Source: Pirellula sp.
GTDB taxonomy: Bacteria > Planctomycetota > Planctomycetia > Pirellulales > PNKZ01
Assembly: GCA_013822735.1 (NCBI GenBank)
Contig: PNKZ01000005.1
Span: 124,001-188,000 of the forward strand
DNA length: 64,000 nucleotides
Direction: 5' to 3'
This document shows, piece after piece, positions 1 to 64,000 of this stretch (its first letter is position 1; each line of letters starts with the position of its first letter). The notes beneath the pieces were generated by a model. The model searched no databases and was not told where the DNA came from. It worked only from the letters and a program-made list of their open reading frames with translations. The position numbers and the translations under genes are program-made.

Positions 1-132
1 GGAGTCGGCGGGCATGAAAACTCAAACCGCACGGTAGGCGGGCGAAACGGGGGGCGGGCGGAAATGGAGCAGTCGGGCAAAACAGAGTCTTGGTTCGCGA
101 TGCAAAGCACGGGCCAAGCGTCGCTGCGATTA
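1..132. other. Left edge, no gene recognised
   Basis: This GC-rich stretch lies downstream of the methyltransferase gene. I see no convincing coding frame or RNA in it. Confidence 0.5.
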
Positions 133-1215
133 TTACACGCCGGCCGGCTTGCGGCGAGTACGCGGCTGCTTTTCCTCAGCGGCCGGTCGCACGCCATGTT
201 CCTCGAGATGCTCGCGCACGTGCCGCGCGATCGCTTCGGCAAACACCGGCGGCACGGCATTGCCGATCTGCACGGCGATCCGAATCTTCGTGCCGCACCA
301 GAGGAAGTCGTCGGGAAACGTTTGCAGTCGGGCCGCTTCCCAATGCGTGATCGGCCGATGTTCCGAGGGATGCAGAAACCGCCCCTTCTCCGGCTTGTAG
401 AACTCGCAGCGAATCGTGCACCGTGCCGGCTCGTCCCAATGCAGCCGGCCGAAAAGGTCGGTTCCCCCCTCGGTCTTGCGGAGCCAGCAATCGGGCGTGA
501 GCTCCGGAGCCAGGCGTTGCAAATCGAACCGATTGCCGCCGGGCGGAATGAGTTTGTAGCGTTGCAAAGAAACGTCCGTCGGCGTGCGCGCAATGTGCAA
601 GTCGGGCCCGGTGGCGGGCTGGGCCGTGAGTTCGCGTAGCTTCGGCTTGAGCGGAATGCCGCGCAGTGCTTGTCGTACCGTTTGCCGCGGGCCGCACGGC
701 TCCGGCAACTCGATCGGTCCCAAACGCGAGCCGATGATGATGGCCCGACGCCGATTTTGCGGCACGCCGTAGTTGCTCGCCAAGAGCACGCCGGCAGCCG
801 TGTGAAAGCCGAGTTGCTTAGCACGCCGCAAGATCGCCTGCCCTTCCGGCGCGGTGATCAGGTTGCGGACGTTCTCGACCACGAACACCTGGCACCCGGT
901 CGATTCGACGGCGTCCATGTAGAACCGCCAGAGCGAACGCCGCGGATCATTGGCTTTGTTGCCCGTGAGGTTCGAGAAACCTTGGCAGGGAGGGCCGCCG
1001 ATGACGACTTCGGCCTTCACGCCGAGTCCGCCGCGATCAACGATCGTCGCGATATCTTCCGCCAACACGTGCGGACCAAAGTTCGCGGCGTACGTGGCCG
1101 CAAAATCACGCTCTTTCTCAACGGCCAAGACCGGCCGAAATCCGGACCGCGTGAAACCAAGCGTCATGCCGCCGGCGCCGGAAAATAAGTCGACAAGCGT
1201 AAACGGCCGAGACAT
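133..1215 (-). CDS. DNA (cytosine-5-)-methyltransferase
   Basis: The product transfers a methyl group from S-adenosylmethionine to C5 of cytosine in a specific DNA sequence. All main C5-methylase motifs are visible: motif I FSGAGGMTLGF near residue 12, catalytic PCQ in GGPPCQGFSN (motif IV), ENV in VVENVRNL (motif VI), QNRRR (motif VIII) and the C-terminal QIGNAVPP (motif X). The short target-recognition region lies between motifs VIII and X. The ATG at 1215 gives MSRPFTLVDLFSGAGG, the usual family N-terminus; a longer frame to 1386 overlaps the deoC start and is unlikely to be used. Length is 360 residues, normal for the family. No cognate endonuclease or Vsr gene is adjacent inside the window, so it may be an orphan or its partner may lie beyond the left edge. 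The target sequence cannot be inferred. Confidence 0.93.
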   Translation of the reverse strand: MSRPFTLVDLFSGAGGMTLGFTRSGFRPVLAVEKERDFAATYAANFGPHVLAEDIATIVDRGGLGVKAEVVIGGPPCQGFSNLTGNKANDPRRSLWRFYMDAVESTGCQVFVVENVRNLITAPEGQAILRRAKQLGFHTAAGVLLASNYGVPQNRRRAIIIGSRLGPIELPEPCGPRQTVRQALRGIPLKPKLRELTAQPATGPDLHIARTPTDVSLQRYKLIPPGGNRFDLQRLAPELTPDCWLRKTEGGTDLFGRLHWDEPARCTIRCEFYKPEKGRFLHPSEHRPITHWEAARLQTFPDDFLWCGTKIRIAVQIGNAVPPVFAEAIARHVREHLEEHGVRPAAEEKQPRTRRKPAGV

Positions 1216-1384
1216 GCGAATCCTTTCGTGGGGCCCGAGAGCCTCATCAGTATAGCCGGCAGGCCGCTTGAGCGCCAACGGAATCGAATCGAAGCCGGTA
1301 CGATGGCCGTCGCACGCGGCTGTGCTAGAATCGGCACCTTGAATTCGATTACGACACTCGAACTTACTTGTCTTAGGCAGGCCC

Positions 1385-2119
1385 ATGACTTACACCTACG
1401 CCGACGTCGCCAAGATGCTCGATCATTCGTTGCTCAATCCGACGATGACGACGGCCGATTTCGAGGCCGGCTGCCGGTTGGCCGTCGCCTACGATTGCGC
1501 GAGCGTCTGCATTCAGCCGTATTACCTGAAGCGCTGCGCCGAACTGCTCGCCGGTTCGACGGTCGTGCCGAGCACGGTCATCGGCTTCCCGCACGGCGGG
1601 CACACCACGGCGATCAAGGTGGCCGAAGCGAAGCAAGCGCTGGCCGACGGCGGGCGCGAGCTCGACATGGTCTGCAATATCAGCCAGGTCTTGAGCGGCG
1701 CGTGGGACTACGTGCGGCGCGACATTCAAGAGATCGTCGCCTGCACGCATGCCGCCGGAGCGAAACTGAAAGTGATCTTTGAGAACTGCTACCTGAAGGA
1801 CGAACAGAAGATTCGCCTCTGCGAGATCTGCGGCGAGCTCGGCGTCGATTGGGTGAAAACATCGACCGGTTACGGCACCGGCGGAGCGACCCTCGACGAC
1901 CTGCGTCTGATGCGCAAGCATGCACCCGCGAAGACGCAGGTGAAAGCGGCCGGCGGCGTGCGCGACTTGGACACCTTGCTGCAAGTCCGCGACATCGGCG
2001 TAACGCGCTGCGGCTCAAGCCGCTCCGGCGAACTCCTCGACGAAGCGCGCCGCCGGCTCGGCCTGCCGCCGATCGAGGGCTACGGCGCCGCACCGGCTGC
2101 GAAAACGGCGAACTACTAA
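1385..2119 (+). CDS. deoC: deoxyribose-phosphate aldolase
   Basis: The enzyme cleaves 2-deoxyribose-5-phosphate to glyceraldehyde-3-phosphate and acetaldehyde in deoxynucleoside catabolism. It is a class I aldolase. The Schiff-base lysine lies in WVKTSTGYGTGGAT, and the phosphate-binding KAAGGVRD and GSSRSGE loops follow. The N-terminal LDHSLLNPTMT motif matches the DeoC family. At 244 residues it is slightly longer than the usual ~220-230, with a short Ala-rich C-terminal tail. The start ATG at 1385 lies about 170 bases from the divergent methyltransferase start, so promoters for both genes must lie in that gap. Confidence 0.96.
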   Translation: MTYTYADVAKMLDHSLLNPTMTTADFEAGCRLAVAYDCASVCIQPYYLKRCAELLAGSTVVPSTVIGFPHGGHTTAIKVAEAKQALADGGRELDMVCNISQVLSGAWDYVRRDIQEIVACTHAAGAKLKVIFENCYLKDEQKIRLCEICGELGVDWVKTSTGYGTGGATLDDLRLMRKHAPAKTQVKAAGGVRDLDTLLQVRDIGVTRCGSSRSGELLDEARRRLGLPPIEGYGAAPAAKTANY

Positions 2120-2183
2120 CGGGTTCGCCGTTGCGACCGGCCGGCGCGTGTGGGAGTATGGGCGAGTGGGCGACGGACCGGCC

Positions 2184-2213
2184 GTGGACGGCCGGGCTAA
2201 GCCCGAGATGACG
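2184..2213. repeat. GGGCTAAGCCC palindrome repeat, copy 1
   Basis: A 30-base intergenic segment centred on the palindrome CGGGCTAAGCCCG, preceded by GTGGACG and followed by TGACG. A second copy with the same flanks is at 57839-57869. It falls inside the longest frame of the DUF58 gene, which argues that the gene starts downstream of it. Confidence 0.65.
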
Positions 2214-2285
2214 CCGCACCACGACTCGCCGTTCCGTCCACGTCTTCTTCCCCCCTCCGCCCTCCCCTTCCCCCTTTGCTCTTCC

Positions 2286-3197
2286 TTGTCGCACTCCATC
2301 CTTAGCCGTTACCTCGATCCGCAGACGCTCGGCCGGCTGGCGCAGCGGTCGCTGGAGCCGCGCGGCTTGGTGCTCGGCATGTTGGCCGGCAGCCATAAGT
2401 CGCCGCTGGCCGGCTTCGCGGTCGAGTTCGCAGGGCATCGCGAGTACACGGCCGGCGACGATCTGCGGCATCTCGATTGGCGCGTGTATTACCGCCGCGA
2501 GAAGTTCTTCATCAAGCAGTACGAGATGGAGACGAATCTTACGTGCCACCTCGTGCTCGACTTCAGTGAAAGCATGCGCTACGGCGAAGGAGACGAGGAG
2601 AAGCTCCTCTACGCGTCGCGCATGGCGGTAATTCTCGCGAAGTTGATCACGGCGCAGAGCGATCAAGTATCGCTGGCCGCGCTCGATGAGAGCGTGGCGT
2701 TCGCCGTCCCGCCGAGCAATTCGCCGGCCCAGGTGATTCGCTTCGCCGAAGAAATCGATAAGCTCCAGCCGCGCCGCACCACGAAGCTGGAAGAGTGCCT
2801 GCAGCAATTAGTCGGCCGTTGGGGACGCCGGCAGATCGTGATGATTTTCAGTGATTACCTTACGGATCTCGAAGCGCTCGAGCCTGCCTTGCAGCGCTTG
2901 CGCTACCAACGGCACGAAGTCGTGCTGTTTCACGTGCTGCATCACGACGAGCTGACGTTTCAATTCGAAGGCCAAGTCCGTTTTCGCGGCTTGGAAGGGC
3001 TGGAAGAGCTGACGACCCAGCCGGAGGAACTCCGCGCGCTCTATCTCGAAGCGCTGGCTCGGCACAACGGCGCGCTCGACGACCTGTGCCGCCGCAATCG
3101 GATCGAACGCGTGCCGGTCGATACCAGTCAAACGGTCGGCGACGTGTTGCTCGACTATCTCAATAAGCGCCAGCACGTCGGTACGTCGCGCTTTTAG
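2286..3197 (+). CDS. DUF58 domain-containing protein (vWA-like)
   Basis: DUF58 proteins have a von Willebrand factor A-like fold and usually accompany MoxR AAA ATPases and membrane vWA proteins in cell-envelope or stress functions. The frame shows the typical N-terminal SRYLDPQTLGRLAQRSLEPR, the hallmark YTAGDDLRHLDWRVYYRRE and a MIDAS-like LDFSESM. The start is uncertain. The open frame extends to 2148, but the upstream part carries a dispersed intergenic repeat and low-complexity pyrimidine tracts. A TTG at 2286 gives MSHSILSRYLDP, close to family N-termini; an ATG at 2208 is the alternative. No MoxR ATPase gene is next to it here; it is flanked by deoC and glgC, so its partners are elsewhere. 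Confidence 0.85.
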   Translation: MSHSILSRYLDPQTLGRLAQRSLEPRGLVLGMLAGSHKSPLAGFAVEFAGHREYTAGDDLRHLDWRVYYRREKFFIKQYEMETNLTCHLVLDFSESMRYGEGDEEKLLYASRMAVILAKLITAQSDQVSLAALDESVAFAVPPSNSPAQVIRFAEEIDKLQPRRTTKLEECLQQLVGRWGRRQIVMIFSDYLTDLEALEPALQRLRYQRHEVVLFHVLHHDELTFQFEGQVRFRGLEGLEELTTQPEELRALYLEALARHNGALDDLCRRNRIERVPVDTSQTVGDVLLDYLNKRQHVGTSRF

Positions 3198-3388
3198 TTT
3201 TCGCATTCGGTGATAACTTCCCGGACAGTTGGCGAGTTTCTCACGATTCCGCTGCAGTGAATTGCCGAAGCATTTCGGTAGGCGCGATTGTCGCCCGCTT
3301 GCCAATCGGCCTCCGGCTGCGTTAAATAACGAGGTCGTCGCCGGCCGGGCGTTTTTCCCGGGTACTCGGCTTCGGCGGACGGATTCGC

Positions 3389-3396
3389 GGAGGGAG
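3389..3396 (+). promoter_or_regulatory. Strong Shine-Dalgarno of glgC
   Basis: GGAGGGAG sits four bases before the glgC ATG at 3401. It fixes that start and stands out in a region where most genes lack a clear ribosome site. Confidence 0.7.
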
Positions 3397-3400
3397 CGCT

Positions 3401-4636
3401 ATGGATAACGTGTTGGCGGTGGTATTGGCGGGGGGCAAGGGCTCTCGATTGGAACCGCTGACGCGCGATCGTGCGAAGCCGGCCGTGCCGTTTGGCGGCG
3501 CGTATCGGATCATCGATTTCACGCTCTCCAACTGTCTCAACAGCCGAATTCGCAAGATCTTGGTGCTCACGCAATATAAAGCGGCGAGCCTGGACCGGCA
3601 GATCAATATCGGCTGGCGGCATCTCTTCTGCCGCGAGCTCGGCGAGTTCATCGACGTCGTGCCGCCGCAACAGCGCATCGACGAAAATTGGTACCTCGGC
3701 ACGGCCGACGCCGTCTACCAGAACATCTACACCATCGAAAAAGAGCGCCCGGAATACGTCGTGATTCTGGCCGGTGATCACATCTACAAGATGGATTACC
3801 AAAAACTCGTGGACGAGCACATCAAGAATAAGGCCGATCTCACGGTCGCTTCGCTGCGCGTGAAGAAGGCCGAAGCCGTGGCGTTCGGCGTCATGGAGGT
3901 CGACACCGAGAATCGCGTGATCGGCTTCGAGGAGAAGCTGCCGAACCCCAAAACCATTCCCGGCGATCCCGAGCATTGCTTGGCGTCGATGGGCATTTAC
4001 GTCTTCACGGCCAACGTGATGTTCGACCAACTCTGCCGCGACGCGACGCTCGACGACAGCAAGCACGATTTCGGTCACAGCATCATTCCGGCGATCATCA
4101 ATTCGCACCGCGTCTTCGCGTATCCGTTTCGCGACGAAAACAAAAAGGGGGACGCCTACTGGCGCGACGTCGGTACGATCGACGCCTACTTCGAAGCGAA
4201 CATGGATCTGGTGCAGATCGATCCGCTCTTAAACTTGTACGACGCCGGCTGGCCGCTGCGGACCTATCAAGGGATGTATCCCCCGCCGAAGTTCGTCTTC
4301 GCGGGCGAAGGGCATGATGCGCGGCGCGGCCAAGCGCTCGACAGCGTCGTCTGCATGGGCTCCATCGTCTCCGGCGGCACGGTCGCGCGCTCGATCGTCG
4401 GCCCGAATTGCCGCGTCAATAGCTACGCGCTCGTGGAAGATTCCATCTTGTTCGAAGGGGTGAACGTCGGCCGGCATGCCAAGGTCCGTCGGGCCATCAT
4501 CGATAAAGGGGTGCATATCCCCGCAGGCATCGAGATCGGCTACAACGTCGAGCAAGATCGGGAGCGCGGCTTCACGATCAGCGAAAACGGCATCGTCGTC
4601 ATCGCCAAGGCCGACGGCGTCGAGCACTTTACCTAA
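3401..4636 (+). CDS. glgC: glucose-1-phosphate adenylyltransferase
   Basis: The enzyme makes ADP-glucose from ATP and glucose-1-phosphate, the committed step of bacterial glycogen synthesis. The N-terminal nucleotidyltransferase signature GGKGSRLEPLTRDRAKPAVP is followed by the fructose-1,6-bisphosphate/sugar region (FTLSNCLNSRI, GTADAVYQN) and AGDHIYKMDY. WRDVGTIDAYFEANMDL lies in the catalytic domain. The C-terminal part (SIVSGGTVARSIVGPNCRV onward) shows the hexapeptide pattern of the left-handed beta-helix regulatory domain. At 411 residues it is full length. No other glg gene lies in the window. Confidence 0.97.
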   Translation: MDNVLAVVLAGGKGSRLEPLTRDRAKPAVPFGGAYRIIDFTLSNCLNSRIRKILVLTQYKAASLDRQINIGWRHLFCRELGEFIDVVPPQQRIDENWYLGTADAVYQNIYTIEKERPEYVVILAGDHIYKMDYQKLVDEHIKNKADLTVASLRVKKAEAVAFGVMEVDTENRVIGFEEKLPNPKTIPGDPEHCLASMGIYVFTANVMFDQLCRDATLDDSKHDFGHSIIPAIINSHRVFAYPFRDENKKGDAYWRDVGTIDAYFEANMDLVQIDPLLNLYDAGWPLRTYQGMYPPPKFVFAGEGHDARRGQALDSVVCMGSIVSGGTVARSIVGPNCRVNSYALVEDSILFEGVNVGRHAKVRRAIIDKGVHIPAGIEIGYNVEQDRERGFTISENGIVVIAKADGVEHFT

Positions 4637-4666
4637 CGAGCTCTCGCTAAGATTGCGTTGCGCTTC

Positions 4667-5635
4667 ATGAGCGAGTTGCCGCCGCCCCCGACGCTCGACG
4701 ACGTGCTCGCGGCCCAACGGACGATTCGCCCGCTCGTGCCCCCTTCCCCTCTCTATCGCCATGCAGGGCTGTGCGAACTGCTCGGGTGCGAGCTCTGGAT
4801 CAAGCATGAGAATTATCTCCCGACCGGCGCCTTCAAGGTGCGCGGCGGGGTGAATCTGGCGGCGAACCTCTCGCGCGACAAGCGGCGCTCGGGCGTGGTC
4901 ACCGCGTCGACCGGCAACCATGGGCAATCGATCGCCTTCGCAGCCCGGCACTTCGGCGTGCGCGCCGTCGTCTGCGCGCCGACGAACACCACCGACGTGA
5001 AACTCGCCGGCATGCGCGGCTACGGCGCCGAGGTGGTGCTTACAGGCGAAAACTTTGAAGAAGCGAGGCGTCACGCCGAAGGCCTGCGCGATCGCGACGG
5101 AATGCGGTTCATTTCTTCCGGAAACGAGCCGCTCTTGATTGCCGGCGTCGCCACCCACACGCTTGAGATCTTCGCGGAGTCGCCGCCGCCCGACCTGATC
5201 ATCGTGCCGCTGGGGGGCGGATCCGGCGCCGCCGGCTGTGCGCTGGTTGCTAAGAGCGTGAGCCCGCGAACCAAGGTGGTTGCCGTGCAAGCCGCCGGCG
5301 CACCGGCCGCGATGCTCACGTGGCGCGATCGCACGCCGCGCACGGCTCCCATTCGCACTGCGGCTGCAGGGTTGGCGACGGGGGAGTCGTTTGAGTTGCC
5401 GCAACGCTTGCTGCAGCGCCATCTCGACGATTGCCTGCTGGTGGAAGACGACGAGTTGTTCCGCGCGGTCCGTTTGCTGCTGGAACATGCGAAAACATTG
5501 GCCGAACCGGCCGGGGCGTCGCCGTTGGCCGCCGCGTTGCGTATGGGCGAGTCGCTCCGTGGTCGGCGCGTCGTGCTGATTCTCAGCGGCGGCAATATCA
5601 GCCCTGCTGAACTTCGCCGAGCCCTAGATTCCTAG
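4667..5635 (+). CDS. threonine/serine dehydratase-like PLP enzyme
   Basis: A fold-type II PLP enzyme resembling the catabolic L-threonine/L-serine ammonia-lyases. The PLP lysine is in TGAFKVRGG near residue 47, the substrate loop is TASTGNHGQS, the phosphate-binding glycine loop is PLGGGSGAAG, and the C-terminal LSGGNIS motif is typical. At 322 residues it has no C-terminal ACT regulatory domain, which favours a catabolic rather than an isoleucine-biosynthetic role. The start at 4667 gives MSELPPPPTLDDV; an ATG three codons upstream is possible. It follows glgC by about 30 bases and may be co-transcribed, though the functions are unrelated. A serine racemase or threo-hydroxyaspartate dehydratase cannot be excluded from sequence alone. 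Confidence 0.88.
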   Translation: MSELPPPPTLDDVLAAQRTIRPLVPPSPLYRHAGLCELLGCELWIKHENYLPTGAFKVRGGVNLAANLSRDKRRSGVVTASTGNHGQSIAFAARHFGVRAVVCAPTNTTDVKLAGMRGYGAEVVLTGENFEEARRHAEGLRDRDGMRFISSGNEPLLIAGVATHTLEIFAESPPPDLIIVPLGGGSGAAGCALVAKSVSPRTKVVAVQAAGAPAAMLTWRDRTPRTAPIRTAAAGLATGESFELPQRLLQRHLDDCLLVEDDELFRAVRLLLEHAKTLAEPAGASPLAAALRMGESLRGRRVVLILSGGNISPAELRRALDS

Positions 5636-5738
5636 GATCTCTCGCCGAATGTTACCGGCACGGGCTTTGCTCTCTGTAATACTCTTACGGCGCTCCGCGC
5701 GCCGATTTATCGCCCAGTTCCCCTAACATTCAACCGCC

Positions 5739-6602
5739 ATGAAATTTCACGTCTCCTGCCGCATCGAATACGACGTCGCTTTCCCGACGACCCTCATTCT
5801 CAACATCCATCCGCAGAGCAATAGCGCTCAGACCATCGTCGAGGAGACGTTGACGATCGAGCCGCGCGTCAAGGTCGAAGAATTTTCGATCGACGGCGCC
5901 GACAACCGTTTCATTCGCTTGGAGACCGGCAAGCGTAAGCAACTCACCGTCGCCTACAAGGCCACGGTCGATTGCAACTACCGCTTTCACGAGGCCGAAG
6001 AGATCGATCCGGAATCCATTGCCGAGATGGATCGCTCCGCAATTCCGTATTTGTTTCCGAGCCGGTACTGCCAATCCGATCGATTGAGTCGACTCGCGTG
6101 GGATCACTTCGGCTCGATTGAGAGTCCGTATGAAAAGGTGGCGACGATCACCGATTGGATCTACAAAAACGTCGAGTATGTCCGGGGCAGCACCAACTCC
6201 GAAACCTCGGCCTACGATACGGTGACGCAGCGCACCGGCGTCTGCCGCGACTTTGCGCATCTCGGCATCTCGTTTTGTCGGGCCCTCAACATTCCGGCCC
6301 GGTACTTCTCCGGCTATGCCTATCAATTGCAGCCGCCGGACTTTCACGCTTGCTTCGAGGCGTACATCGGCGGAAGGTGGCTAATTTTCGATCCGACGCG
6401 GCTCGCGCACGTCAACGGACTCGTGCGCATCGGCAACGGGCGCGACGCCGCCGATGCCGCGGTCGCCAGCATCTTCGGACAGGTCAACTGTCGCTTGATG
6501 CAAGTCGATTGCCAACTCGCCCCGGGCCAGCACTACGCGCCCCTCGGCAAGAAACAACTCAAGAAGCGCGGCGTGTCGCTCGATGCGGCAAAAGCGCGTT
6601 AA
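5739..6602 (+). CDS. transglutaminase-like cysteine protease family protein
   Basis: A 287-residue cytoplasmic-looking protein with a C-terminal transglutaminase core. The catalytic Cys is in RTGVCRDFAHLGISFCRAL, His in QPPDFHACFEAYIGG and Asp in WLIFDPTR, in the order of the Cys-His-Asp triad. The N-terminal ~130 residues form the beta-rich region normally found before such domains. There is no signal peptide. The next gene, another transglutaminase-like protein, starts 9 bases after the stop, so the two are very probably one operon. Such proteins are usually proteases or amide hydrolases of unknown substrate. Confidence 0.88.
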   Translation: MKFHVSCRIEYDVAFPTTLILNIHPQSNSAQTIVEETLTIEPRVKVEEFSIDGADNRFIRLETGKRKQLTVAYKATVDCNYRFHEAEEIDPESIAEMDRSAIPYLFPSRYCQSDRLSRLAWDHFGSIESPYEKVATITDWIYKNVEYVRGSTNSETSAYDTVTQRTGVCRDFAHLGISFCRALNIPARYFSGYAYQLQPPDFHACFEAYIGGRWLIFDPTRLAHVNGLVRIGNGRDAADAAVASIFGQVNCRLMQVDCQLAPGQHYAPLGKKQLKKRGVSLDAAKAR

Positions 6603-6611
6603 CAACTTCCC

Positions 6612-7499
6612 ATGACGACTCTGAGAATCGAACACCACACGACGTATCGCTACACGCGGCCGCTCGAATTCGGCCGGCATCGGCTGGTGCTGCGCCCGCG
6701 CGAAGGACACGACCTACGCGTGGCGTCGATGTCGCTGGAAATTTTTCCAACGCATCGTTTGACCTGGCTGCGCGACGTGTTCGGCAACTCCGTGGCGATC
6801 GCGGATTTCACGGAGTCGGCCGATCGACTGGAGATTCGGAGCGAGGTGGTGGTGGAACGCACGCCTCCGTTTCCGATGGAAGAGCCGCACCCGGCTTGGA
6901 AAACGACGTTCCCCGTGGTTTACGATTCGTTGGAAGCGGTCGTGGTGTCGGCTTATCAGTCGTCGTCGTATCCCGACGACGTGGAAACGTTGCGACCTTG
7001 GCTTGATGCCCGTCTGCCGCCGTCGGATCCCGCGGATGCGGAAGCGACGATCTTCGCGTTGGGAAAACTGGTCAACGAGCAGATCCGGTATTTGCGCCGG
7101 AGTGAACGAGGCGTACAAACGCCCGCGCAAACGCTCGCGCTGCGGACCGGCTCCTGCCGCGACATGGCCGTGCTCATGATGGATGCGGCGCGCGTGCTCG
7201 GTATGGCGGCGCGGTTCGCCAGCGGCTACCTCGATTGTCCCGCGTCGTTGGCCGGTCGCGCCTCGACGCATGCGTGGTGTGAAGTCTACTTGCCGGTGCT
7301 CGGCTGGCGCGGCTTCGATCCGACGATCGGCGAAGCGACTTCGCTGAAGCATGTGGTGACCGGCGTCAGCAACCATCCGCGCGGCGTGATGCCGATCTCC
7401 GGCATGTTTCACGGCGTGATGTCGGACTACATCGACCTGACGGTCAACGTGAAGACCGAGCGGCTGGAAGCTGCGCCGCAAATCGCGCCGGTCGCGTAG
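6612..7499 (+). CDS. transglutaminase-like protein with bacterial transglutaminase N-terminal domain
   Basis: The N-terminus (RIEHHTTYRYTRPLEFGRHR) is the beta-sandwich domain that precedes bacterial transglutaminase-like cores. The core follows with Cys in RTGSCRDMAVLMMDAARVLG, His in STHAWCEVYLPVLGW and Asp in GFDPTIGE. The length of 295 residues is standard. It is the second gene of the pair beginning at 5739. In many bacteria this family sits with alpha-E and circularly permuted ATP-grasp proteins in a peptide-modification cluster, but neither partner is in this window. Both genes have intact triads, so this is not a decaying duplicate. Confidence 0.9.
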   Translation: MTTLRIEHHTTYRYTRPLEFGRHRLVLRPREGHDLRVASMSLEIFPTHRLTWLRDVFGNSVAIADFTESADRLEIRSEVVVERTPPFPMEEPHPAWKTTFPVVYDSLEAVVVSAYQSSSYPDDVETLRPWLDARLPPSDPADAEATIFALGKLVNEQIRYLRRSERGVQTPAQTLALRTGSCRDMAVLMMDAARVLGMAARFASGYLDCPASLAGRASTHAWCEVYLPVLGWRGFDPTIGEATSLKHVVTGVSNHPRGVMPISGMFHGVMSDYIDLTVNVKTERLEAAPQIAPVA

Positions 7500-7545
7500 C
7501 GCGGCGGCGAGTTGTTTCGGTTCGCCACGGCCCCGTCCTCGCGAC

Positions 7546-7690
7546 CGAGAATGACCAAACTCCAAACTCCAAGCACCAAATTCCAAACAAGAGCCAATGA
7601 CGGAATGACCTCGTCGCCCTGCGGCGCACATTGGAATTTGCGTCATTGGGTCCTTGTTTGGAATTTGGTGCTTGGTCATTGGTGCTTCGT
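7546..7690. repeat. Large imperfect hairpin built from iterated words
   Basis: The left arm (about 7546-7602) iterates CCAAACTCCAAGCACC-like words and contains CACCAAATTCCAAACAAG. The right arm (about 7625-7690) contains its complement CTTGTTTGGAATTTGGTG. The AT content is well above the neighbouring genes. It lies between the transglutaminase operon and the remnant gene, so it may be transcribed as a long stem-loop. Confidence 0.7.
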
Positions 7691-7706
7691 CCAAGACGTA
7701 GCGGCT

Positions 7707-7967
7707 CTATCGGGCCTCGGTCTTCGCCGAGTACCAGGGCGTATCGTCGACGCGCAGATAGCGCTCGATCGCTTCGCGCTCCGTGACGTCGAGAAACTTC
7801 GGTTTGCCGCCGTGGTGCATCATGTCGACGATCACGCGACGGCCGTCGCGCAGCACGACTTCATTCCAAGCGTGCGGAAAGCCGTGAGGACCGATCTCGG
7901 CGAAGTTGCGAGCGTCGTCGACAACGGACAACGCCGAGTCTGTTTTCACTGACCGCTGGCCCCTCAC
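7707..7967 (-). pseudogene. 5'-truncated transglutaminase-like remnant
   Basis: The translated segment has PHAWNEVVLRDGRRVIVDMM, which looks like the His and Asp parts of a transglutaminase core, followed by a plausible C-terminal tail (KFLDVTEREAIERYLRVDDT). The catalytic Cys and everything before it are missing. Upstream the frame runs into a low-complexity CCCCTGGCCCCTCACCCC tract. It could be a very short functional protein, but a 3' relic of a larger gene is more likely. It reads in the same direction as the SGNH-like gene upstream of it. Confidence 0.5.
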
Positions 7968-8009
7968 CCCTGGCCCCTCACCCCTTCCCCCAAATTACGC
8001 ATTAACATT

Positions 8010-8981
8010 TTACTTCGCGCTCGTCGGTGCGGCGGCCGGCGCGGCCGCAACGGCGCTTTTCACGCCGCTCGGAGCATAGGTCGACACCGTGTCCCAGGCG
8101 ATCTGTTGCAGCAGCTTGTGCAGCTGCGGCGACACCGCTCCGCCGAAGGTGTCGAACGGTGCGAGCCCGACGGGGCTGCGGCCGTAGATCGTGGCGTAGT
8201 TCACATAGGTGCAGAGCGCGAGAATCGGCGGCTGGCCGTGGCCGAGCAGGTCGCGATAGAGGTCCGATTGCTTCTTCACGCCGGGCGCTTTCCCTTCGAT
8301 CACCGCCTCGCGCAGCTTCAACACCGCGTAGCCCACCGGTGAGATGAACACGACCGGATGATCGTACTTGGCGTTGATCGCATTGACTTGCAGTTCGATC
8401 GCCGTCGCGAAAAGAATCTGCGCCGGACGGAGATCGGCCATCGTTTTCGTGTCGCGCTCTTCGAGACTCTTGAGCGCGCCGCGCGTCATGCTGTCGAAAG
8501 CAGTCCACGACATTTGGACGACGAACTTCATGTGCGGATTGTGCTTGAGCCCGAGCTCGACGAACTTATCGATCGCCGGGTCGGGAATGACCCAATTGGG
8601 CGACATCGTCATGACGTCGACCTTGCCGGCACGGAGCGCTTCTTTGACCCGGTTTTTATCTTCCGGAAGTTCCCAATGCTGCGTGACGCTCGAGCCGCCG
8701 ATCATTTGTTGGCCGACCGTCTCATGGTCGTCCAGCTCCGCGAGCTTTGCCAATGGGCCGAGATACTTGGCGTTGAAGATGTGGAAGCTGTGGCCGCAGA
8801 TGAAGACGCGACAACCGTCGGTGTCGCCGCCGGCGGCGGTTGCGGTTTTGACGGGAACTGTCGCGGCGACGGGCGCCGGTGCTTCGGCGACCGGCGGCGC
8901 GGCCCAAGCTTGCGAACCGGCGAGGCTTCCGAACAAGGCGGCCGCGATTGCCAGGCGCCGCACGAACAAGCTCACCGACAT
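8010..8981 (-). CDS. secreted SGNH/GDSL hydrolase-like protein
   Basis: A 323-residue protein with a signal peptide (MSVSLFVRRLAIAAALFGSL, cleavage after an AWA motif near residue 27). After an Ala/Pro/Val-rich linker, VFICGHSFHIF resembles block I of the SGNH fold with a Ser nucleophile. A DVMTMSPNW block and a late DLLGHGQPPILAL motif could supply the Asp/His pair. The tail is Ala-rich. The protein is probably periplasmic or extracellular. Substrate is unknown; esterase or deacetylase activity on polysaccharide would suit the neighbouring esterases and propeller proteins. The SGNH assignment is by motif order only. Confidence 0.7.
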   Translation of the reverse strand: MSVSLFVRRLAIAAALFGSLAGSQAWAAPPVAEAPAPVAATVPVKTATAAGGDTDGCRVFICGHSFHIFNAKYLGPLAKLAELDDHETVGQQMIGGSSVTQHWELPEDKNRVKEALRAGKVDVMTMSPNWVIPDPAIDKFVELGLKHNPHMKFVVQMSWTAFDSMTRGALKSLEERDTKTMADLRPAQILFATAIELQVNAINAKYDHPVVFISPVGYAVLKLREAVIEGKAPGVKKQSDLYRDLLGHGQPPILALCTYVNYATIYGRSPVGLAPFDTFGGAVSPQLHKLLQQIAWDTVSTYAPSGVKSAVAAAPAAAPTSAK

Positions 8982-9049
8982 GGATTCTGCTCCGAGAATA
9001 GGTACCCAGCGCTGTTTCGAAATTCGCGGCCCGCCGACCGCGTCGAAGG

Positions 9050-10072
9050 CTATTTACCCCCGGCGACCTCTAAATGTTTCGCGAAAAACTCGACCGTGCG
9101 GCGGTCGATTTCGGCGATGGTCGGGTCGATTGCGTCGCCGCTGAAGCCGTGCCCGGCACCGCGACTGATGATGCATTCGCAGGCTACGCCCTTCGCCGCT
9201 GCGGCATCGCGCAGCTTTTCGGCGTTGAGCGACGACAGCACTTTGTCGGCGTCGCCGTGCGCAACGAGAATCGCCGGGCTATCCGGGCGCATCAGATCGA
9301 TCGGGCTCAGCTTTTTGGCGATCTCCATTTTCTCTTCGAGCGGTCCGCCCAACAGCGGCAGCAAACGTTGCGGCCGTTCGAAGTTGCTCCCCTTCATAAG
9401 CGACGTATCGACGAACGACACCAGCGGATAGAACGCGGCGACGCAGCGGATCTTCGCCGTCGGGCCGGGGAGCGACGTCGGGTAGTCTTCGTCGCGCCCG
9501 AGCGCCGTGACCAGCGTGAGGTGGCCGCCGGCGGAAGAGCCGAGCGTGCCGAACCTGTCCGGGTCGATGCCGTACTTCGCGGCGTTCTGAAACAAATAGC
9601 GGACGGCGTCCTTGCAATCGGCCGCGGCGTCGAAGGCCGTCGTCGGGTCGCCGTCGGCCAAGCGATACTCGATGCTCGCACAGACGAAGCCTCGCTCCAG
9701 CAGCGGTCGAACCACGCCGATGACGTCGGGTCGGAGGACTTTGTACCGATCGCCGCCGGCCCAACCGCCGCCGTGGATGTAGATGACGAGCGGAGCCTTG
9801 TCGAATTTCTTCGCCGCGTCGTCCTTGGGCAGAAACAACATCAGCTTGAGTTGTTCGTCGCCGACTTGCTTATAGACGATGTCGTCGACCAGCTTCAAAT
9901 CGGCCGGCAGGCGCGGAGCCGCCGTCTGTCCTTTCGGTGCGCGCTTCGCAACGCGGGTGGACTTCGTGGCCGCCGGCTCGTCGGCTGCGAGAAGTTGCAC
10001 TGAGAAAGCTTCCGCAGCTGCGAAGCCGGCGACGAGCAGCAAAGTCCACGATTGCAACACAGTTCGAAACAT
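9050..10072 (-). CDS. secreted alpha/beta hydrolase (BD-FAE/lipase-like esterase)
   Basis: The oxyanion-hole motif YIHGGGWAGGDR, the nucleophile elbow GTLGSSAGGHLTL (G-x-S-x-G), the acid residue region ILVAHGDADKVL and the His in RGAGHGFSGD are in canonical order. The start at 10072 gives MFRTVLQSWTLLLVAGFAAA, a good signal peptide. A Lys/Thr-rich linker separates it from the catalytic domain. Length is 340 residues. The family includes feruloyl and acetyl-xylan esterases, so a role in de-esterifying polysaccharide is plausible. It is followed by another hydrolase gene on the same strand, suggesting a co-expressed set. Confidence 0.88.
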   Translation of the reverse strand: MFRTVLQSWTLLLVAGFAAAEAFSVQLLAADEPAATKSTRVAKRAPKGQTAAPRLPADLKLVDDIVYKQVGDEQLKLMLFLPKDDAAKKFDKAPLVIYIHGGGWAGGDRYKVLRPDVIGVVRPLLERGFVCASIEYRLADGDPTTAFDAAADCKDAVRYLFQNAAKYGIDPDRFGTLGSSAGGHLTLVTALGRDEDYPTSLPGPTAKIRCVAAFYPLVSFVDTSLMKGSNFERPQRLLPLLGGPLEEKMEIAKKLSPIDLMRPDSPAILVAHGDADKVLSSLNAEKLRDAAAAKGVACECIISRGAGHGFSGDAIDPTIAEIDRRTVEFFAKHLEVAGGK

Positions 10073-10147
10073 CACGGCAGAATCCCGTCGTAAGGAAGCC
10101 AAGGCAGTCGACCAGTAAGTGGTTGACGGACGCCCGAGCGGGCTCGG

Positions 10148-11158
10148 TTATTTCGCGGCTTTTAGTTTCGTAATGAGAAACTTCGTGGTGGAGCCGTACT
10201 TTTCATCGCGATGGCCTGGATATGCGACGATCGCTTCCACGCCGGCCGCGTCGAGCTTCTCTTTCAGTTTGATGCCGTAGATGGCCGAGTGGGTCGGGTC
10301 GGGTCCGCTTTGGCCCACCACAGGCGGCGTCTTCTGGTTGGGGAAATCGAGATAGAGCGGCGGATCGTCGCTCGATACGCTTTCGATCGGCGAGTACTCC
10401 TTGATCCACGGCAGCACTTGCTCGCGATTTTTGAGGAGCAGCTCGAACTCCTGATCACGCGGACGATCGACCGCCGCGAAGCCGAAAGCGTGGCCGGCGT
10501 AGATGGCATTGGGCATCCACGCGCGAAGCTGTTGCGGATCGAGCGAAGTTTGCGCGCCGCTCACCGCCGCGCAAGTCAGTCGCGACGATTCGCGCGCGAT
10601 CGGGTCGCTGCTTTTCGGATCGGCCAGATCATCGTGCAGCGCCAACCACACCGAGGTGCACGCCCCGGCCGAGCCGCCGGTCGCGCCGACGCGAGTCGGA
10701 TCGAGATTCCACTCTTTCGCCTTCGATCGCAAGGTCTGCAAGGCCCGAGCCGCGTCGTGAAGAGGCGCCTTCACCGGCGGTTCCACTTTCTGCTCCATCG
10801 CTTGGTGGATCAGGCGATAATTGACCGCGGCGACGGAGATGCCGGCGTCGAGAAACGGTTGGATGACCGAAGCGCCGTAGCTGCTTTTGTCGCCGCGCAG
10901 CCAGCCGCCGCCGTGGATCAGAAGCACGAGCGGCGTCGGCGTGTCGGACTTCGCTTGCCAGAAATCGAAGACCTGCCGTTCGGAATCGGTGCCGTACTTA
11001 AAGTTCTCCACGGTCGGCGTCGGTCGGGCCGGCGCCGTGCGGACTTTTGCAGCCGCCGTCTTCGCAGGTGCGGCGGGTTTCGTCGCCGGAGCGGCTTGAG
11101 CGAACGCCAACGAAGGAATGCAGAGTAGGCAGTGAAGGAAGATCAGTGAGCGAAACAT
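10148..11158 (-). CDS. secreted alpha/beta hydrolase, HSL-like
   Basis: The 336-residue protein begins with a signal peptide (MFRSLIFLHCLLCIPSLAFA) and a Pro/Ala/Lys-rich linker. The HGGG motif is in LLIHGGGWLRGDKSSYG and the nucleophile elbow is GATGGSAGACTSVWL. The terminal region ends with AYPGHRDEKYGST, where the His could complete the triad. It resembles the gene downstream but the two are diverged, not a recent duplicate. The elbow has Ala where many relatives have Gly. It is probably an ester hydrolase in the periplasm. Confidence 0.86.
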   Translation of the reverse strand: MFRSLIFLHCLLCIPSLAFAQAAPATKPAAPAKTAAAKVRTAPARPTPTVENFKYGTDSERQVFDFWQAKSDTPTPLVLLIHGGGWLRGDKSSYGASVIQPFLDAGISVAAVNYRLIHQAMEQKVEPPVKAPLHDAARALQTLRSKAKEWNLDPTRVGATGGSAGACTSVWLALHDDLADPKSSDPIARESSRLTCAAVSGAQTSLDPQQLRAWMPNAIYAGHAFGFAAVDRPRDQEFELLLKNREQVLPWIKEYSPIESVSSDDPPLYLDFPNQKTPPVVGQSGPDPTHSAIYGIKLKEKLDAAGVEAIVAYPGHRDEKYGSTTKFLITKLKAAK

Positions 11159-11211
11159 GGCGAGACTCCGAGGGGAGACGTAGCGGGGCGGGAGCGACGA
11201 TGTATTTTGAG

Positions 11212-12642
11212 TTACGGACGGACCAGCGTGTAGCTAAATAGCGAGGCATTTTGCAAGACAAAGCGCAAGCGGTACGCTTGGCCGCACGGCAGCAGCGGCC
11301 GATCTTTCCAGGCGGCGCGATGGCGCACGCCTTCGCTGCGAATCGGTTCGAACTCGCCTGCGGAGTAGCCCGGCAGTACCGCGCCGGCTTCGTCGAGCAC
11401 TTCGACGGTGAGTGTTCCATCGACGGCCTTCGCGTTGATCTCAAGCGGCAGCGCTTCGCCGGCGGGGAGCGACGTCGTTTCGACGACCCCTTCCTCGGCG
11501 CCCGCATCGAGCGAGACGAAGCCGTCGAGTCGCCACTTCGCCAAGCCGATTGCAATGCGCTTCGGCGGAATGGTGCCGCCGTGCGTCGTGTTGATCGCCG
11601 TGTAATATTCCCAAACTTCGTCGCCGACCACGAGCGGCGCGATCGCCACGTTCATAATACTCTTGTCGAAATCCTTGCCGCCGGGAATCACCGGATTGCG
11701 CTCGGCCATCCGGCTCCACGCCAGCCCGTCGCGGCTGGTGATGAGCTGCGCTTCCATCGGGCCGTCGAAGCTCGATTCTCCCTGTTTCACCTTCGGGAGA
11801 ATGCGTTCGATGCGAAACACGGGAATGATCCCGAGGTACGAGCCGCCGTAGGCGAAGCCGTTCATGGCGTAAAACTCCGTACGCTGGTCGGGCTCCGTGG
11901 CCCACGCGTCGTCGACGGCGTCGGGCGTGAGCACGACTTGCATCTCCGACCAATGCTCGAAGTCGTCGCTGGTGACGACCGCGCCGAGCCGCTTCTGATT
12001 CACATTCTTCGGACGCGGCTTCGGCGCGTAGGGGCGAATGTACGCGAAGTATTTCTTTGTCGCCGGGTCGCGCAGGATGTGCCCGATCTCGGAACCGACG
12101 GTAAAGATCCGCTCGTCGCCGTAGCGCGTCCAGTGGATGCCGTCGGCCGAGTAGTAGCCGGAGAATCCGCCCACTGCGATCGGTTCGGCCAGCAGCGCCT
12201 TGTAGCGCTTCGCCGGGTCGGGCTCCATTTCGTCGATGACCACCGCCCCGCCGCTCTTCGGCAAGACGAAGTTGGTCCAGCGCCCCTCTTTCTGCACGAC
12301 GTCGAGGGCCGGCTTCGTCCAATGGATGCCGTCGCGCGAAGTGGCGTATTGCCGGCTATACCACATGCGAAACTCGCCGGTCGCCGCATCGCGATGCACG
12401 GTACCGTAGATCCGCGGACCGCCGCCGCGCTCCCACGGTTGGTCCGACACCATCACCGGCCGGTCGAGCTTCTCGGCGGCATGCACGCGACGCGTCACAT
12501 TCTCTTTCCGTGCAATACGCACGTCGTCGACGAAGAGTTCCGTGCCGTCGCGCAGCGGCTTCAACTCGGCGGCCGCTATCGTGGCAACTCCGAGCAGCGT
12601 CGTGAACAGGACTGTCGTACGGACGATTCGGGCGAGAAGCAT
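11212..12642 (-). CDS. secreted GH32/43-like beta-propeller protein (paralog 1)
   Basis: The start at 12642 gives the signal peptide MLLARIVRTTVLFTTLLGVA; the longer frame overlaps the divergent phosphatase gene. The mature protein opens with ELFVDDVRIARKENVTRRVH, the family hallmark shared with the genes at 13549, 19644 and the C-terminal half of 21164. Blades contain repeated R-x-W-Y, TSRDGIHWTKP and KRYKALLAEP type motifs. The sequence ends in a small beta-sandwich-like module (LEINAKAVDGTLTVEVLDEAG). Length is 476 residues. The five-bladed propeller of GH32/43/62-type enzymes is the likely fold; whether it hydrolyses or only binds glycan is not known. An alternative is a non-catalytic BNR-repeat protein. 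Confidence 0.82.
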   Translation of the reverse strand: MLLARIVRTTVLFTTLLGVATIAAAELKPLRDGTELFVDDVRIARKENVTRRVHAAEKLDRPVMVSDQPWERGGGPRIYGTVHRDAATGEFRMWYSRQYATSRDGIHWTKPALDVVQKEGRWTNFVLPKSGGAVVIDEMEPDPAKRYKALLAEPIAVGGFSGYYSADGIHWTRYGDERIFTVGSEIGHILRDPATKKYFAYIRPYAPKPRPKNVNQKRLGAVVTSDDFEHWSEMQVVLTPDAVDDAWATEPDQRTEFYAMNGFAYGGSYLGIIPVFRIERILPKVKQGESSFDGPMEAQLITSRDGLAWSRMAERNPVIPGGKDFDKSIMNVAIAPLVVGDEVWEYYTAINTTHGGTIPPKRIAIGLAKWRLDGFVSLDAGAEEGVVETTSLPAGEALPLEINAKAVDGTLTVEVLDEAGAVLPGYSAGEFEPIRSEGVRHRAAWKDRPLLPCGQAYRLRFVLQNASLFSYTLVRP

Positions 12643-12839
12643 AGCGACGTCTTGCGATTCCCTGAGCAGAGCATTCGGCGGACGGCGGAAATTACGCCGC
12701 CGATTCTGGTGACAGTATCGCAGATGCGGTGCGCCGTTTCGAGCTTCGCCGCTCCTCGACTTTTCGGACGGATGCATTCGCGGTAGCATCAAAGTCGCAC
12801 GAACGGGAAATCGTCGATACCGGAACTTGGGAGCGTGCC

Positions 12840-13427
12840 GTGAGCGATCCATTACCGCTGGTTTATGTGGTGCGGCATGGTGAGACCGCGTGGAGCCTCA
12901 CCGGGCAGCACACCGGCCTCACCGACATTCCGCTGACGGAAAAGGGGGAACACGATGCGCGGCAGATGCGCGCCCGGCTCAAGGCCTTGTCGGTCGCTAA
13001 GGTGTTCACGAGCCCGTTGCAACGCGCGGCCCGCACTTGCGAGCTCGCCGGCTTCGGCGACGTCGCGGAGATCGATCGCGACCTGGTCGAGTGGGACTAC
13101 GGCGAATACGAGGGGCGGCGGACCGTCGACATTCGCAAGGAAGTTCCCGGCTGGAGCATCCTCCGCGACGGTTGCCCCGGCGGTGAAACCCTCGCGCAAA
13201 TCGGCGCTCGGGCCGATCGCGTGATTGCCCGCGTCCGTGCGATCGACGCCAACGTCTTGCTCTTCTCCAGCGGCCACTTTCTGCGCGTGCTCGCGGCGCG
13301 CTGGCTCGGGCTCAGTCCGGAGTGCGGCCGGCTCGTGGTTCTCGGCACCACGAGCCTCAGCGAACTCGGTTACGAGCACACCAAGGACGAACCGGTGATC
13401 CGGCTCTGGAACGCGGGCTGCCGATAG
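12840..13427 (+). CDS. histidine phosphatase family protein
   Basis: The catalytic RHGETAWSLTGQHTGLTD motif starts near residue 10, and the second phosphohistidine-pocket His is in LFSSGHFLRVLAARWLG. The GTG at 12840 gives MSDPLPLVYVVRHGE and a 195-residue protein, the usual size; the open frame extends further upstream but overlaps the start region of the divergent propeller gene. Phosphoglycerate mutase-like, but the short length and the ETLAQIGARADRV segment fit the broad-specificity phosphatase (GpmB/SixA-like) group. Substrate unknown. Confidence 0.88.
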   Translation: MSDPLPLVYVVRHGETAWSLTGQHTGLTDIPLTEKGEHDARQMRARLKALSVAKVFTSPLQRAARTCELAGFGDVAEIDRDLVEWDYGEYEGRRTVDIRKEVPGWSILRDGCPGGETLAQIGARADRVIARVRAIDANVLLFSSGHFLRVLAARWLGLSPECGRLVVLGTTSLSELGYEHTKDEPVIRLWNAGCR

Positions 13428-13447
13428 TAGTTTTGTAGCCCCGCCAC

Positions 13448-13535
13448 GGGTGGCTGGGGCAGAACGAAGTGATGCCGCAGTTGCAACGAATGCCCAAAAC
13501 TGGGGCTTCGCCTCCGGCTCCAGCCCCAGCCACCC
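13448..13535. repeat. 85-90 bp palindromic repeat family, copy A
   Basis: The ends are perfect 13-base inverted arms, GGGTGGCTGGGGC and GCCCCAGCCACCC, separated by about 62 bases. The left interior reads GGCAGAACGAAGTGATGCC and the right interior CCTCCGGCTC. The same architecture and interior words recur at 28266-28347 and 51652-51736. It sits between convergent genes and could also act as a bidirectional terminator. Confidence 0.75.
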
Positions 13536-13548
13536 GCCGCAGAATTTA

Positions 13549-15249
13549 CTACTTTAGCGTCACGCCGTAGAGGTCCGCTTTTTCCAAGTGCACGCGCACC
13601 AAGTATCGGCCCGCCGGCAGATCGGCGAGCGACTTCTCTTTCCAGGCGGCCGGCTGGGCGAGGTCGTCGGCCGTGAGCGGCACGGCGTCGTCTTTCGTGA
13701 AGCCGCGCAGGCGATAGCCGTCTTCGTTGAGTAGTTCCACACGCACCGCGCCGCCGGCCGCGTCGGCGTTTACCGTGATCGACTTCGCGCCGCTCAGATC
13801 CAGCGCCTTGAGCGTCACGTGGCCGATCGTGTTCGTCAGCTGCGCCTTGTCCTTCTTCTGCCCCTTCACCGGAGCGTGTGGGTTCGGGCCGACGGCGACG
13901 AACCGGTCGCGCGGCGTTTTGGCCAAGCCGACGCCGCTATAGTAATCGCTCGTGCCGAGCTCCTGGCTATTGAGCCCCACGCCGCCGATGGCCGTGCCGC
14001 GGTAGCCGGCGTAGTAGAAGCGCACTTCGTCGTCGAGCACCACCGGCGTGCCGTTGGTGATGATCGACCCGGCGTCGAACCGCTCCGGCTTGCCGCGCGG
14101 AATGACCCAGGTGTTGGCGAACGTTCGGTCCCAGCGCCGGCCGTCGCGACTGGTCATGAACTCGGCGTCCATCGTGCCGCGCCCGCGGTCGAGAATCTGA
14201 TTCAGCGAGCAATACATGCCGTTGTAGAAGAACACGGGGGACGTATGAAACTCCACGTGCGGCGGGTCGCGATCGTTCACGGTCAGCACGAGTTCCGGCT
14301 TCGTCCAATGCAGAAAATCGGTGCTTTCGATCCGCCCCATGCCGTGCTTCCACGAGAGGCCGCCGTCGGGCCCGGGGGTCCACATCTTGCCGTAGCCGAC
14401 GTAGCGCTCGAGCAGAGGATCGTAGAGCACGTCGAGCGCGTCCGACATCGCCGTCGGCACGCGCCACGACTTCCGCACGACGCCGGTCTTGAGCGTTTCT
14501 TCAAAGTAAAAACCTTCGTCGACAAACGGCGGCTGCATCCCTTTGCCGCCGAAGGGAGTTTTGGAAACCATCCCGGCATGCTTGGTCCAATGGATGCCGT
14601 CGGGCGAGAACGCCACGTGCGTGCCGGAGCCGAGCTTGGCATCTTTGCCGACGCCCCAATCGTAGTAGGCCATCTTGTAGCGCCGGGCCGGATCGGTCTC
14701 GCGCTCGTCGACCAGCACGGAGTTGCAATAGCGATCGCCGTAGCCCCCTTGCTCGTCGTCTCCCGCGCCGATGAGCACGATGTTTGTTTCCTTCGTTTCG
14801 AAGAAGGGAATCAGCCCGAGGTTCGGCTTGGTCCACGCGATGCCGTCGTCGGAGGTGGCGTAACAGACGACGCACTTCAAGCGTTTGTCTTCCTTGCGCC
14901 GCTCTTGGTAGGCCTGATACCAAAGCTGGTACTTGCCGGTCGCCGGGTTGCGATAGACGCTCGTCCAACCGATCATCCCTTCCCACGGCTTGTCCGGGGC
15001 GATCACCGGATCGGCCGACTGCTTTTGGAACTCGACGACCCGTTTGATGGTGCCGGGCCGGTAGAGGACGTCTTCATCGTCGAGGAAGAGAATGGTGCGC
15101 GGGAGCGCCGGAGTCGTCGCACGCTCTTCGGCGTGAACCTTTGTGCCGCCGGCGATGTCGACTGCGAGGATGCTTGCGACGATGAAGCACGACACGACGA
15201 GACGACGCACGAACCAATAGCTGCCGAACGCACGAAGAAAACCATTCAT
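13549..15249 (-). CDS. secreted GH32/43-like beta-propeller protein (paralog 2)
   Basis: The hallmark TILFLDDEDVLYRPGTIKRV follows a long N-terminal signal/anchor region (FVRRLVVSCFIVASILAVDI). Propeller motifs include QLWYQAYQERR, ATSDDGIAWTKPNLGL and KMAYYDWG. An additional Gly/Asp-rich stretch (LIGAGDDEQGGYGDRYCN) is specific to this copy. It ends in the same small C-terminal module (SITVNADAAGGAVRVELLNE). The start at 15249 is chosen because AGGAG lies about five bases before the ATG; the open frame begins seven codons earlier. Length is 566 residues. Function is presumed carbohydrate-related by family and context. Confidence 0.82.
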   Translation of the reverse strand: MNGFLRAFGSYWFVRRLVVSCFIVASILAVDIAGGTKVHAEERATTPALPRTILFLDDEDVLYRPGTIKRVVEFQKQSADPVIAPDKPWEGMIGWTSVYRNPATGKYQLWYQAYQERRKEDKRLKCVVCYATSDDGIAWTKPNLGLIPFFETKETNIVLIGAGDDEQGGYGDRYCNSVLVDERETDPARRYKMAYYDWGVGKDAKLGSGTHVAFSPDGIHWTKHAGMVSKTPFGGKGMQPPFVDEGFYFEETLKTGVVRKSWRVPTAMSDALDVLYDPLLERYVGYGKMWTPGPDGGLSWKHGMGRIESTDFLHWTKPELVLTVNDRDPPHVEFHTSPVFFYNGMYCSLNQILDRGRGTMDAEFMTSRDGRRWDRTFANTWVIPRGKPERFDAGSIITNGTPVVLDDEVRFYYAGYRGTAIGGVGLNSQELGTSDYYSGVGLAKTPRDRFVAVGPNPHAPVKGQKKDKAQLTNTIGHVTLKALDLSGAKSITVNADAAGGAVRVELLNEDGYRLRGFTKDDAVPLTADDLAQPAAWKEKSLADLPAGRYLVRVHLEKADLYGVTLK

Positions 15250-15435
15250 GGCGGCTCCTGGCATGCTCAAGGGGCGGGATGAATCAACCTCAGGCGGGCC
15301 TGCATTCTAAGCGGAAAGAAACTCCGCGGCACCATATCGAATTGCCGTGTAGCAGCGGGGGAAAAACGTGACGATGGAGGCTAACTTGTTTAGTGATATA
15401 GTGCATCGACTTCGAGTATCCAGAAATGGACCAGT

Positions 15436-15463
15436 GAACTGCGGTACTGCTTTACCGCAGTTC
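15436..15463. other. Perfect stem-loop before the Imm26-like gene
   Basis: GAACTGCGGTA pairs perfectly with TACCGCAGTTC (11 base pairs) around a 6-base loop. It ends about 20 bases before the ATG at 15484. It could be a terminator, an attenuator or an operator. Confidence 0.5.
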
Positions 15464-15483
15464 GCCGGTTGAATACCTGCGCC

Positions 15484-15984
15484 ATGAAACAGAAGCTACC
15501 GAACTATCCATTCGTCCCGAAGACAGCAAACTGGCTTCTTGCCGGCCAGTTTTGGGCACTCCCTTTGTCAAACGGAACATTTGGCTGCGCGCGAGTAATC
15601 GAGGTGCCCCCTGTAGAGACACGTAGGTCGCGTGTGGAGTTCTTGGCAGGAGTACTTGACTGGCATTCGACAGAAGTGCCCACCTCTGATTCGATAGCTG
15701 GTTCTAAATGCTTAGACCAGGGACACGTGCATATCAGGGCAATCACTCGAACGGGCGGCGAGGTTCTCGGATTTCGCGATCTAGCGGCCGACGGGATTGA
15801 GCCTTGGCTCTTTCGTGGCGCAGAGTGTTGGAAAGATAGCCAAGTCTTAAAGGGCCTTGTCCCTGTGCGCCCACAGACGTCGGATGACGATCACCTACCC
15901 ATTCTTTCTACATGGGGATACAACGTCGCGCGCGTAATTGCAGAGTCTCGCTTTGTAAAAAGGGCTAGCCAAAACCTGACTTGA
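15484..15984 (+). CDS. Imm26-like putative immunity protein
   Basis: A 166-residue soluble protein. The segment GQFWALPLSNGTFGCARVIE resembles the opening strand pair of the Imm26 immunity family, in which a protein neutralises a polymorphic toxin, and later positions show the alternating hydrophobic pattern of an alpha/beta protein. The start is the ATG at 15484; a TTG five codons upstream is less likely. Its base composition is visibly less GC-rich than the flanking genes, which suggests acquisition. No toxin gene is adjacent; the next gene encodes a GNAT acetyltransferase. Family membership is a judgement from a short motif. Confidence 0.6.
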   Translation: MKQKLPNYPFVPKTANWLLAGQFWALPLSNGTFGCARVIEVPPVETRRSRVEFLAGVLDWHSTEVPTSDSIAGSKCLDQGHVHIRAITRTGGEVLGFRDLAADGIEPWLFRGAECWKDSQVLKGLVPVRPQTSDDDHLPILSTWGYNVARVIAESRFVKRASQNLT

Positions 15985-16000
15985 ACATTGCCACGACACG

Positions 16001-16492
16001 ATGAACGCCGACCAAATCATCATCATCGAAGCCGATCTCGCTCGCCCCGAGCATCAGGAGGCGACCGTTTACCTTTTGAACGCTTACGCGATGGACCCGT
16101 TTGGGGATGGGAAGCCGTTGTCGGAAGTGGCGCGGCGCGATCTCATTCCCGGGTTGCGGGCGCACCCGACGTCGCTGGTGTTTCTCGCCTACCGCGACGC
16201 GCAACCGGTGGGCCTGGCGATTTGTTTTCGCGGCTTTTCAACCTTCGCCGCGCGGCCGACGGTGAACATCTCCGACTACTTCGTGCAGCCCGAGCATCGT
16301 GGGGCGGGCATCGGTCGCATGCTCTTAGGAGCGATCGAAGCGTATGCCCGCCTGCACGGCTGCTGCAAACTCACGCTTGAAGTGCAGGAGAACAACCACC
16401 ATGCCCAGCGCGTCTATTCGGCCGCGGGCTTCGCTCAGGCGATGTACGTGCCCGAGGCCGGCGGGTCGTTGTATCTTGCTAAAGTATTGTGA
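16001..16492 (+). CDS. GNAT family N-acetyltransferase
   Basis: The acetyl-CoA-binding motif A is VQPEHRGAGIGRMLLGAIEA (Q/R-x-x-G-x-G/A type), followed by LTLEVQENNHHAQRVYSAAG, the usual C-terminal GNAT pattern of one acetyl-CoA-facing Asn and a YxxxGF-like end. Length is 163 residues, standard. The start is 16 bases after the Imm26-like stop, so the two may be co-transcribed. The substrate (small molecule or protein amine) is unknown. Confidence 0.88.
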   Translation: MNADQIIIIEADLARPEHQEATVYLLNAYAMDPFGDGKPLSEVARRDLIPGLRAHPTSLVFLAYRDAQPVGLAICFRGFSTFAARPTVNISDYFVQPEHRGAGIGRMLLGAIEAYARLHGCCKLTLEVQENNHHAQRVYSAAGFAQAMYVPEAGGSLYLAKVL

Positions 16493-16516
16493 CCGCGGCC
16501 TAAGGTAGGCAGTTCC

Positions 16517-16765
16517 ATGGACGTGGACCATGACGACGCAAAGTTCAAACGCTATTTGCTCGGCGAGTAGTATTGGGAGCTGGAACAGCACCCGCAGATA
16601 TCGTCGCCTTTCACCGACGTAGAGTGCGATGCAGTCGAGGTTCTTGCATTTAGTGGTTACGATGACCTACGTGTTCGAGTCGCCGGGGTCGTTTATGACG
16701 TTCATCTCTCTTGGAAGAAGTTGGCGCCGCCGGTTGTCACGCGAGTGAAGGACTTCGGTCGCTGA
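16517..16765 (+). pseudogene. Small gene interrupted by an in-frame TAG
   Basis: From an ATG at 16517 the frame encodes 17 residues (ending RYLLGE), meets TAG at 16568, then continues open for 64 codons to TGA at 16763. The segment after the stop reads like a real protein end (PQISSPFTDVECDAVEVLAF, then a DLRVRVAGVVYDVHLSWKKL block) with alternating hydrophobic strands. It follows the GNAT gene by 24 bases. Either a nonsense mutation broke a small gene of about 81 residues, or the downstream part is expressed from another start. No family recognised. Confidence 0.4.
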
Positions 16766-16819
16766 CGCTCCCGGCTCGCTTTTTCTTCTTCTTCGCGGCT
16801 GCTTTGCGTCGAGCGCGAC

Positions 16820-17419
16820 TTGGCGCGCCTTCCGGGAGAACGGCACGTGTTGAATCGCTTGCTCCCATTCGTGCTCATTGCGTCTACGCTGCTCGGCTCT
16901 TGGCTCGGGGTGCAGCTGGTGCACGAGCTCGGGCATGTCGCGGCGGCGCAGTGCACCGGCGGTACGGTTTCGCGGGTGGTGCTGCACCCGTTGACGATTT
17001 CTCGGACCGATTTGTCGAGCAACCCGAAGCCGCTGGTGGTGGTGTGGGCCGGGCCGATCGTCGGCGTGGTTGCACCGCTTATTCTGTGGGGACTGTCGTT
17101 AGCAGTTCGCTTCCCGGCCGCGTTCGTGCTGCGGTTCTTTGCCGGCTTTTGTCTTATCGCCAACGGGCTCTACATCGGCGTCGGATCGATCGACGGAGTC
17201 GGCGATTGCGGGGAGATGTTGCGCAACGGCTCCCGGCCGTGGCAGCTCTGGCTGTTCGGAGCGCTGACCGTGCCGCTCGGCTTCGCGCTGTGGCATGGTC
17301 AAGGCGCGTACTTCGGCTGGGGAGCCGATCGCCGACCGATTAACGCGCGGGTTGCCGGCGGTTGCCTGGCGACTTTCGTCGTGCTGTTGGTACTCGGCTT
17401 CGTGGTCGGCGGCGGATAA
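16820..17419 (+). CDS. M50-like membrane metalloprotease homolog
   Basis: HELGH (HExxH zinc motif) lies within an N-terminal membrane segment, WLGVQLVHELGHVAAAQCTG near residues 30-45. Five or six hydrophobic segments follow. A GSIDGVGDCGEMLRNG segment late in the protein could provide the third metal ligand in the position of the M50 N-x-x-P-x-x-x-x-D-G motif, but it is not canonical because the Pro is missing. Length is 199 residues. GTG or TTG codons near 16847 would remove a charged 9-residue N-terminus. The N-terminus may be misplaced, and proteolytic activity is unproven. Confidence 0.65.
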   Translation: MARLPGERHVLNRLLPFVLIASTLLGSWLGVQLVHELGHVAAAQCTGGTVSRVVLHPLTISRTDLSSNPKPLVVVWAGPIVGVVAPLILWGLSLAVRFPAAFVLRFFAGFCLIANGLYIGVGSIDGVGDCGEMLRNGSRPWQLWLFGALTVPLGFALWHGQGAYFGWGADRRPINARVAGGCLATFVVLLVLGFVVGGG

Positions 17420-17835
17420 CGCGCGCGGGCGACTGCTCCCGTGTTGTGCGCGGTTGTCGATAGCAGAAAGCGTTTTTGTTTCTACGACCGACGGCACACG
17501 GAGTGTGCCTACAACATTCGTCCCCTCGCTTGTGAGAGCGGGGCTAGTATTCAGTAGCAACTCTTTACTGCGTTTCATCCCCCACATCTCCTGCTCATCT
17601 CCCTCTCTCCCTTTCTTCTTTGCGGCTTGGCGTCTTCGCGCGCACTCCGGGAAAACGGGGGCCGGCCAAAAGTTGGCTTGAGATTGTTCTCGGCCGACTC
17701 TATTGTGCAAGGTGATCGTCGGCAATTCGGCGGTTCGTGGGCGCGGCATGCGGGCGAAGTAGGCGGAGACGAACGTAAGTCGTGTTCGCTGCCTAGCGCG
17801 CCGGCCGGACTTGCGTCGAAGACGAGTTACTCATC

Positions 17836-17864
17836 TGCGCAGATAACTCGTACTTATCTGCGCA
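17836..17864. repeat. TGCGCAGATAA palindrome, copy 1
   Basis: Arms TGCGCAGATAA and TTATCTGCGCA flank a 7-base centre. A further half-copy (ACGAGTTACTCATCTGCGC) overlaps its left side. Confidence 0.7.
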
Positions 17865-17890
17865 CATGTCCAAAAACGGGGTGGGGGGCC

Positions 17891-17917
17891 GCGCAGATAA
17901 CTCGGAGTTATCTGCGC
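17891..17917. repeat. GCGCAGATAACTC palindrome, copy 2
   Basis: A perfect 13-base inverted repeat (GCGCAGATAACTC / GAGTTATCTGCGC) with a single central G. The same word as copy 1, placed 55 bases downstream. Confidence 0.75.
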
Positions 17918-17935
17918 ACCGGCAATGGGACGAGT

Positions 17936-17983
17936 CGACGTAAGTGGTGTGAGGTTTGTCGCCGGTACGGTGGACTTACGTCG
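17936..17983. repeat. CGACGTAAGT inverted repeat
   Basis: CGACGTAAGT and its complement ACTTACGTCG are separated by 28 bases. It belongs to the same palindrome cluster as 17836 and 17891. Confidence 0.6.
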
Positions 17984-18197
17984 AATCCTGGGGGCGGTGC
18001 AGAAACATGCGGAGCGAACAGACGCAGACACGTCGGCCTTACGGCTCGACGCTCGCCCCAAACCACGGGAAACTCAATCGAAACCTGCGGCCGGCGGCGG
18101 GGTTTAACCTTGGGCGGCCCCCGTAGCGCAATCTCGTTGTGCCCGGCGGCGTTGCCTCCTTTCTTACCTTCCCATTCGCGGAAACTTTGGGTGCCGT

Positions 18198-19625
18198 ATG
18201 AATAGCCGTCAGCGTGCCTTCATCGTTTTGGGCTTATTGTTATGCGGCAGCTTGATCGCTGCTGCGGCCGACGCAAGCGATTGGGCCCGATTTCGAGGGC
18301 CCAACGGTTCCGGAGTTTCCGAAGATAAGCAACCGACGCCCGTCACTTGGAGCGCCAAGGAAAACTTGAAATGGAAGCTCGCGCTGCCGGGGCCCGGTTC
18401 GTCGTGCCCGATCGTCGTGGGAGATAAAGTTTTCGTCACGTGTTGGTCGGGCTACGGGGTAGATCGCAACGAGCTCGGCAGCATGGACAACTTGAAGCGC
18501 CACTTGGTCTGCGTCGATCGGACGTCGGGCAAGATGCTCTGGAGTAGCACCGTCGCCGCGAAGTTGCCCGAGGATCGCTACGGCGGCATGTTCGCCGAAA
18601 ACGGATACGCCTCGCACACGCCGGTGTCGGACGGCGAGCATGTGTTTGCGTTCTTCGGCAAGTCGGGCGTGGTGGCGTTCGACATGGACGGCAAACAACT
18701 CTGGCAGACCGACGTGGGACACGAGTCCGACCGCCGCGGCTGGGGAACGGCTTCGAGCCCGATTGTGTTTGAGAACCTGGTGATCGTGACGGCGTCGATC
18801 GAGAGCGCGGCGCTGGTGGCGCTCGACAAGGCGACCGGCAAAGAAGTGTGGCGCAAGAAGGCCGACGGTTTTGATTCGACCTGGGGAACGCCGGTGCTCG
18901 TGAAGGTGAACGACGAGCGGACCGATTTGGTGATCGGCGTGCCGTACGATATTTGGGGCTTCAACCCGAAGACGGGAAAGTTTCTCTGGTACTGCCCGGC
19001 GATGGACACCGACTCGTTTTGCTCGAGCGTCACGGTCGACGGCGATATGGTGATCGGCATCGAAGGGCGCGGCGGCGGTTCGATCGCGGTGCGGGCCGGC
19101 GGGACCGACGACGTGTCGAAGACGCATGTCGTCTGGAGCGGGCGCGATAACAACCGGATCGGCACGCCGGTGGTGTACGAAGGGCGCGCGTACTTCGTGG
19201 CGAGCCGGATCGCGAATTGCCTCGATGCGAAGACGGGGAAGAAAATCTTTCAAGCGCGGCTGACGAGCGACGCATCGAGCGTGGCACAGGATGAAGCGCC
19301 GCGCGGGCCGGCGGAGCGAGGAGCAGGCGGAGGTTTTGGCGGCGGCTTTGGAGGAGGCCCGGGCGGCGGATTCGGAGGGGGCGGCTTTGGAGGTCGCGGC
19401 GGCGGGCGCGGGCAGGACTACGCTTCGCCGATCGTCGCCGACGGCAAAGTTTATTACATGGCCCGCAACGGCGAGGCGTTTGTCTTCCAGGCCGGCACGA
19501 CGTTCGAACAGCTGGCCGTGAACAAGCTCACCGACGAAGCGGAAGACTTTAGCGCGACGCCGGCCGCGAGCGACGGCCAACTATTCATTCGGTCGAGCAA
19601 GCATTTGTACTGTGTTGCTAAATAA
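18198..19625 (+). CDS. secreted PQQ-like beta-propeller repeat protein
   Basis: The protein has a signal peptide (RAFIVLGLLLCGSLIAAAA) and the opening DWARFRGPNGSGVS that is very common in planctomycete PQQ-like proteins. Successive blades carry the tryptophan-docking signature (ALDKATGKEVWRKK, CLDAKTGKKIFQARL, GFNPKTGKFLWYCP). Between the penultimate blades there is a roughly 35-residue Gly/Phe-rich insert. Length is 475 residues. Such proteins are usually structural eight-bladed propellers that do not bind the cofactor; I see no evidence for a dehydrogenase site. It is convergent with the propeller gene ending at 19644, only 18 bases away. Confidence 0.88.
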   Translation: MNSRQRAFIVLGLLLCGSLIAAAADASDWARFRGPNGSGVSEDKQPTPVTWSAKENLKWKLALPGPGSSCPIVVGDKVFVTCWSGYGVDRNELGSMDNLKRHLVCVDRTSGKMLWSSTVAAKLPEDRYGGMFAENGYASHTPVSDGEHVFAFFGKSGVVAFDMDGKQLWQTDVGHESDRRGWGTASSPIVFENLVIVTASIESAALVALDKATGKEVWRKKADGFDSTWGTPVLVKVNDERTDLVIGVPYDIWGFNPKTGKFLWYCPAMDTDSFCSSVTVDGDMVIGIEGRGGGSIAVRAGGTDDVSKTHVVWSGRDNNRIGTPVVYEGRAYFVASRIANCLDAKTGKKIFQARLTSDASSVAQDEAPRGPAERGAGGGFGGGFGGGPGGGFGGGGFGGRGGGRGQDYASPIVADGKVYYMARNGEAFVFQAGTTFEQLAVNKLTDEAEDFSATPAASDGQLFIRSSKHLYCVAK

Positions 19626-19643
19626 TGGTGTGGACAACGTGCG

Positions 19644-21167
19644 CTACGGTTGGGCGACGGGTTTGCAAGAGAGGCTGTAGAGTCGGGCGTTGGTTAGTTG
19701 CAAGACGACGCGCACGGGGCGATCGATCGGCGGCGCGGTTTTCGTTTGCCATTGCGGCGACCAGCGGACGGCGTCGGCCGTGAGGGGCGTGCAATCTTCG
19801 AGCGCGAAGCCGGGGATGGGGCGGCCGTCGGCTTCGAGCAGGGCGACGCGCAGCTCACCGAGATGGGCGCCGGCATGGGCATCGGCATTGACGACAAGTT
19901 GCGGCGAGGTGAGCTGGAGCGGTTTCGTTTCGACGCGGCCGGGTTCGGTGCCGGCGTCGAGCGACACGAAGCCGTGGCGTCGCCATTCGGCCCGACCGAT
20001 GGCGATGCGCTTCGGCGGCATTGGTGCGCCGTGCGAAGTGGAGATGCCGGTGTAGTAGACCCAAGTTTCATCGCCGACGTGCACCATGGTGCTGCCGACG
20101 CTGAAGATCGATCCGGCGTCGAAGCTGCCGGCGGCGCCGCGGGGGATGATCGGCTCGCGCTTCGCGGTGCGTTGCCAGGTGCGGCCGTCGGCGCTGGTGA
20201 GGAGTTGTACGTCGAGCGTGCCGTCGGTGGGGCTTTGCCCGTGGGCGAGTTGCGATTTCGGGCGATCGGTCGCCGTGACGCGGAAGATGGTCGGGAAGCC
20301 GAGGAAGCCGCCGGCGTGCGGGAACACCGACATGTTGTTCACTTCCGTGCGTTGTCCGGGCTCAGTGACCCAGGCGTCGTCTTGCTCGTCGGGGGCGAAG
20401 ACGAGTTCCGGCTTGCTCCAGGTGACGAAGTCGGCGCTGCGCGCGAGCCAGACGGTGCGGCGCGGCAGGCCGCGAATCATCGTGGGATAGATTCGCAGGT
20501 AAGCGAGGTAGTCGCCGGTCGTCGGGTCTTGCGTGAGGGTGATGTTGTCTTGCGACTTGATAAATGGTTGCTTCGGCCCGGACCAGCGAAGGCCGTCGGG
20601 CGAGGTGCCGGAGTAATAGCCTCCCGAGATGGAGCCGAGCATCTTATAACGGCGTGCGGCGTCGGGATCGCTCGGGTCGACGAGCACGCTAGGGCTGTGG
20701 AAGTCGAAGACGATGTTGTTGGCTTGGGAGCCTTGGAACTCGTGGAGCCCGAGGGCCGGGCGCTCCCACGCGAGCCCGTCGCGCGAGGTGGCGTAAAGCA
20801 CGAAGTTTCCTTTGCCTGCGCGGAAGCCTGCGACTTTCGGCTTCGCGCCGCCGGGCAAGTCGGGATGGCCGGCGTACCACATGCGGAGCAGGCCCGTGGT
20901 TTCGTCGTAGTGTACGGAGCCGGTCAGGTAGACCCGACTTCCTTCTTGCGGCAGCGTGCCTTCGAGCACCGGCTTGGGCCGCGTGCGGGCCGTATGCACC
21001 GTGCGCTGGACGTTGGTGCTCGAAGCCAGAGCGGCGTCGTCGGCAAAGAGGAGCGGCAGGTCACGCAACGTGAGGACGGGCGCGTTGTCGACTGCGGCAG
21101 CCGCGGCGGCCTGTGTGAAGAAGAACGTCGCGGCGATGATCGCGGCAAGCGCGAGGCGGGGGATCAT
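19644..21167 (-). CDS. secreted GH32/43-like beta-propeller protein (paralog 3)
   Basis: The signal peptide is [20 protein letters not shown]. The hallmark LPLLFADDAALASSTNVQRT follows, then propeller motifs LLRMWYAGHPDLPG, YATSRDGLAWERPALGL and RRYKMLGSISGGYYSGTSPDG. The C-terminal small domain (LVVNADAHAGAHLGELRVAL) matches paralogs 1 and 2. Length is 507 residues. Its ATG overlaps the TGA of the upstream 1445-residue gene by four bases, so translation of the two is probably coupled. It likely processes or binds an extracellular glycan together with that protein. Confidence 0.84.
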   Translation of the reverse strand: MIPRLALAAIIAATFFFTQAAAAAAVDNAPVLTLRDLPLLFADDAALASSTNVQRTVHTARTRPKPVLEGTLPQEGSRVYLTGSVHYDETTGLLRMWYAGHPDLPGGAKPKVAGFRAGKGNFVLYATSRDGLAWERPALGLHEFQGSQANNIVFDFHSPSVLVDPSDPDAARRYKMLGSISGGYYSGTSPDGLRWSGPKQPFIKSQDNITLTQDPTTGDYLAYLRIYPTMIRGLPRRTVWLARSADFVTWSKPELVFAPDEQDDAWVTEPGQRTEVNNMSVFPHAGGFLGFPTIFRVTATDRPKSQLAHGQSPTDGTLDVQLLTSADGRTWQRTAKREPIIPRGAAGSFDAGSIFSVGSTMVHVGDETWVYYTGISTSHGAPMPPKRIAIGRAEWRRHGFVSLDAGTEPGRVETKPLQLTSPQLVVNADAHAGAHLGELRVALLEADGRPIPGFALEDCTPLTADAVRWSPQWQTKTAPPIDRPVRVVLQLTNARLYSLSCKPVAQP

Positions 21168-24100
21168 TGTGCGCCGCTCGGCTTAGGAAGGTCGCGCACG
21201 CCCGAGAATTCCGGGCCGCCGGCGCCGACGTAGCCGTTGCTTGCTCCGGCGGCGTCGGAGGTGACCCAGAACGAATAGAGCTCTCCGCGCTTGAGGTGGA
21301 AGCGGAAGCGAATCGACTTGCCGACGAGGTCCGACAAGTCCGCACGGTCGATCCAAGCGACGGCCTGCTTCGTGGAATCGCCGGTGAGCTTCTGCGAACG
21401 GGCCACGACGTTGCCGGCTAAATCGAGCGCCTCAACCGCCAGTACTCCCTGGGGCACCGCCACGTTGACGAAGAGCCGGCTCCCCTGAAACACGACGGGG
21501 CGCGTGGTGAGCGCGCTGGGCGTATCGCCGGCGTCCATCGACGCGAAGCCGTCGCGGCGCAGCATGGCCAAGCCGATGGCGCCGCCGGTGTACATGCCGC
21601 GGTGGCCGTCGGGCGCGAGGCCCGAGGTGCCCATGTACGGAAAGACGAGTTGGTCGTCGAGCACGACGAACATGCCGGCCGTGCCGTGCAGATAACCGCG
21701 ATCCCAGGAGCCTTCGGTGCGCGAGCCGGCGATGAAGCCGCGCCGGTCGGGCCGGTCCCAATGAAAGCCGTCGCGACTGAAGCCGAGTTCTAAGTCGGTG
21801 AGCTTGGGGAACTTTCCTTTCTCGCAGATGCCGTTATTCGGCCCGCGATGAATGTAGTGCATGCCGACCATCAGGCTTTCGTACGCCACGGCGTTGAGGC
21901 TGTAGAGTTGCGGCGTCTCGCCCGCGCCGGGATAGCGCCCCAAAGGCTCGGGCGCGTCGAGCTTGTCGGCGTTGGTCCAGTAGACCGACTTCGACCAATC
22001 GGCGCCGTGGAGAAAATCGGCGTCTTCCAAGTAGTAGCGCGAGCGTCCGCGAGTCGTTCCGCGCTTGATGCTGAAACACCACTTCTCGCGGAACGGGTTG
22101 TAGAAGAACGAACAATAATCGTCGGCCGCGATGCTCGTGGTCACGGCGTCCGTCCAGGTCTTGCCGTCGGAAGTGTGCAGCGAGTGCATGAAGCCCTGTG
22201 GTCGCTGTTCCTTCGGCACGTGCAGCCAGCACGTAATAAACTTGATCCGCTCGCTCGGCGACTTGGCGTTGAGGTCGAGCCAGACGCAATTGTCGGAGCC
22301 GCCGGTTTTCAGCTCCGGCCCGGTCCAACGAAGACCTTGCGGCAGGAGCGCGTTGCCGCCGGCGAGGCCGAGGTCGGGCCGTTGCCAATGGATCATGTCG
22401 GTGCTCGTGGCGAGCGAGAGGGGACCGCGCCAGCCGGCGACGTAGAACATTTTGAAGTGCTTCGCGGCCGGATCGTAAAACACGCCCCCCTGCCCCAGGA
22501 ACGTCGTGGCCCGTTCGCCGCGTTCGCCTTCATCGGCGGGGCCGAGCTCGCGCTTGGTCTCGGCCTTAAAGACCGGGTTGCCTTCGTACTTCTTGGCCGT
22601 ATGCAATGTTCGCTTCAGCGTGCTGCTCTCGACGAGGAAGTCGTCGACGAACAACTGCCGCCCGACGTCGATCGGAATCGTCTTAGGCGGATGCTGGAGA
22701 TACGGCACCGGCATCGGCTCGGCAGAAGCGGGGTCGAGATGTTCGGGAGGCCAAACCTCGGGGAGCACGATGCCGTTGTAGAGCCTCTCCCCATGGTTCT
22801 CGTTCCACGGCTTCGGCGGCGCGGGCACGAATGGCTTTACTTCCGTACCCTTTCCCATGGCGAGCAGCACCATCTTCGTGAACTGGAAGCGCTCGCCGGC
22901 CTTCACTTCTTTGCGAAACAGGCTCACACGATTGACGTCGCGCGGGAAGAGCTGCGCCTCAGGCACATCGACCTTCACGAACCCGGCGTTGATGAGCGGT
23001 TGCACTTGGCTCGACGCGCCGGGCCTGGGCGTCGGTGTAAGCGCGAAGAGCTTGCCGGGCTTCGTCACTTCCACGTCGCTCTTTTCGATGCTGAGGCGCA
23101 GAAACGGCAGCCCGCGCACTGCGGAAGGGAGTTCTTCCACGACGTATTCGCGATCGGTGAAGAGCTTCACGCCGGGCTGCAGAATTGCGGAGCCTTCGGG
23201 CGGCGGCGCCGGGAACTTCGTGCGCTCGGCACCCTGTTGCGATTCGAACTTACCGACCTCTTCCAACTTGCCGAACATGATCCGTTCTTTGCCGCTCGGG
23301 TCGCCGTTCCCTTGCGTCACCGAGACCCAAATCGTCCCTTGGTGCTCGTGCAACGTGGGGTACTGGAACGATTGCGGAGTCTCGAAGCGATACTTCCGTT
23401 CCCACGTCCGGCAGTCGCGCGAGACGTCGATGTTGAACACGCTGCGGCGGAAGCCGTGAACGTGGGCGGCGTCTTGCCAGCCGAGGTAATAGAGGTCGCC
23501 GAACTTGTCGAACGTCGGCTTCGAGTTGAGCCCGTTCTTGACAAAAGGAACTTCCTTGGCGACGCTCCAAGTCTTGCCGTCGGGGCTGGTCGTGAAACGG
23601 TAGTTCCCTTTGTCGTTGCGGCAGATCGCCATCCAGGTGCCGTCGGGCAATTGGTTTACCGCCGATTCGCTCAGTTCCTCCGATTGCGGCTCGTTGTAGT
23701 GGCCGACGATTTCGAACGTCGTCAGATCGTCGTGCAGCAGGGCCAGCGCGTTTTGCTTCCCTCGGAAGTTGTTCAAGGCCGCGTAGGTTTTGCCGTCGAA
23801 CTTCTTGAACGAATCGAAGATGAAGAACGACGCATCCTCGGCCCGCCGCTTGAACCCTTGCGCCGCCGCGTCGGCATGGAAGTGTTGCGGCTGCATGTCG
23901 AACGTGCCGGCAGCCGTCTTGAGCTTCGCCTTATGGATGGTCGCTGCAAACTCGCCCGATTTCAGGTCGAAGTCGCGATACCAGACTTGCGATTGCCGCT
24001 TGCCGGGATCTTCGCTGGTGAAGTAGCAGCGGAGGGTCGCGGCGTCCTTTTGGAGAATTCGCGGCACGAAACAGGCGCCGGCCGGCAGTGTTTCGTTCTC

Positions 24101-25501
24101 GAACGCTTGATGCTCGCGGGCAAAGTCGATCACTTTTTCGAGCGTCAGAGTCTTCAGATCGACGATCGACATCGTGGCGTAGATAAACGGCCAGCCTGCG
24201 CTTTCGCCGGCTTTGCGGTCGTTCGCTTCGGCGACAATGTAGGCCTTGTCGTCGACGCACACGAATTCGGCGTCGTGCACTCCTTTCACACGCGGGGCGG
24301 AAGTGTTGACGAGCCGGCGCATCACAACGTCGCCGGCCAGTGCGGGGTCCCAACCTGCCGGCACGAGCGCGGGCTTGTCGAGCTTGTTGACGACCTGCCT
24401 GAGCGTCACGTCGCCGGAAACATTCTTGCCCGCCGCGACGTCGGCTTCGCGAAACTTCGCCAGCAGGATCTCGCCGGCGCCTTGGCGGTCGCGATCGTAC
24501 GTGATCCAGATCAGACCGTCGGAGTCTTCGACACCGTCGGGGTACGAGACGCCGGTCCGTTCGTCGAGCAGCAACCCTTCGTTCCAGGTCAGCCCGTCGT
24601 CGGTGGAGAGTTGCGCCGTGAGGTGGCTCCGTCCTTGATACTTGTAGTGGTTTACCAGCAGCAAATTGCCCGACTTCAAACGGCGGATGAAAAACCGCGA
24701 GCCGGGGTTGGCGATCTTGCTTGCCTGTGCGGCGCTCCAGGTTTGTCCGCGATCGGTCGAGTAGCTCTCCCAGAGAAATCCGCCGCCGGTGCGCGTGAGG
24801 AGCCAGAGGCGGCCGTCGTGCAGTTCGATGATCATGCACTCCAGCGCCCACGCCGGGGCCGCGAGCGCGCCGTGCAGCTTCCACGTCTTTCCTTGGTCGA
24901 CGGAGATGCCGACTCCTTGCAGTTGCTTCGGGCCGGCAAACCAATCGTGAATCGGCTCGGCCGCGTGCGTGACCGGCATGATCCATTCGCCGGTGGAGAG
25001 CACCGTCGGCTTGTTCATGCGAAAGCTGTACGGCGCATCGTAGCCGACGCGAAACTCGTCGCCCCATACGAGCGACGGCGCATCCGGCGCATCGCAAATG
25101 CGGGCATAGACGTCGTGCGTGGCCGTTTCCTTGTCGCCCCGATTGAAGATGTACCAAAGCCGGCCGAGCGGATCGATCCAAAGCGTGGGATCGAAAGCCC
25201 GACCCGTGCCGCGCGGCCCGGCCATGATTTGCGGCGGGGTGAACGACTTGCCGGCGTCGTCGCTTTGGGCGAGCAACACGGTGTTGTGCGGCGATGGTTC
25301 TTTGTAGCCGCCGGTGAACCAACTCACGAAGACGCGGCCCCCCTTCGTACGCTCGACGCCGGGAATGCCCTGCCAAGTGCGCGCCGGCTCGGCAGCCGGC
25401 TTGTTCGGCGGCACGGGAACCTCGGCGGCGCGAATCACCGGCACAGCCAGGGACGCAACAAGCAGCAACGACAAACGGGCGCAACTGAGCGATTTGTTCA
25501 C
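21164..25501 (-). CDS. giant secreted sialidase-like / GH32/43-like propeller fusion
   Basis: This 1445-residue protein joins two modules. After a signal peptide ([16 protein letters not shown]), residues ~40-400 are a sialidase/BNR module with the repeated S-x-D-x-G-x-T-W Asp-boxes ([24 protein letters not shown]-like, [26 protein letters not shown]). A second propeller-like region with [15 protein letters not shown] lies around 600-780. From about residue 965 the sequence [20 protein letters not shown] opens a full copy of the propeller family of the neighbouring genes, ending in the usual C-terminal small domain. The start codon is GTG at 25501. The downstream propeller gene overlaps its stop by four bases. 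An FRIP motif typical of true sialidases is not seen, so catalytic sialidase activity is doubtful. Confidence 0.85.
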
Positions 25502-25784
25502 GATGTTAAGCTCTTGGCGGAGGAGGGTCGCGCAGGGCTCGCGCGCAGGGCGACGGAGAGGATCAATCGGCGGGAATCAGACGGCACCAGTCGGCCGGCG
25601 GGTTACGGCGGGCCACCGACCGCGGCCAAGTATCAACCGCGGCTCTGCGCCAATCAACCCTCAAGTTGCCGAGATACCATGAGCGGGCCTTCATTTGACC
25701 CGCCTGCCGCCGCAGACAAAAATGCGTTCACATTTCAAACAGATCATTCGGCGGCCGATGCCAACATGGCCGCGGTGCTTATTG

Positions 25785-25791
25785 GGGGAGA
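25785..25791 (+). promoter_or_regulatory. Shine-Dalgarno-like site of the sulfatase
   Basis: A GGGGGAG run ends seven bases before the ATG at 25799 and supports that start over the in-frame ATG at 25832. The coordinates of the run are accurate to within a base or two. Confidence 0.5.
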
Positions 25792-25798
25792 ATTGGGC

Positions 25799-27673
25799 AT
25801 GCTTGCGCTATCGGCCGTTCGTCGTTGCTGGATGCGAAACGCGTCGCCGGGCGCGCTGCTCGTCGCGGCGACCGTTGCGTTGAATCTTGTCACGGCCGTG
25901 CATGCCGCCGATAAAAGTGCGCGCCCGAACATCATCGTCATTCTCACGGATGATCAGGGGTGGGGCGATCTTAGCCTCAACGGCAACACGAACCTCAGCA
26001 CGCCCAATATCGATTCGCTCGCGGCCGACGGGGCGAAGTTCGATCGGTTTTATGTTTGCGCGGTCTGCTCTCCCACGCGGGCCGAATTTCTCACGGGGCG
26101 CTACCACGTGCGCGGCGGGGTCTTCAGCACTTCTACCGGCGGCGAACGGCTCGACCTCGATGAGCGGACCATCGGCCAACACTTCCGCAGTGCCGGCTAC
26201 GCCACGGCCGCTTACGGCAAGTGGCACAACGGCATGCAGTACCCGTATCACCCGAATGCCCGCGGCTTCGACGATTACTACGGCTTCTGTTCCGGCCACT
26301 GGGGGGACTACTTCAGCCCGCCGCTGGAGCACAACGGCAAGCCGGTGAAGGGCGAAGGATTCATCATCGACGACTTCACGAACCACGCGCTCGAGTTCAT
26401 CGACGCGCATCGCAGCGAGCCGTTCTTCTTGTACCTGCCGTTCAACACCCCTCACTCGCCGATGCAGGTGCCGGACGAATACTACGCGAAGTTCCGCGAC
26501 ACCGATCTCAAGCTGCGCGCCGAGCCGCGCGAACTCGCCGGCGGCAAAGGCAAAGCGAAGAAGACCGTGGTCGGGGCCGGCGGCAAGCCGTCGGAAGATC
26601 TCGACTTCACGCGCGCCGCCCTAGCAATGTGCGAAAACATCGACGCCAACGTCGGCCGCATTCTCAAGAAGCTCGACGAGACGAAGCTCGCGGAGAACAC
26701 CATCGTGCTCTACTTCTGCGACAACGGCCCCAACGCTCCGCGCTGGAACGGCGGGATGAAAGGGCGCAAAGGTTCCGTCGATGAGGGTGGCGTGCGATCG
26801 CCGCTCTTGATGCGCTGGCCGGGCGTGATCAAGCCGGGCACCGTCGTAAAGCCGATCGCCGGCGCGATCGATCTCTTGCCGACCCTGGCCGACTTGGCAG
26901 GCGTGCCGCTTGCCGAAGGGGGCAAACCGCTCGACGGCGTGAGCAACGCGGACTATCTGCGCGGCGAAGCGGTCGAACCGCCGCACCGTAAAATCTTCTC
27001 GCACTGGGGAGGCAAGGTCAGCGTCCGCACGCAGCAGTTTCGCCTCGATACCGACGGCCGGCTCTTCGACATGATCGCCGACCCGGGCCAGCGCACCGAC
27101 GTGGCCGACGCGCAGAAGGAAGTCGCCGCTGATTTGCGCAATGCCGTGGCCGCGTGGCGGAGCGACGTCTTGAGCGAGTTGCACCCCGACGAAGAACGGC
27201 CCTTCCCGGTTGGCTACAAAGAATTTCCGATCACGACGTTGCCGGCCCGCGACGGCATTGCGCATGGCGAAATCAAGCGGAGCGCCCCGGCACCGAATTG
27301 CTCCTACTTTACAAACTGGGTCCGCCGCGACGACACCATCACCTGGGACGTGGATGTGGCGGCTACCGGCCGGTATGAAGCGATCGTTTACTATACGTGC
27401 GCCGAGAACAACCTCGGTTGCGAAGTGCAATTGAGCCTGGGCGACGGACGGACGTCGGCCGTGGTCGACAAAGTGAACGACCCGCCGGCCTTAGGCAAAG
27501 AGCACGACAGAGCCGATCGCGGGGCGGAATCATTCGTCAAAGATTTCCAGCCGCTACGGCTCGGCGAGATCACGCTCGCAAAAGGACGCGGGCAGCTGAC
27601 GCTCGGCGCCGTGAAGCAACCGGGGGAAGCGGTGATCGAAGTGCGCGCGGTGCAGTTGACGCTGCTACCGTAA
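25799..27673 (+). CDS. secreted sulfatase (arylsulfatase family)
   Basis: A type I sulfatase that would hydrolyse sulfate esters. The opening [20 protein letters not shown] supplies the calcium-binding Asp pair. The formylglycine signature is [12 protein letters not shown] (C-x-P-x-R), where Cys would be converted by a formylglycine-generating enzyme. AAYGKWHNG and [19 protein letters not shown] are further family blocks. A signal peptide ([18 protein letters not shown]) marks it as exported. After the sulfatase core there is an extra ~130-residue C-terminal beta-rich domain ([20 protein letters not shown] onward) that resembles a carbohydrate-binding module. The start at 25799 has an SD-like GGGGGAG; the open frame upstream is antisense to the fusion gene. 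It is divergent from that gene and likely shares its regulatory gap. Length is 624 residues. Confidence 0.93.
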
Positions 27674-27680
27674 GAGAAGG

Positions 27681-27788
27681 AGATTGCAAATTGAGAATTG
27701 CAAATCGCAAATTGCAAATTGGCGCAAGCGAGCTGCAACGTCTCCTCATTTTGCAATTTGCAATTACCATTTTGCATTTTGCAATCTG
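27681..27788. repeat. AT-rich hairpin of iterated ATTGCAAAT words
   Basis: The left arm iterates ATTGCAAATTG-like words and the right arm (from 27747) iterates their complements CATTTTGCAATTTGC and TTTTGCAATCTG. The two can pair over about 40 bases with mismatches. It follows the sulfatase stop directly, so it may act as its terminator. Confidence 0.7.
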
Positions 27789-27862
27789 ACTGTTTGCCAC
27801 CTCCGTGTTCTCTGTGCCTCTGTTGTGAATCCCATCTTCTCCGAAATCGACCAAGAAAACGA

Positions 27863-28255
27863 ATGCCTGCTTTTACTTGTCACTTGTTCGTTTGTTGCAA
27901 CCAGCGTGAGCCGGGGCATGCGCGCGGGTGTTGCGATCCCGAAGGGGCCGGAGCCCTGAAGGCCGCGCTCAAGGAAGCGCTGAAGCGCCATAAGCTCGGG
28001 CCTACCGTTCGTGTGAACGAGGCCGGCTGCCTCGAGCAGTGCGAATACGGCCCGACCGTGGTCGTCTATCCGCAGCAAATCTGGTACGGGCAGGTGACGC
28101 CCGCCGACGTCGAGCGGATTATCGAAGAAACCGTGGTCAACGGCCGAGTTTTGAGCGACCTAGTAATCCCCGACGCGTGTTTAAATACCAAAGGCAAGGT
28201 CGCCTGGCAGCGCGGGCCGAATCCCGCAGGCTCCGCTCCCGGCGATCCGGTCTGA
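27863..28255 (+). CDS. thioredoxin-like [2Fe-2S] ferredoxin domain protein
   Basis: The 130-residue protein has FVCCNQREPGHARGCCDPEG near the N-terminus and EAGCLEQCEYGPTVVVYPQ in the middle. This is the Cys spacing of the stand-alone thioredoxin-like [2Fe-2S] ferredoxins related to the NuoE subunit. The helix GALKAALKEALKRHKL and strand PTVRVNEAG lie between. It ends with a poorly conserved Pro/Gly tail. It may transfer electrons or store a cluster. The ATG at 27863 is chosen because upstream codons derive from the AT-rich repeat region. It stands alone, with no obvious redox partner nearby. Confidence 0.85.
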   Translation: MPAFTCHLFVCCNQREPGHARGCCDPEGAGALKAALKEALKRHKLGPTVRVNEAGCLEQCEYGPTVVVYPQQIWYGQVTPADVERIIEETVVNGRVLSDLVIPDACLNTKGKVAWQRGPNPAGSAPGDPV

Positions 28256-28265
28256 GAAACGCATC

Positions 28266-28347
28266 GTGCGGCGGGAGCAGAACGCGATGATGCCCCGGTT
28301 GCGTTAACTACCGGGTTTTCTCCTTCGGCTTCCGCCCCACGCACCCG
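28266..28347. repeat. 85-90 bp palindromic repeat family, copy B
   Basis: The most diverged copy. The interior shows GAGCAGAACGCGATGATGCC on the left and CCTTCGGCTTCCGCCCCACG on the right, matching copies A (13448) and C (51652). The outer arms pair only partly. Confidence 0.65.
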
Positions 28348-28499
28348 ACATCGCGCCGTTTTGGTCGTCGCGCGTCCTTTTTCTTGAACCGGACCGCCCC
28401 CCACCTTCTAATGGAATGCTGTTCGCCCTGAAAATGAACGACGCAACGTACGACACGCTACGCATCACGCGCACTTGGCCCCCGGCGGAGAATCAGCAT

Positions 28500-29219
28500 A
28501 TGAAGCGGCACTTGGTTTTTGGATTCGCCCTCATCGTCACCATGGTCTTCGGCGGAATCGCCGCTGAAGACGCGCAAGCCCAAGCCGGCGGACGCCCCCG
28601 TCCCGGCGGCAATCAGCAAGGTCAGAAGCAAGGGCAGAAGCAAAACGAAGAAGACGAGGTAAAGCTTCCCGAAGATCCGAAGCTCTTGGAACTGCATAAG
28701 AATTTCGTCTTGGCGGCCGAAAAGCTGGCGGGCGATTACGAACGGACGAACCAAACGGACAAGGCCCGCAGCTGCTACACGGAAATCCTCCGACTGGTGC
28801 CGAGCTACACGCCGGCCGCCGACAAGTTGGCGAAGATTAAGGTGAAGGAAGCGACCGCCGAGAAGAAGCTCGTCGACGTCTACGCCAACAAGGGTTGGCA
28901 AGATACGGGCATCACGGTCGAAAAAGGAAGGCCGCTGACGATTCGCGCCAACGGCGAATGGGTCATGAAGATGACCTACACGCTCCCGGCCGACGGGATT
29001 GAAATTCCCAAGGAACTGCGCGACTTCCCGCTTGGCGCACTGGTCGGGGCGATTTCCGAATCGGCCGACCTGTCGGAAGCGAAGCCGTTTATGGTCGGCA
29101 ACGAGAAATCGATGGAGCCGAGCACCCCCGGCAAGCTCTACCTCCGGATGTACGACAGCAACCCCGACGACAACACGGGGCGACTGGGCGTAATCGTGGA
29201 AGGAACGTTTAAGAAGTAG
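28500..29219 (+). CDS. secreted protein with LecA-like (PA-IL) domain
   Basis: A signal peptide (LVFGFALIVTMVFGGIAAED) is followed by a Gln/Gly/Lys-rich linker. A helical TPR-like segment (residues ~60-110, CYTEILRLVPSYTPAADKLA) comes next. The C-terminal half (GWQDTGITVEKGRPLTIRAN, PLGALVGAISESADLSEAKP, NPDDNTGRLGVIVEGTF) has the strand order and the DDN-G-x-L-x-V end of the PA-IL/LecA-like fold, often carbohydrate-binding. The start at 28500 is chosen for the signal peptide; an upstream in-frame ATG extends it by 28 residues. Length is 239 residues. It may bind extracellular glycans; the neighbours do not clarify the role. Confidence 0.72.
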   Translation: MKRHLVFGFALIVTMVFGGIAAEDAQAQAGGRPRPGGNQQGQKQGQKQNEEDEVKLPEDPKLLELHKNFVLAAEKLAGDYERTNQTDKARSCYTEILRLVPSYTPAADKLAKIKVKEATAEKKLVDVYANKGWQDTGITVEKGRPLTIRANGEWVMKMTYTLPADGIEIPKELRDFPLGALVGAISESADLSEAKPFMVGNEKSMEPSTPGKLYLRMYDSNPDDNTGRLGVIVEGTFKK

Positions 29220-29289
29220 CGTCATACGGACAGGTCGCACCGTTTCGTTTCCGGTGCGTCGCGCACATCTTGTAAATAGGCGTCTACGG

Positions 29290-29320
29290 GCGAGCGGCGG
29301 GGTTTACCCCCGCCGTCCGG
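29290..29320. repeat. 31-bp GC palindrome repeat, copy 1
   Basis: A 31-base element containing GCGGCGGGGTTTACCCCCGC. It is identical, in inverted orientation, to 46522-46552; a variant is at 46475-46504. It lies just before the next gene's leader. Confidence 0.8.
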
Positions 29321-29371
29321 TCGACGACGTGAAACAGGTTTCGTCGTGCGGAAGAAGCAGGAGTCTTCGCC

Positions 29372-30067
29372 ATGCGATTTCAGGCGTCGGGCCAAGCGTC
29401 GGGAAAGTTCGCGGCTTTCGTCCTCGTTCTTAGTGCCGGCATCGGTGCGGCCCCGGCTTGCGACCATCCGGCAAGCGAAACCAAAGCCCCGGTCACGAAA
29501 CCGGCGCCGCAGCCCGACCTCGCGGCCGCGGCGAATCGGCTCCTGCGTGAAACGGCCGCGGCACTGCAGAATCGCACGATCGAACCGGCGGAAGAGCCGG
29601 CGTTCCTGGCGCTCCTCAACACCGCCGAACAGTTGAAGTCGGCGACGCGTCCCGCCCCGTCGGAGCGCGAGCGGCTCCGGGCCCTCGCCCGGGTACGCCT
29701 GCGTCAGGCGGCCGAAGTGCTCGCCAAGCAAGCGGCGCGGAAGCCGGTCGCAGGTAAGAACCCGGCAACGATCCAAACGCCGGTCTCGACGACCCTCGCC
29801 CAGCAACTCCCCGGCCTCGGCGCGGGGAACGGAGCCCTCGGCTTCGGCAACGCCGCGGGCGGGGCAACTCCCGGCGGCAACGCGGCCGAGCGCGAATCGG
29901 CCAAGGAGCTCATGGACGTCATCACCGGCTCGATCCAACCGGAGAGCTGGGAAGACTTCGGCGGCAAAGGGGTCATCCGTTACTTCGCCCTCGGCCACGC
30001 CCTGGTGATCACGGCCACGAGCGACGTGCACAACAACGTCGGCGATTTGATCGAGCAACTGCGCTAA
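29372..30067 (+). CDS. secreted protein with planctomycete secretin-associated conserved domain
   Basis: The 231-residue protein begins with a signal peptide (FAAFVLVLSAGIGAAPAC) and an Ala/Pro/Lys-rich region. A central helical segment (PAPSERERLRALARVRLRQA) follows. The last ~65 residues (AKELMDVITGSIQPESWEDF through LVITATSDVHNNVGDLIEQL) match a short domain I know from planctomycete secretin-like and type II/IV-pilus associated proteins, in which an L-I-T-S/G-T/S-I-x-P-x-S-W core recurs. It could attach to an outer-envelope secretin, but no secretin gene is nearby. The Cys near residue 30 raises the possibility of a lipoprotein. Confidence 0.65.
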   Translation: MRFQASGQASGKFAAFVLVLSAGIGAAPACDHPASETKAPVTKPAPQPDLAAAANRLLRETAAALQNRTIEPAEEPAFLALLNTAEQLKSATRPAPSERERLRALARVRLRQAAEVLAKQAARKPVAGKNPATIQTPVSTTLAQQLPGLGAGNGALGFGNAAGGATPGGNAAERESAKELMDVITGSIQPESWEDFGGKGVIRYFALGHALVITATSDVHNNVGDLIEQLR

Positions 30068-30328
30068 CGGCGGCTCCGCCGACTCTCCAGGACGCCGCGC
30101 GGAATTGCCGCAACTTCCCTCCTGCGATCGCGGGCGTATCGGCTCACCTCGGTCCAACGCATCTCCGCCCGAGCGAAGAATCGCGGCTCCGCACGCCACC
30201 GTGGCGGGCCATAAATTCGCAGTGCGCCAAGAGATTTCCGGCTATATTGTTGCGTCTCGTGCCGCCGGCCCTGCCCTCTCGGCAACGCGTCGGCCGCCGT
30301 GAAAGAACGCCCTTGGAAATAGCGCCCT
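30068..30328. other. 260-bp intergenic gap before the phosphate genes
   Basis: A CGGCGGCTCCGCCG hairpin follows the upstream stop and may terminate transcription. The rest shows no gene. A promoter for the phosphate operon is expected here, but no Pho box could be identified by eye. Confidence 0.5.
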
Positions 30329-30958
30329 ATGTTCTCGATCCAAAAATTCTTCAGCCAAGACGGAAAGTTTTTCGACCTCTTGGAGGCCAGCGCCGACGAA
30401 ACGCGCGAGTCGACGCGGCTACTCATCGACTTACTCAAGGACCGTTCCCATCCGCATCCGCTCGAAGAGTTTGCACTGTCGCGCGGCAAAGATAAACGGA
30501 TCACCGAGCAAATTAGCCACGAGCTCGTCAATACGTTTGTGACCGGTCTCGAGCGCGAAGACATCGAAATGGTTTCCTACGCGCTCTACCGCATTTGCAA
30601 GACGATCGAAAAGTTCGCCGAACGCTTTAATCTCGCGCCGCAGCGCCTCGCAGGCGTAGACTTTCACCGACAGATCCAATTGATGGAGCGGGCCACGGCG
30701 ACGCTTTCCGACATGGTGAGGCTGCTGCGTAAGATGCCCCCTTTGGAAACCATGAAGGGTTTGAACGATCGGCTGCAAGGCATCGAAGGAGAGGCCGACG
30801 ACGTGATGCTCGACCTTCTTCGCGAGGTCTACAGCGGGCAGTACGAACCATTGCAGGCGATGATGGTCCGTGACCTCTATGACTTGCTTGAAAAGGTCAT
30901 CGATCGCTGTCGCGACGCCGGTAACGCCATTTCTCACATCGTGCTCAAGAACTCTTAG
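30329..30958 (+). CDS. DUF47 family protein (PhoU-like phosphate transport accessory)
   Basis: A 209-residue all-helical protein with the typical N-terminus FSIQKFFSQDGKFFDLLEAS and the conserved EREDIEMVSYALYRICKTIE segment. The helical-bundle repeats with acidic EGEADDVMLDLL motifs match the PhoU-like metal-binding bundles of DUF47. It ends with DLYDLLEKVIDRCRDAGNAI. The Pit-family transporter starts 14 bases downstream, the common pairing in which DUF47 modulates low-affinity phosphate uptake. A convergent PhoU follows the transporter, so three phosphate genes cluster here. Confidence 0.93.
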   Translation: MFSIQKFFSQDGKFFDLLEASADETRESTRLLIDLLKDRSHPHPLEEFALSRGKDKRITEQISHELVNTFVTGLEREDIEMVSYALYRICKTIEKFAERFNLAPQRLAGVDFHRQIQLMERATATLSDMVRLLRKMPPLETMKGLNDRLQGIEGEADDVMLDLLREVYSGQYEPLQAMMVRDLYDLLEKVIDRCRDAGNAISHIVLKNS

Positions 30959-30972
30959 GACACGCTTGCGAA

Positions 30973-32046
30973 ATGACGCTTATCATTTGCGTGATTCTGG
31001 TCGCGCTCGTCTTTGAATACATCAACGGTTTTCACGATACGGCGAATTCGATTGCCACGGTCGTCGCCACAAAAGTGCTCACGCCTCGGCAAGCCGTGGT
31101 GCTGGCCGCCTCGACGAATCTCGTCGGCGCACTCTGGGGCACGGCCGTCGCCAAGACCATCGCTTCAGGCTTGGTCGACGCCCGCGTCGTTTCGCAAGAG
31201 GTGCTGATCTGCGCGCTGCTGGGCGCCATCATTTGGAACCTGGCCACGTGGTATTGGGGCCTGCCGAGCAGTTCGAGCCATGCGTTGGTCGGCGGCTTAG
31301 TCGGTGCGGCGGTCGCAGCTTCTTCGAACGACTGGTCGGTGGTGATCTGGTCGCAGCCGAACGCTCAGCACTGGTACGCCGGTAAGGGTTTGCTCTGGAA
31401 AGTCATCGTGCCGATGTTTGCGTCGCCCGCCTCGGGCTTCGTGCTGGGCTTTCTACTCATGGCGCTGTTATACGCTCTGCTGCGCAACTGGAAGCCTCGG
31501 GCCGTTAATGCCGTGTTCGGTAAAGCCCAACTCTGCAGCGCCGCCGGCATGGGCTTTATGCACGGCACAAACGATGCGCAAAAGACCATGGGCATCGTCG
31601 CACTTGCGCTCGCTTCGGGCACGGCCGAGGGTCGCCTCGATGCGCTTCCCTCTTGGCTGGAATTTCTGCGAATTTCCACGCCTGCCCCGGGACAGGATTT
31701 AGAAATCGCCGTCTGGATAAAGCTTACGTGCGCCGTAGTCATGGCTTCGGGCACGGCCGCCGGCGGCTGGCGCATTATCAAGACGCTCGGTCACAAAATG
31801 GTCCGGCTACAACCGGTACATGGTTTCGCCGCCGAAACCACTTCAGCCACGATCATCGGACTCGCCTCGCACTTCGGCATTCCGGTCTCGACGACCCACA
31901 ACATCTCGGCCGCAATTATGGGCGTCGGATCTGCGAAGAGGTTCAGCGCCTTGAAGTGGACGATCGTCGAACGCATGGTTTGGGCTTGGCTCCTCACGAT
32001 TCCCGTTTCCGGCGCCATTGCCTACATGCTCGTCCGGTTCTTCTAG
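30973..32046 (+). CDS. inorganic phosphate transporter, PiT family
   Basis: The polytopic membrane protein shows FEYINGFHDTANSIATVVAT and the second repeat GFMHGTNDAQKTMGIVALAL, the two conserved G-F-x-x-x-N/D-A motifs of Pit. About ten hydrophobic segments, with a cytoplasmic loop near residue 190, are visible. Length is 357 residues, normal for short Pit proteins. Phosphate enters with a cation such as H+ or Na+. It follows the DUF47 gene in one operon. The original Pit of E. coli is longer (about 500 residues), but this shorter type is common. Confidence 0.96.
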   Translation: MTLIICVILVALVFEYINGFHDTANSIATVVATKVLTPRQAVVLAASTNLVGALWGTAVAKTIASGLVDARVVSQEVLICALLGAIIWNLATWYWGLPSSSSHALVGGLVGAAVAASSNDWSVVIWSQPNAQHWYAGKGLLWKVIVPMFASPASGFVLGFLLMALLYALLRNWKPRAVNAVFGKAQLCSAAGMGFMHGTNDAQKTMGIVALALASGTAEGRLDALPSWLEFLRISTPAPGQDLEIAVWIKLTCAVVMASGTAAGGWRIIKTLGHKMVRLQPVHGFAAETTSATIIGLASHFGIPVSTTHNISAAIMGVGSAKRFSALKWTIVERMVWAWLLTIPVSGAIAYMLVRFF

Positions 32047-32101
32047 TCGTTCGTAAGGAAAGCGACGAAATCCGGACGCGATCCTGAAGCTGCCAGACTA
32101 G

Positions 32102-32773
32102 CTAGCCGGCGAGTTCCTGACCGAACGAGTGCCTCACGGTTTCGCCTGCGACGAGGAAGATCACTTCTTCCGCCACATGCGTCGCCATGTCGCCCAGTCG
32201 TTCGAAATTGCGGGCCACGGAATAGAGCTTGAGCAGCGGCTTGAGTTCGTCCAGGTGACCGGGAATCGTGTCGAGCAGTTCCTCGTAGAGTTCGTCCTTG
32301 AGTTCGTCGACCACGTCGTCTTCGGCAATCACTTGCCGCGCCGCTTCAACGTCGCCGTTCACGAAGGCGTCCATGCTCCTCTTAACCATCGACCGAGCGC
32401 GCTTGGCGATCTCGTCAAAATCGACGTTCGCGGAAGTCGGAGGGACGCCGCATAAGTTCACGACGTTCTTGCCGATCTTCTTCGTAAGATCGCCCATCCG
32501 TTCCAAATAGCTGCTGATCCTCAATGAGGCGACGACGAATCGCAGATCGCAAGCCACGGGCCCCTGCAGGATCAGGATCTTCTCGCACTCGTTGGCGATT
32601 TGCATCTCCAGTCGGTCGATATCTCGATCGCCCTGCACGACGCTTTCCGCGAGGCGCGCATCGCGCTTCATCAGTGCCGTGACCACTTTCGCGACGCCAT
32701 CTTCCACATGCCCGCTGAGCAGCAACAGCTGCCGCTTTAAGTCGTCCAACATTCGATGCAAATTTTCAGCCAT
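32102..32773 (-). CDS. phoU: phosphate signalling protein PhoU
   Basis: PhoU has two three-helix bundle repeats. They are visible here: ENLHRMLDDLKRQLLLLSGH with EKILILQGPVACDLRFVVAS, then RMGDLTKKIGKNVVNLCG and FERLGDMATHVAEEVIFLVA in the C-terminal half. The E-R-M-G-D and E-R-L-G-D-x-A-x-H signatures are the metal-binding motifs. The ATG at 32773 gives 223 residues, the usual size. The gene is convergent with the Pit transporter, with about 55 bases between stops. No Pst ABC transporter or PhoR/PhoB is in the window, so it likely works with genes elsewhere or with the adjacent Pit/DUF47 pair. Confidence 0.95.
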   Translation of the reverse strand: MAENLHRMLDDLKRQLLLLSGHVEDGVAKVVTALMKRDARLAESVVQGDRDIDRLEMQIANECEKILILQGPVACDLRFVVASLRISSYLERMGDLTKKIGKNVVNLCGVPPTSANVDFDEIAKRARSMVKRSMDAFVNGDVEAARQVIAEDDVVDELKDELYEELLDTIPGHLDELKPLLKLYSVARNFERLGDMATHVAEEVIFLVAGETVRHSFGQELAG

Positions 32774-32941
32774 CGCAAATCCGCCTGCGTTCCGCACTCA
32801 TGGGAAACACTACCCCCACCTGCCGCAGTCCGATGATTCTCTCATGCGCGCGACCACCCTATTCATAATCGCTCCACGCAATTGAAAGCAAGAGAGTCTG
32901 ACGGCGTCGGCGATCGAATCGCGACTTGAAACTACCGCTCG

Positions 32942-34318
32942 CTACGAACCGGACGACCTCTCCGTCGTGCCTCTTTGACCAATCGCCAACCCTATTCCGA
33001 TGATCGTCGTCAGCACGACCCAGACCGTCGGGCCTAAGAGTTGGTGGTCGGGTTGCGAGAAGTTTTCTACCACGTACACGACGCCGCGGTACGCCATGAA
33101 GGCGCTGGCGACCGCGACGACCAGCGCAGGCACGGGAAACAGCGGCATGCGGTACACTCCCGGGGCCGGTTCCTTGTCGCGCCGGCGGAGCACGACGACC
33201 GCCACGGCGCTCAGCACCAGAAACACATAAAACGGCGGCGTCATGAAGATGACGAGCCGGCGGAACGCTTCGCGCGGTTCGCTGCCGGCCGCCGTGCCGC
33301 CGAAGCCGATCAGCAGGCCGAGCGTCACCACGGCCTGCACGCAAAGCGACACGACCGGCGTGCCGTAACGTAGGCTCCACACGGCGAGCGGCTTAAACAT
33401 CCGGTGCCGGTTCCCCATGGCATAGTAGATGCGCGCGCCGGTGAAGATCATGCCGTTGGTCGAGCCGAGCGCGGAAATGCAGACGAGCAAACTCAGCGCC
33501 TTCTCCGCCCCCGGCCCGAGCGATTTCGTTACGGCGACCGGTCCGTGCTCGATCATCCCCTGCAAGCCCAGCATCCGATAGCAGGCGGCGTTGATGCCGA
33601 GATACACCAACGTCACGATGCCCGATCCTACTAGCAGCGCGCGGAGAATATTCCGTTGCGGGTCGCGCACCTCCGCGGCGACGCAGCCCATCTCATTCCA
33701 ACCGCTGTAGGCGAACAGCACGAAGATCAGCGCGAGTGAGAGATTCTCCTTGACGTACGAAGATCCTCCGGCCGGCACAAACTCCGGCGGTTCGCCGAAA
33801 AGCCCGGCCCCGGCCAACAGCGCAAGCCCGAGTACTTTCGCGCCGGTGAGCACGTTTTGCACGCGCGTGCTTTGGCGCACGCCGAGCACGTTGAGCGCCG
33901 TAAGCACAAGCACCGAGCCGCACGCGTAGATCGGCAGCGACAACGGGCCGAGCGCATAGAGCTGCGTGGCGTAGTCGGCGAAGACGCAAGCCAGCGCGCC
34001 GATCGACCCCGGGCGAATGATCCAGAGTTGCGTCCAGGCGAACAGAAACCCCACGCCTCGGCCATACGCGTGCGTGAGGTAGACGAAATCGCCCCCCTCT
34101 TCAGGCAGGCGCGTCGCCAATTCGGCGTAACAGAGAGATCCTAACAACGCGAACAATCCACCGGCGATCCACAGCCGAGCAAGCATCTGTTCACTGCCTG
34201 CAAATCCGGCGACGAGCCCTAGACTCTCGTAAATTCCCGAGCCGATGATGATGCCGACGACGATCGACGCGCAGTCGAGCATCGACAGTCGTCGCTCGGG
34301 CAGGCCGGGCGTACTCAT
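32942..34318 (-). CDS. APC superfamily amino acid permease
   Basis: A 458-residue protein with about twelve hydrophobic segments. The first helix has the substrate-binding SIVVGIIIGSGIYESLGLVA motif (G-S-G-I/V-F/Y), and the sixth region has LIFVLFAYSGWNEMGCVAAE, the Gly/aromatic-rich part of LeuT-fold APC members. It resembles the LAT/basic amino acid subgroup. Gene start at 34318 matches the family N-terminus (LDCASIVVG). It is divergent from hflX with about 215 bases between. Confidence 0.9.
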   Translation of the reverse strand: MSTPGLPERRLSMLDCASIVVGIIIGSGIYESLGLVAGFAGSEQMLARLWIAGGLFALLGSLCYAELATRLPEEGGDFVYLTHAYGRGVGFLFAWTQLWIIRPGSIGALACVFADYATQLYALGPLSLPIYACGSVLVLTALNVLGVRQSTRVQNVLTGAKVLGLALLAGAGLFGEPPEFVPAGGSSYVKENLSLALIFVLFAYSGWNEMGCVAAEVRDPQRNILRALLVGSGIVTLVYLGINAACYRMLGLQGMIEHGPVAVTKSLGPGAEKALSLLVCISALGSTNGMIFTGARIYYAMGNRHRMFKPLAVWSLRYGTPVVSLCVQAVVTLGLLIGFGGTAAGSEPREAFRRLVIFMTPPFYVFLVLSAVAVVVLRRRDKEPAPGVYRMPLFPVPALVVAVASAFMAYRGVVYVVENFSQPDHQLLGPTVWVVLTTIIGIGLAIGQRGTTERSSGS

Positions 34319-34533
34319 TTTTCGAGAACCTTTTCCAGCGAAATTCGTCTAGATAGATAGCGCGAGGGCGCGTGTCGGCGTTCTCCCGACCGGACCGGCC
34401 AACTATAATCGAGTGGTCGAGCGAGGGATACCTTGCCTGTCGCGCGAGAGCCGGCGAGCAAAGAATCTCGCACCGTACCGCACTCCCCTTCGCAACGTCC
34501 TCTCTGCCCACCCCGGAGCATCGTATCGTCGTG

Positions 34534-35913
34534 ATGGAAATCAATCGCACATCCGGAACCGCCGGCGAACGCGCGTTTTTGGTCAGCGTCTTACTCGACG
34601 AACAAGGGAGCTATCAGGCAGATCCGTTGGAAGAATTGGCCGACCTCACGGAATCGGCGGGTGCGACGGTCGTGGGCCGATTGACGCAGCGGCGTCAGAC
34701 GCCCGACAAGACGACCTATCTCGGCAGCGGCAAAGTCGGTGAGTTGAAACTCCAGGCCGAGGCGGAAGACGCCGACGTCGTGGTGTTCGACAACAACCTG
34801 AGCCCGGCCCAGATTCGCAACTTGGAAAAAGTGCTCGGCATTAAAGTGCTCGACCGCACCGAACTGATTCTCGATATTTTCGCGGGACGCGCGAAAACGC
34901 ATGAAGCGCGGCTGGCCGTCGAGCTTGCGCAGTTGGAATATTCGCTGCCGCGCTTGAAGCGGATGTGGACCCACTTGTCGCGTATCAAGATGGGCATCGG
35001 CATGCGCGGCCCGGGCGAAAAGCAGCTCGAAGTCGATAAGCGGCTCGCCGAAAAGAAAATCTACGACCTGCGGATGGAGCTTGCCGGCATCGAACGCCGC
35101 AAAGAGCGTCAGGTGGCCACGCGCAGCGACCGGAAAACCGTGTCGCTCTGCGGCTACACGAACGCCGGCAAAAGCACGCTGATGAACCGGCTGACCGGCA
35201 GCGACGAATACGCGAAGGATCAACTCTTCGCCACGCTCGACACGCGGACGCGCCGCTGGCAATTGCCCGGCTGGGGTCCGGTGTTGCTCAGCGATACGGT
35301 CGGTTTCATTCGCGACTTGCCTCACCAGTTGGTCGCCGGCTTTAAGGCGACGCTCGAAGAAACGCGCCAAGCCGACTTGCTCTTGCACGTGGCCGACGCA
35401 AGCAACCCGCACGCGCAGGAGCAGATCTCCGCCGTGTACAAAGTGCTCGAAGAGCTCGGCATCCATGCGAAAGATACGCTGCTGGTATTGAATAAGGTCG
35501 ACGCCGTGCAAGATCGCGGAACGCTCGATCGCCTGCTTGGGCTCTATCCGAACGCCGTGCCGGTGAGCGCGCGCTCGGGGCTCGGCATCCCGCAGCTGGC
35601 TCGGGCCGTGAGCGATGCGCTCAGTCGCAACTTCCGCGACGTGGAAGTGGAGACGAGCGTCGCCAACGGTAAGCTGATGGCGTATCTCTCGGCCCACGGC
35701 GAAGTGCTCTCGCGGCAGTTTCACGACGAGCGCGTGGTGATCCACTGCCGCTTGGCGCAGGAACACCTCGGCCCGCTCGAAGGGGAAACCGGCGTAACGA
35801 TTCGGCCGTACAAAGTCGGCGACCACGCGGCGCCGGAAGCCTCGGCGCTCGATGCCGCGCTCAACCCCCATGCCGCGGCCGTCGACGGCGTCAATCTCGC
35901 GGAAACGGCCTAA
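34534..35913 (+). CDS. hflX: ribosome-associated GTPase HflX
   Basis: HflX binds the 50S subunit and rescues or splits stalled ribosomes. The N-terminal HflX domain contains ATVVGRLTQRRQTPDKTTYL and GSGKVGELK, and the linker carries RGPGEKQLEVDKRL. The GTPase domain has G1 GYTNAGKSTLMNRL, G2 in FATLDTRTRRWQLP, G3 DTVGFIRDLPHQL and G4 NKVD. The C-terminal extension is normal. Length is 459 residues from ATG 34534; the open frame continues upstream, but that part is not family-like. The SDR gene starts two bases after its TAA, so they form an operon. Confidence 0.95.
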   Translation: MEINRTSGTAGERAFLVSVLLDEQGSYQADPLEELADLTESAGATVVGRLTQRRQTPDKTTYLGSGKVGELKLQAEAEDADVVVFDNNLSPAQIRNLEKVLGIKVLDRTELILDIFAGRAKTHEARLAVELAQLEYSLPRLKRMWTHLSRIKMGIGMRGPGEKQLEVDKRLAEKKIYDLRMELAGIERRKERQVATRSDRKTVSLCGYTNAGKSTLMNRLTGSDEYAKDQLFATLDTRTRRWQLPGWGPVLLSDTVGFIRDLPHQLVAGFKATLEETRQADLLLHVADASNPHAQEQISAVYKVLEELGIHAKDTLLVLNKVDAVQDRGTLDRLLGLYPNAVPVSARSGLGIPQLARAVSDALSRNFRDVEVETSVANGKLMAYLSAHGEVLSRQFHDERVVIHCRLAQEHLGPLEGETGVTIRPYKVGDHAAPEASALDAALNPHAAAVDGVNLAETA

Positions 35914-35915
35914 CG

Positions 35916-36716
35916 ATGCTAGGCCGTCGGCGTCGCTCGCTCGCAGGCTCGCGCATCGCCGTCACCGGCGCATCGGGCGGCATCGGGCTGGCGCTGGCCG
36001 AAGAGCTGGCCCGACGCGGGGCACGCTTGATTCTTAACGCGCGGCGCGAAGAGGTGTTGCGCGAAGTCTCGGAGCGGCTCGCGGCCCTCGGCGCCGAAGT
36101 GGCTTGCGCACCCGGCGACATTGCCGACGAAACGGTTCGTGCACGGGTGCTGGCTACGGCAAGCGAGCGCTTCGGCGGACTCGACATCTTGGTGAACAAC
36201 GCCGGCGTCGGCGCGTTCGGACGTTTCGCCGAGGCCGACCCTGCCAACCTGCGGCGGATTCTCGAAGTCGACTTCTTCGCGACGGCCGAACTCACGCGCG
36301 CCGCCATTCCGCTTTTGCGGCAAGGAACCCGGCCGGCGGTCGTGAACATCGGGTCGATACTGGGGCACCGGGGCATTCCGTACGCCGTGGAATACAGCGC
36401 CGCGAAGTTCGCCGTGCGCGGCTTCAGCGAGGCGCTCCGTCCGGAACTCGGCAAGCTCGGCATCGATTTGCTGCTCGTCAGCCCCGGCACGACCGACACC
36501 GGCTTCTTTGACAACGTGCTGGCGATGCGCGTGAAGCTCCCCTGGCGCACGGGCCAAGGGGGCGGAGTGTCGCCGGCCAAAGTCGCCGCGGCCACGGCCG
36601 ATGCGCTCGAACGCGGCCGCAAGGAAATCATCCCCAGCGCCGCAGGTCGGGCCCTGGTGCTCGCCAACCGCTGGTTTCCCGGCGTCGTCGATTGGTGGCT
36701 GGCCCGCTACGGCTGA
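35916..36716 (+). CDS. SDR family NAD(P)-dependent oxidoreductase
   Basis: A classical short-chain dehydrogenase with the cofactor motif TGASGGIGLALAEELARRGA, the NNAG motif in LVNNAGVGAFG, and the catalytic Ser (VNIGSILGHRG) with Tyr-Lys in YSAAKFAVRGF. Length is 266 residues. The cofactor is more probably NADP(H), because Arg residues follow the second strand (NARREEVLRE). It lies in an operon behind hflX with a two-base gap. Substrate unknown. The N-terminal MLGRRRRSLAG is basic and unusual. Confidence 0.9.
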   Translation: MLGRRRRSLAGSRIAVTGASGGIGLALAEELARRGARLILNARREEVLREVSERLAALGAEVACAPGDIADETVRARVLATASERFGGLDILVNNAGVGAFGRFAEADPANLRRILEVDFFATAELTRAAIPLLRQGTRPAVVNIGSILGHRGIPYAVEYSAAKFAVRGFSEALRPELGKLGIDLLLVSPGTTDTGFFDNVLAMRVKLPWRTGQGGGVSPAKVAAATADALERGRKEIIPSAAGRALVLANRWFPGVVDWWLARYG

Positions 36717-36826
36717 GCGCGAATTCGTTGTGAATTCATTCGGCCGCCGGCGCTTTACCTTCGTGCGTCGGTGGGTTGTAATAGGGTTTCCCTCCCGCCA
36801 CACCTCACTCCCGTCGGGCCTCCGTT

Positions 36827-38134
36827 ATGTCGCTTCGCCTTGCTGCGCTCGCGCCGTTCGTCCTCGTTGGCTTGCTCTGCGGAACAACGCGTTCCGCCGA
36901 GCTTCCTTGGCCCGACAAGAGCGGCCCCACGGCCGACGGACATGTGTCGCCTAGCGACGCGGCCGGGCTCCCGCTTGCTTGGGACGAAGCGACGAACAAG
37001 AACATCGCTTGGAAAATTCCGCTTGAAGGCGAAGGGCATTCCACGCCGGTGATCGGCGACGGCAAGCTCTGGTTCACCGCCGCTACGGACGACGGTAAGC
37101 AGCAATACGTTTATGTCGTCGACGCCGCCGACGGCAAAGTGATTCATCACAAGCTGCTGTTCGAAAACACCGATCCGGAACCGCTCGGCAACCCCATCAA
37201 CAGCTACGCCTCGCCGTCGTGCGTGCTGGAGGAAGGGGCCGTCTACGCGCACTTCGGCACCTACGGCACGGCCCGACTCGATCCGCAAACCGCCGCCGTG
37301 GTTTGGCAGCGTCGCGACCTCAACGCCCGCCACTACCGCGGCCCCGGTTCGTCGCCGATCGTGTTCGAGAACCTGCTCATTCTCACGTTCGACGGCATCG
37401 ATCGCCAATACGTGGCGGCGCTCGACAAGAACACCGGCAAGACCGTGTGGGAAACGCCCCGCTCGCACGATTACAAAGATCTCAACGAGCAAGGCAAACC
37501 GAAGGGGGACGGCGACTACCGCAAGGCCTACCACACGCCGTCGATCGCGCTCGTGGCCGGCCGACCGCAGCTGATCACCGTGGCGTCGAAAGCCGCCTTC
37601 GGTCTCGACCCTTACACCGGCAAGGAGATTTGGGTTCTCGAACATGAGAACATGAACGCCGCCCCGCGGGTGCTCTTTCTGCCCGGCCTGGCGATCATCA
37701 ATTCCGGCAGCGAGCGGGCCACGCTCTTCGGGCTGAAGCTCGACGAAACCACGCAAGGCAACGTCACGCAATCGCACGTGCTCTGGCAGCGCAAAAAGGC
37801 CAACTGCGCGCTGTCGTCGCCGGTGCTCGTCGGCGAACGGCTCTTCTTCATGACCAACCAAGGGGTGCTCTACAGCGTCGATGCCCGCAGCGGCGAGGAG
37901 ATCTACGCTCAGCGCATCGGCGGCAGCTTCTGCGCTTCGCCGGTCGTGGCGGGCAACGTTCTGTATTTCTGCGACGAAAAAGGAACGACCACGGTCGTCC
38001 GCGCCGCGAGCGCCTACGAAGAGGTCGGCGTCAACACGATCGAAGACGGCATGCGGGCCTCGCCGGCCGTCGCCCAAGGGGCGATGTACTTACGCACCTT
38101 CGGGCACCTGTACAAAATCGCGACGCCGAAATAA
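36827..38134 (+). CDS. secreted PQQ-like beta-propeller protein
   Basis: Starts with a signal peptide (LAALAPFVLVGLLCGTTRSA) and LPWPDKSGPTADGHVSPSDA, a planctomycete-type PQQ-family opening. Blades with ALDKNTGKTVWETPRSHDYK, GLDPYTGKEIWVLEHEN and SVDARSGEEIYAQRIGG carry the docking motif. Length is 435 residues. It is a different subtype from the gene at 18198, which has a Gly-rich insert. It is probably an extracytoplasmic scaffold, or a quinoprotein without clear cofactor ligands. Confidence 0.88.
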   Translation: MSLRLAALAPFVLVGLLCGTTRSAELPWPDKSGPTADGHVSPSDAAGLPLAWDEATNKNIAWKIPLEGEGHSTPVIGDGKLWFTAATDDGKQQYVYVVDAADGKVIHHKLLFENTDPEPLGNPINSYASPSCVLEEGAVYAHFGTYGTARLDPQTAAVVWQRRDLNARHYRGPGSSPIVFENLLILTFDGIDRQYVAALDKNTGKTVWETPRSHDYKDLNEQGKPKGDGDYRKAYHTPSIALVAGRPQLITVASKAAFGLDPYTGKEIWVLEHENMNAAPRVLFLPGLAIINSGSERATLFGLKLDETTQGNVTQSHVLWQRKKANCALSSPVLVGERLFFMTNQGVLYSVDARSGEEIYAQRIGGSFCASPVVAGNVLYFCDEKGTTTVVRAASAYEEVGVNTIEDGMRASPAVAQGAMYLRTFGHLYKIATPK

Positions 38135-38245
38135 GTTCCTTCTCTTGGCACAAGTGGGTGCCTGAATCTTGGCGGTCTTTCAGCAGGGCCGTTATAAGTT
38201 TGATGGCGATTATTCGCCGGCCGATCGCTGTTGCCTTTGTGAAAC

Positions 38246-39157
38246 TTAAAACACGACCTGATCAAAAGTTTTTGGAAGCCAAAGCCCGTTCTTATGTTGA
38301 CCGTATTGGCGAATCCATTGGCAAAGCTCCTCGAAGCCTTTTACCGAAATCTCGGATACAGTTTCGGAAAACTCTGTTGCAACCGTTCCGAGACGTTTAG
38401 CGGTCGTTGCCAACATAGCACAGTTTGCTAATGAGCCGTGCTCACGTTCGAACGTAAACTGTCCTAGTAGAGCTCTGATGTTGATTGCATCTAACGCTGA
38501 ATCAGGTTTGAGACGCTTGCATTCGACCATCATGAGTAATGGTCCGGTAGCGTCAGGCCATACAGCATAGATGTCCTTTCCGCGATCACGGGTTCGCGAC
38601 GTCAGATGGACATCGAACCCTTTGGCAGCCAATAGCTCCGCAACTACCTCCTCGAATAAAAATGGATCTATCGTCGTTAATAGTCTTTCCATCGCTGCAG
38701 AATCAACCGAAGCTTCTCGGATGAATTGTTCCGCTCTTGTCTGAACCTCGAATGTGTACTTTCGGGTTGAGTTTTTGACCTCTTGCATCAACTTTGGTGC
38801 AAAGTTCCCTTCGAGAATCTTCCGAGCCGCCGTTGGCTCAATCGTTCCAACGCCAAATCCAAATGGGCTACCTCCGATGAATGAGAATGGTTCACCCGAG
38901 ATGAATCGTTCATCAACCCACAGGGGCGTGGCATGAACACGAGGTTCCCGGTATTTTTCCGGCAGCTGATCCCAATACTGCCCGGGTTTCGCAAGAAGCC
39001 CAAACTGTCCGCTGAGTATGTTCTCGCAAATGCCGAACATGTTGGTCGGCGGAGGTTCTATGGGCTTTCCAGCTCTGACCGCATAGTCCACGTAGATTTC
39101 GCGAGACAGCGAAAAGGCGCGCTCCTTTGAATCGCACAACAAAATGTAGCCACCCAT
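38246..39157 (-). CDS. Mrr-like restriction endonuclease domain protein
   Basis: Residues ~165-220 hold a PD-(D/E)xK-type core: FEEVVAELLAAKGFDVHLTS, then RDRGKDIYAVWPDATGPLLM and MVECKR (E-x-K). This is the Mrr-cat fold, found in type IV enzymes and many DNA-repair nucleases. The N-terminal ~160 residues match no family I know. The gene's codons are visibly less GC-rich than its neighbours', so it is probably acquired. It stands alone, with no methyltransferase or ATPase nearby. The ATG at 39157 is the first in-frame ATG; homology is weak there, so the start may differ. Confidence 0.75.
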   Translation of the reverse strand: MGGYILLCDSKERAFSLSREIYVDYAVRAGKPIEPPPTNMFGICENILSGQFGLLAKPGQYWDQLPEKYREPRVHATPLWVDERFISGEPFSFIGGSPFGFGVGTIEPTAARKILEGNFAPKLMQEVKNSTRKYTFEVQTRAEQFIREASVDSAAMERLLTTIDPFLFEEVVAELLAAKGFDVHLTSRTRDRGKDIYAVWPDATGPLLMMVECKRLKPDSALDAINIRALLGQFTFEREHGSLANCAMLATTAKRLGTVATEFSETVSEISVKGFEELCQWIRQYGQHKNGLWLPKTFDQVVF

Positions 39158-39297
39158 AAGTACCTACGATTCAATTGCACCAAGTATTTCCAACCGTATT
39201 GGAAGTGATGGCAAAGCATTTTCCAAACACGTGGCAACTGCACGCCCCGATGAACTCTTGACAACGCAAGCGTGACAAAGGCATCCCTAAGCTCCGC

Positions 39298-41964
39298 TTA
39301 CCCGCGCGAGGCGTCGTTCCGTTCCCAGGCCTCGATCGCCACGAGCAGTCGGGTTCGAATCTCGTTCACCTTCGCGGTCGACATGATTTTCTTCCCTTTG
39401 CGATCGGTCACGTAAAACACGTCGACGACTTGGTCGACGTACGTGCCGATTTTCGCCGCGCCGATGCTCAGCTCCATGTCGTAGAGCGTGCGGGCAATCG
39501 TGTAGAGCAGCCCGCGACGATCGGCGGCGAAGATGTCGAGCACCGTGTAATGGTCGCTCGTCGCATTGTCGGCGCTGACGCGCGTCGGCACTTTCGGCAC
39601 GGCCGCGGCGCGGCGTTGCGACTTCCCGCCCCAGGTCTTGCGGAAGTTCGGCCGCTTGTTTTGTCGATGGTCGAGCGCTTTGGTGAGCGCCGCGCACACG
39701 TCGTCGGTTCGCGTTTGTGCCGGCTCGCCCGTGTAGTCGGGGTCTTGCACGTAGAAACGGTCGACGATCAAGCCGTCGGCCAGCGTATGGATTTCGGCCG
39801 AGAGAATCAGCAACCCTTCGGCCGAGAGAGCTCCGGTGAGCCGATGGAATACGCCCGGCGCGATATCTTCGTACGTGCCGATCCAATACTCCGTCGTGTT
39901 GCTCTCCGGCAGGTACCGCGCCTCGGCAATCACGTCCTGGCGGCCGAGCCTGCGCAGCTTTTGCAAGTCGCTCGCCGTTTGCTCCGGCCGATTGCCGTAT
40001 AAGTAGTTGGCCGGCAATTCTTCCAACCGTCGCTGAAACCACACGTCGTTCGCCCCGGCGGCCGCGAGCGCTTCGCCGGTCAATCGGCGGCGCTCGGCCA
40101 GCGCGGCCCGCGATTGTTCGGCGTGGTCCTCGCTCGTCAGTCGTTGCCGCGTCCGGCGATACAGATCGTGCAGCACCTCGGCTTTCCAAGGGTTCATCGT
40201 CCCCGGCCCCACGGCCGCCGTGTCGCAGCACGTCAGCACGTACAGCATCTGCAGCGTCTCGGCCGACCCGACGTCGACCGCGAACCGCGTAATCACGTGC
40301 TCGTCGCTCGTGTCGCGGCGAAACGCCAAGTGCGACATCGCCAGATGCTTGTGCACGAGAAACTTGAGCGTCTCGCCGTCGGCTTCGTCGATGCCGAGCC
40401 GCGGAATCATCGCCGCGGCGATCCGCTGTCCCACGTCGCTATGGTCTTCGGGATACCCCTTCCCCAAATCGTGCAGCAGCAGCGCCAGATGCAGCAGCCA
40501 TTTCCGCTTCAGCCCGCGATAAGCGTCGCCGAGCTTTCCCGGGTCTTGCATCAAGCCGGTCGCATACTCCACGGCGCGGAACGTATGTTCGTCGACCGTG
40601 AACTTGTGATACTCGTTGAACTGCAACAGGCAGCGCGCGTGCGAAAAGTCCGGCAGCACTTTTTCCAGTGCGCCCGTTTCGTGCAGCATGCGCAACATCT
40701 CGCCGAGCCGCGCGGGATGCTTCAGCAGCGACAAGAACCGGCTCGCCGCCTCTTCGCTGAGCCCCTCGGGCAACTTCGGCACCGCCTTGCGCACCGCGAC
40801 GAGCGTCTCGCGATCGAGCGGCTTATCGCACAGGTTTGCCAAGTCGCAAAGCCGGAGCACTTCCGCCAGATCGGTCTGCAGCTTCGGAAACGCCCGCGGA
40901 TGCATACCGATATGCGCCGGCCCCACGCTGAAATCATGGTCGAACCGGTGCGACACCAGCGGCCCCACCAGCCGACTCCAAATCGCCCGCGGTTTCGCCT
41001 CTTCAGCGAACCGCTGGGCGATGCTATACACCTTGCTCGTCAATTGAAAGTAGGCCTGCATAAAGCGCTCGACCGGCAACTGCCCCGGCCCTTCTTCATA
41101 GCCGAGCACCTCGGCCAGGCGCCATTGCTCCGCCTTATCGAGCAGGTCGATCCCCTTCTCGGCGTGAAAGTGCATCTCGTTGCGCAGGTGCAACAAAAAT
41201 TCCCAGGCCTGCACCAGCGCTTCATGATCTTCGCGCGACAAGACGCCGAGTTGCCTCAAGCCGTCGGGCTCGGCGACGCCGTACTTCAAGAAGCCGGTCC
41301 AGCGCACGAATTGAATATCGCGCAAGCCGCCGCTCGAGCGTTTGATGTTCGGCTCCAGCAAATACACCGTTTCGCCGTACTGGTTCCGTTCGTCGGCCCG
41401 CGCTTGTTCGACGATCCGCAACAGCGCGTCGCCGCGGCGCATCATTTCCTTTTGAAAGCGGCGCTGGAAATGCTCGAACAGTTCCACGCTGCCGGCGAGC
41501 CGCCGCGATTCGATGAGCGACGTGCAGATCGTCGCATCGCCGCGCGCGGCCTGGCAAGCCTGCGAGGCCGAGCGCACCGACTGCCCGAGCTGCAAGCCGA
41601 TGTCGAAGATGTCGCGCAGCAGTCGTTCGGCGAGCCGGCTGGTGCGATTCTCGGCATCGTGCGACGGCGCGTGCAGCAGCATCAAGTCGACGTCGCTATA
41701 CGGCGCCAAGTCGCGGCGCCCCGTCCCGCCGTGCGCCACCACCGTGCAAACGCTCTCCAACCCCTGCGGCCCAACTTCCTGCAAGTCGACGAGCGCCGCC
41801 TGATAGAGCTCGAGCACGAGCTCGTCGTAGAGCTCCGTCATCGCGCGGCATACCTGAATCCCCGGCGATCCTTTCGCATGGCGGGCGCGAATCCGCTCGC
41901 GCCCTTCGGCCAAGCGACGTTTGACGTCGACCACGAGCGGACGCAATCCGGAAACGGAGCTCAT
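39298..41964 (-). CDS. glnD: [protein-PII] uridylyltransferase / uridylyl-removing enzyme
   Basis: GlnD senses glutamine and modifies PII. The nucleotidyltransferase core has AHGGTGRRDLAPYSDVDLML (G-G-x-G-R with S-D-x-D) near residue 97. The helical part follows, and the HD uridylyl-removing domain has LLHDLGKGYPEDHSDVGQRI. The last ~180 residues hold two ACT domains (TYEDIAPGVFHRLTGALSAE and HYTVLDIFAADRRGLLYTIA). Length is 888 residues, typical. A PII gene (glnB) and glnA are not in the window. It is divergent from the ABC exporter at 42206. Confidence 0.97.
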   Translation of the reverse strand: MSSVSGLRPLVVDVKRRLAEGRERIRARHAKGSPGIQVCRAMTELYDELVLELYQAALVDLQEVGPQGLESVCTVVAHGGTGRRDLAPYSDVDLMLLHAPSHDAENRTSRLAERLLRDIFDIGLQLGQSVRSASQACQAARGDATICTSLIESRRLAGSVELFEHFQRRFQKEMMRRGDALLRIVEQARADERNQYGETVYLLEPNIKRSSGGLRDIQFVRWTGFLKYGVAEPDGLRQLGVLSREDHEALVQAWEFLLHLRNEMHFHAEKGIDLLDKAEQWRLAEVLGYEEGPGQLPVERFMQAYFQLTSKVYSIAQRFAEEAKPRAIWSRLVGPLVSHRFDHDFSVGPAHIGMHPRAFPKLQTDLAEVLRLCDLANLCDKPLDRETLVAVRKAVPKLPEGLSEEAASRFLSLLKHPARLGEMLRMLHETGALEKVLPDFSHARCLLQFNEYHKFTVDEHTFRAVEYATGLMQDPGKLGDAYRGLKRKWLLHLALLLHDLGKGYPEDHSDVGQRIAAAMIPRLGIDEADGETLKFLVHKHLAMSHLAFRRDTSDEHVITRFAVDVGSAETLQMLYVLTCCDTAAVGPGTMNPWKAEVLHDLYRRTRQRLTSEDHAEQSRAALAERRRLTGEALAAAGANDVWFQRRLEELPANYLYGNRPEQTASDLQKLRRLGRQDVIAEARYLPESNTTEYWIGTYEDIAPGVFHRLTGALSAEGLLILSAEIHTLADGLIVDRFYVQDPDYTGEPAQTRTDDVCAALTKALDHRQNKRPNFRKTWGGKSQRRAAAVPKVPTRVSADNATSDHYTVLDIFAADRRGLLYTIARTLYDMELSIGAAKIGTYVDQVVDVFYVTDRKGKKIMSTAKVNEIRTRLLVAIEAWERNDASRG

Positions 41965-42205
41965 GCGATAAGGCCCGACCGCGCACGGCCGGCATGAAGG
42001 AACAAAACAAAGTCATCGGGCCGCTGGAGCAACGGGCCACTTAGGAAGACTCGCCAGTATCACGAAAAGCGCCCGCTTTCGCTACCGCAGAACCCCGTCG
42101 CGCCCGCGCGAAACGCCGCGCCTCCCTAGTCAAACCATCCGCCGTCGCTACAGTGATTCGGCCCGACGCCTCGCTTTTTCTCGGTTCTTCCGCCGGCTCC
42201 CCCCG

Positions 42206-43120
42206 ATGCCTTCCGCGCCCGTCGAAGTTCGCAACCTCACGCAGCGCTACGGCCCGCTGGCGGCGCTCGACGATTGCAGCTTCGCGCTCGCCCCCGGCGA
42301 AATCTGCGGCCTGCTCGGTCCCAACGGCGCCGGCAAGTCGACGCTGCTCCGCCTGCTGATGGGCTACCTCCGGCCGACCTCGGGCCAGGCCCGCATCGCC
42401 GGCCTCGATTGCTATGCCGACTCCGTCGCGGTGCACGAGCGCACGGCCTACCTCCCCGGCGACGCTCGCCTCTTTCCGCACTTCGCCGGCCGCGACGTGC
42501 TCCGCTTCTTCGCGAGCCTACGCGGCCCCGGCTTCGCCGAGCGTGCCGCGCTGCTGGCCCGTCGGCTCGATCTCGATCTCGCGCGCCGCGTCGGCGCCAT
42601 GTCCACCGGCATGCGGCAGAAGCTCGCGCTCGTCACGGTCTTGGCCGTCGACGCGCCGCTCGTCATCCTCGACGAGCCGACTTCGAATCTCGACCCGACC
42701 GTCCGCGGCGAAGTGGTTGCGCTGGTCCGCGAAGCGCAGCAGGCCGGCCGCACCGTCTTCTTCTCGTCGCACATTCTCGACGAAGTCGAAAAGACCTGCG
42801 ACCGCGTGTTGCTCCTCCGCGCCGGCAAGCTCGTCTACGAACAACCGATGCATGCGCTCCGCCGACAGCATCGCATCGTCGCCGGCTGGCAAGGACCGCC
42901 CCCCGCGCTACCTTCCGAACTTGCCGGCGACTTGGAACTCACCATGCGCGGCGACGAACTCGTCATCATCTCCGCCTGCGCCCTCTCCCCACTGCTCACC
43001 TGGCTCGCAACGCTCCCGACCACCGAACTCCGCATCGAGCCGGTCGGGCTCGCCGCCGTGTACGAACGCTTCCACCCTGCCGATCTGCGCAGCGCTGCGC
43101 TCCGGGAGGAAGTCGCATGA
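42206..43120 (+). CDS. ABC transporter ATP-binding protein
   Basis: Walker A is GLLGPNGAGKSTLLRLLMG, the signature motif is MSTGMRQKLALV, Walker B is LVILDEPTSNLDP, and the H-loop follows in FFSSHILDEVEKT. Length is 304 residues. The long C-terminal extension is typical of multidrug/lipid exporters of the CcmA type. The stop overlaps the ATG of the permease gene by four bases (ATGA), so the two are translationally coupled. Confidence 0.95.
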   Translation: MPSAPVEVRNLTQRYGPLAALDDCSFALAPGEICGLLGPNGAGKSTLLRLLMGYLRPTSGQARIAGLDCYADSVAVHERTAYLPGDARLFPHFAGRDVLRFFASLRGPGFAERAALLARRLDLDLARRVGAMSTGMRQKLALVTVLAVDAPLVILDEPTSNLDPTVRGEVVALVREAQQAGRTVFFSSHILDEVEKTCDRVLLLRAGKLVYEQPMHALRRQHRIVAGWQGPPPALPSELAGDLELTMRGDELVIISACALSPLLTWLATLPTTELRIEPVGLAAVYERFHPADLRSAALREEVA

Positions 43121-44016
43121 CCATCGCCGCACAAGCGCCCGCCGCCGCCAAGCAACCGGCGCAACCCGCCCAACCCGCGCCCCTCGGGCCGTTGCCCGCT
43201 GCGCTCTGGTGGAAAGCGTGGGTCGAAGCCCGGCTCTTGCTGGCCGCGCTCCTCGTAGTCACCGCGCTCTTTCAAGTTCTCTATGTGTGGATGTCGAGCC
43301 AAGTCGAGCTCGGCGCGCTGGAGATCTTTCTCAAGACGCTGCCGCGCTCGTTCGAAAAAATGATGACCGTACCGCTGGCCTCCATCGCCACGCCGACCGG
43401 TCGCCTCGCCATGGCGTACATCCATCCCGTGACGATCTTCGTCTGCGTCTCTTGGAGCATCGCGCGCGGCAGCGATTGCATCAGCGGCGAAATCGGCCGG
43501 GGCTCCATGGAAATGCTCCTCGCGCAACCGGTCCGGCGTTGGGCCGTCGTCGTCACGCACGGCATCGTCACGAACGTCGGCGCGCTGCTCCTAGCCCTGG
43601 CCTCCTGGCTCGGCACTTGGTTCGGCATCGTCGTCATGGGCTATGGCGACCGCGTCCATCCGGTCGACTTCGGACCCGCCGCGCTCAACCTGCTCGGGTT
43701 TCTCTTCTTCCTCACCGCGGCGTCGACCTTCGCCTCCGCCTTCGGCAGCGACCGCCGCACGACTATCGGCTGGCTCTGCGGCTTCTACCTCGTGCAACTG
43801 CTGATGAAGATCGTGGCCCGCGCCGTCGAGAGTTTCTCCTGGCTGCAATACGGCACGTACCTCGCCGCCTTCGAACCGGAAGTGCTCAGCATCCACCCGG
43901 AAACCGCCTGGCAATCGGTGCTCGTGCACAGCTCCTACCTCGGCGCCGGCGGCCTGCTCTGCTACGCCGCCGCCGTCTACATCTTCAACAAACGCGACCT
44001 CCCCGCCCCGCTGTAA
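43117..44016 (+). CDS. ABC-2 type transporter permease
   Basis: A 299-residue membrane protein with six hydrophobic segments, starting after a Gln/Pro/Ala-rich cytoplasmic tail. The segment ARGSDCISGEIGRGSMEMLL between the second and third helices fits the conserved E-x-x-x-G-T/S-x-x-x-L motif of ABC-2 permeases. It starts by ATGA overlap with the ATPase. Substrate unknown. Confidence 0.92.
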   Translation: MTIAAQAPAAAKQPAQPAQPAPLGPLPAALWWKAWVEARLLLAALLVVTALFQVLYVWMSSQVELGALEIFLKTLPRSFEKMMTVPLASIATPTGRLAMAYIHPVTIFVCVSWSIARGSDCISGEIGRGSMEMLLAQPVRRWAVVVTHGIVTNVGALLLALASWLGTWFGIVVMGYGDRVHPVDFGPAALNLLGFLFFLTAASTFASAFGSDRRTTIGWLCGFYLVQLLMKIVARAVESFSWLQYGTYLAAFEPEVLSIHPETAWQSVLVHSSYLGAGGLLCYAAAVYIFNKRDLPAPL

Positions 44017-44425
44017 GCGTCCCGCCTCTCCCACTGGGAGAGGCCGACGAGCCGGAGCTCGTCGGGTGAGGGCCGCGCGGCAAAAAGCTCGGCCCTGAAC
44101 ATTCGACGACGCCGCACCCGGCGCACTACTCCCGACTAGCCCCGCTCTCGCAAGCGAGGGGACGATTGAGCTCTGATGCGTAATGAGAGTGACGGATGAC
44201 AGGTGATGAGTGATGAGTGATGAGTGATGAGTGACGAGTGACAGGTGACGATTGACGTGCGGACCGTCACCTCCCCTCGCCCCTTGCGGGAGAGGGGCCG
44301 GGGGTGAGGGGCAACTCCGCCTTCCATCAGTCTCCGCCGCTCGCTACTTCTCGCCACTTATCACTCGCCTAGCGAGAAATAGGTCGACCCCCCTGGGCAT
44401 CGACGTGCTCCGTCTTCGGAGCCCG
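44017..44425. other. 410-bp intergenic region with simple repeats
   Basis: It holds a CTCTCCCACTGGGAGAG hairpin just after the permease stop (about 44025-44041) that may terminate the ABC operon. It also has a tandem TGATGAG run (44201-44240) and a region of inverted CCCTCGCCCC/GGGGCCGGGGGTGAGGGG character (about 44272-44311). I see no gene here. It forms the left boundary of the cassette array. Confidence 0.55.
44201..44240. repeat. Tandem TGATGAG-type microsatellite
   Basis: The 7-base word (G)TGATGA is repeated about five times, ending in degenerate copies. A complementary run of CACTCGC words is at 46559-46587. Confidence 0.7.
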
Positions 44426-44620
44426 ATGCCGCAGTCGGCAAGCTTCTCGAAATGGATCGAGAAGCATCACGACCTGAATTCCGCTGCGCAAGAATTGCTC
44501 GGTCCCTTAGCGCGATGTAATATCGCAGGAAGCCTGTCGAGGGAAACGACTAAAGGCGCAGGCGCCGTCATTCGACCGGGCATTTATATCCCGCGCCGGC
44601 GCAAGATAATAACTAGTTAG
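44426..44620 (+). CDS. possible small ORF upstream of the first cassette
   Basis: A 64-codon frame whose product ends PGIYIPRRRKIITS. Its last 46 bases (44573-44618) are duplicated at 45225-45270. Its TAG stop overlaps the crossover-like box GTTAGGC. The product resembles no family I know. It may be a cassette gene tail or a chance frame across the 3' half of a recombination site. Confidence 0.25.
   Translation: MPQSASFSKWIEKHHDLNSAAQELLGPLARCNIAGSLSRETTKGAGAVIRPGIYIPRRRKIITS
44573..44618. repeat. 46-bp direct repeat, copy 1
   Basis: A 46-base segment ending in AACTAGTT, repeated at 45225-45270 with one mismatch. Homology stops within the GTTRRRY box that opens each cassette, at the predicted crossover position. 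Confidence 0.85.
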
Positions 44621-44622
44621 GC
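44616..44622 (+). other. Cassette boundary box GTTAGGC
   Basis: A perfect match to the GTTRRRY crossover box of integron attC sites. It lies 16 bases before the ATG of the SMI1/KNR4 gene. Confidence 0.6.
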
Positions 44623-44631
44623 CCTTCTCGC

Positions 44632-45051
44632 ATGCGCTCGCTGTTCCAAACCGGTAGCGACTGGGAAGCGTTCGCGCCGCCGCTTAGCTCAGACGAAATA
44701 GCTGATGCGGTCAAAATACTCGCATACACTCTTCCGGCTGATTTGATCGAACTTTATCACACGTGCAACGGCGGCCAGGGGTCTTTGCCATATCAGCCCT
44801 GGAACTTCATCCTCTGGGGTCTGGAAGACGTTGTTCAACTCGCCGAACACGATCATTACAAAAAATACTACGGCTCGTACCTGTTCTTCGGTACCAGTGG
44901 CGGAGGCGAGTACTTTGGTATGGATAAAGCGATCCAAGTATTCATCATGGACCCGATTGCAGGTGAAGAGAGCATTATTGTGGTTGCAAAGTCGTTCCAA
45001 GAGTTCTTGGCGAACGTTGGCTTTCAACCGCCTGATGGTTTTCCCGATTAG
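44632..45051 (+). CDS. SMI1/KNR4 (SUKH) family protein, cassette gene
   Basis: A 139-residue cytosolic protein. SUKH-fold features are present: LPADLIELYHTCNGGQG (the L-P-x-x-L/Y-x-x-x-x-x-x-N-G-G core), then WGLEDVVQLAEHDHYKKYYG, FFGTSGGGEYFGMDKAIQ, and a terminal SFQEFLANVG. SUKH proteins are commonly immunity proteins against polymorphic or contact-dependent toxins. It starts 16 bases after GTTAGGC and stops 6 bases before ACCTAAC, the organisation of an integron gene cassette. No cognate toxin is encoded nearby, consistent with a solitary immunity cassette. Confidence 0.85.
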   Translation: MRSLFQTGSDWEAFAPPLSSDEIADAVKILAYTLPADLIELYHTCNGGQGSLPYQPWNFILWGLEDVVQLAEHDHYKKYYGSYLFFGTSGGGEYFGMDKAIQVFIMDPIAGEESIIVVAKSFQEFLANVGFQPPDGFPD

Positions 45052-45057
45052 TTTTCG

Positions 45058-45170
45058 ACCTAACAATTTGCTCCAGTTGTCCCGCCGGTCGACGGCACCT
45101 TTGCCTCACGGGCTTCGATGGCATTAGAATATTCGCGGCCCGTTCAACTTCGTGCGGGCAACTGGAGAAT
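45058..45170 (+). other. attC-like site 1 (disrupted)
   Basis: The R''-type box ACCTAAC is at 45058-45064. GCTCCAGTTG (45070-45079) pairs with CAACTGGAG (45159-45167), and further bases around CCCGC/GCGGG extend the stem. The expected GTTRRRY partner box at the right end is missing; a 44-bp palindrome begins three bases later. Confidence 0.65.
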
Positions 45171-45172
45171 AG

Positions 45173-45216
45173 AAAGGGGACATTCTGATTTATTTAAAAA
45201 GTAGAATGTCCCCTTT
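45173..45216. repeat. 44-bp REP/MITE-like palindrome, copy 1
   Basis: Perfect 14-base arms AAAGGGGACATTCT / AGAATGTCCCCTTT flank a 16-base A/T-rich loop. It is 43/44 identical to 46270-46313. It resembles short REP or miniature elements mobilised in trans by a Y1 transposase; no such gene is in the window. Confidence 0.8.
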
Positions 45217-45224
45217 TATTTCCC

Positions 45225-45270
45225 CGACCGGGCATTCATATCCCGCGCCGGCGCAAGATAATAACTAGTT
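45225..45270. repeat. 46-bp direct repeat, copy 2
   Basis: It differs from 44573-44618 by one base and runs into the second cassette's boundary box. It lies directly after the 44-bp palindrome. Confidence 0.85.
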
Positions 45271-45274
45271 TGGG
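45268..45274 (+). other. Cassette boundary box GTTTGGG
   Basis: Imperfect GTTRRRY box (the fourth base is T and the last base is G). It lies 16 bases before the ATG at 45284, the same distance as in the first cassette. Confidence 0.5.
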
Positions 45275-45283
45275 CGTTTCGAG

Positions 45284-45610
45284 ATGGAGCTGCGTGTCAA
45301 CGAAGTTTGCCAGGGAGCTAGTGGCGGCAGTTATATCGCCCGATATAGCGCAACGCTCACTATCGTGCGGGGAACGGCGTCCCCACAGATCGAAGTCGCA
45401 AACACCATTCCAAAGGACGCTGAACCAACCTTACTTCGAGCGAGTATTGAACACATCGCGCGCGGAGTCGATTCTGTTCTACGGCCACGCCAACTGTCGG
45501 GGGTCATGACGATTCATGATCTCGTGATTCACGATGTTGATTGCAAGCCTCCGCGATACGAACGAGCGACAGTCGAGGAATTGACAAAAGCACTCGCTGA
45601 TTCCGCCTAA
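45284..45610 (+). CDS. unknown small cassette protein
   Basis: A 108-residue soluble protein of no family I recognise. It opens MELRVNEVCQGASGGSYIAR with beta-strand pattern, and a conserved-looking core (VMTIHDLVIHDVDCKPPRYE) lies near residues 75-95, followed by a helix (VEELTKALADS). There is no signal peptide or membrane segment. Its stop codon TAA lies inside the GCCTAAC box of the next attC-like site, a compact arrangement common in gene cassettes. Codon composition is less GC-rich than the chromosome genes around it. Confidence 0.7.
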   Translation: MELRVNEVCQGASGGSYIARYSATLTIVRGTASPQIEVANTIPKDAEPTLLRASIEHIARGVDSVLRPRQLSGVMTIHDLVIHDVDCKPPRYERATVEELTKALADSA

Positions 45611-45728
45611 CAACGCGATCCAGTTGTCCCTGCGGACCATCGAATGTTTGCGTCGTTCACTTCGGTGACTGTATCCTGGTAATCGGCCTCGCTCACTTCG
45701 AGCGGGCAACTGATCAACACCGTTCGGC
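45605..45728 (+). other. attC-like site 2 (intact architecture)
   Basis: R'' GCCTAAC (45605-45611) faces R' GTTCGGC (45722-45728); the complement of R'' would be GTTAGGC, a 6/7 match. L'' GATCCAGTTGTCCC (45617-45630) pairs with L' GGGCAACTGATC (45704-45715). One extra C in L'' (GATC-C-AGTTG) would be unpaired; on the bottom strand this is a G, the expected extrahelical base of an attC. The total length of 124 bp lies in the attC range. The next gene begins 13 bases later. Confidence 0.7.
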
Positions 45729-45740
45729 CTCAGGGAAACG

Positions 45741-46193
45741 ATGCTGCGCCCCGCCTACCCCGACGATGGGCCCGCTGTCGCGGCTGTATTGATCGCGTCG
45801 CGCCGGGTGTTCCTTTCGTATGCGCCAAGTGCCCATACTGATGAAGACGTGCATCGCTGGGTCATCGACAAGCTCATCCCGTCCGGTGGCGTCGTCGTAT
45901 GGGAGCAGTCCGGGGCGGTTGTCGCGGTCATGGCAACCTCCCACAGTGACGCGGTTTCCTGGATTGATCAGATGTACGTGGCGCCCGGCTCAGACGGCCA
46001 AGGGATCGGCAGCAAGCTACTCCGGCATGCACATGGTCACCTTCGTCGCCCGATCCGCCTCTACACGTTCCAGCAAAACATACGTGCCAGGGCCTTCTAC
46101 GAGCGCCACGGCTACAAGGCTCTTGAGTTCACCGATGGCCGGAGCAACGAAGAGAAGTGCCCCGATGTACTGTACGAACTCTCGCCGCCATAA
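45741..46193 (+). CDS. GNAT family N-acetyltransferase, cassette gene
   Basis: A 150-residue protein. Motif A is MYVAPGSDGQGIGSKLLRHA (Q-G-x-G-x-G/A), followed by LYTFQQNIRARAFYERHGYK, the motif B region with an A-x-x-F-Y-E-x-x-G pattern. The N-terminal MLRPAYPDDGPAVAAVL is a typical GNAT opening. It starts 19 bases after the GTTCGGC box. GNATs are among the most frequent cassette-borne genes, usually modifying a small molecule or antibiotic. Substrate unknown. A second, unrelated GNAT is at 16001. Confidence 0.88.
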   Translation: MLRPAYPDDGPAVAAVLIASRRVFLSYAPSAHTDEDVHRWVIDKLIPSGGVVVWEQSGAVVAVMATSHSDAVSWIDQMYVAPGSDGQGIGSKLLRHAHGHLRRPIRLYTFQQNIRARAFYERHGYKALEFTDGRSNEEKCPDVLYELSPP

Positions 46194-46198
46194 ACTCA

Positions 46199-46260
46199 GC
46201 CCTAACAACTCGCTCAACCTGACGCGCGGAGGCAGCCAACCCTTGGCCGCTCCAGGCGCC
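46199..46260 (+). other. attC-like site 3, remnant
   Basis: GCCCTAACAACTCGCTCAACC follows the GNAT stop and resembles the 5' half of an attC site, but the matching 3' arm is absent. A GTTGAGC word at about 46342 could be a displaced partner, beyond the second 44-bp palindrome. The array probably ends here. Confidence 0.4.
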
Positions 46261-46269
46261 AGAAAATAA

Positions 46270-46313
46270 AAAGGGGACATTCTGGTTTATTTAAAAAGTA
46301 GAATGTCCCCTTT
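46270..46313. repeat. 44-bp REP/MITE-like palindrome, copy 2
   Basis: Same arms and loop as 45173-45216 with one base different. Both copies sit immediately downstream of an attC-like 5' half. Confidence 0.8.
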
Positions 46314-46474
46314 CCTACTTCTACGCAACGCTTACGACCAGAATGTTGAGCAGCAAGAATCGCAAGCCCAATGTTTTTGTCGTCACGGCTCCACTCGCGG
46401 TCTTTGGCAGAAGGCTCGTTTGCTTTGCGTTATTGTGTACGGGCCGCGCTTGTCGGCGACCGGCAGTCTACACA

Positions 46475-46504
46475 GCGAGCGGCGGGGTTGATCCCCGCCG
46501 TCTG
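46475..46504. repeat. 31-bp GC palindrome repeat, variant copy
   Basis: Contains GCGAGCGGCGGGGTTGATCC, a variant of the 31-bp element; it faces the exact copy 18 bases downstream, forming a larger inverted pair. Confidence 0.7.
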
Positions 46505-46521
46505 CGAATGGGCCCTGCGAT

Positions 46522-46552
46522 CCGGACGGCGGGGGTAAACCCCGCCGCTCGC
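46522..46552. repeat. 31-bp GC palindrome repeat, exact inverted copy
   Basis: The reverse complement of 29290-29320, identical over all 31 bases. It lies 30 bases beyond the stop of the ceramidase-like gene. Confidence 0.8.
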
Positions 46553-46582
46553 TTCTTTTCACCACTCGCCACTCGCCACTCA

Positions 46583-48007
46583 TCACTCGTTCCTCGCCCG
46601 TTCCACCGCCGTGGTCGCCGCCTTCATCACGCGTTCTTCTACGTCGACGCTGAACGGGCCGGGGAACCTCCCGAAGAGCATCGCGCCGCCGGCTTCGTAG
46701 CCTCCTTCGAGCAGCACTCGCTTCGACGGGATGTACGCGAACACGTCGTTCGAATAGCCGGCGGCCCAGACGATCGGCTTCTTGGTCGCGCCTGCGCCGT
46801 CGGCAGCGCCGGCGGATGTGCCGGTGAAATCGCCCGCGAAATCGCGCTGGGCCCGTAGCGCGTAATCGATCACCGTTTCGCCGGGGAACGCCACGATGGT
46901 CAGCCCGTCGCCGAGTTGCACGGCTTGCACCGGCGCGTCGTATGTCGTCGCGATCTTGCCGTTCTCTGCCAGCTCCTTCAGCAGCCGGGTCGCATGTCGG
47001 GCCTCGTACTCATTGGGCGACTTCGTCTGCCGCTCCAAGATTTCTTTCGGCGGCGGCGGGGCGAACTCCAGCGGCGCTGGCACCAAGGCCGCCGTCAACG
47101 AGCCGGCGATCGGCAACACCGGCGACGATTGCAAAGCCGCTTCCACCGCGATGCCGAGCGTCTTGCCGTGGTGCCGCGCCAGTTCCAATTCGCCGCGAGG
47201 GTAAGGGTTCTGATCGCCGCCGCAACCCATCAGGAAATGGGCCGTCGTGCCCGGATACTTCTCTTCCAGATACTGCTGCGCGTAGCCCGCGTAGTCGCCG
47301 CAGAACTGAAAGAAGCTGAGCGTCGTATTGTGACAAGCGTAGCCGAACAGCACGGCGCGGAGCTTGTCGTCGGTGCCGGCAATTTTCAACACCGGTACTG
47401 TGTGATCGACCGGGCCTGCGCTCCACGGCTTGTTCTGATAACCCTTGTCGCTCGGCGTGCGGCGATTCATCGCGAACCCGCACCGTGCCTGCACGTAGCT
47501 TACTTTCGCCGGGGCGAGATTTCCGATCGCTTCGCCGACCAGCGCAATGAGCTGCGTTTGCAACTTCTCAAAGTACGCGAGCCCTTGCCGAGCACGCTCG
47601 TCGGAAAGAGCGAGAGTTTCCTTCTTGTAGCTGCGAAATTCCGGTCCGCAATGCGTGTGGGAAGCGTTCAGCAATAATCGCTCGGGCGGCAATCCGTGTT
47701 GGTCTTTCACGGCGAGCGCCACCGCTTCGCGCAGGTCGCGCGGAATGCCGATCAGGTCGCACGTGACGAACACGAAGCGCCGGCCGGCGTCGTCTTCGAG
47801 CGCGAGCGCCTTGCAATACAAATCGAGCGCCACGCCTTCCGACGGTTTCTTCCGGCTCGCATAGCCGGCCATCCACATGGGCTCCGTCGGCGTCACCTTC
47901 ACGACGGCGGTGCCCGCCTTCCAATCGCCGGCCTCGGCGACGGACGTACTTGCGACGAACATGACCAGCGCGCAGGCGCAGCATAGGAATCGACGAAGGG
48001 TGGGCAT
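46583..48007 (-). CDS. secreted neutral/alkaline ceramidase-like protein
   Basis: A 474-residue protein with a signal peptide (CCACALVMFVASTSVAEA). Family features of the neutral/alkaline non-lysosomal ceramidase N-terminal domain are visible: VVKVTPTEPMWMAGYASR, FVTCDLIGIPRDL, LLLNASHTHCGPEF (with the zinc-binding His pair) and MGCGGDQNPYPRG. It may hydrolyse an N-acyl linkage of a sphingolipid-like or other amphiphile, but planctomycete members of this family are uncharacterised. The C-terminal immunoglobulin-like domain of classical ceramidases is not seen, and the length is shorter than the ~650 of the bacterial enzymes. Confidence 0.87.
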   Translation of the reverse strand: MPTLRRFLCCACALVMFVASTSVAEAGDWKAGTAVVKVTPTEPMWMAGYASRKKPSEGVALDLYCKALALEDDAGRRFVFVTCDLIGIPRDLREAVALAVKDQHGLPPERLLLNASHTHCGPEFRSYKKETLALSDERARQGLAYFEKLQTQLIALVGEAIGNLAPAKVSYVQARCGFAMNRRTPSDKGYQNKPWSAGPVDHTVPVLKIAGTDDKLRAVLFGYACHNTTLSFFQFCGDYAGYAQQYLEEKYPGTTAHFLMGCGGDQNPYPRGELELARHHGKTLGIAVEAALQSSPVLPIAGSLTAALVPAPLEFAPPPPKEILERQTKSPNEYEARHATRLLKELAENGKIATTYDAPVQAVQLGDGLTIVAFPGETVIDYALRAQRDFAGDFTGTSAGAADGAGATKKPIVWAAGYSNDVFAYIPSKRVLLEGGYEAGGAMLFGRFPGPFSVDVEERVMKAATTAVERARNE

Positions 48008-48100
48008 CGGCAGGTTCTCTGAGGCGGGAAATTACGGCAGGAGTGTGAAAAGTTTATCCCGCATCGCACGTCGCGAACAAGAAAATACAATCGGGGGAGG

Positions 48101-48187
48101 AAATGCTGAATGCGGAATGCTGAGTGCGGAACAGGAGAAACTCGGGATCCGCCACAACCCTCGTTCCGCATTCCGCATTCAGCATTT
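48101..48187. repeat. Hairpin of iterated GAATGCGGAATG words
   Basis: The left arm (48101-48132) begins AAATGCTGAATGCGGAATGC. The right arm (48163-48187) carries the complement with one word deleted. It lies in the gap between two - strand genes, just after the stop of the DUF4185-like gene. Confidence 0.7.
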
Positions 48188-48192
48188 GCCTT

Positions 48193-49437
48193 CTACTTCG
48201 GCAGCACCGCTTCCAACGGCACGCGGACGAAGCGCGGGCGATAGAGGCCCGCTTCGCGGAAGAGTCGCCAGAAATCGTGGGCGCTCACGATGTAGGAAAT
48301 GAGCAACTCGCCGTCGGGCGACAGCGCCGCATGCCCCTTGGCCGCGTACGAGAACAGGTCCTTGTCGCCGGCCGGTTCCTTCGGGCGAAACACTTCTCGC
48401 GGCGTCGACCAAGGGCCGAGCGGCGACGGCGCCGTGCGCACGAGAATGCCGGGCCCGAGCAGCGGCTCGTTTTGCACGAGGACGAAGCCGTCGAACGGCG
48501 TCGGCGATTGAGTTCGGAGCGGCTCGATCGAAAACTCCGGCGCGATGTCGTCGCAGAGTGTGGCGGCGTCGGCAACCGCGCTCGACCAACGATCAGGCCC
48601 GGCGAAATACTGCCACCGCGCAAAGTCGTCGAGCGCATCGCGCGGGGCGAAGGCGGCGATTAACTGTCGCCTCTTCTGCTTGGGGGCGCGCACGCCGTAG
48701 ATCAGAAAGCCGGGTTCGTCGCCGCGCGTATACGGCAAGAATACTTCACCGAAGCTGTACGACGTCGGCGGCGCGACCGATTGCTTCTCGGTGACCCCGT
48801 CGCCGACGGACATCGGCAGCGCGACGACGCGCGTCTTCCACTCGGCCGGCGGGCGCGAAACGTCGTCGACCACGCCGAGCGAATTACCGACGTGCCGAAA
48901 GCCCCACGTGCCGCCCCCTTGCTTCGGTTTGCGGATGCGGAACAGGCCGACATACAGCCGGCGTTTGCCGTCAACAGCGACCGCGCAGCCGCCGCCGGTC
49001 GGCCAGTATTCTTCGTCGGCTTCCCAATGCTGGTTGACTTCGGCATCCGCGGCGCGCGTCGGCGGGAAGAGCGCCGTCGGCTTTCCCTTTTCGTCGAGTT
49101 TGCCGGTGACGAACTCCAACGAGCGCGAGTCGTTCGTCCCCTGCAGCGCCACGGAATTGTTGAACATCACGTTCCCGGCGACCCGCTTGCCTTCTTGCAC
49201 CTGACCGTAGAGCGTATCGCCGAAGAGCCACAGCGTGCGACCGTCGCCCAGATCGACGGTGCCGGCGACGTCGCCGCCGTTCCAGCCCGCCGAGCGCGTG
49301 AAGGCGCCGTTCCACGTCTCATCGACCACCGCGCGCGACGGCGCCGGTTCGGCGGCCGCAGCGTGTTGCAACTGCGTCTGCAATAGTATCAGCATCGTCA
49401 ATAAAAACGCGCACCGACTGATCGGTATCAGGATCAT
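48193..49437 (-). CDS. secreted DUF4185/DUF5005-like propeller protein
   Basis: A signal peptide (ISRCAFLLTMLILLQTQLQ) is followed by NGGDVAGTVDLGDGRTLWLF and GDTLYGQVQEGKRV, a combination characteristic of DUF4185/DUF5005-like five-bladed proteins. Further blades have RRLYVGLFRIRKPKQGGG and NEPLLGPGILVRTAPSPLGP. Length is 414 residues. It is distinct from the LFVDD propeller family in this window. It is probably a carbohydrate-active or carbohydrate-binding exoprotein. The ceramidase-like gene lies 185 bases downstream on the same strand. Confidence 0.75.
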   Translation of the reverse strand: MILIPISRCAFLLTMLILLQTQLQHAAAAEPAPSRAVVDETWNGAFTRSAGWNGGDVAGTVDLGDGRTLWLFGDTLYGQVQEGKRVAGNVMFNNSVALQGTNDSRSLEFVTGKLDEKGKPTALFPPTRAADAEVNQHWEADEEYWPTGGGCAVAVDGKRRLYVGLFRIRKPKQGGGTWGFRHVGNSLGVVDDVSRPPAEWKTRVVALPMSVGDGVTEKQSVAPPTSYSFGEVFLPYTRGDEPGFLIYGVRAPKQKRRQLIAAFAPRDALDDFARWQYFAGPDRWSSAVADAATLCDDIAPEFSIEPLRTQSPTPFDGFVLVQNEPLLGPGILVRTAPSPLGPWSTPREVFRPKEPAGDKDLFSYAAKGHAALSPDGELLISYIVSAHDFWRLFREAGLYRPRFVRVPLEAVLPK

Positions 49438-49458
49438 GAAAGGCCGTGTTTTCCGCGG

Positions 49459-50688
49459 TTAGCGCGCATGAGAAGTGTCGTCGGCGGGGGGTGAGAAACT
49501 GAAGATGCCGCACTTCAGGCCGGCGAGCGAAAGCTCCATCTGCCGGCGCAGCGGCGGCACCAACGTCATGAGCGGCAACGCGAGGTCGCGTCCGCAGCCG
49601 AGCAAGTAGCCGCCCCCTTGGAAGAACGGCGAGAGCACGCGCGAGAGCCGCGAGTAGAACTGCACCCGATCGCGCGTGGCCGACACGTAGCGCTCGAAGG
49701 CGGCCGTCAACGTGCCCGAACTCGCCAAGCTCCGCACCAGCGCATCGGCGTCGACCAGCGCGAGGTTCGCCCCTTGCCCGAGGTGCGGACTCATCGCGTG
49801 CGCCGCATCGCCGACGAGGACCGTGTGCGCCGTGAACAGCGTCCGCGGCGCGGCATGCCCGTAGCGGGCCAACGTCGCTTGTTCGAACGAATGGAAGCCG
49901 GTGAAGATCTCTTCTGCCTGCGGGCAGAGCCGGAGGACGTCGTCGCGGAAGTCGGCGAACGACGATTGCCGCAGCGCCTCGAACTGATCGGCCCGCATGC
50001 CCCAGAACAGCGTGGCCCGAGCATCGCCGATGGGCAGCACTCCGCACAGCAGTCGGGTGCCCGCGACCGTCTGGTGCAGATAGCCGCGCACCTGCGTACA
50101 AGGCCCGACGGCCCATAGCGCACCATAGTCGTAAGTCACGGCCCGCGCCGTCGGGTCGACGGTCTGCCGCAGCCGCGAGCGGGAACCATCGCACAGGGCC
50201 GCCATGTCGAACGGCCCGAAGGTGGCGCCGCGGTGATCGACGAGCGTGGCTCCGTCGGGCGATTCGCGGACGTCGACGATCTCGTGACCGACGCGAATGT
50301 CGACCCCCGCGTCGGCCGCGGCTTGGTGCAACGTTTCAAAGAGGACGCCGCGATGGACGCCGTAAGCGACGGCTTCGGGCAGCGCGCCGTCGTACCGGAG
50401 GCGCACCATCGTGCGGCCATCGGCTTGCACGGCGTGGAGCATTTCGATGCGTTCGCTTCGCTCGGCCACGCGCTCGAGAAGTCCGAGCTTCTGCAGTACC
50501 GCCTGCCCGGAGGGTTGGAGCAAGATGCCTGCACCGACGGGGCCGAGCATCGGAGCGCGTTCGAAGAGCGTAACGCGGCGTCCCATGCGCGCGAGCAGCA
50601 GCGCCAACGCTCCGCCCGCAGGGCCGAAGCCGACGACGGCGACGTTCGAAGCTAGGTGGCCGCTATGCTGCGGCACGCCGTCGGCCAT
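49459..50688 (-). CDS. FAD-dependent monooxygenase
   Basis: A flavoprotein hydroxylase of the p-hydroxybenzoate hydroxylase class. The dinucleotide-binding motif is VAVVGFGPAGGALALLLARM at residue ~14. The second FAD motif is LVGDAAHAMSPHLGQGANLA (G-D-A-A-H). The intermediate DG motif reads CDGSRSRLRQTVD. Length is 409 residues. It is divergent from the GntR gene at 50874, which may regulate it. Possible roles are hydroxylation of an aromatic acid or of an amino-acid derived substrate. Confidence 0.92.
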   Translation of the reverse strand: MADGVPQHSGHLASNVAVVGFGPAGGALALLLARMGRRVTLFERAPMLGPVGAGILLQPSGQAVLQKLGLLERVAERSERIEMLHAVQADGRTMVRLRYDGALPEAVAYGVHRGVLFETLHQAAADAGVDIRVGHEIVDVRESPDGATLVDHRGATFGPFDMAALCDGSRSRLRQTVDPTARAVTYDYGALWAVGPCTQVRGYLHQTVAGTRLLCGVLPIGDARATLFWGMRADQFEALRQSSFADFRDDVLRLCPQAEEIFTGFHSFEQATLARYGHAAPRTLFTAHTVLVGDAAHAMSPHLGQGANLALVDADALVRSLASSGTLTAAFERYVSATRDRVQFYSRLSRVLSPFFQGGGYLLGCGRDLALPLMTLVPPLRRQMELSLAGLKCGIFSFSPPADDTSHAR

Positions 50689-50873
50689 GTGCTAGTAATC
50701 TCCGCCGTGCGAGTTGCCGAGTCGACGAGGACTAGGCCGCATTATGGGGTAGTGCGGGGCCCGAGGTCTATGCCGGCCGCTTGCCTCGCCATCGAGCGTT
50801 GTTTACCATCAGGTGGTTCGCCCGGTCCGCTTCCCGCCTTGCTCCCACCTCCCGCTCGCGCGCTCCCTTTGCC

Positions 50874-51626
50874 ATGGTCAACTGTACGCACGGCCTGCGC
50901 CGGCAAACCATCGTGCAATCGATTCTGCACGGCATTTTCGCCGGCCGTTACCACTCGGGCCAACGTCTCGTGGTGCAGAAGCTGGCCGATGAATTTGGCG
51001 TCAGTCCGACGCCGATCCGTGAGGCGCTGGTCGAACTCTCGGGCATCGGCATCGTCGATTTGCTACCGAACCGCGGCGCCGTGGTGCGACAAGTGACGCG
51101 CGGCGACGTGGCCGAGCTTTGCCAAATTCGCCGGGTTCTGGAATCGGAAGCGGCCCGATGTGCTTGCGAACGGGTCGACAGGGCGGAGATCCAGTCGCTG
51201 ATCGAAGAACTCGGTCGATTGGTGAAGTTGGGGCAATCGAAGAACCTCGACGGCGCCCGCTTTATTGAAGAGACCCGCGCCGCCGATTCGCGGCTGCACG
51301 ACCTCATCGCACATTTCTGCGGCAGCCGCCGGCTGGCCGAGGCGATCGGTCAATTCAAGCTGCTGTTCCGCGCATTCCGCGACGTCGGCTACATCCGCTT
51401 TGAAGAGCGAAACGACTTTTCGCGGATGGCGGAAGAAAACGAAGAGCATTTGGCGATCGCCGAAGCGCTGGCCGCGGGCGACGGTAAGAACGCGGCCCGT
51501 GCGATGTCGAAACATATCGACGCGGCGGTAAAGCATTGGGGCCAGCTGATCGTCGACGCCTTGGCCGAACCGAAATCGCGCCGACGCCGCCCGAGCGGAT
51601 CGGCCACGAAGAAGATCGACGGCTAG
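50874..51626 (+). CDS. GntR family regulator (FadR/FCD-type)
   Basis: The N-terminal winged helix has GLRRQTIVQSILHGIFAGRY, GQRLVVQKLADEFGVSPTPI and REALVELSGIGIVD, the core of the GntR DNA-binding domain. The remainder (FCD domain) is helical with the metal-site residues EETRAADSRLHDLIAHFCGS and NEEHLAIAEALAAG. The ATG at 50874 gives 250 residues; the frame extends upstream without family similarity. It is the first gene of a run toward the AstE-like and decarboxylase genes. It likely senses an organic acid and controls them and the divergent monooxygenase. Confidence 0.93.
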   Translation: MVNCTHGLRRQTIVQSILHGIFAGRYHSGQRLVVQKLADEFGVSPTPIREALVELSGIGIVDLLPNRGAVVRQVTRGDVAELCQIRRVLESEAARCACERVDRAEIQSLIEELGRLVKLGQSKNLDGARFIEETRAADSRLHDLIAHFCGSRRLAEAIGQFKLLFRAFRDVGYIRFEERNDFSRMAEENEEHLAIAEALAAGDGKNAARAMSKHIDAAVKHWGQLIVDALAEPKSRRRRPSGSATKKIDG

Positions 51627-51651
51627 CGACGTTTCCCATTTAGGTTCGCTC

Positions 51652-51736
51652 GGGTGGCTGGGGCAGAACAACGTGACGCCCCAGTTGCATTCGTGTTCCG
51701 ATCTGGGACATCGCTTCGGCTCTGCCCCAGACACCC
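51652..51736. repeat. 85-90 bp palindromic repeat family, copy C
   Basis: The arms GGGTGGCTGGGGCAG and CTGCCCCAGACACCC pair at 14 of 15 positions. The interior carries AACGTGACGCCCCAGTTGCA on the left and TTCGGCTCTG on the right. It separates the GntR and AstE-like genes, so it would lie inside their transcript if they are one operon. Confidence 0.75.
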
Positions 51737-51754
51737 AACATTCGACTTATCCCC

Positions 51755-52639
51755 ATGCTGCAAACCATCGAGATTGTCGGGGCGACCGCCGGACCCAAGT
51801 TGCTCATTACCGGCGGCGTGCATGGCGACGAATATGAGCCGATGGTCGCCTGCCGGAAGCTGGCGGAGATGCTCAAGCCGGAAGCGTTGCGGGGGGCAGT
51901 GACCGTCGTACCCTGCGTAAATGTGGCGGCGTTCGAGCGCGGCATGCGCACGGCCGACGACGGACTCGACCTTGCGCGTACCTGCCCGGGTAAGGTCGAC
52001 GGCCGACCGACGGAGCGCGTCGCCCATGCGCTGAGCGAGCTCATCCGCGCGGCCGACTATTACATCGATCTCCATACCGGCGGCGTGGCCTACGAACTGT
52101 TTCCGCTCGCCGGCTATACGCTCCATCGCGATCCGCAAATTCTCGAAGCCCAACGCCGCATGGCTCGGGCTTTTAACCTGCCGCTCGTCTGGGGAACTTC
52201 GCCCAACCTCGACGGCCGCAGCCTGAGCGTAGCCCGCGACGCCGGCGTCCCCGCGATTTATGCGGAGTACGGCGGCGGCTCCGTTTGCAGCGCTGCAGGA
52301 ACGGCCGCCTATGTGGACGGCTGCCTCAACGTGCTGGCGGAGTTCGGCATGCTCGAGCGCGTGCCGCCGCAGAACGGTGTGCTCTACGTGAAGGAAGACC
52401 CGCGCGACGGCTCGGGCCATCTACAGCTCGGGCACCCCGCACCGCGGACGGGCATCTTCGAGGCGTGCGTCGCGCTCGGCGACCGCGTAACCCAAGGGGA
52501 TCGCCTCGGCACCGTGACCGATGTCACCGGAGCGGCCGCCACGGACATTACGGCGAACGCGTCCGGGGTGCTGATCATGTTGCCCGGCCTGCCGCGCGTG
52601 GTGAAAGATCAGGCGACGGCCATGATTGTCGAGGTTTAA
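51755..52639 (+). CDS. succinylglutamate desuccinylase/aspartoacylase family protein
   Basis: A zinc carboxypeptidase-fold deacylase. Zinc ligands appear as H-x-x-E in GGVHGDEYEPM (His23, Glu26) and a later His in YYIDLHTGGVAYEL. The conserved Arg/Asn region is in ARTCPGKVDGRPTERVAHAL. Length is 294 residues, the short form without extra domains. It probably removes an acyl or related group from an amino acid derivative. Next to a keto-acid decarboxylase, it may act in catabolism of an N-acylated amino acid. The family also contains ectoine hydrolase-type DoeB enzymes, so specificity is open. Confidence 0.9.
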   Translation: MLQTIEIVGATAGPKLLITGGVHGDEYEPMVACRKLAEMLKPEALRGAVTVVPCVNVAAFERGMRTADDGLDLARTCPGKVDGRPTERVAHALSELIRAADYYIDLHTGGVAYELFPLAGYTLHRDPQILEAQRRMARAFNLPLVWGTSPNLDGRSLSVARDAGVPAIYAEYGGGSVCSAAGTAAYVDGCLNVLAEFGMLERVPPQNGVLYVKEDPRDGSGHLQLGHPAPRTGIFEACVALGDRVTQGDRLGTVTDVTGAAATDITANASGVLIMLPGLPRVVKDQATAMIVEV

Positions 52640-52781
52640 GGCTCGTTTTTGACTGCGGAATACTCGGCCGGCCCCGGTCGGGGTCGAAGCGTACAATTCC
52701 TCGCAAGACGCCCGTCTCGCAAGGAAGTCCCTCGGCCGCCGGCGCAAACCCCGCGGCCTGCTTCGGCAAGGAACCGCATCT

Positions 52782-54467
52782 ATGACGCTCGCTCGTCCCG
52801 TCCCGGTTCACGATCAGACCGGTCAGAACCTGCCCGAGAAGCCGCTCTCGATCGGCGACTATCTCATCCGCCGGCTGCAAGATTACGGCGTGCGCGACTG
52901 TTTCGGCATTCCCGGCGACTACGTGCTCGGCTTCTACTCGATGCTCGAGAATTCGCCGATTCGCGTGATCGGTTGCTGCAAGGAAGACCACGCGGGGTTC
53001 GCGGCCGACGCCTACGCGCGCGTCAACGGACTCGGCGTCGTGTGCGTTACCTACTGCGTCGGCGGCTTGAGCCTTACGAATTCCGTGGCGGGCGCATACG
53101 CGGAGAAGTCGCCCGTGGTCGTGATTTCAGGTGCGCCGGGCCTGAGCGAACGGCCGAACAATCCGCTGCTGCATCATAAGGTGCGCGACTTCCGAACGCA
53201 GTTCGAAGTGTTCGAGAAGATTTGCTGCGCGTGCGCGGAGCTCAACGATCCGCACACCGCCTGCCGTGAGATCGATCGCGTGCTCGACGCGGCTGTGCGG
53301 TTTAAGCGACCCGTCTATATCGAACTGCCTCGCGATATGGTGAAGGTCATCCCGCCGCAATCGCCCGTCTATCGCTTGCCCGACCCGGTGAGCAACGCCG
53401 ACGCCTTGGCAGAAGCGGTCGCCGAAGCAAAGCGGCTACTGGCCGAAGCAAAGAAGCCGATCATCATCGCCGGTGTGGAAATCCACCGCTTCGGCCTGCA
53501 CGACCAACTCCTCGCCTTGGCCGAGGCGACCAAGATTCCGATCGCCGCGACGATTCTCGGCAAGAGCGTCGTTTCGGAAAAGCACCCGCTCTACGTGGGG
53601 CTCTACGAAGGGGCGATGGGGCTCGACGAGGTAACGCACTACGTCGAAGAGAGCGATTGCACGTTGCTACTCGGCGCGTTTATGACCGACATCAACCTCG
53701 GCATCAACACGGCCAATCTCGACCCCGGCAAATGCATTTACGCCACGAGCGAGCAACTGCGGATCCGGCATCATCACTTTCACGACGTGCTGCTCGGGGA
53801 CTTCTTAAGCGAACTTACCGCCGCAAAGCCGCAGACCGCGGTGCGTCCGGTGCTCAAAAAGCCGAAGATTGCGGCAGGGCCGTTCGTGCTAAAGCCCGAC
53901 GCGCCGTTGACGATCGCGCGGCTCATAGCACGGCTCGACGAAGCGCTCGATTCGGAAACGATCGTCGTGAGCGACGTCGGCGATTCCCTCTTCTCGACGA
54001 CCGAACTCACCATGCACGGCAAGACGGAATACATCGGGCCGGCGTATTACACATCGATGGGCTTCGCGGTGCCGGCGAGCCTCGGGGCGGCCGTAGCTCG
54101 ACCGCAGGAGCGGACCGTTGCGGTGGTCGGCGACGGCGCGTTTCAGATGACCGGCCAGGAACTTTCGACGCTCATTCGCCACAAGTTCCACCACATCTGC
54201 ATCGTGCTCGACAACAAGGGATACGGCACGGAACGGTTTCTCCATCCCGGCGACTTCAACGAAATCAACCCTTGGCAATATCACAAGCTGCCGGAGGTGT
54301 ACGGCGGCGGCAAGGGTTACGAGGTGCGCACCGAGGGAGAGTTCGACGCCGCGCTCACCAAGGCTTGGACCGACCCGACGGTGAGCCTGATCCAAGCGCA
54401 CCTTTCGGTGACCGACAAGAGTCAGGCACTAGGCCGGCTGGCGGAGCGGCTGAGCAAGAAGGTTTGA
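52782..54467 (+). CDS. ThDP-dependent 2-keto acid decarboxylase (pyruvate/indolepyruvate type)
   Basis: A 561-residue enzyme that decarboxylates a 2-keto acid to an aldehyde. The ThDP-activating Glu is in [20 protein letters not shown]. The adjacent His pair typical of the PDC/IPDC clade is in [12 protein letters not shown]. The GDG...N diphosphate-binding motif is [20 protein letters not shown] with [13 protein letters not shown]. The residues around [20 protein letters not shown] resemble indolepyruvate decarboxylases. Aromatic or branched keto acids are likely; acetolactate synthase is excluded by the HH motif. It follows the AstE-like gene after about 140 bases. Confidence 0.92.
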
Positions 54468-54556
54468 GGCGGCCGTCGGCGTCAAAATGTTGCGTCGTCG
54501 CAATCGACCTTTTCTAATGGCGGGCCGAGTCGTCAGGCCACGAAGAGGAGATCGCG

Positions 54557-55651
54557 ATGGAGGAAATCAACCCGTTTACCAGAAAGCCGGAGACGCGCGA
54601 CCTGAAGCACTACGTTGCGGAACCGACGCCGGCGACGCGCGACCAACTATCGCAAGGCTTTGGTTGCCTGGTTCCGGAAAGCTTTGTGCGGCTCGTCAAT
54701 CGTGCGCTGGACGAGAAGAATTACGAACTCCGTCGCGCGAACGGATACTATTCCGACTTGGGTTTCGGCTTCGACGGCCGATTGACGCGGTCACTGATTC
54801 CCGATGCGAAGGTGACGGAGCAATCCGACCCGGCGATGCCGCCGGAATTCTTTCCGCTGGGCAATATGCTCGACTCGATCGTCATGTACGGTTACGTCGT
54901 GCTCGCGCCCGAGGTCCCATACGAAGATTACCCGGTGGCGACATTCGAGGGGGCCGATGACTGCATCATCGTACGGGGTCGCGATACGGAGGACGCCTTT
55001 TTGGAAATGGCCTTCTTTCTGTTGCACCAGGGGATCCGTGACGCCGTCAACGAGCAGTTGGACGAGTTGTCTCCGATGCCGCGGTGTCCCAAAGGAGTCG
55101 ACCGATTTGACTGGGCGCAGCAACACGGGCCGGCGCGCGGAAAAATCCGCGAGACCATCGTGCCCGACGCGAGCCGTGTTATTCCCCGGTCGGGCATTAA
55201 GACCCTTTGCAAGCGGACGCTGAAAGAACTCGGCCGTCCCATGAGATGGAAAGAGTTCGTGCAACGAGCGTATGAGAGCCTGAGGAGTCGAAAAGTCGAG
55301 AGATGCGCTTGCAACGTAGTGACGCCGCCCTCCGGCTATCGATACCTACCGACCTGCAACAATGTCGGCGTCTTGGCTCCGGAGGCGTCGTTCGACGCCG
55401 GGGCGTTGCCCGAGTTCACGCTCAAGGATCGGCAGATCTGGCAACGTTGTTTGACGGCGGCCGAGGAAGCCCTTTCGCGAGGGTTTCCGGGAACGTCGCT
55501 CTACTATCTGCAAAGCGGCTGGAACCTCGGGGGCGATTCAGAGAAGACGTTTGTCGACACGATGTGCCGCACCTACCGCGAACTCAATCGAGAACTGATC
55601 GCAGCGAAGACGATGCGGAACTTCGAATACTTCGCAAAGTACCGCAGCTAG
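54557..55651 (+). CDS. conserved hypothetical protein (unknown)
   Basis: A 364-residue cytoplasmic protein of no family I can name. The N-terminus, DQLSQGFGCLVPESFVRLVN, has the LP-x-x-F-like opening seen in SUKH-type proteins, but the following NGYYSDLGFGFDGRLTRSLI does not show the full fold. A middle segment is rich in Asp/Arg (CIIVRGRDTEDAFLEMAFFL). Cys pairs (KVERCACNVV; PTCNNVG) may bind metal. The C-terminal third is helical with YYLQSGWNLGGDSEKTFVDT. No signal peptide or membrane segment. The upstream gap shows no promoter I could assign. Confidence 0.6.
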   Translation: MEEINPFTRKPETRDLKHYVAEPTPATRDQLSQGFGCLVPESFVRLVNRALDEKNYELRRANGYYSDLGFGFDGRLTRSLIPDAKVTEQSDPAMPPEFFPLGNMLDSIVMYGYVVLAPEVPYEDYPVATFEGADDCIIVRGRDTEDAFLEMAFFLLHQGIRDAVNEQLDELSPMPRCPKGVDRFDWAQQHGPARGKIRETIVPDASRVIPRSGIKTLCKRTLKELGRPMRWKEFVQRAYESLRSRKVERCACNVVTPPSGYRYLPTCNNVGVLAPEASFDAGALPEFTLKDRQIWQRCLTAAEEALSRGFPGTSLYYLQSGWNLGGDSEKTFVDTMCRTYRELNRELIAAKTMRNFEYFAKYRS

Positions 55652-55670
55652 CCGCATAGCGCGCAGAATA

Positions 55671-55702
55671 ATGCCCAGGGACGGCAGTCCCTAGGCATTT
55701 GC
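55671..55702. terminator. Bidirectional hairpin between convergent genes
   Basis: TGCCCAGGGAC pairs with GTCCCTAGGCA (10 of 11) around GGCA. A T-rich tail (TTTGCGATTT) follows on the + strand. It lies between the unknown gene and the convergent ArsR gene. Confidence 0.6.
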
Positions 55703-55733
55703 GATTTAATCGCGCAGTTGTAGGACGCGAGCG

Positions 55734-56093
55734 TTAGTTGCAGGCCTTCGTTTGTGCGTCTTCCAGACCTTGGAAGGCGGCTTCGAGTACGTCGCGGCAG
55801 CGTTGCGGCATGAGGCGGTAGAAGCGTTGTTTGCCGTCGCGGCGGGCCGTGAGGACGCCGGCTTCGCGGAGGCGCGAAAGGTGATGGCTCACCGCCGGTT
55901 GGCTTTGCCCGAGCTTTTCGCAGAGCGCGCCGACGTGCAATTCTTCGTTGCGCGACAGGTGAAACAGGATTCGCAAACGGGTGCGGTCGGCCATGAGGCC
56001 GAACATTTCGGCCCAACCTTCGAGCGATTCGCGTTGAAAAGTGTCGCCGTCGACGCGTTGTTCAGGCATGGCGAAATCGATCATGTTGATCAT
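55734..56093 (-). CDS. ArsR family transcriptional regulator
   Basis: A 119-residue winged-helix protein. FGLMADRTRLRILFHLSRNE opens the DNA-binding domain. HVGALCEKLGQSQPAVSHHL is the recognition helix, and REAGVLTARRDGKQRFYRLM is the wing. The metal-binding ELCVCDL motif of arsenic sensors is replaced by LHVGALCEKL, so metal sensing by that site is unlikely; a C-terminal Cys (QTKACN) remains. The start at 56093 follows an AAAGG-like site; the frame could extend to 56183. No arsenic or metal resistance gene is adjacent. Confidence 0.9.
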   Translation of the reverse strand: MINMIDFAMPEQRVDGDTFQRESLEGWAEMFGLMADRTRLRILFHLSRNEELHVGALCEKLGQSQPAVSHHLSRLREAGVLTARRDGKQRFYRLMPQRCRDVLEAAFQGLEDAQTKACN

Positions 56094-56194
56094 CCTTTGA
56101 CGAGAGGCGGGGACGCGGCTTGAGGGAAAGAGCACACGTCGGGCGAGCGGGCGGGAAGCAGGCGGACGGCAAACGATTTTCATTTCCGATATTT

Positions 56195-56252
56195 AGCCCC
56201 CGGCGAGCCGCCGGGGGCTAACAGCGCGGTCGCAAGGACCGCGGCTAAATAA
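56195..56252. repeat. Two adjacent GC hairpins
   Basis: TAGCCCCCGGC (56195) pairs with GCCGGGGGCTA (56211) around five bases. A second hairpin, CGCGGTC-GCAAG-GACCGCG, follows. They lie just beyond the DUF1501 stop and could terminate that operon; the words look like dispersed planctomycete repeats. Confidence 0.6.
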
Positions 56253-56273
56253 CTACGGGATGCTCCTGAAACA

Positions 56274-57743
<1,470 letters not shown>

Positions 57744-57838
57744 GAGAGATCCTCCTGAGGACGAACGTGAGAGTACGCGAGTGTGTTAGGTGATTCATTT
57801 GCTTAGCCGCCGCAGCGATGGCGACGCACATTCCGCTC

Positions 57839-57869
57839 GTGGACGAGCGGGCTAAGCCCGGTAGTGACG
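57839..57869. repeat. GGGCTAAGCCC palindrome repeat, copy 2
   Basis: GTGGACGAGCGGGCTAAGCC with the same flanks as copy 1 at 2184-2213. It lies in the 126-base gap inside the putative DUF1501 operon and abuts the stop of the giant gene. Confidence 0.65.
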
Positions 57870-63017
<5,148 letters not shown>

Positions 63018-63661
63018 GAGCGCGAAATCCTCGTATCGTCTACGAAGAGACCGCTCGTGATCGCCGGGAGCGAAAGTGCCCAGGTTCTTTCCGACCGCGC
63101 AGCCCCAACGAAGGACCACCGCGGAGGAATTAGCTAAAGCAACCGTCGCTCAACGCTGCCGGACGTGACGCCGGAGAGACACGTGGACCGGCGCGAGCAA
63201 GAAAGAGCTTGCCGCAAACCAGGTCGTGCGCGTCCGCCAACTTCACGTCAGCAAGCCGGGATCCGAGAGGCCTCGAAACCGACTCCAATGGACAGCGCCG
63301 GTCCGCCATTCTTCCGCACCGTGGCGACTCGCGTCGGGACAAGCCCGCGAACGGATCGATCGATCGGGAGAATAGGGTAGCCGAGTCTTGGGAACTCAGC
63401 AGGCAGGGACACGGAGCACCTGCGTGCGCCGTGTCGGTACTGTAATACCGTAACCTACTCTATCGGCACTGAGAACCGAACACAAGACAATTCTATACAA
63501 TGGCCCTGACAGAGCGGAGATGCGTGAAAGCGGACGGATTCGGAGACGGCTCGCGCCCCCGGCCGGGGGAGAAATACCGGAGGCAATCGGCCGGGTGATG
63601 CAGCGCAAATCCGTCACTCCGGCACCCTTCGGACTCCGACCTTTCCGGCTGGAGCAGCCGT
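63018..63661. other. 640-bp gap with no gene seen
   Basis: This must contain the promoter of the giant cytochrome gene. Open frames on both strands here have no recognisable family features and unlikely composition, so I leave it as non-coding. Confidence 0.55.
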
Positions 63662-64000
63662 CTAGTGCCCGACCAGCGTCAGAATAATCTCCCCCGCGAT
63701 CAGCAAGATCACGATCATTTCCATCAGCTCGATCCGGCCGGCCGAGGCTTGGTCGGAAAGAATCTGGTAGACGTCCTGCACCGATTCGAGCGAGCCTTTG
63801 ATGCTCGACGACCACTCGTCGAGATGGAAGCGCGTCGAGGTCAGGTGATAGACCCGCGCCAGGTATTGATCGCCGACGAGTTTCAATACTCCGGCCGTGC
63901 GCTCGAAGAGCGCCTCGGTTTCCATTCGAATATCCCCCAGCACGCGCAACGGCCGGTCTTGCGAACGCCCGAAGAAGAGCAACCGGCGCTTGGCGAGCGA
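63662..64000 (-). CDS. C-terminal part of a DUF155 (RMND1/Sif2)-like membrane protein, partial
   Basis: The frame is open to the right edge, so the start is outside. The visible ~112 residues include TAGVLKLVGDQYLARVYHLT and LESVQDVYQILSDQASAGRI, and the sequence ends in the hydrophobic helix ELMEMIVILLIAGEIILTLV. This arrangement, a helical domain followed by one C-terminal membrane helix ending near H, is typical of DUF155 (yeast Sif2/Rmd1, human RMND1). Bacterial roles are unknown. Confidence 0.75.
   Translation of the reverse strand, partial: SLAKRRLLFFGRSQDRPLRVLGDIRMETEALFERTAGVLKLVGDQYLARVYHLTSTRFHLDEWSSSIKGSLESVQDVYQILSDQASAGRIELMEMIVILLIAGEIILTLVGH

Follow-up and report, generated by a model that had tools for sequence, protein, structure and literature searches.

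Loss of the integrase gene with the cassettes kept is a known fate of integrons. According to an extract of PMC12444791, sedentary integrons of Xanthomonas have had intI deleted, truncated or frameshifted with the arrays kept, and arrays of at least two attC sites without an IntI gene nearby are proposed in PMC9024848, likewise cited from an extract, to be degraded integrons. As for the planctomycetes, extracts of three further papers report a known integron of Rhodopirellula baltica (PMC3108266), a Planctomycetes covariance model built on chromosomal attCs (PMC8352920) and a list of integrons for the phylum Planctomycetota (PMC9668308).

The 64-kb stretch analysed here, hereafter called the window (G000:C5:124001-188000), comes from the 6.88-Mb draft genome G000, consisting of 38 contigs, and carries an array which is very probably a sedentary integron of the chromosome, beheaded and in part scrambled. 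It is composed of a 27-codon stub of intI, the region between intI and attI, attI itself and three co-oriented cassettes, coding for a SUKH protein, an unknown protein and a GNAT protein, and it does not represent a new kind of element. The array is integrase-less like those described in the extract of PMC9024848, from which it differs in keeping attI and 27 intI codons and in having two of its three attC sites truncated. With the integrons of Xanthomonas, as far as the extract of PMC12444791 goes, it shares the lineage-specific loss of intI, the retained cassettes and the presence of attC clusters elsewhere in the chromosome; in that case, however, a single locus beside ilvD is concerned, whereas here, in other organisms, there are several attI heads, without shared flanking genes in the comparisons made, and REP-type hairpins at some of the breaks. 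What is fresh is the genus-level picture, comprising an intact intI, stubs, dispersed attI heads and an array-free place, together with the suggested link of some breaks to REP elements.

The array and what remains of its head

The three open reading frames reported in an earlier note made from the sequence alone are present (Table 1), and the spacing it gave was exact: the boxes GTTAGGC (44616), GTTTGGG (45268) and GTTCGGC (45722) start 16, 16 and 19 bases upstream of the respective ATG codons, the boxes ACCTAAC (45058) and CCCTAAC (46200) lie 6 bases past the stop codons and GCCTAAC (45605) includes the stop. Its assignments of the first and third products to the SUKH and GNAT families are borne out as well, with ORF2 falling in no family. 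The three GTTRRRY-like boxes had all been read as parts of attC, which is right for 45722, whereas 44616 belongs to attI and 45268 to a partial copy of attI. Of the attC-like sites, attC2 is complete, but attC1 has lost its R' arm at about position 45164 and attC3 has kept only its left half. The array has the properties of a cassette array, namely inverted repeats (R''/R' and L''/L') together with a conserved fold in its attC sites, and single small ORFs in one orientation, each stopping at or near the following attC. With attC1 and attC2 recognized by our own attC models and no integrase present, it also contains the two or more attC sites without an integrase by which a free-standing attC cluster (CALIN) is recognized.

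Table 1 Features of the array and its surroundings, in window coordinates.
Feature	Position	Strand	Evidence
Stretch without counterpart in G396 (about 150 bp there)	44018..46615 (2,598 bp)	.	BLAST of flanks; flanking genes
intI 5' stub, 27 codons from GTG, VMLLDPFREACRLRHRAPKTEHVDAQG	44390..44470	-	similarity stops at about 44389; 67% identical to intact G395 IntI
Candidate cassette promoter TTGCTC-17-TAATAT, between intI and attI	44495..44523	+	consensus reading only
Putative attI, core GTTAGGC 44616-44622	44573..44622	+	aligned with six other copies
Cassette 1, SUKH/SMI1-KNR4 protein	44632..45051	+	PF09346 E 6.2e-15
attC1, type 1, R' arm lost	45058..45164 (model match 45058-45178)	+	R1 65.7 bits, E 4.6e-20
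REP-type hairpin 1, at attC1 break	45176..45213	.	exact pattern; starts 12 bases past attC1 remnant
Second, partial attI copy (right half), before cassette 2	45225..45274	+	93% identical to 44573-44626 over 54 nt
Cassette 2, 108 aa protein, no family	45284..45610	+	no Pfam or NCBIfam match
attC2, type 1, complete: R'' GCCTAAC, L'' CAGTTG, L' CAACTG, R' GTTCGGC	45605..45728	+	R1 79.0 bits, E 1.6e-24
Cassette 3, GNAT acetyltransferase	45741..46193	+	PF00583 E 1.5e-14
attC3, left half of type-2 site, right arm lost	46200..46236	+	R2 13.8 bits, E 0.0023 in 3 kb
REP-type hairpin 2, after broken attC3	46273..46310	.	exact pattern; starts at most 40 bases from attC3 half

The attC sites were searched with two models, neither of which contains a site from the window: R1 (type 1), made of 12 aligned sites of G000 that came up in a BLAST search of this genome with the region as query, and R2 (type 2), made of 17 sites from the taxonomic family to which G000 belongs. 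The type-1 site is 124 nt long, and the second, shorter type of about 95 nt emerged among the R1 matches. R1 gives two matches in the 64-kb window (attC1 and attC2), with the third-best match scoring 8.2 bits; they stand far above background, where the earlier note had named the lack of any attC hit as counter-evidence, and they support the core of its reading, that is, integron cassettes with attC sites and no integrase. No R1 match in the window corresponds to attC3; this site and a type-2 attC from the same-genus genome G395 agree at 25 of 29 bases, and a 73-base query of this site against plasmids returned only one irrelevant 21-base match. No Rfam family was found in the window at the gathering thresholds.

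It had also been stated that the intergenic segments fold with mirrored arms. By folding energy the outcome is mixed, with z of -4.6 for attC1 and -0.26 for attC2, the latter being no better than its shuffles, and the structural evidence was therefore taken from the model and from covariation, which do favor the fold. In an alignment of 58 R1 matches, which was fitted to the model, includes one double from the opposite strand as well as the training sites and leans towards the structure, 87.3% of the pair cells are standard (0 of 500 shuffles reach the value, and slid partners are 26-36% paired), with two-sided changes in 27 of the 30 pairs. The 12-sequence alignment alone contains little covariation (6 of 30 pairs).

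The SUKH protein of cassette 1 has a relative with 26% identity (E 9e-8) in G205 (L087:8720-9133), encoded between an intact intI and a type-2 attC. At that locus (L087:8614-10148) the SUKH cassette and the attC lie downstream of the intact intI in the same orientation, the layout in the genus studied here being divergent. ORF2 of cassette 2 is present in two of the 392 sampled genomes of the phylum, G000 included. Its relatives at L188 (61% over 28 residues) and in G077 (28%) are not informative, although L188 does give a weak type-2 attC match (E 4.6e-4), and the structure predicted without relatives is poor (mean pLDDT 54.5). A translation-factor domain was considered for ORF2 on a by-eye likeness only and was rejected; Pfam at E 10 found nothing.

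As the earlier note claimed, no tyrosine recombinase is encoded in the window (no PF00589 match at E 0.001), and no intact intI (TIGR02249) adjoins the array. Its description of an attC cluster without an integrase holds in that respect, but attI has been kept, as have the 27 codons with which intI begins. The DNA at 44389-44597 is 77% identical over 208 bp to the start of the intact G395 intI with its upstream region, and 44389-44622 is 77% identical over 235 bp to a locus on contig C6 of the same genome holding a 5' fragment of intI. By protein search alone the stub is weak (E 0.57), so its assignment stands on the DNA alignment. The sequence contiguous with the stub is taken to be attI by homology and position, the six other copies aligned with it being two from G000, three from G395 (one of them cut by a contig end) and one from G396. 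The 54-base repeat that it forms with the copy at 45225 is no part of attC. Since the head, i.e. the intI stub and attI, is still attached, the array is to be regarded as an integron that has eroded and not as an attC cluster standing by itself.

The candidate cassette promoter has an exact first hexamer in five of seven aligned heads and an exact second hexamer in four; it was not picked up by a stricter promoter scan. A promoter-like TTTATA-16-GATAAT is located within attI at 44583-44610 (3 found by the scan vs 1.3 expected). The second attI copy contains a promoter-like TTCATA-16-GATAAT at 45235-45262, and a GC palindrome forms the spacer in both copies.

Integron remnants in the genome and its relatives

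In G000, R1 detects 20 sites at E ≤0.001, namely the 12 from which the model was built, attC1 and attC2 of the window and six others, among which those on C12 (27 bits) and C19 (24 bits) are weak. R2 detects 19 further places at E ≤0.01, a count that leaves out five opposite-strand doubles and one R1 site, and 10 of these are training sites. This amounts to at least 39 attC-like sites, forming with five head positions 20 clusters, 19 of which hold attC. As each genome search scored the best 150 candidates, the numbers are minimum values, and two additional attC sites lie on contigs of the same genome at L080:9970-10068 and, as a partial site, at L077:6421-6476 (C9). Heads or intI fragments were found at four loci, namely in the window and on C6, C9 and C2. 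The intI fragment on C2 (L085:7286-7426) is of another type, contains an in-frame stop and is divergent from attC at 2321-2441 and 5122-5220, this locus being another decayed integron. The whole-genome search for intI proposed in the earlier note found no integron integrase above the cut-off in the G000 assembly. The best matches of G000 to the IntI profile were considered as stand-in integrases and rejected: they reach 82 bits against a cut-off of 265 and are XerC/D-like by eye, and such matches occur likewise in 14 of 14 control genomes.

Of the 392 genomes sampled from the phylum, 71 have an integron integrase above the curated cut-off; in the order to which G000 belongs, four of 11 other genomes have one. 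Within the family it is found in one genome out of seven, the same-genus G395 (TIGR02249 372.8 bits, cut-off 265), which has a listed contamination of 8%, though its attI head matches the genus. Six of the seven family genomes, including G000, have an R1 match (weak only, 3e-5, in G393), and G394 has none at E 0.001. At eight loci with intI in other families R2 finds attC near the integrase gene in six at E ≤1e-6 (L086, L087, L088, L090, L092 and L093; the intI of L090 has an in-frame stop), reaches only 0.075 at L089 and gives no match at L091. As R2 was trained within one family, these matches tie its sites to genuine integrons by more than likeness. R1 finds attC at two of the same eight loci, L087 (3.7e-11, about 2 kb from intI) and weakly L088 (0.0015, about 7 kb), so the type-1, 124-nt attC of this genus is rare near the planctomycete intI genes examined.

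Heads like that of the window occur on C9 of the same genome, at two more places in G395 and at one in G396, and the seven heads are pairwise 54-91% identical. Fourteen comparisons of stretches of 5-19 kb, made to test whether the heads are orthologous, revealed no shared flanking genes, with matches limited to the head, attC and short repeats. Presence/absence polymorphism, which had been named as a further touchstone of the cassette reading, is seen at the syntenic site in the same-genus G396. The flanks are represented by convergent permease and ceramidase-like genes, whose G396 proteins are 75% and 81% identical to those of the window, and the short gap between them has no similarity to the 2,598 bp found here. 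This gap (L169:3323-3472) contains a different hairpin repeat, of the CACTGGTGG type, and thus does not represent a clean ancestral site. In G395 and G392 the ceramidase-like gene is accompanied by no attC match (R2 in the stretches compared, R1 in those contigs); in G392 the permease gene lies on a different contig, and in G395 it was not found.

REP-type hairpins at the breaks

Two of the breaks in the window are adjoined by a REP-type hairpin, GGGGACATTCT...AGAATGTCCCC, which occurs in exact form at six places in G000, the other four being C2:219745, C2:551631, C6:182744 and C7:73076. A third hairpin of this type is found on C6, about 14 bases away from where the intI similarity stops. Five of the six exact copies, with the exception of C7:73076, are located no more than 2 kb from an attC or attI, in a zone that makes up 1.4% of the genome (four of six at 1 kb and three at 500 bases), this being a post hoc enrichment in which the two window copies are included by choice; when they are left out, three of four lie within 2 kb, which corresponds to about 1e-5 for a 1.4% zone. 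Among inexact copies found with the window as query, C2:218310 and C2:628148 are beside attC, and C7:73074, C1:571271 and C1:39508 are not. By eye, no REP hairpin is present at the intI break of the window (44389), the C9 head or the G396 head, and the G395 heads L173 and L174 are broken at hairpin-rich sequence of other kinds.

The palindrome is tied to a RAYT gene in the same genome, as expected of a REP element: the one RAYT gene looked at, on C1 (L075:838-1509, NF047646 80.8 bits, cut-off 80), is accompanied at its 3' end by a half arm of this hairpin, and it lies far from known attC. An extract of PMC8266576 points to a parallel between RAYT and IntI, in that both enzymes work on folded single strands. 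A limited literature search found no reports of REP elements breaking integrons, and the word integron is absent from PMC3733652. Judging from the positions of the hairpins, a link of some breaks to these elements is suggestive. A broader proposal would be that REP/RAYT elements preferentially land or stay in integrons, with bottom-strand attC hairpins or lagging-strand single strands perhaps attracting the HUH transposase, and are one of the agents by which attC is broken and intI beheaded, and that dispersed attI heads devoid of intI are loaded or unloaded in trans by the one integrase that some members of the genus keep; we consider this proposal as a whole unlikely.

Origin and fate of the array

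Could the three small genes be unrelated, and the boxes around them be due to chance or to a repeat family that has nothing to do with integrons? Box pairs alone are indeed weak evidence, four such pairs occurring on both strands of the window, and the energy folding of attC2 is unexceptional, but given the model scores, the covariation, the presence of such sites near intI in other families and the attI homology this explanation is extremely improbable. It is also very unlikely that the window holds a free-standing attC cluster that never had its own integrase and was seeded by cassette insertion in trans: the dispersal of attC-like sites over 19 clusters, with heads or intI fragments at four loci only, would agree with such an origin, whereas the contiguity of attI and the intI stub with cassette 1 speaks against it.

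Unlikely, though compatible with erosion of the array, is an intact intI lying in a gap of the G000 assembly and still acting on the sites in trans. Contig C35 ends inside an attC (C35:29848), C6 starts with one (C6:1), there is one in the first 0.7 kb of C17 and of C26 (C17:618 and C26:467) and the G395 contig carrying intI starts inside attI (G395:C4:1), so integrons are places where assemblies of this genus break, and more cassettes or an intI may be hidden there. On the other hand, no IntI above the cut-off is found in 6.88 Mb with a listed completeness of 99%, the best candidates being of the XerC/D-like kind described above, and the window array is broken at attC1 and attC3 regardless.

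For the eroded chromosomal integron, the reading preferred here, a history can be suggested in which the order of events is the one we infer. A working IntI of an ancestor would have loaded the cassettes at attI, joining the folded bottom strand of attC to it; a later deletion would have taken nearly all of intI, and through REP-linked rearrangements attC1 and attC3 may have lost their right arms and the second attI half may have come to lie before cassette 2. At present the cassettes probably persist as ordinary genes that are read from the putative head promoters. The only complete attC is attC2; if IntI were supplied in trans, its exchange with the core of one or the other attI copy could set free cassette 2, or cassettes 1 and 2 as one block, and cassette 3 would no longer be releasable on its own.

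The decay of a chromosomal integron is thereby documented within one genus by an intact integrase, stubs and an array-free place, and with the models R1 and R2 other groups could map remains of this kind. Should the association with REP elements be borne out by further genomes, two mobile systems that work on single-strand DNA would be linked, and a possible cause would be named for the common integrase-less arrays.
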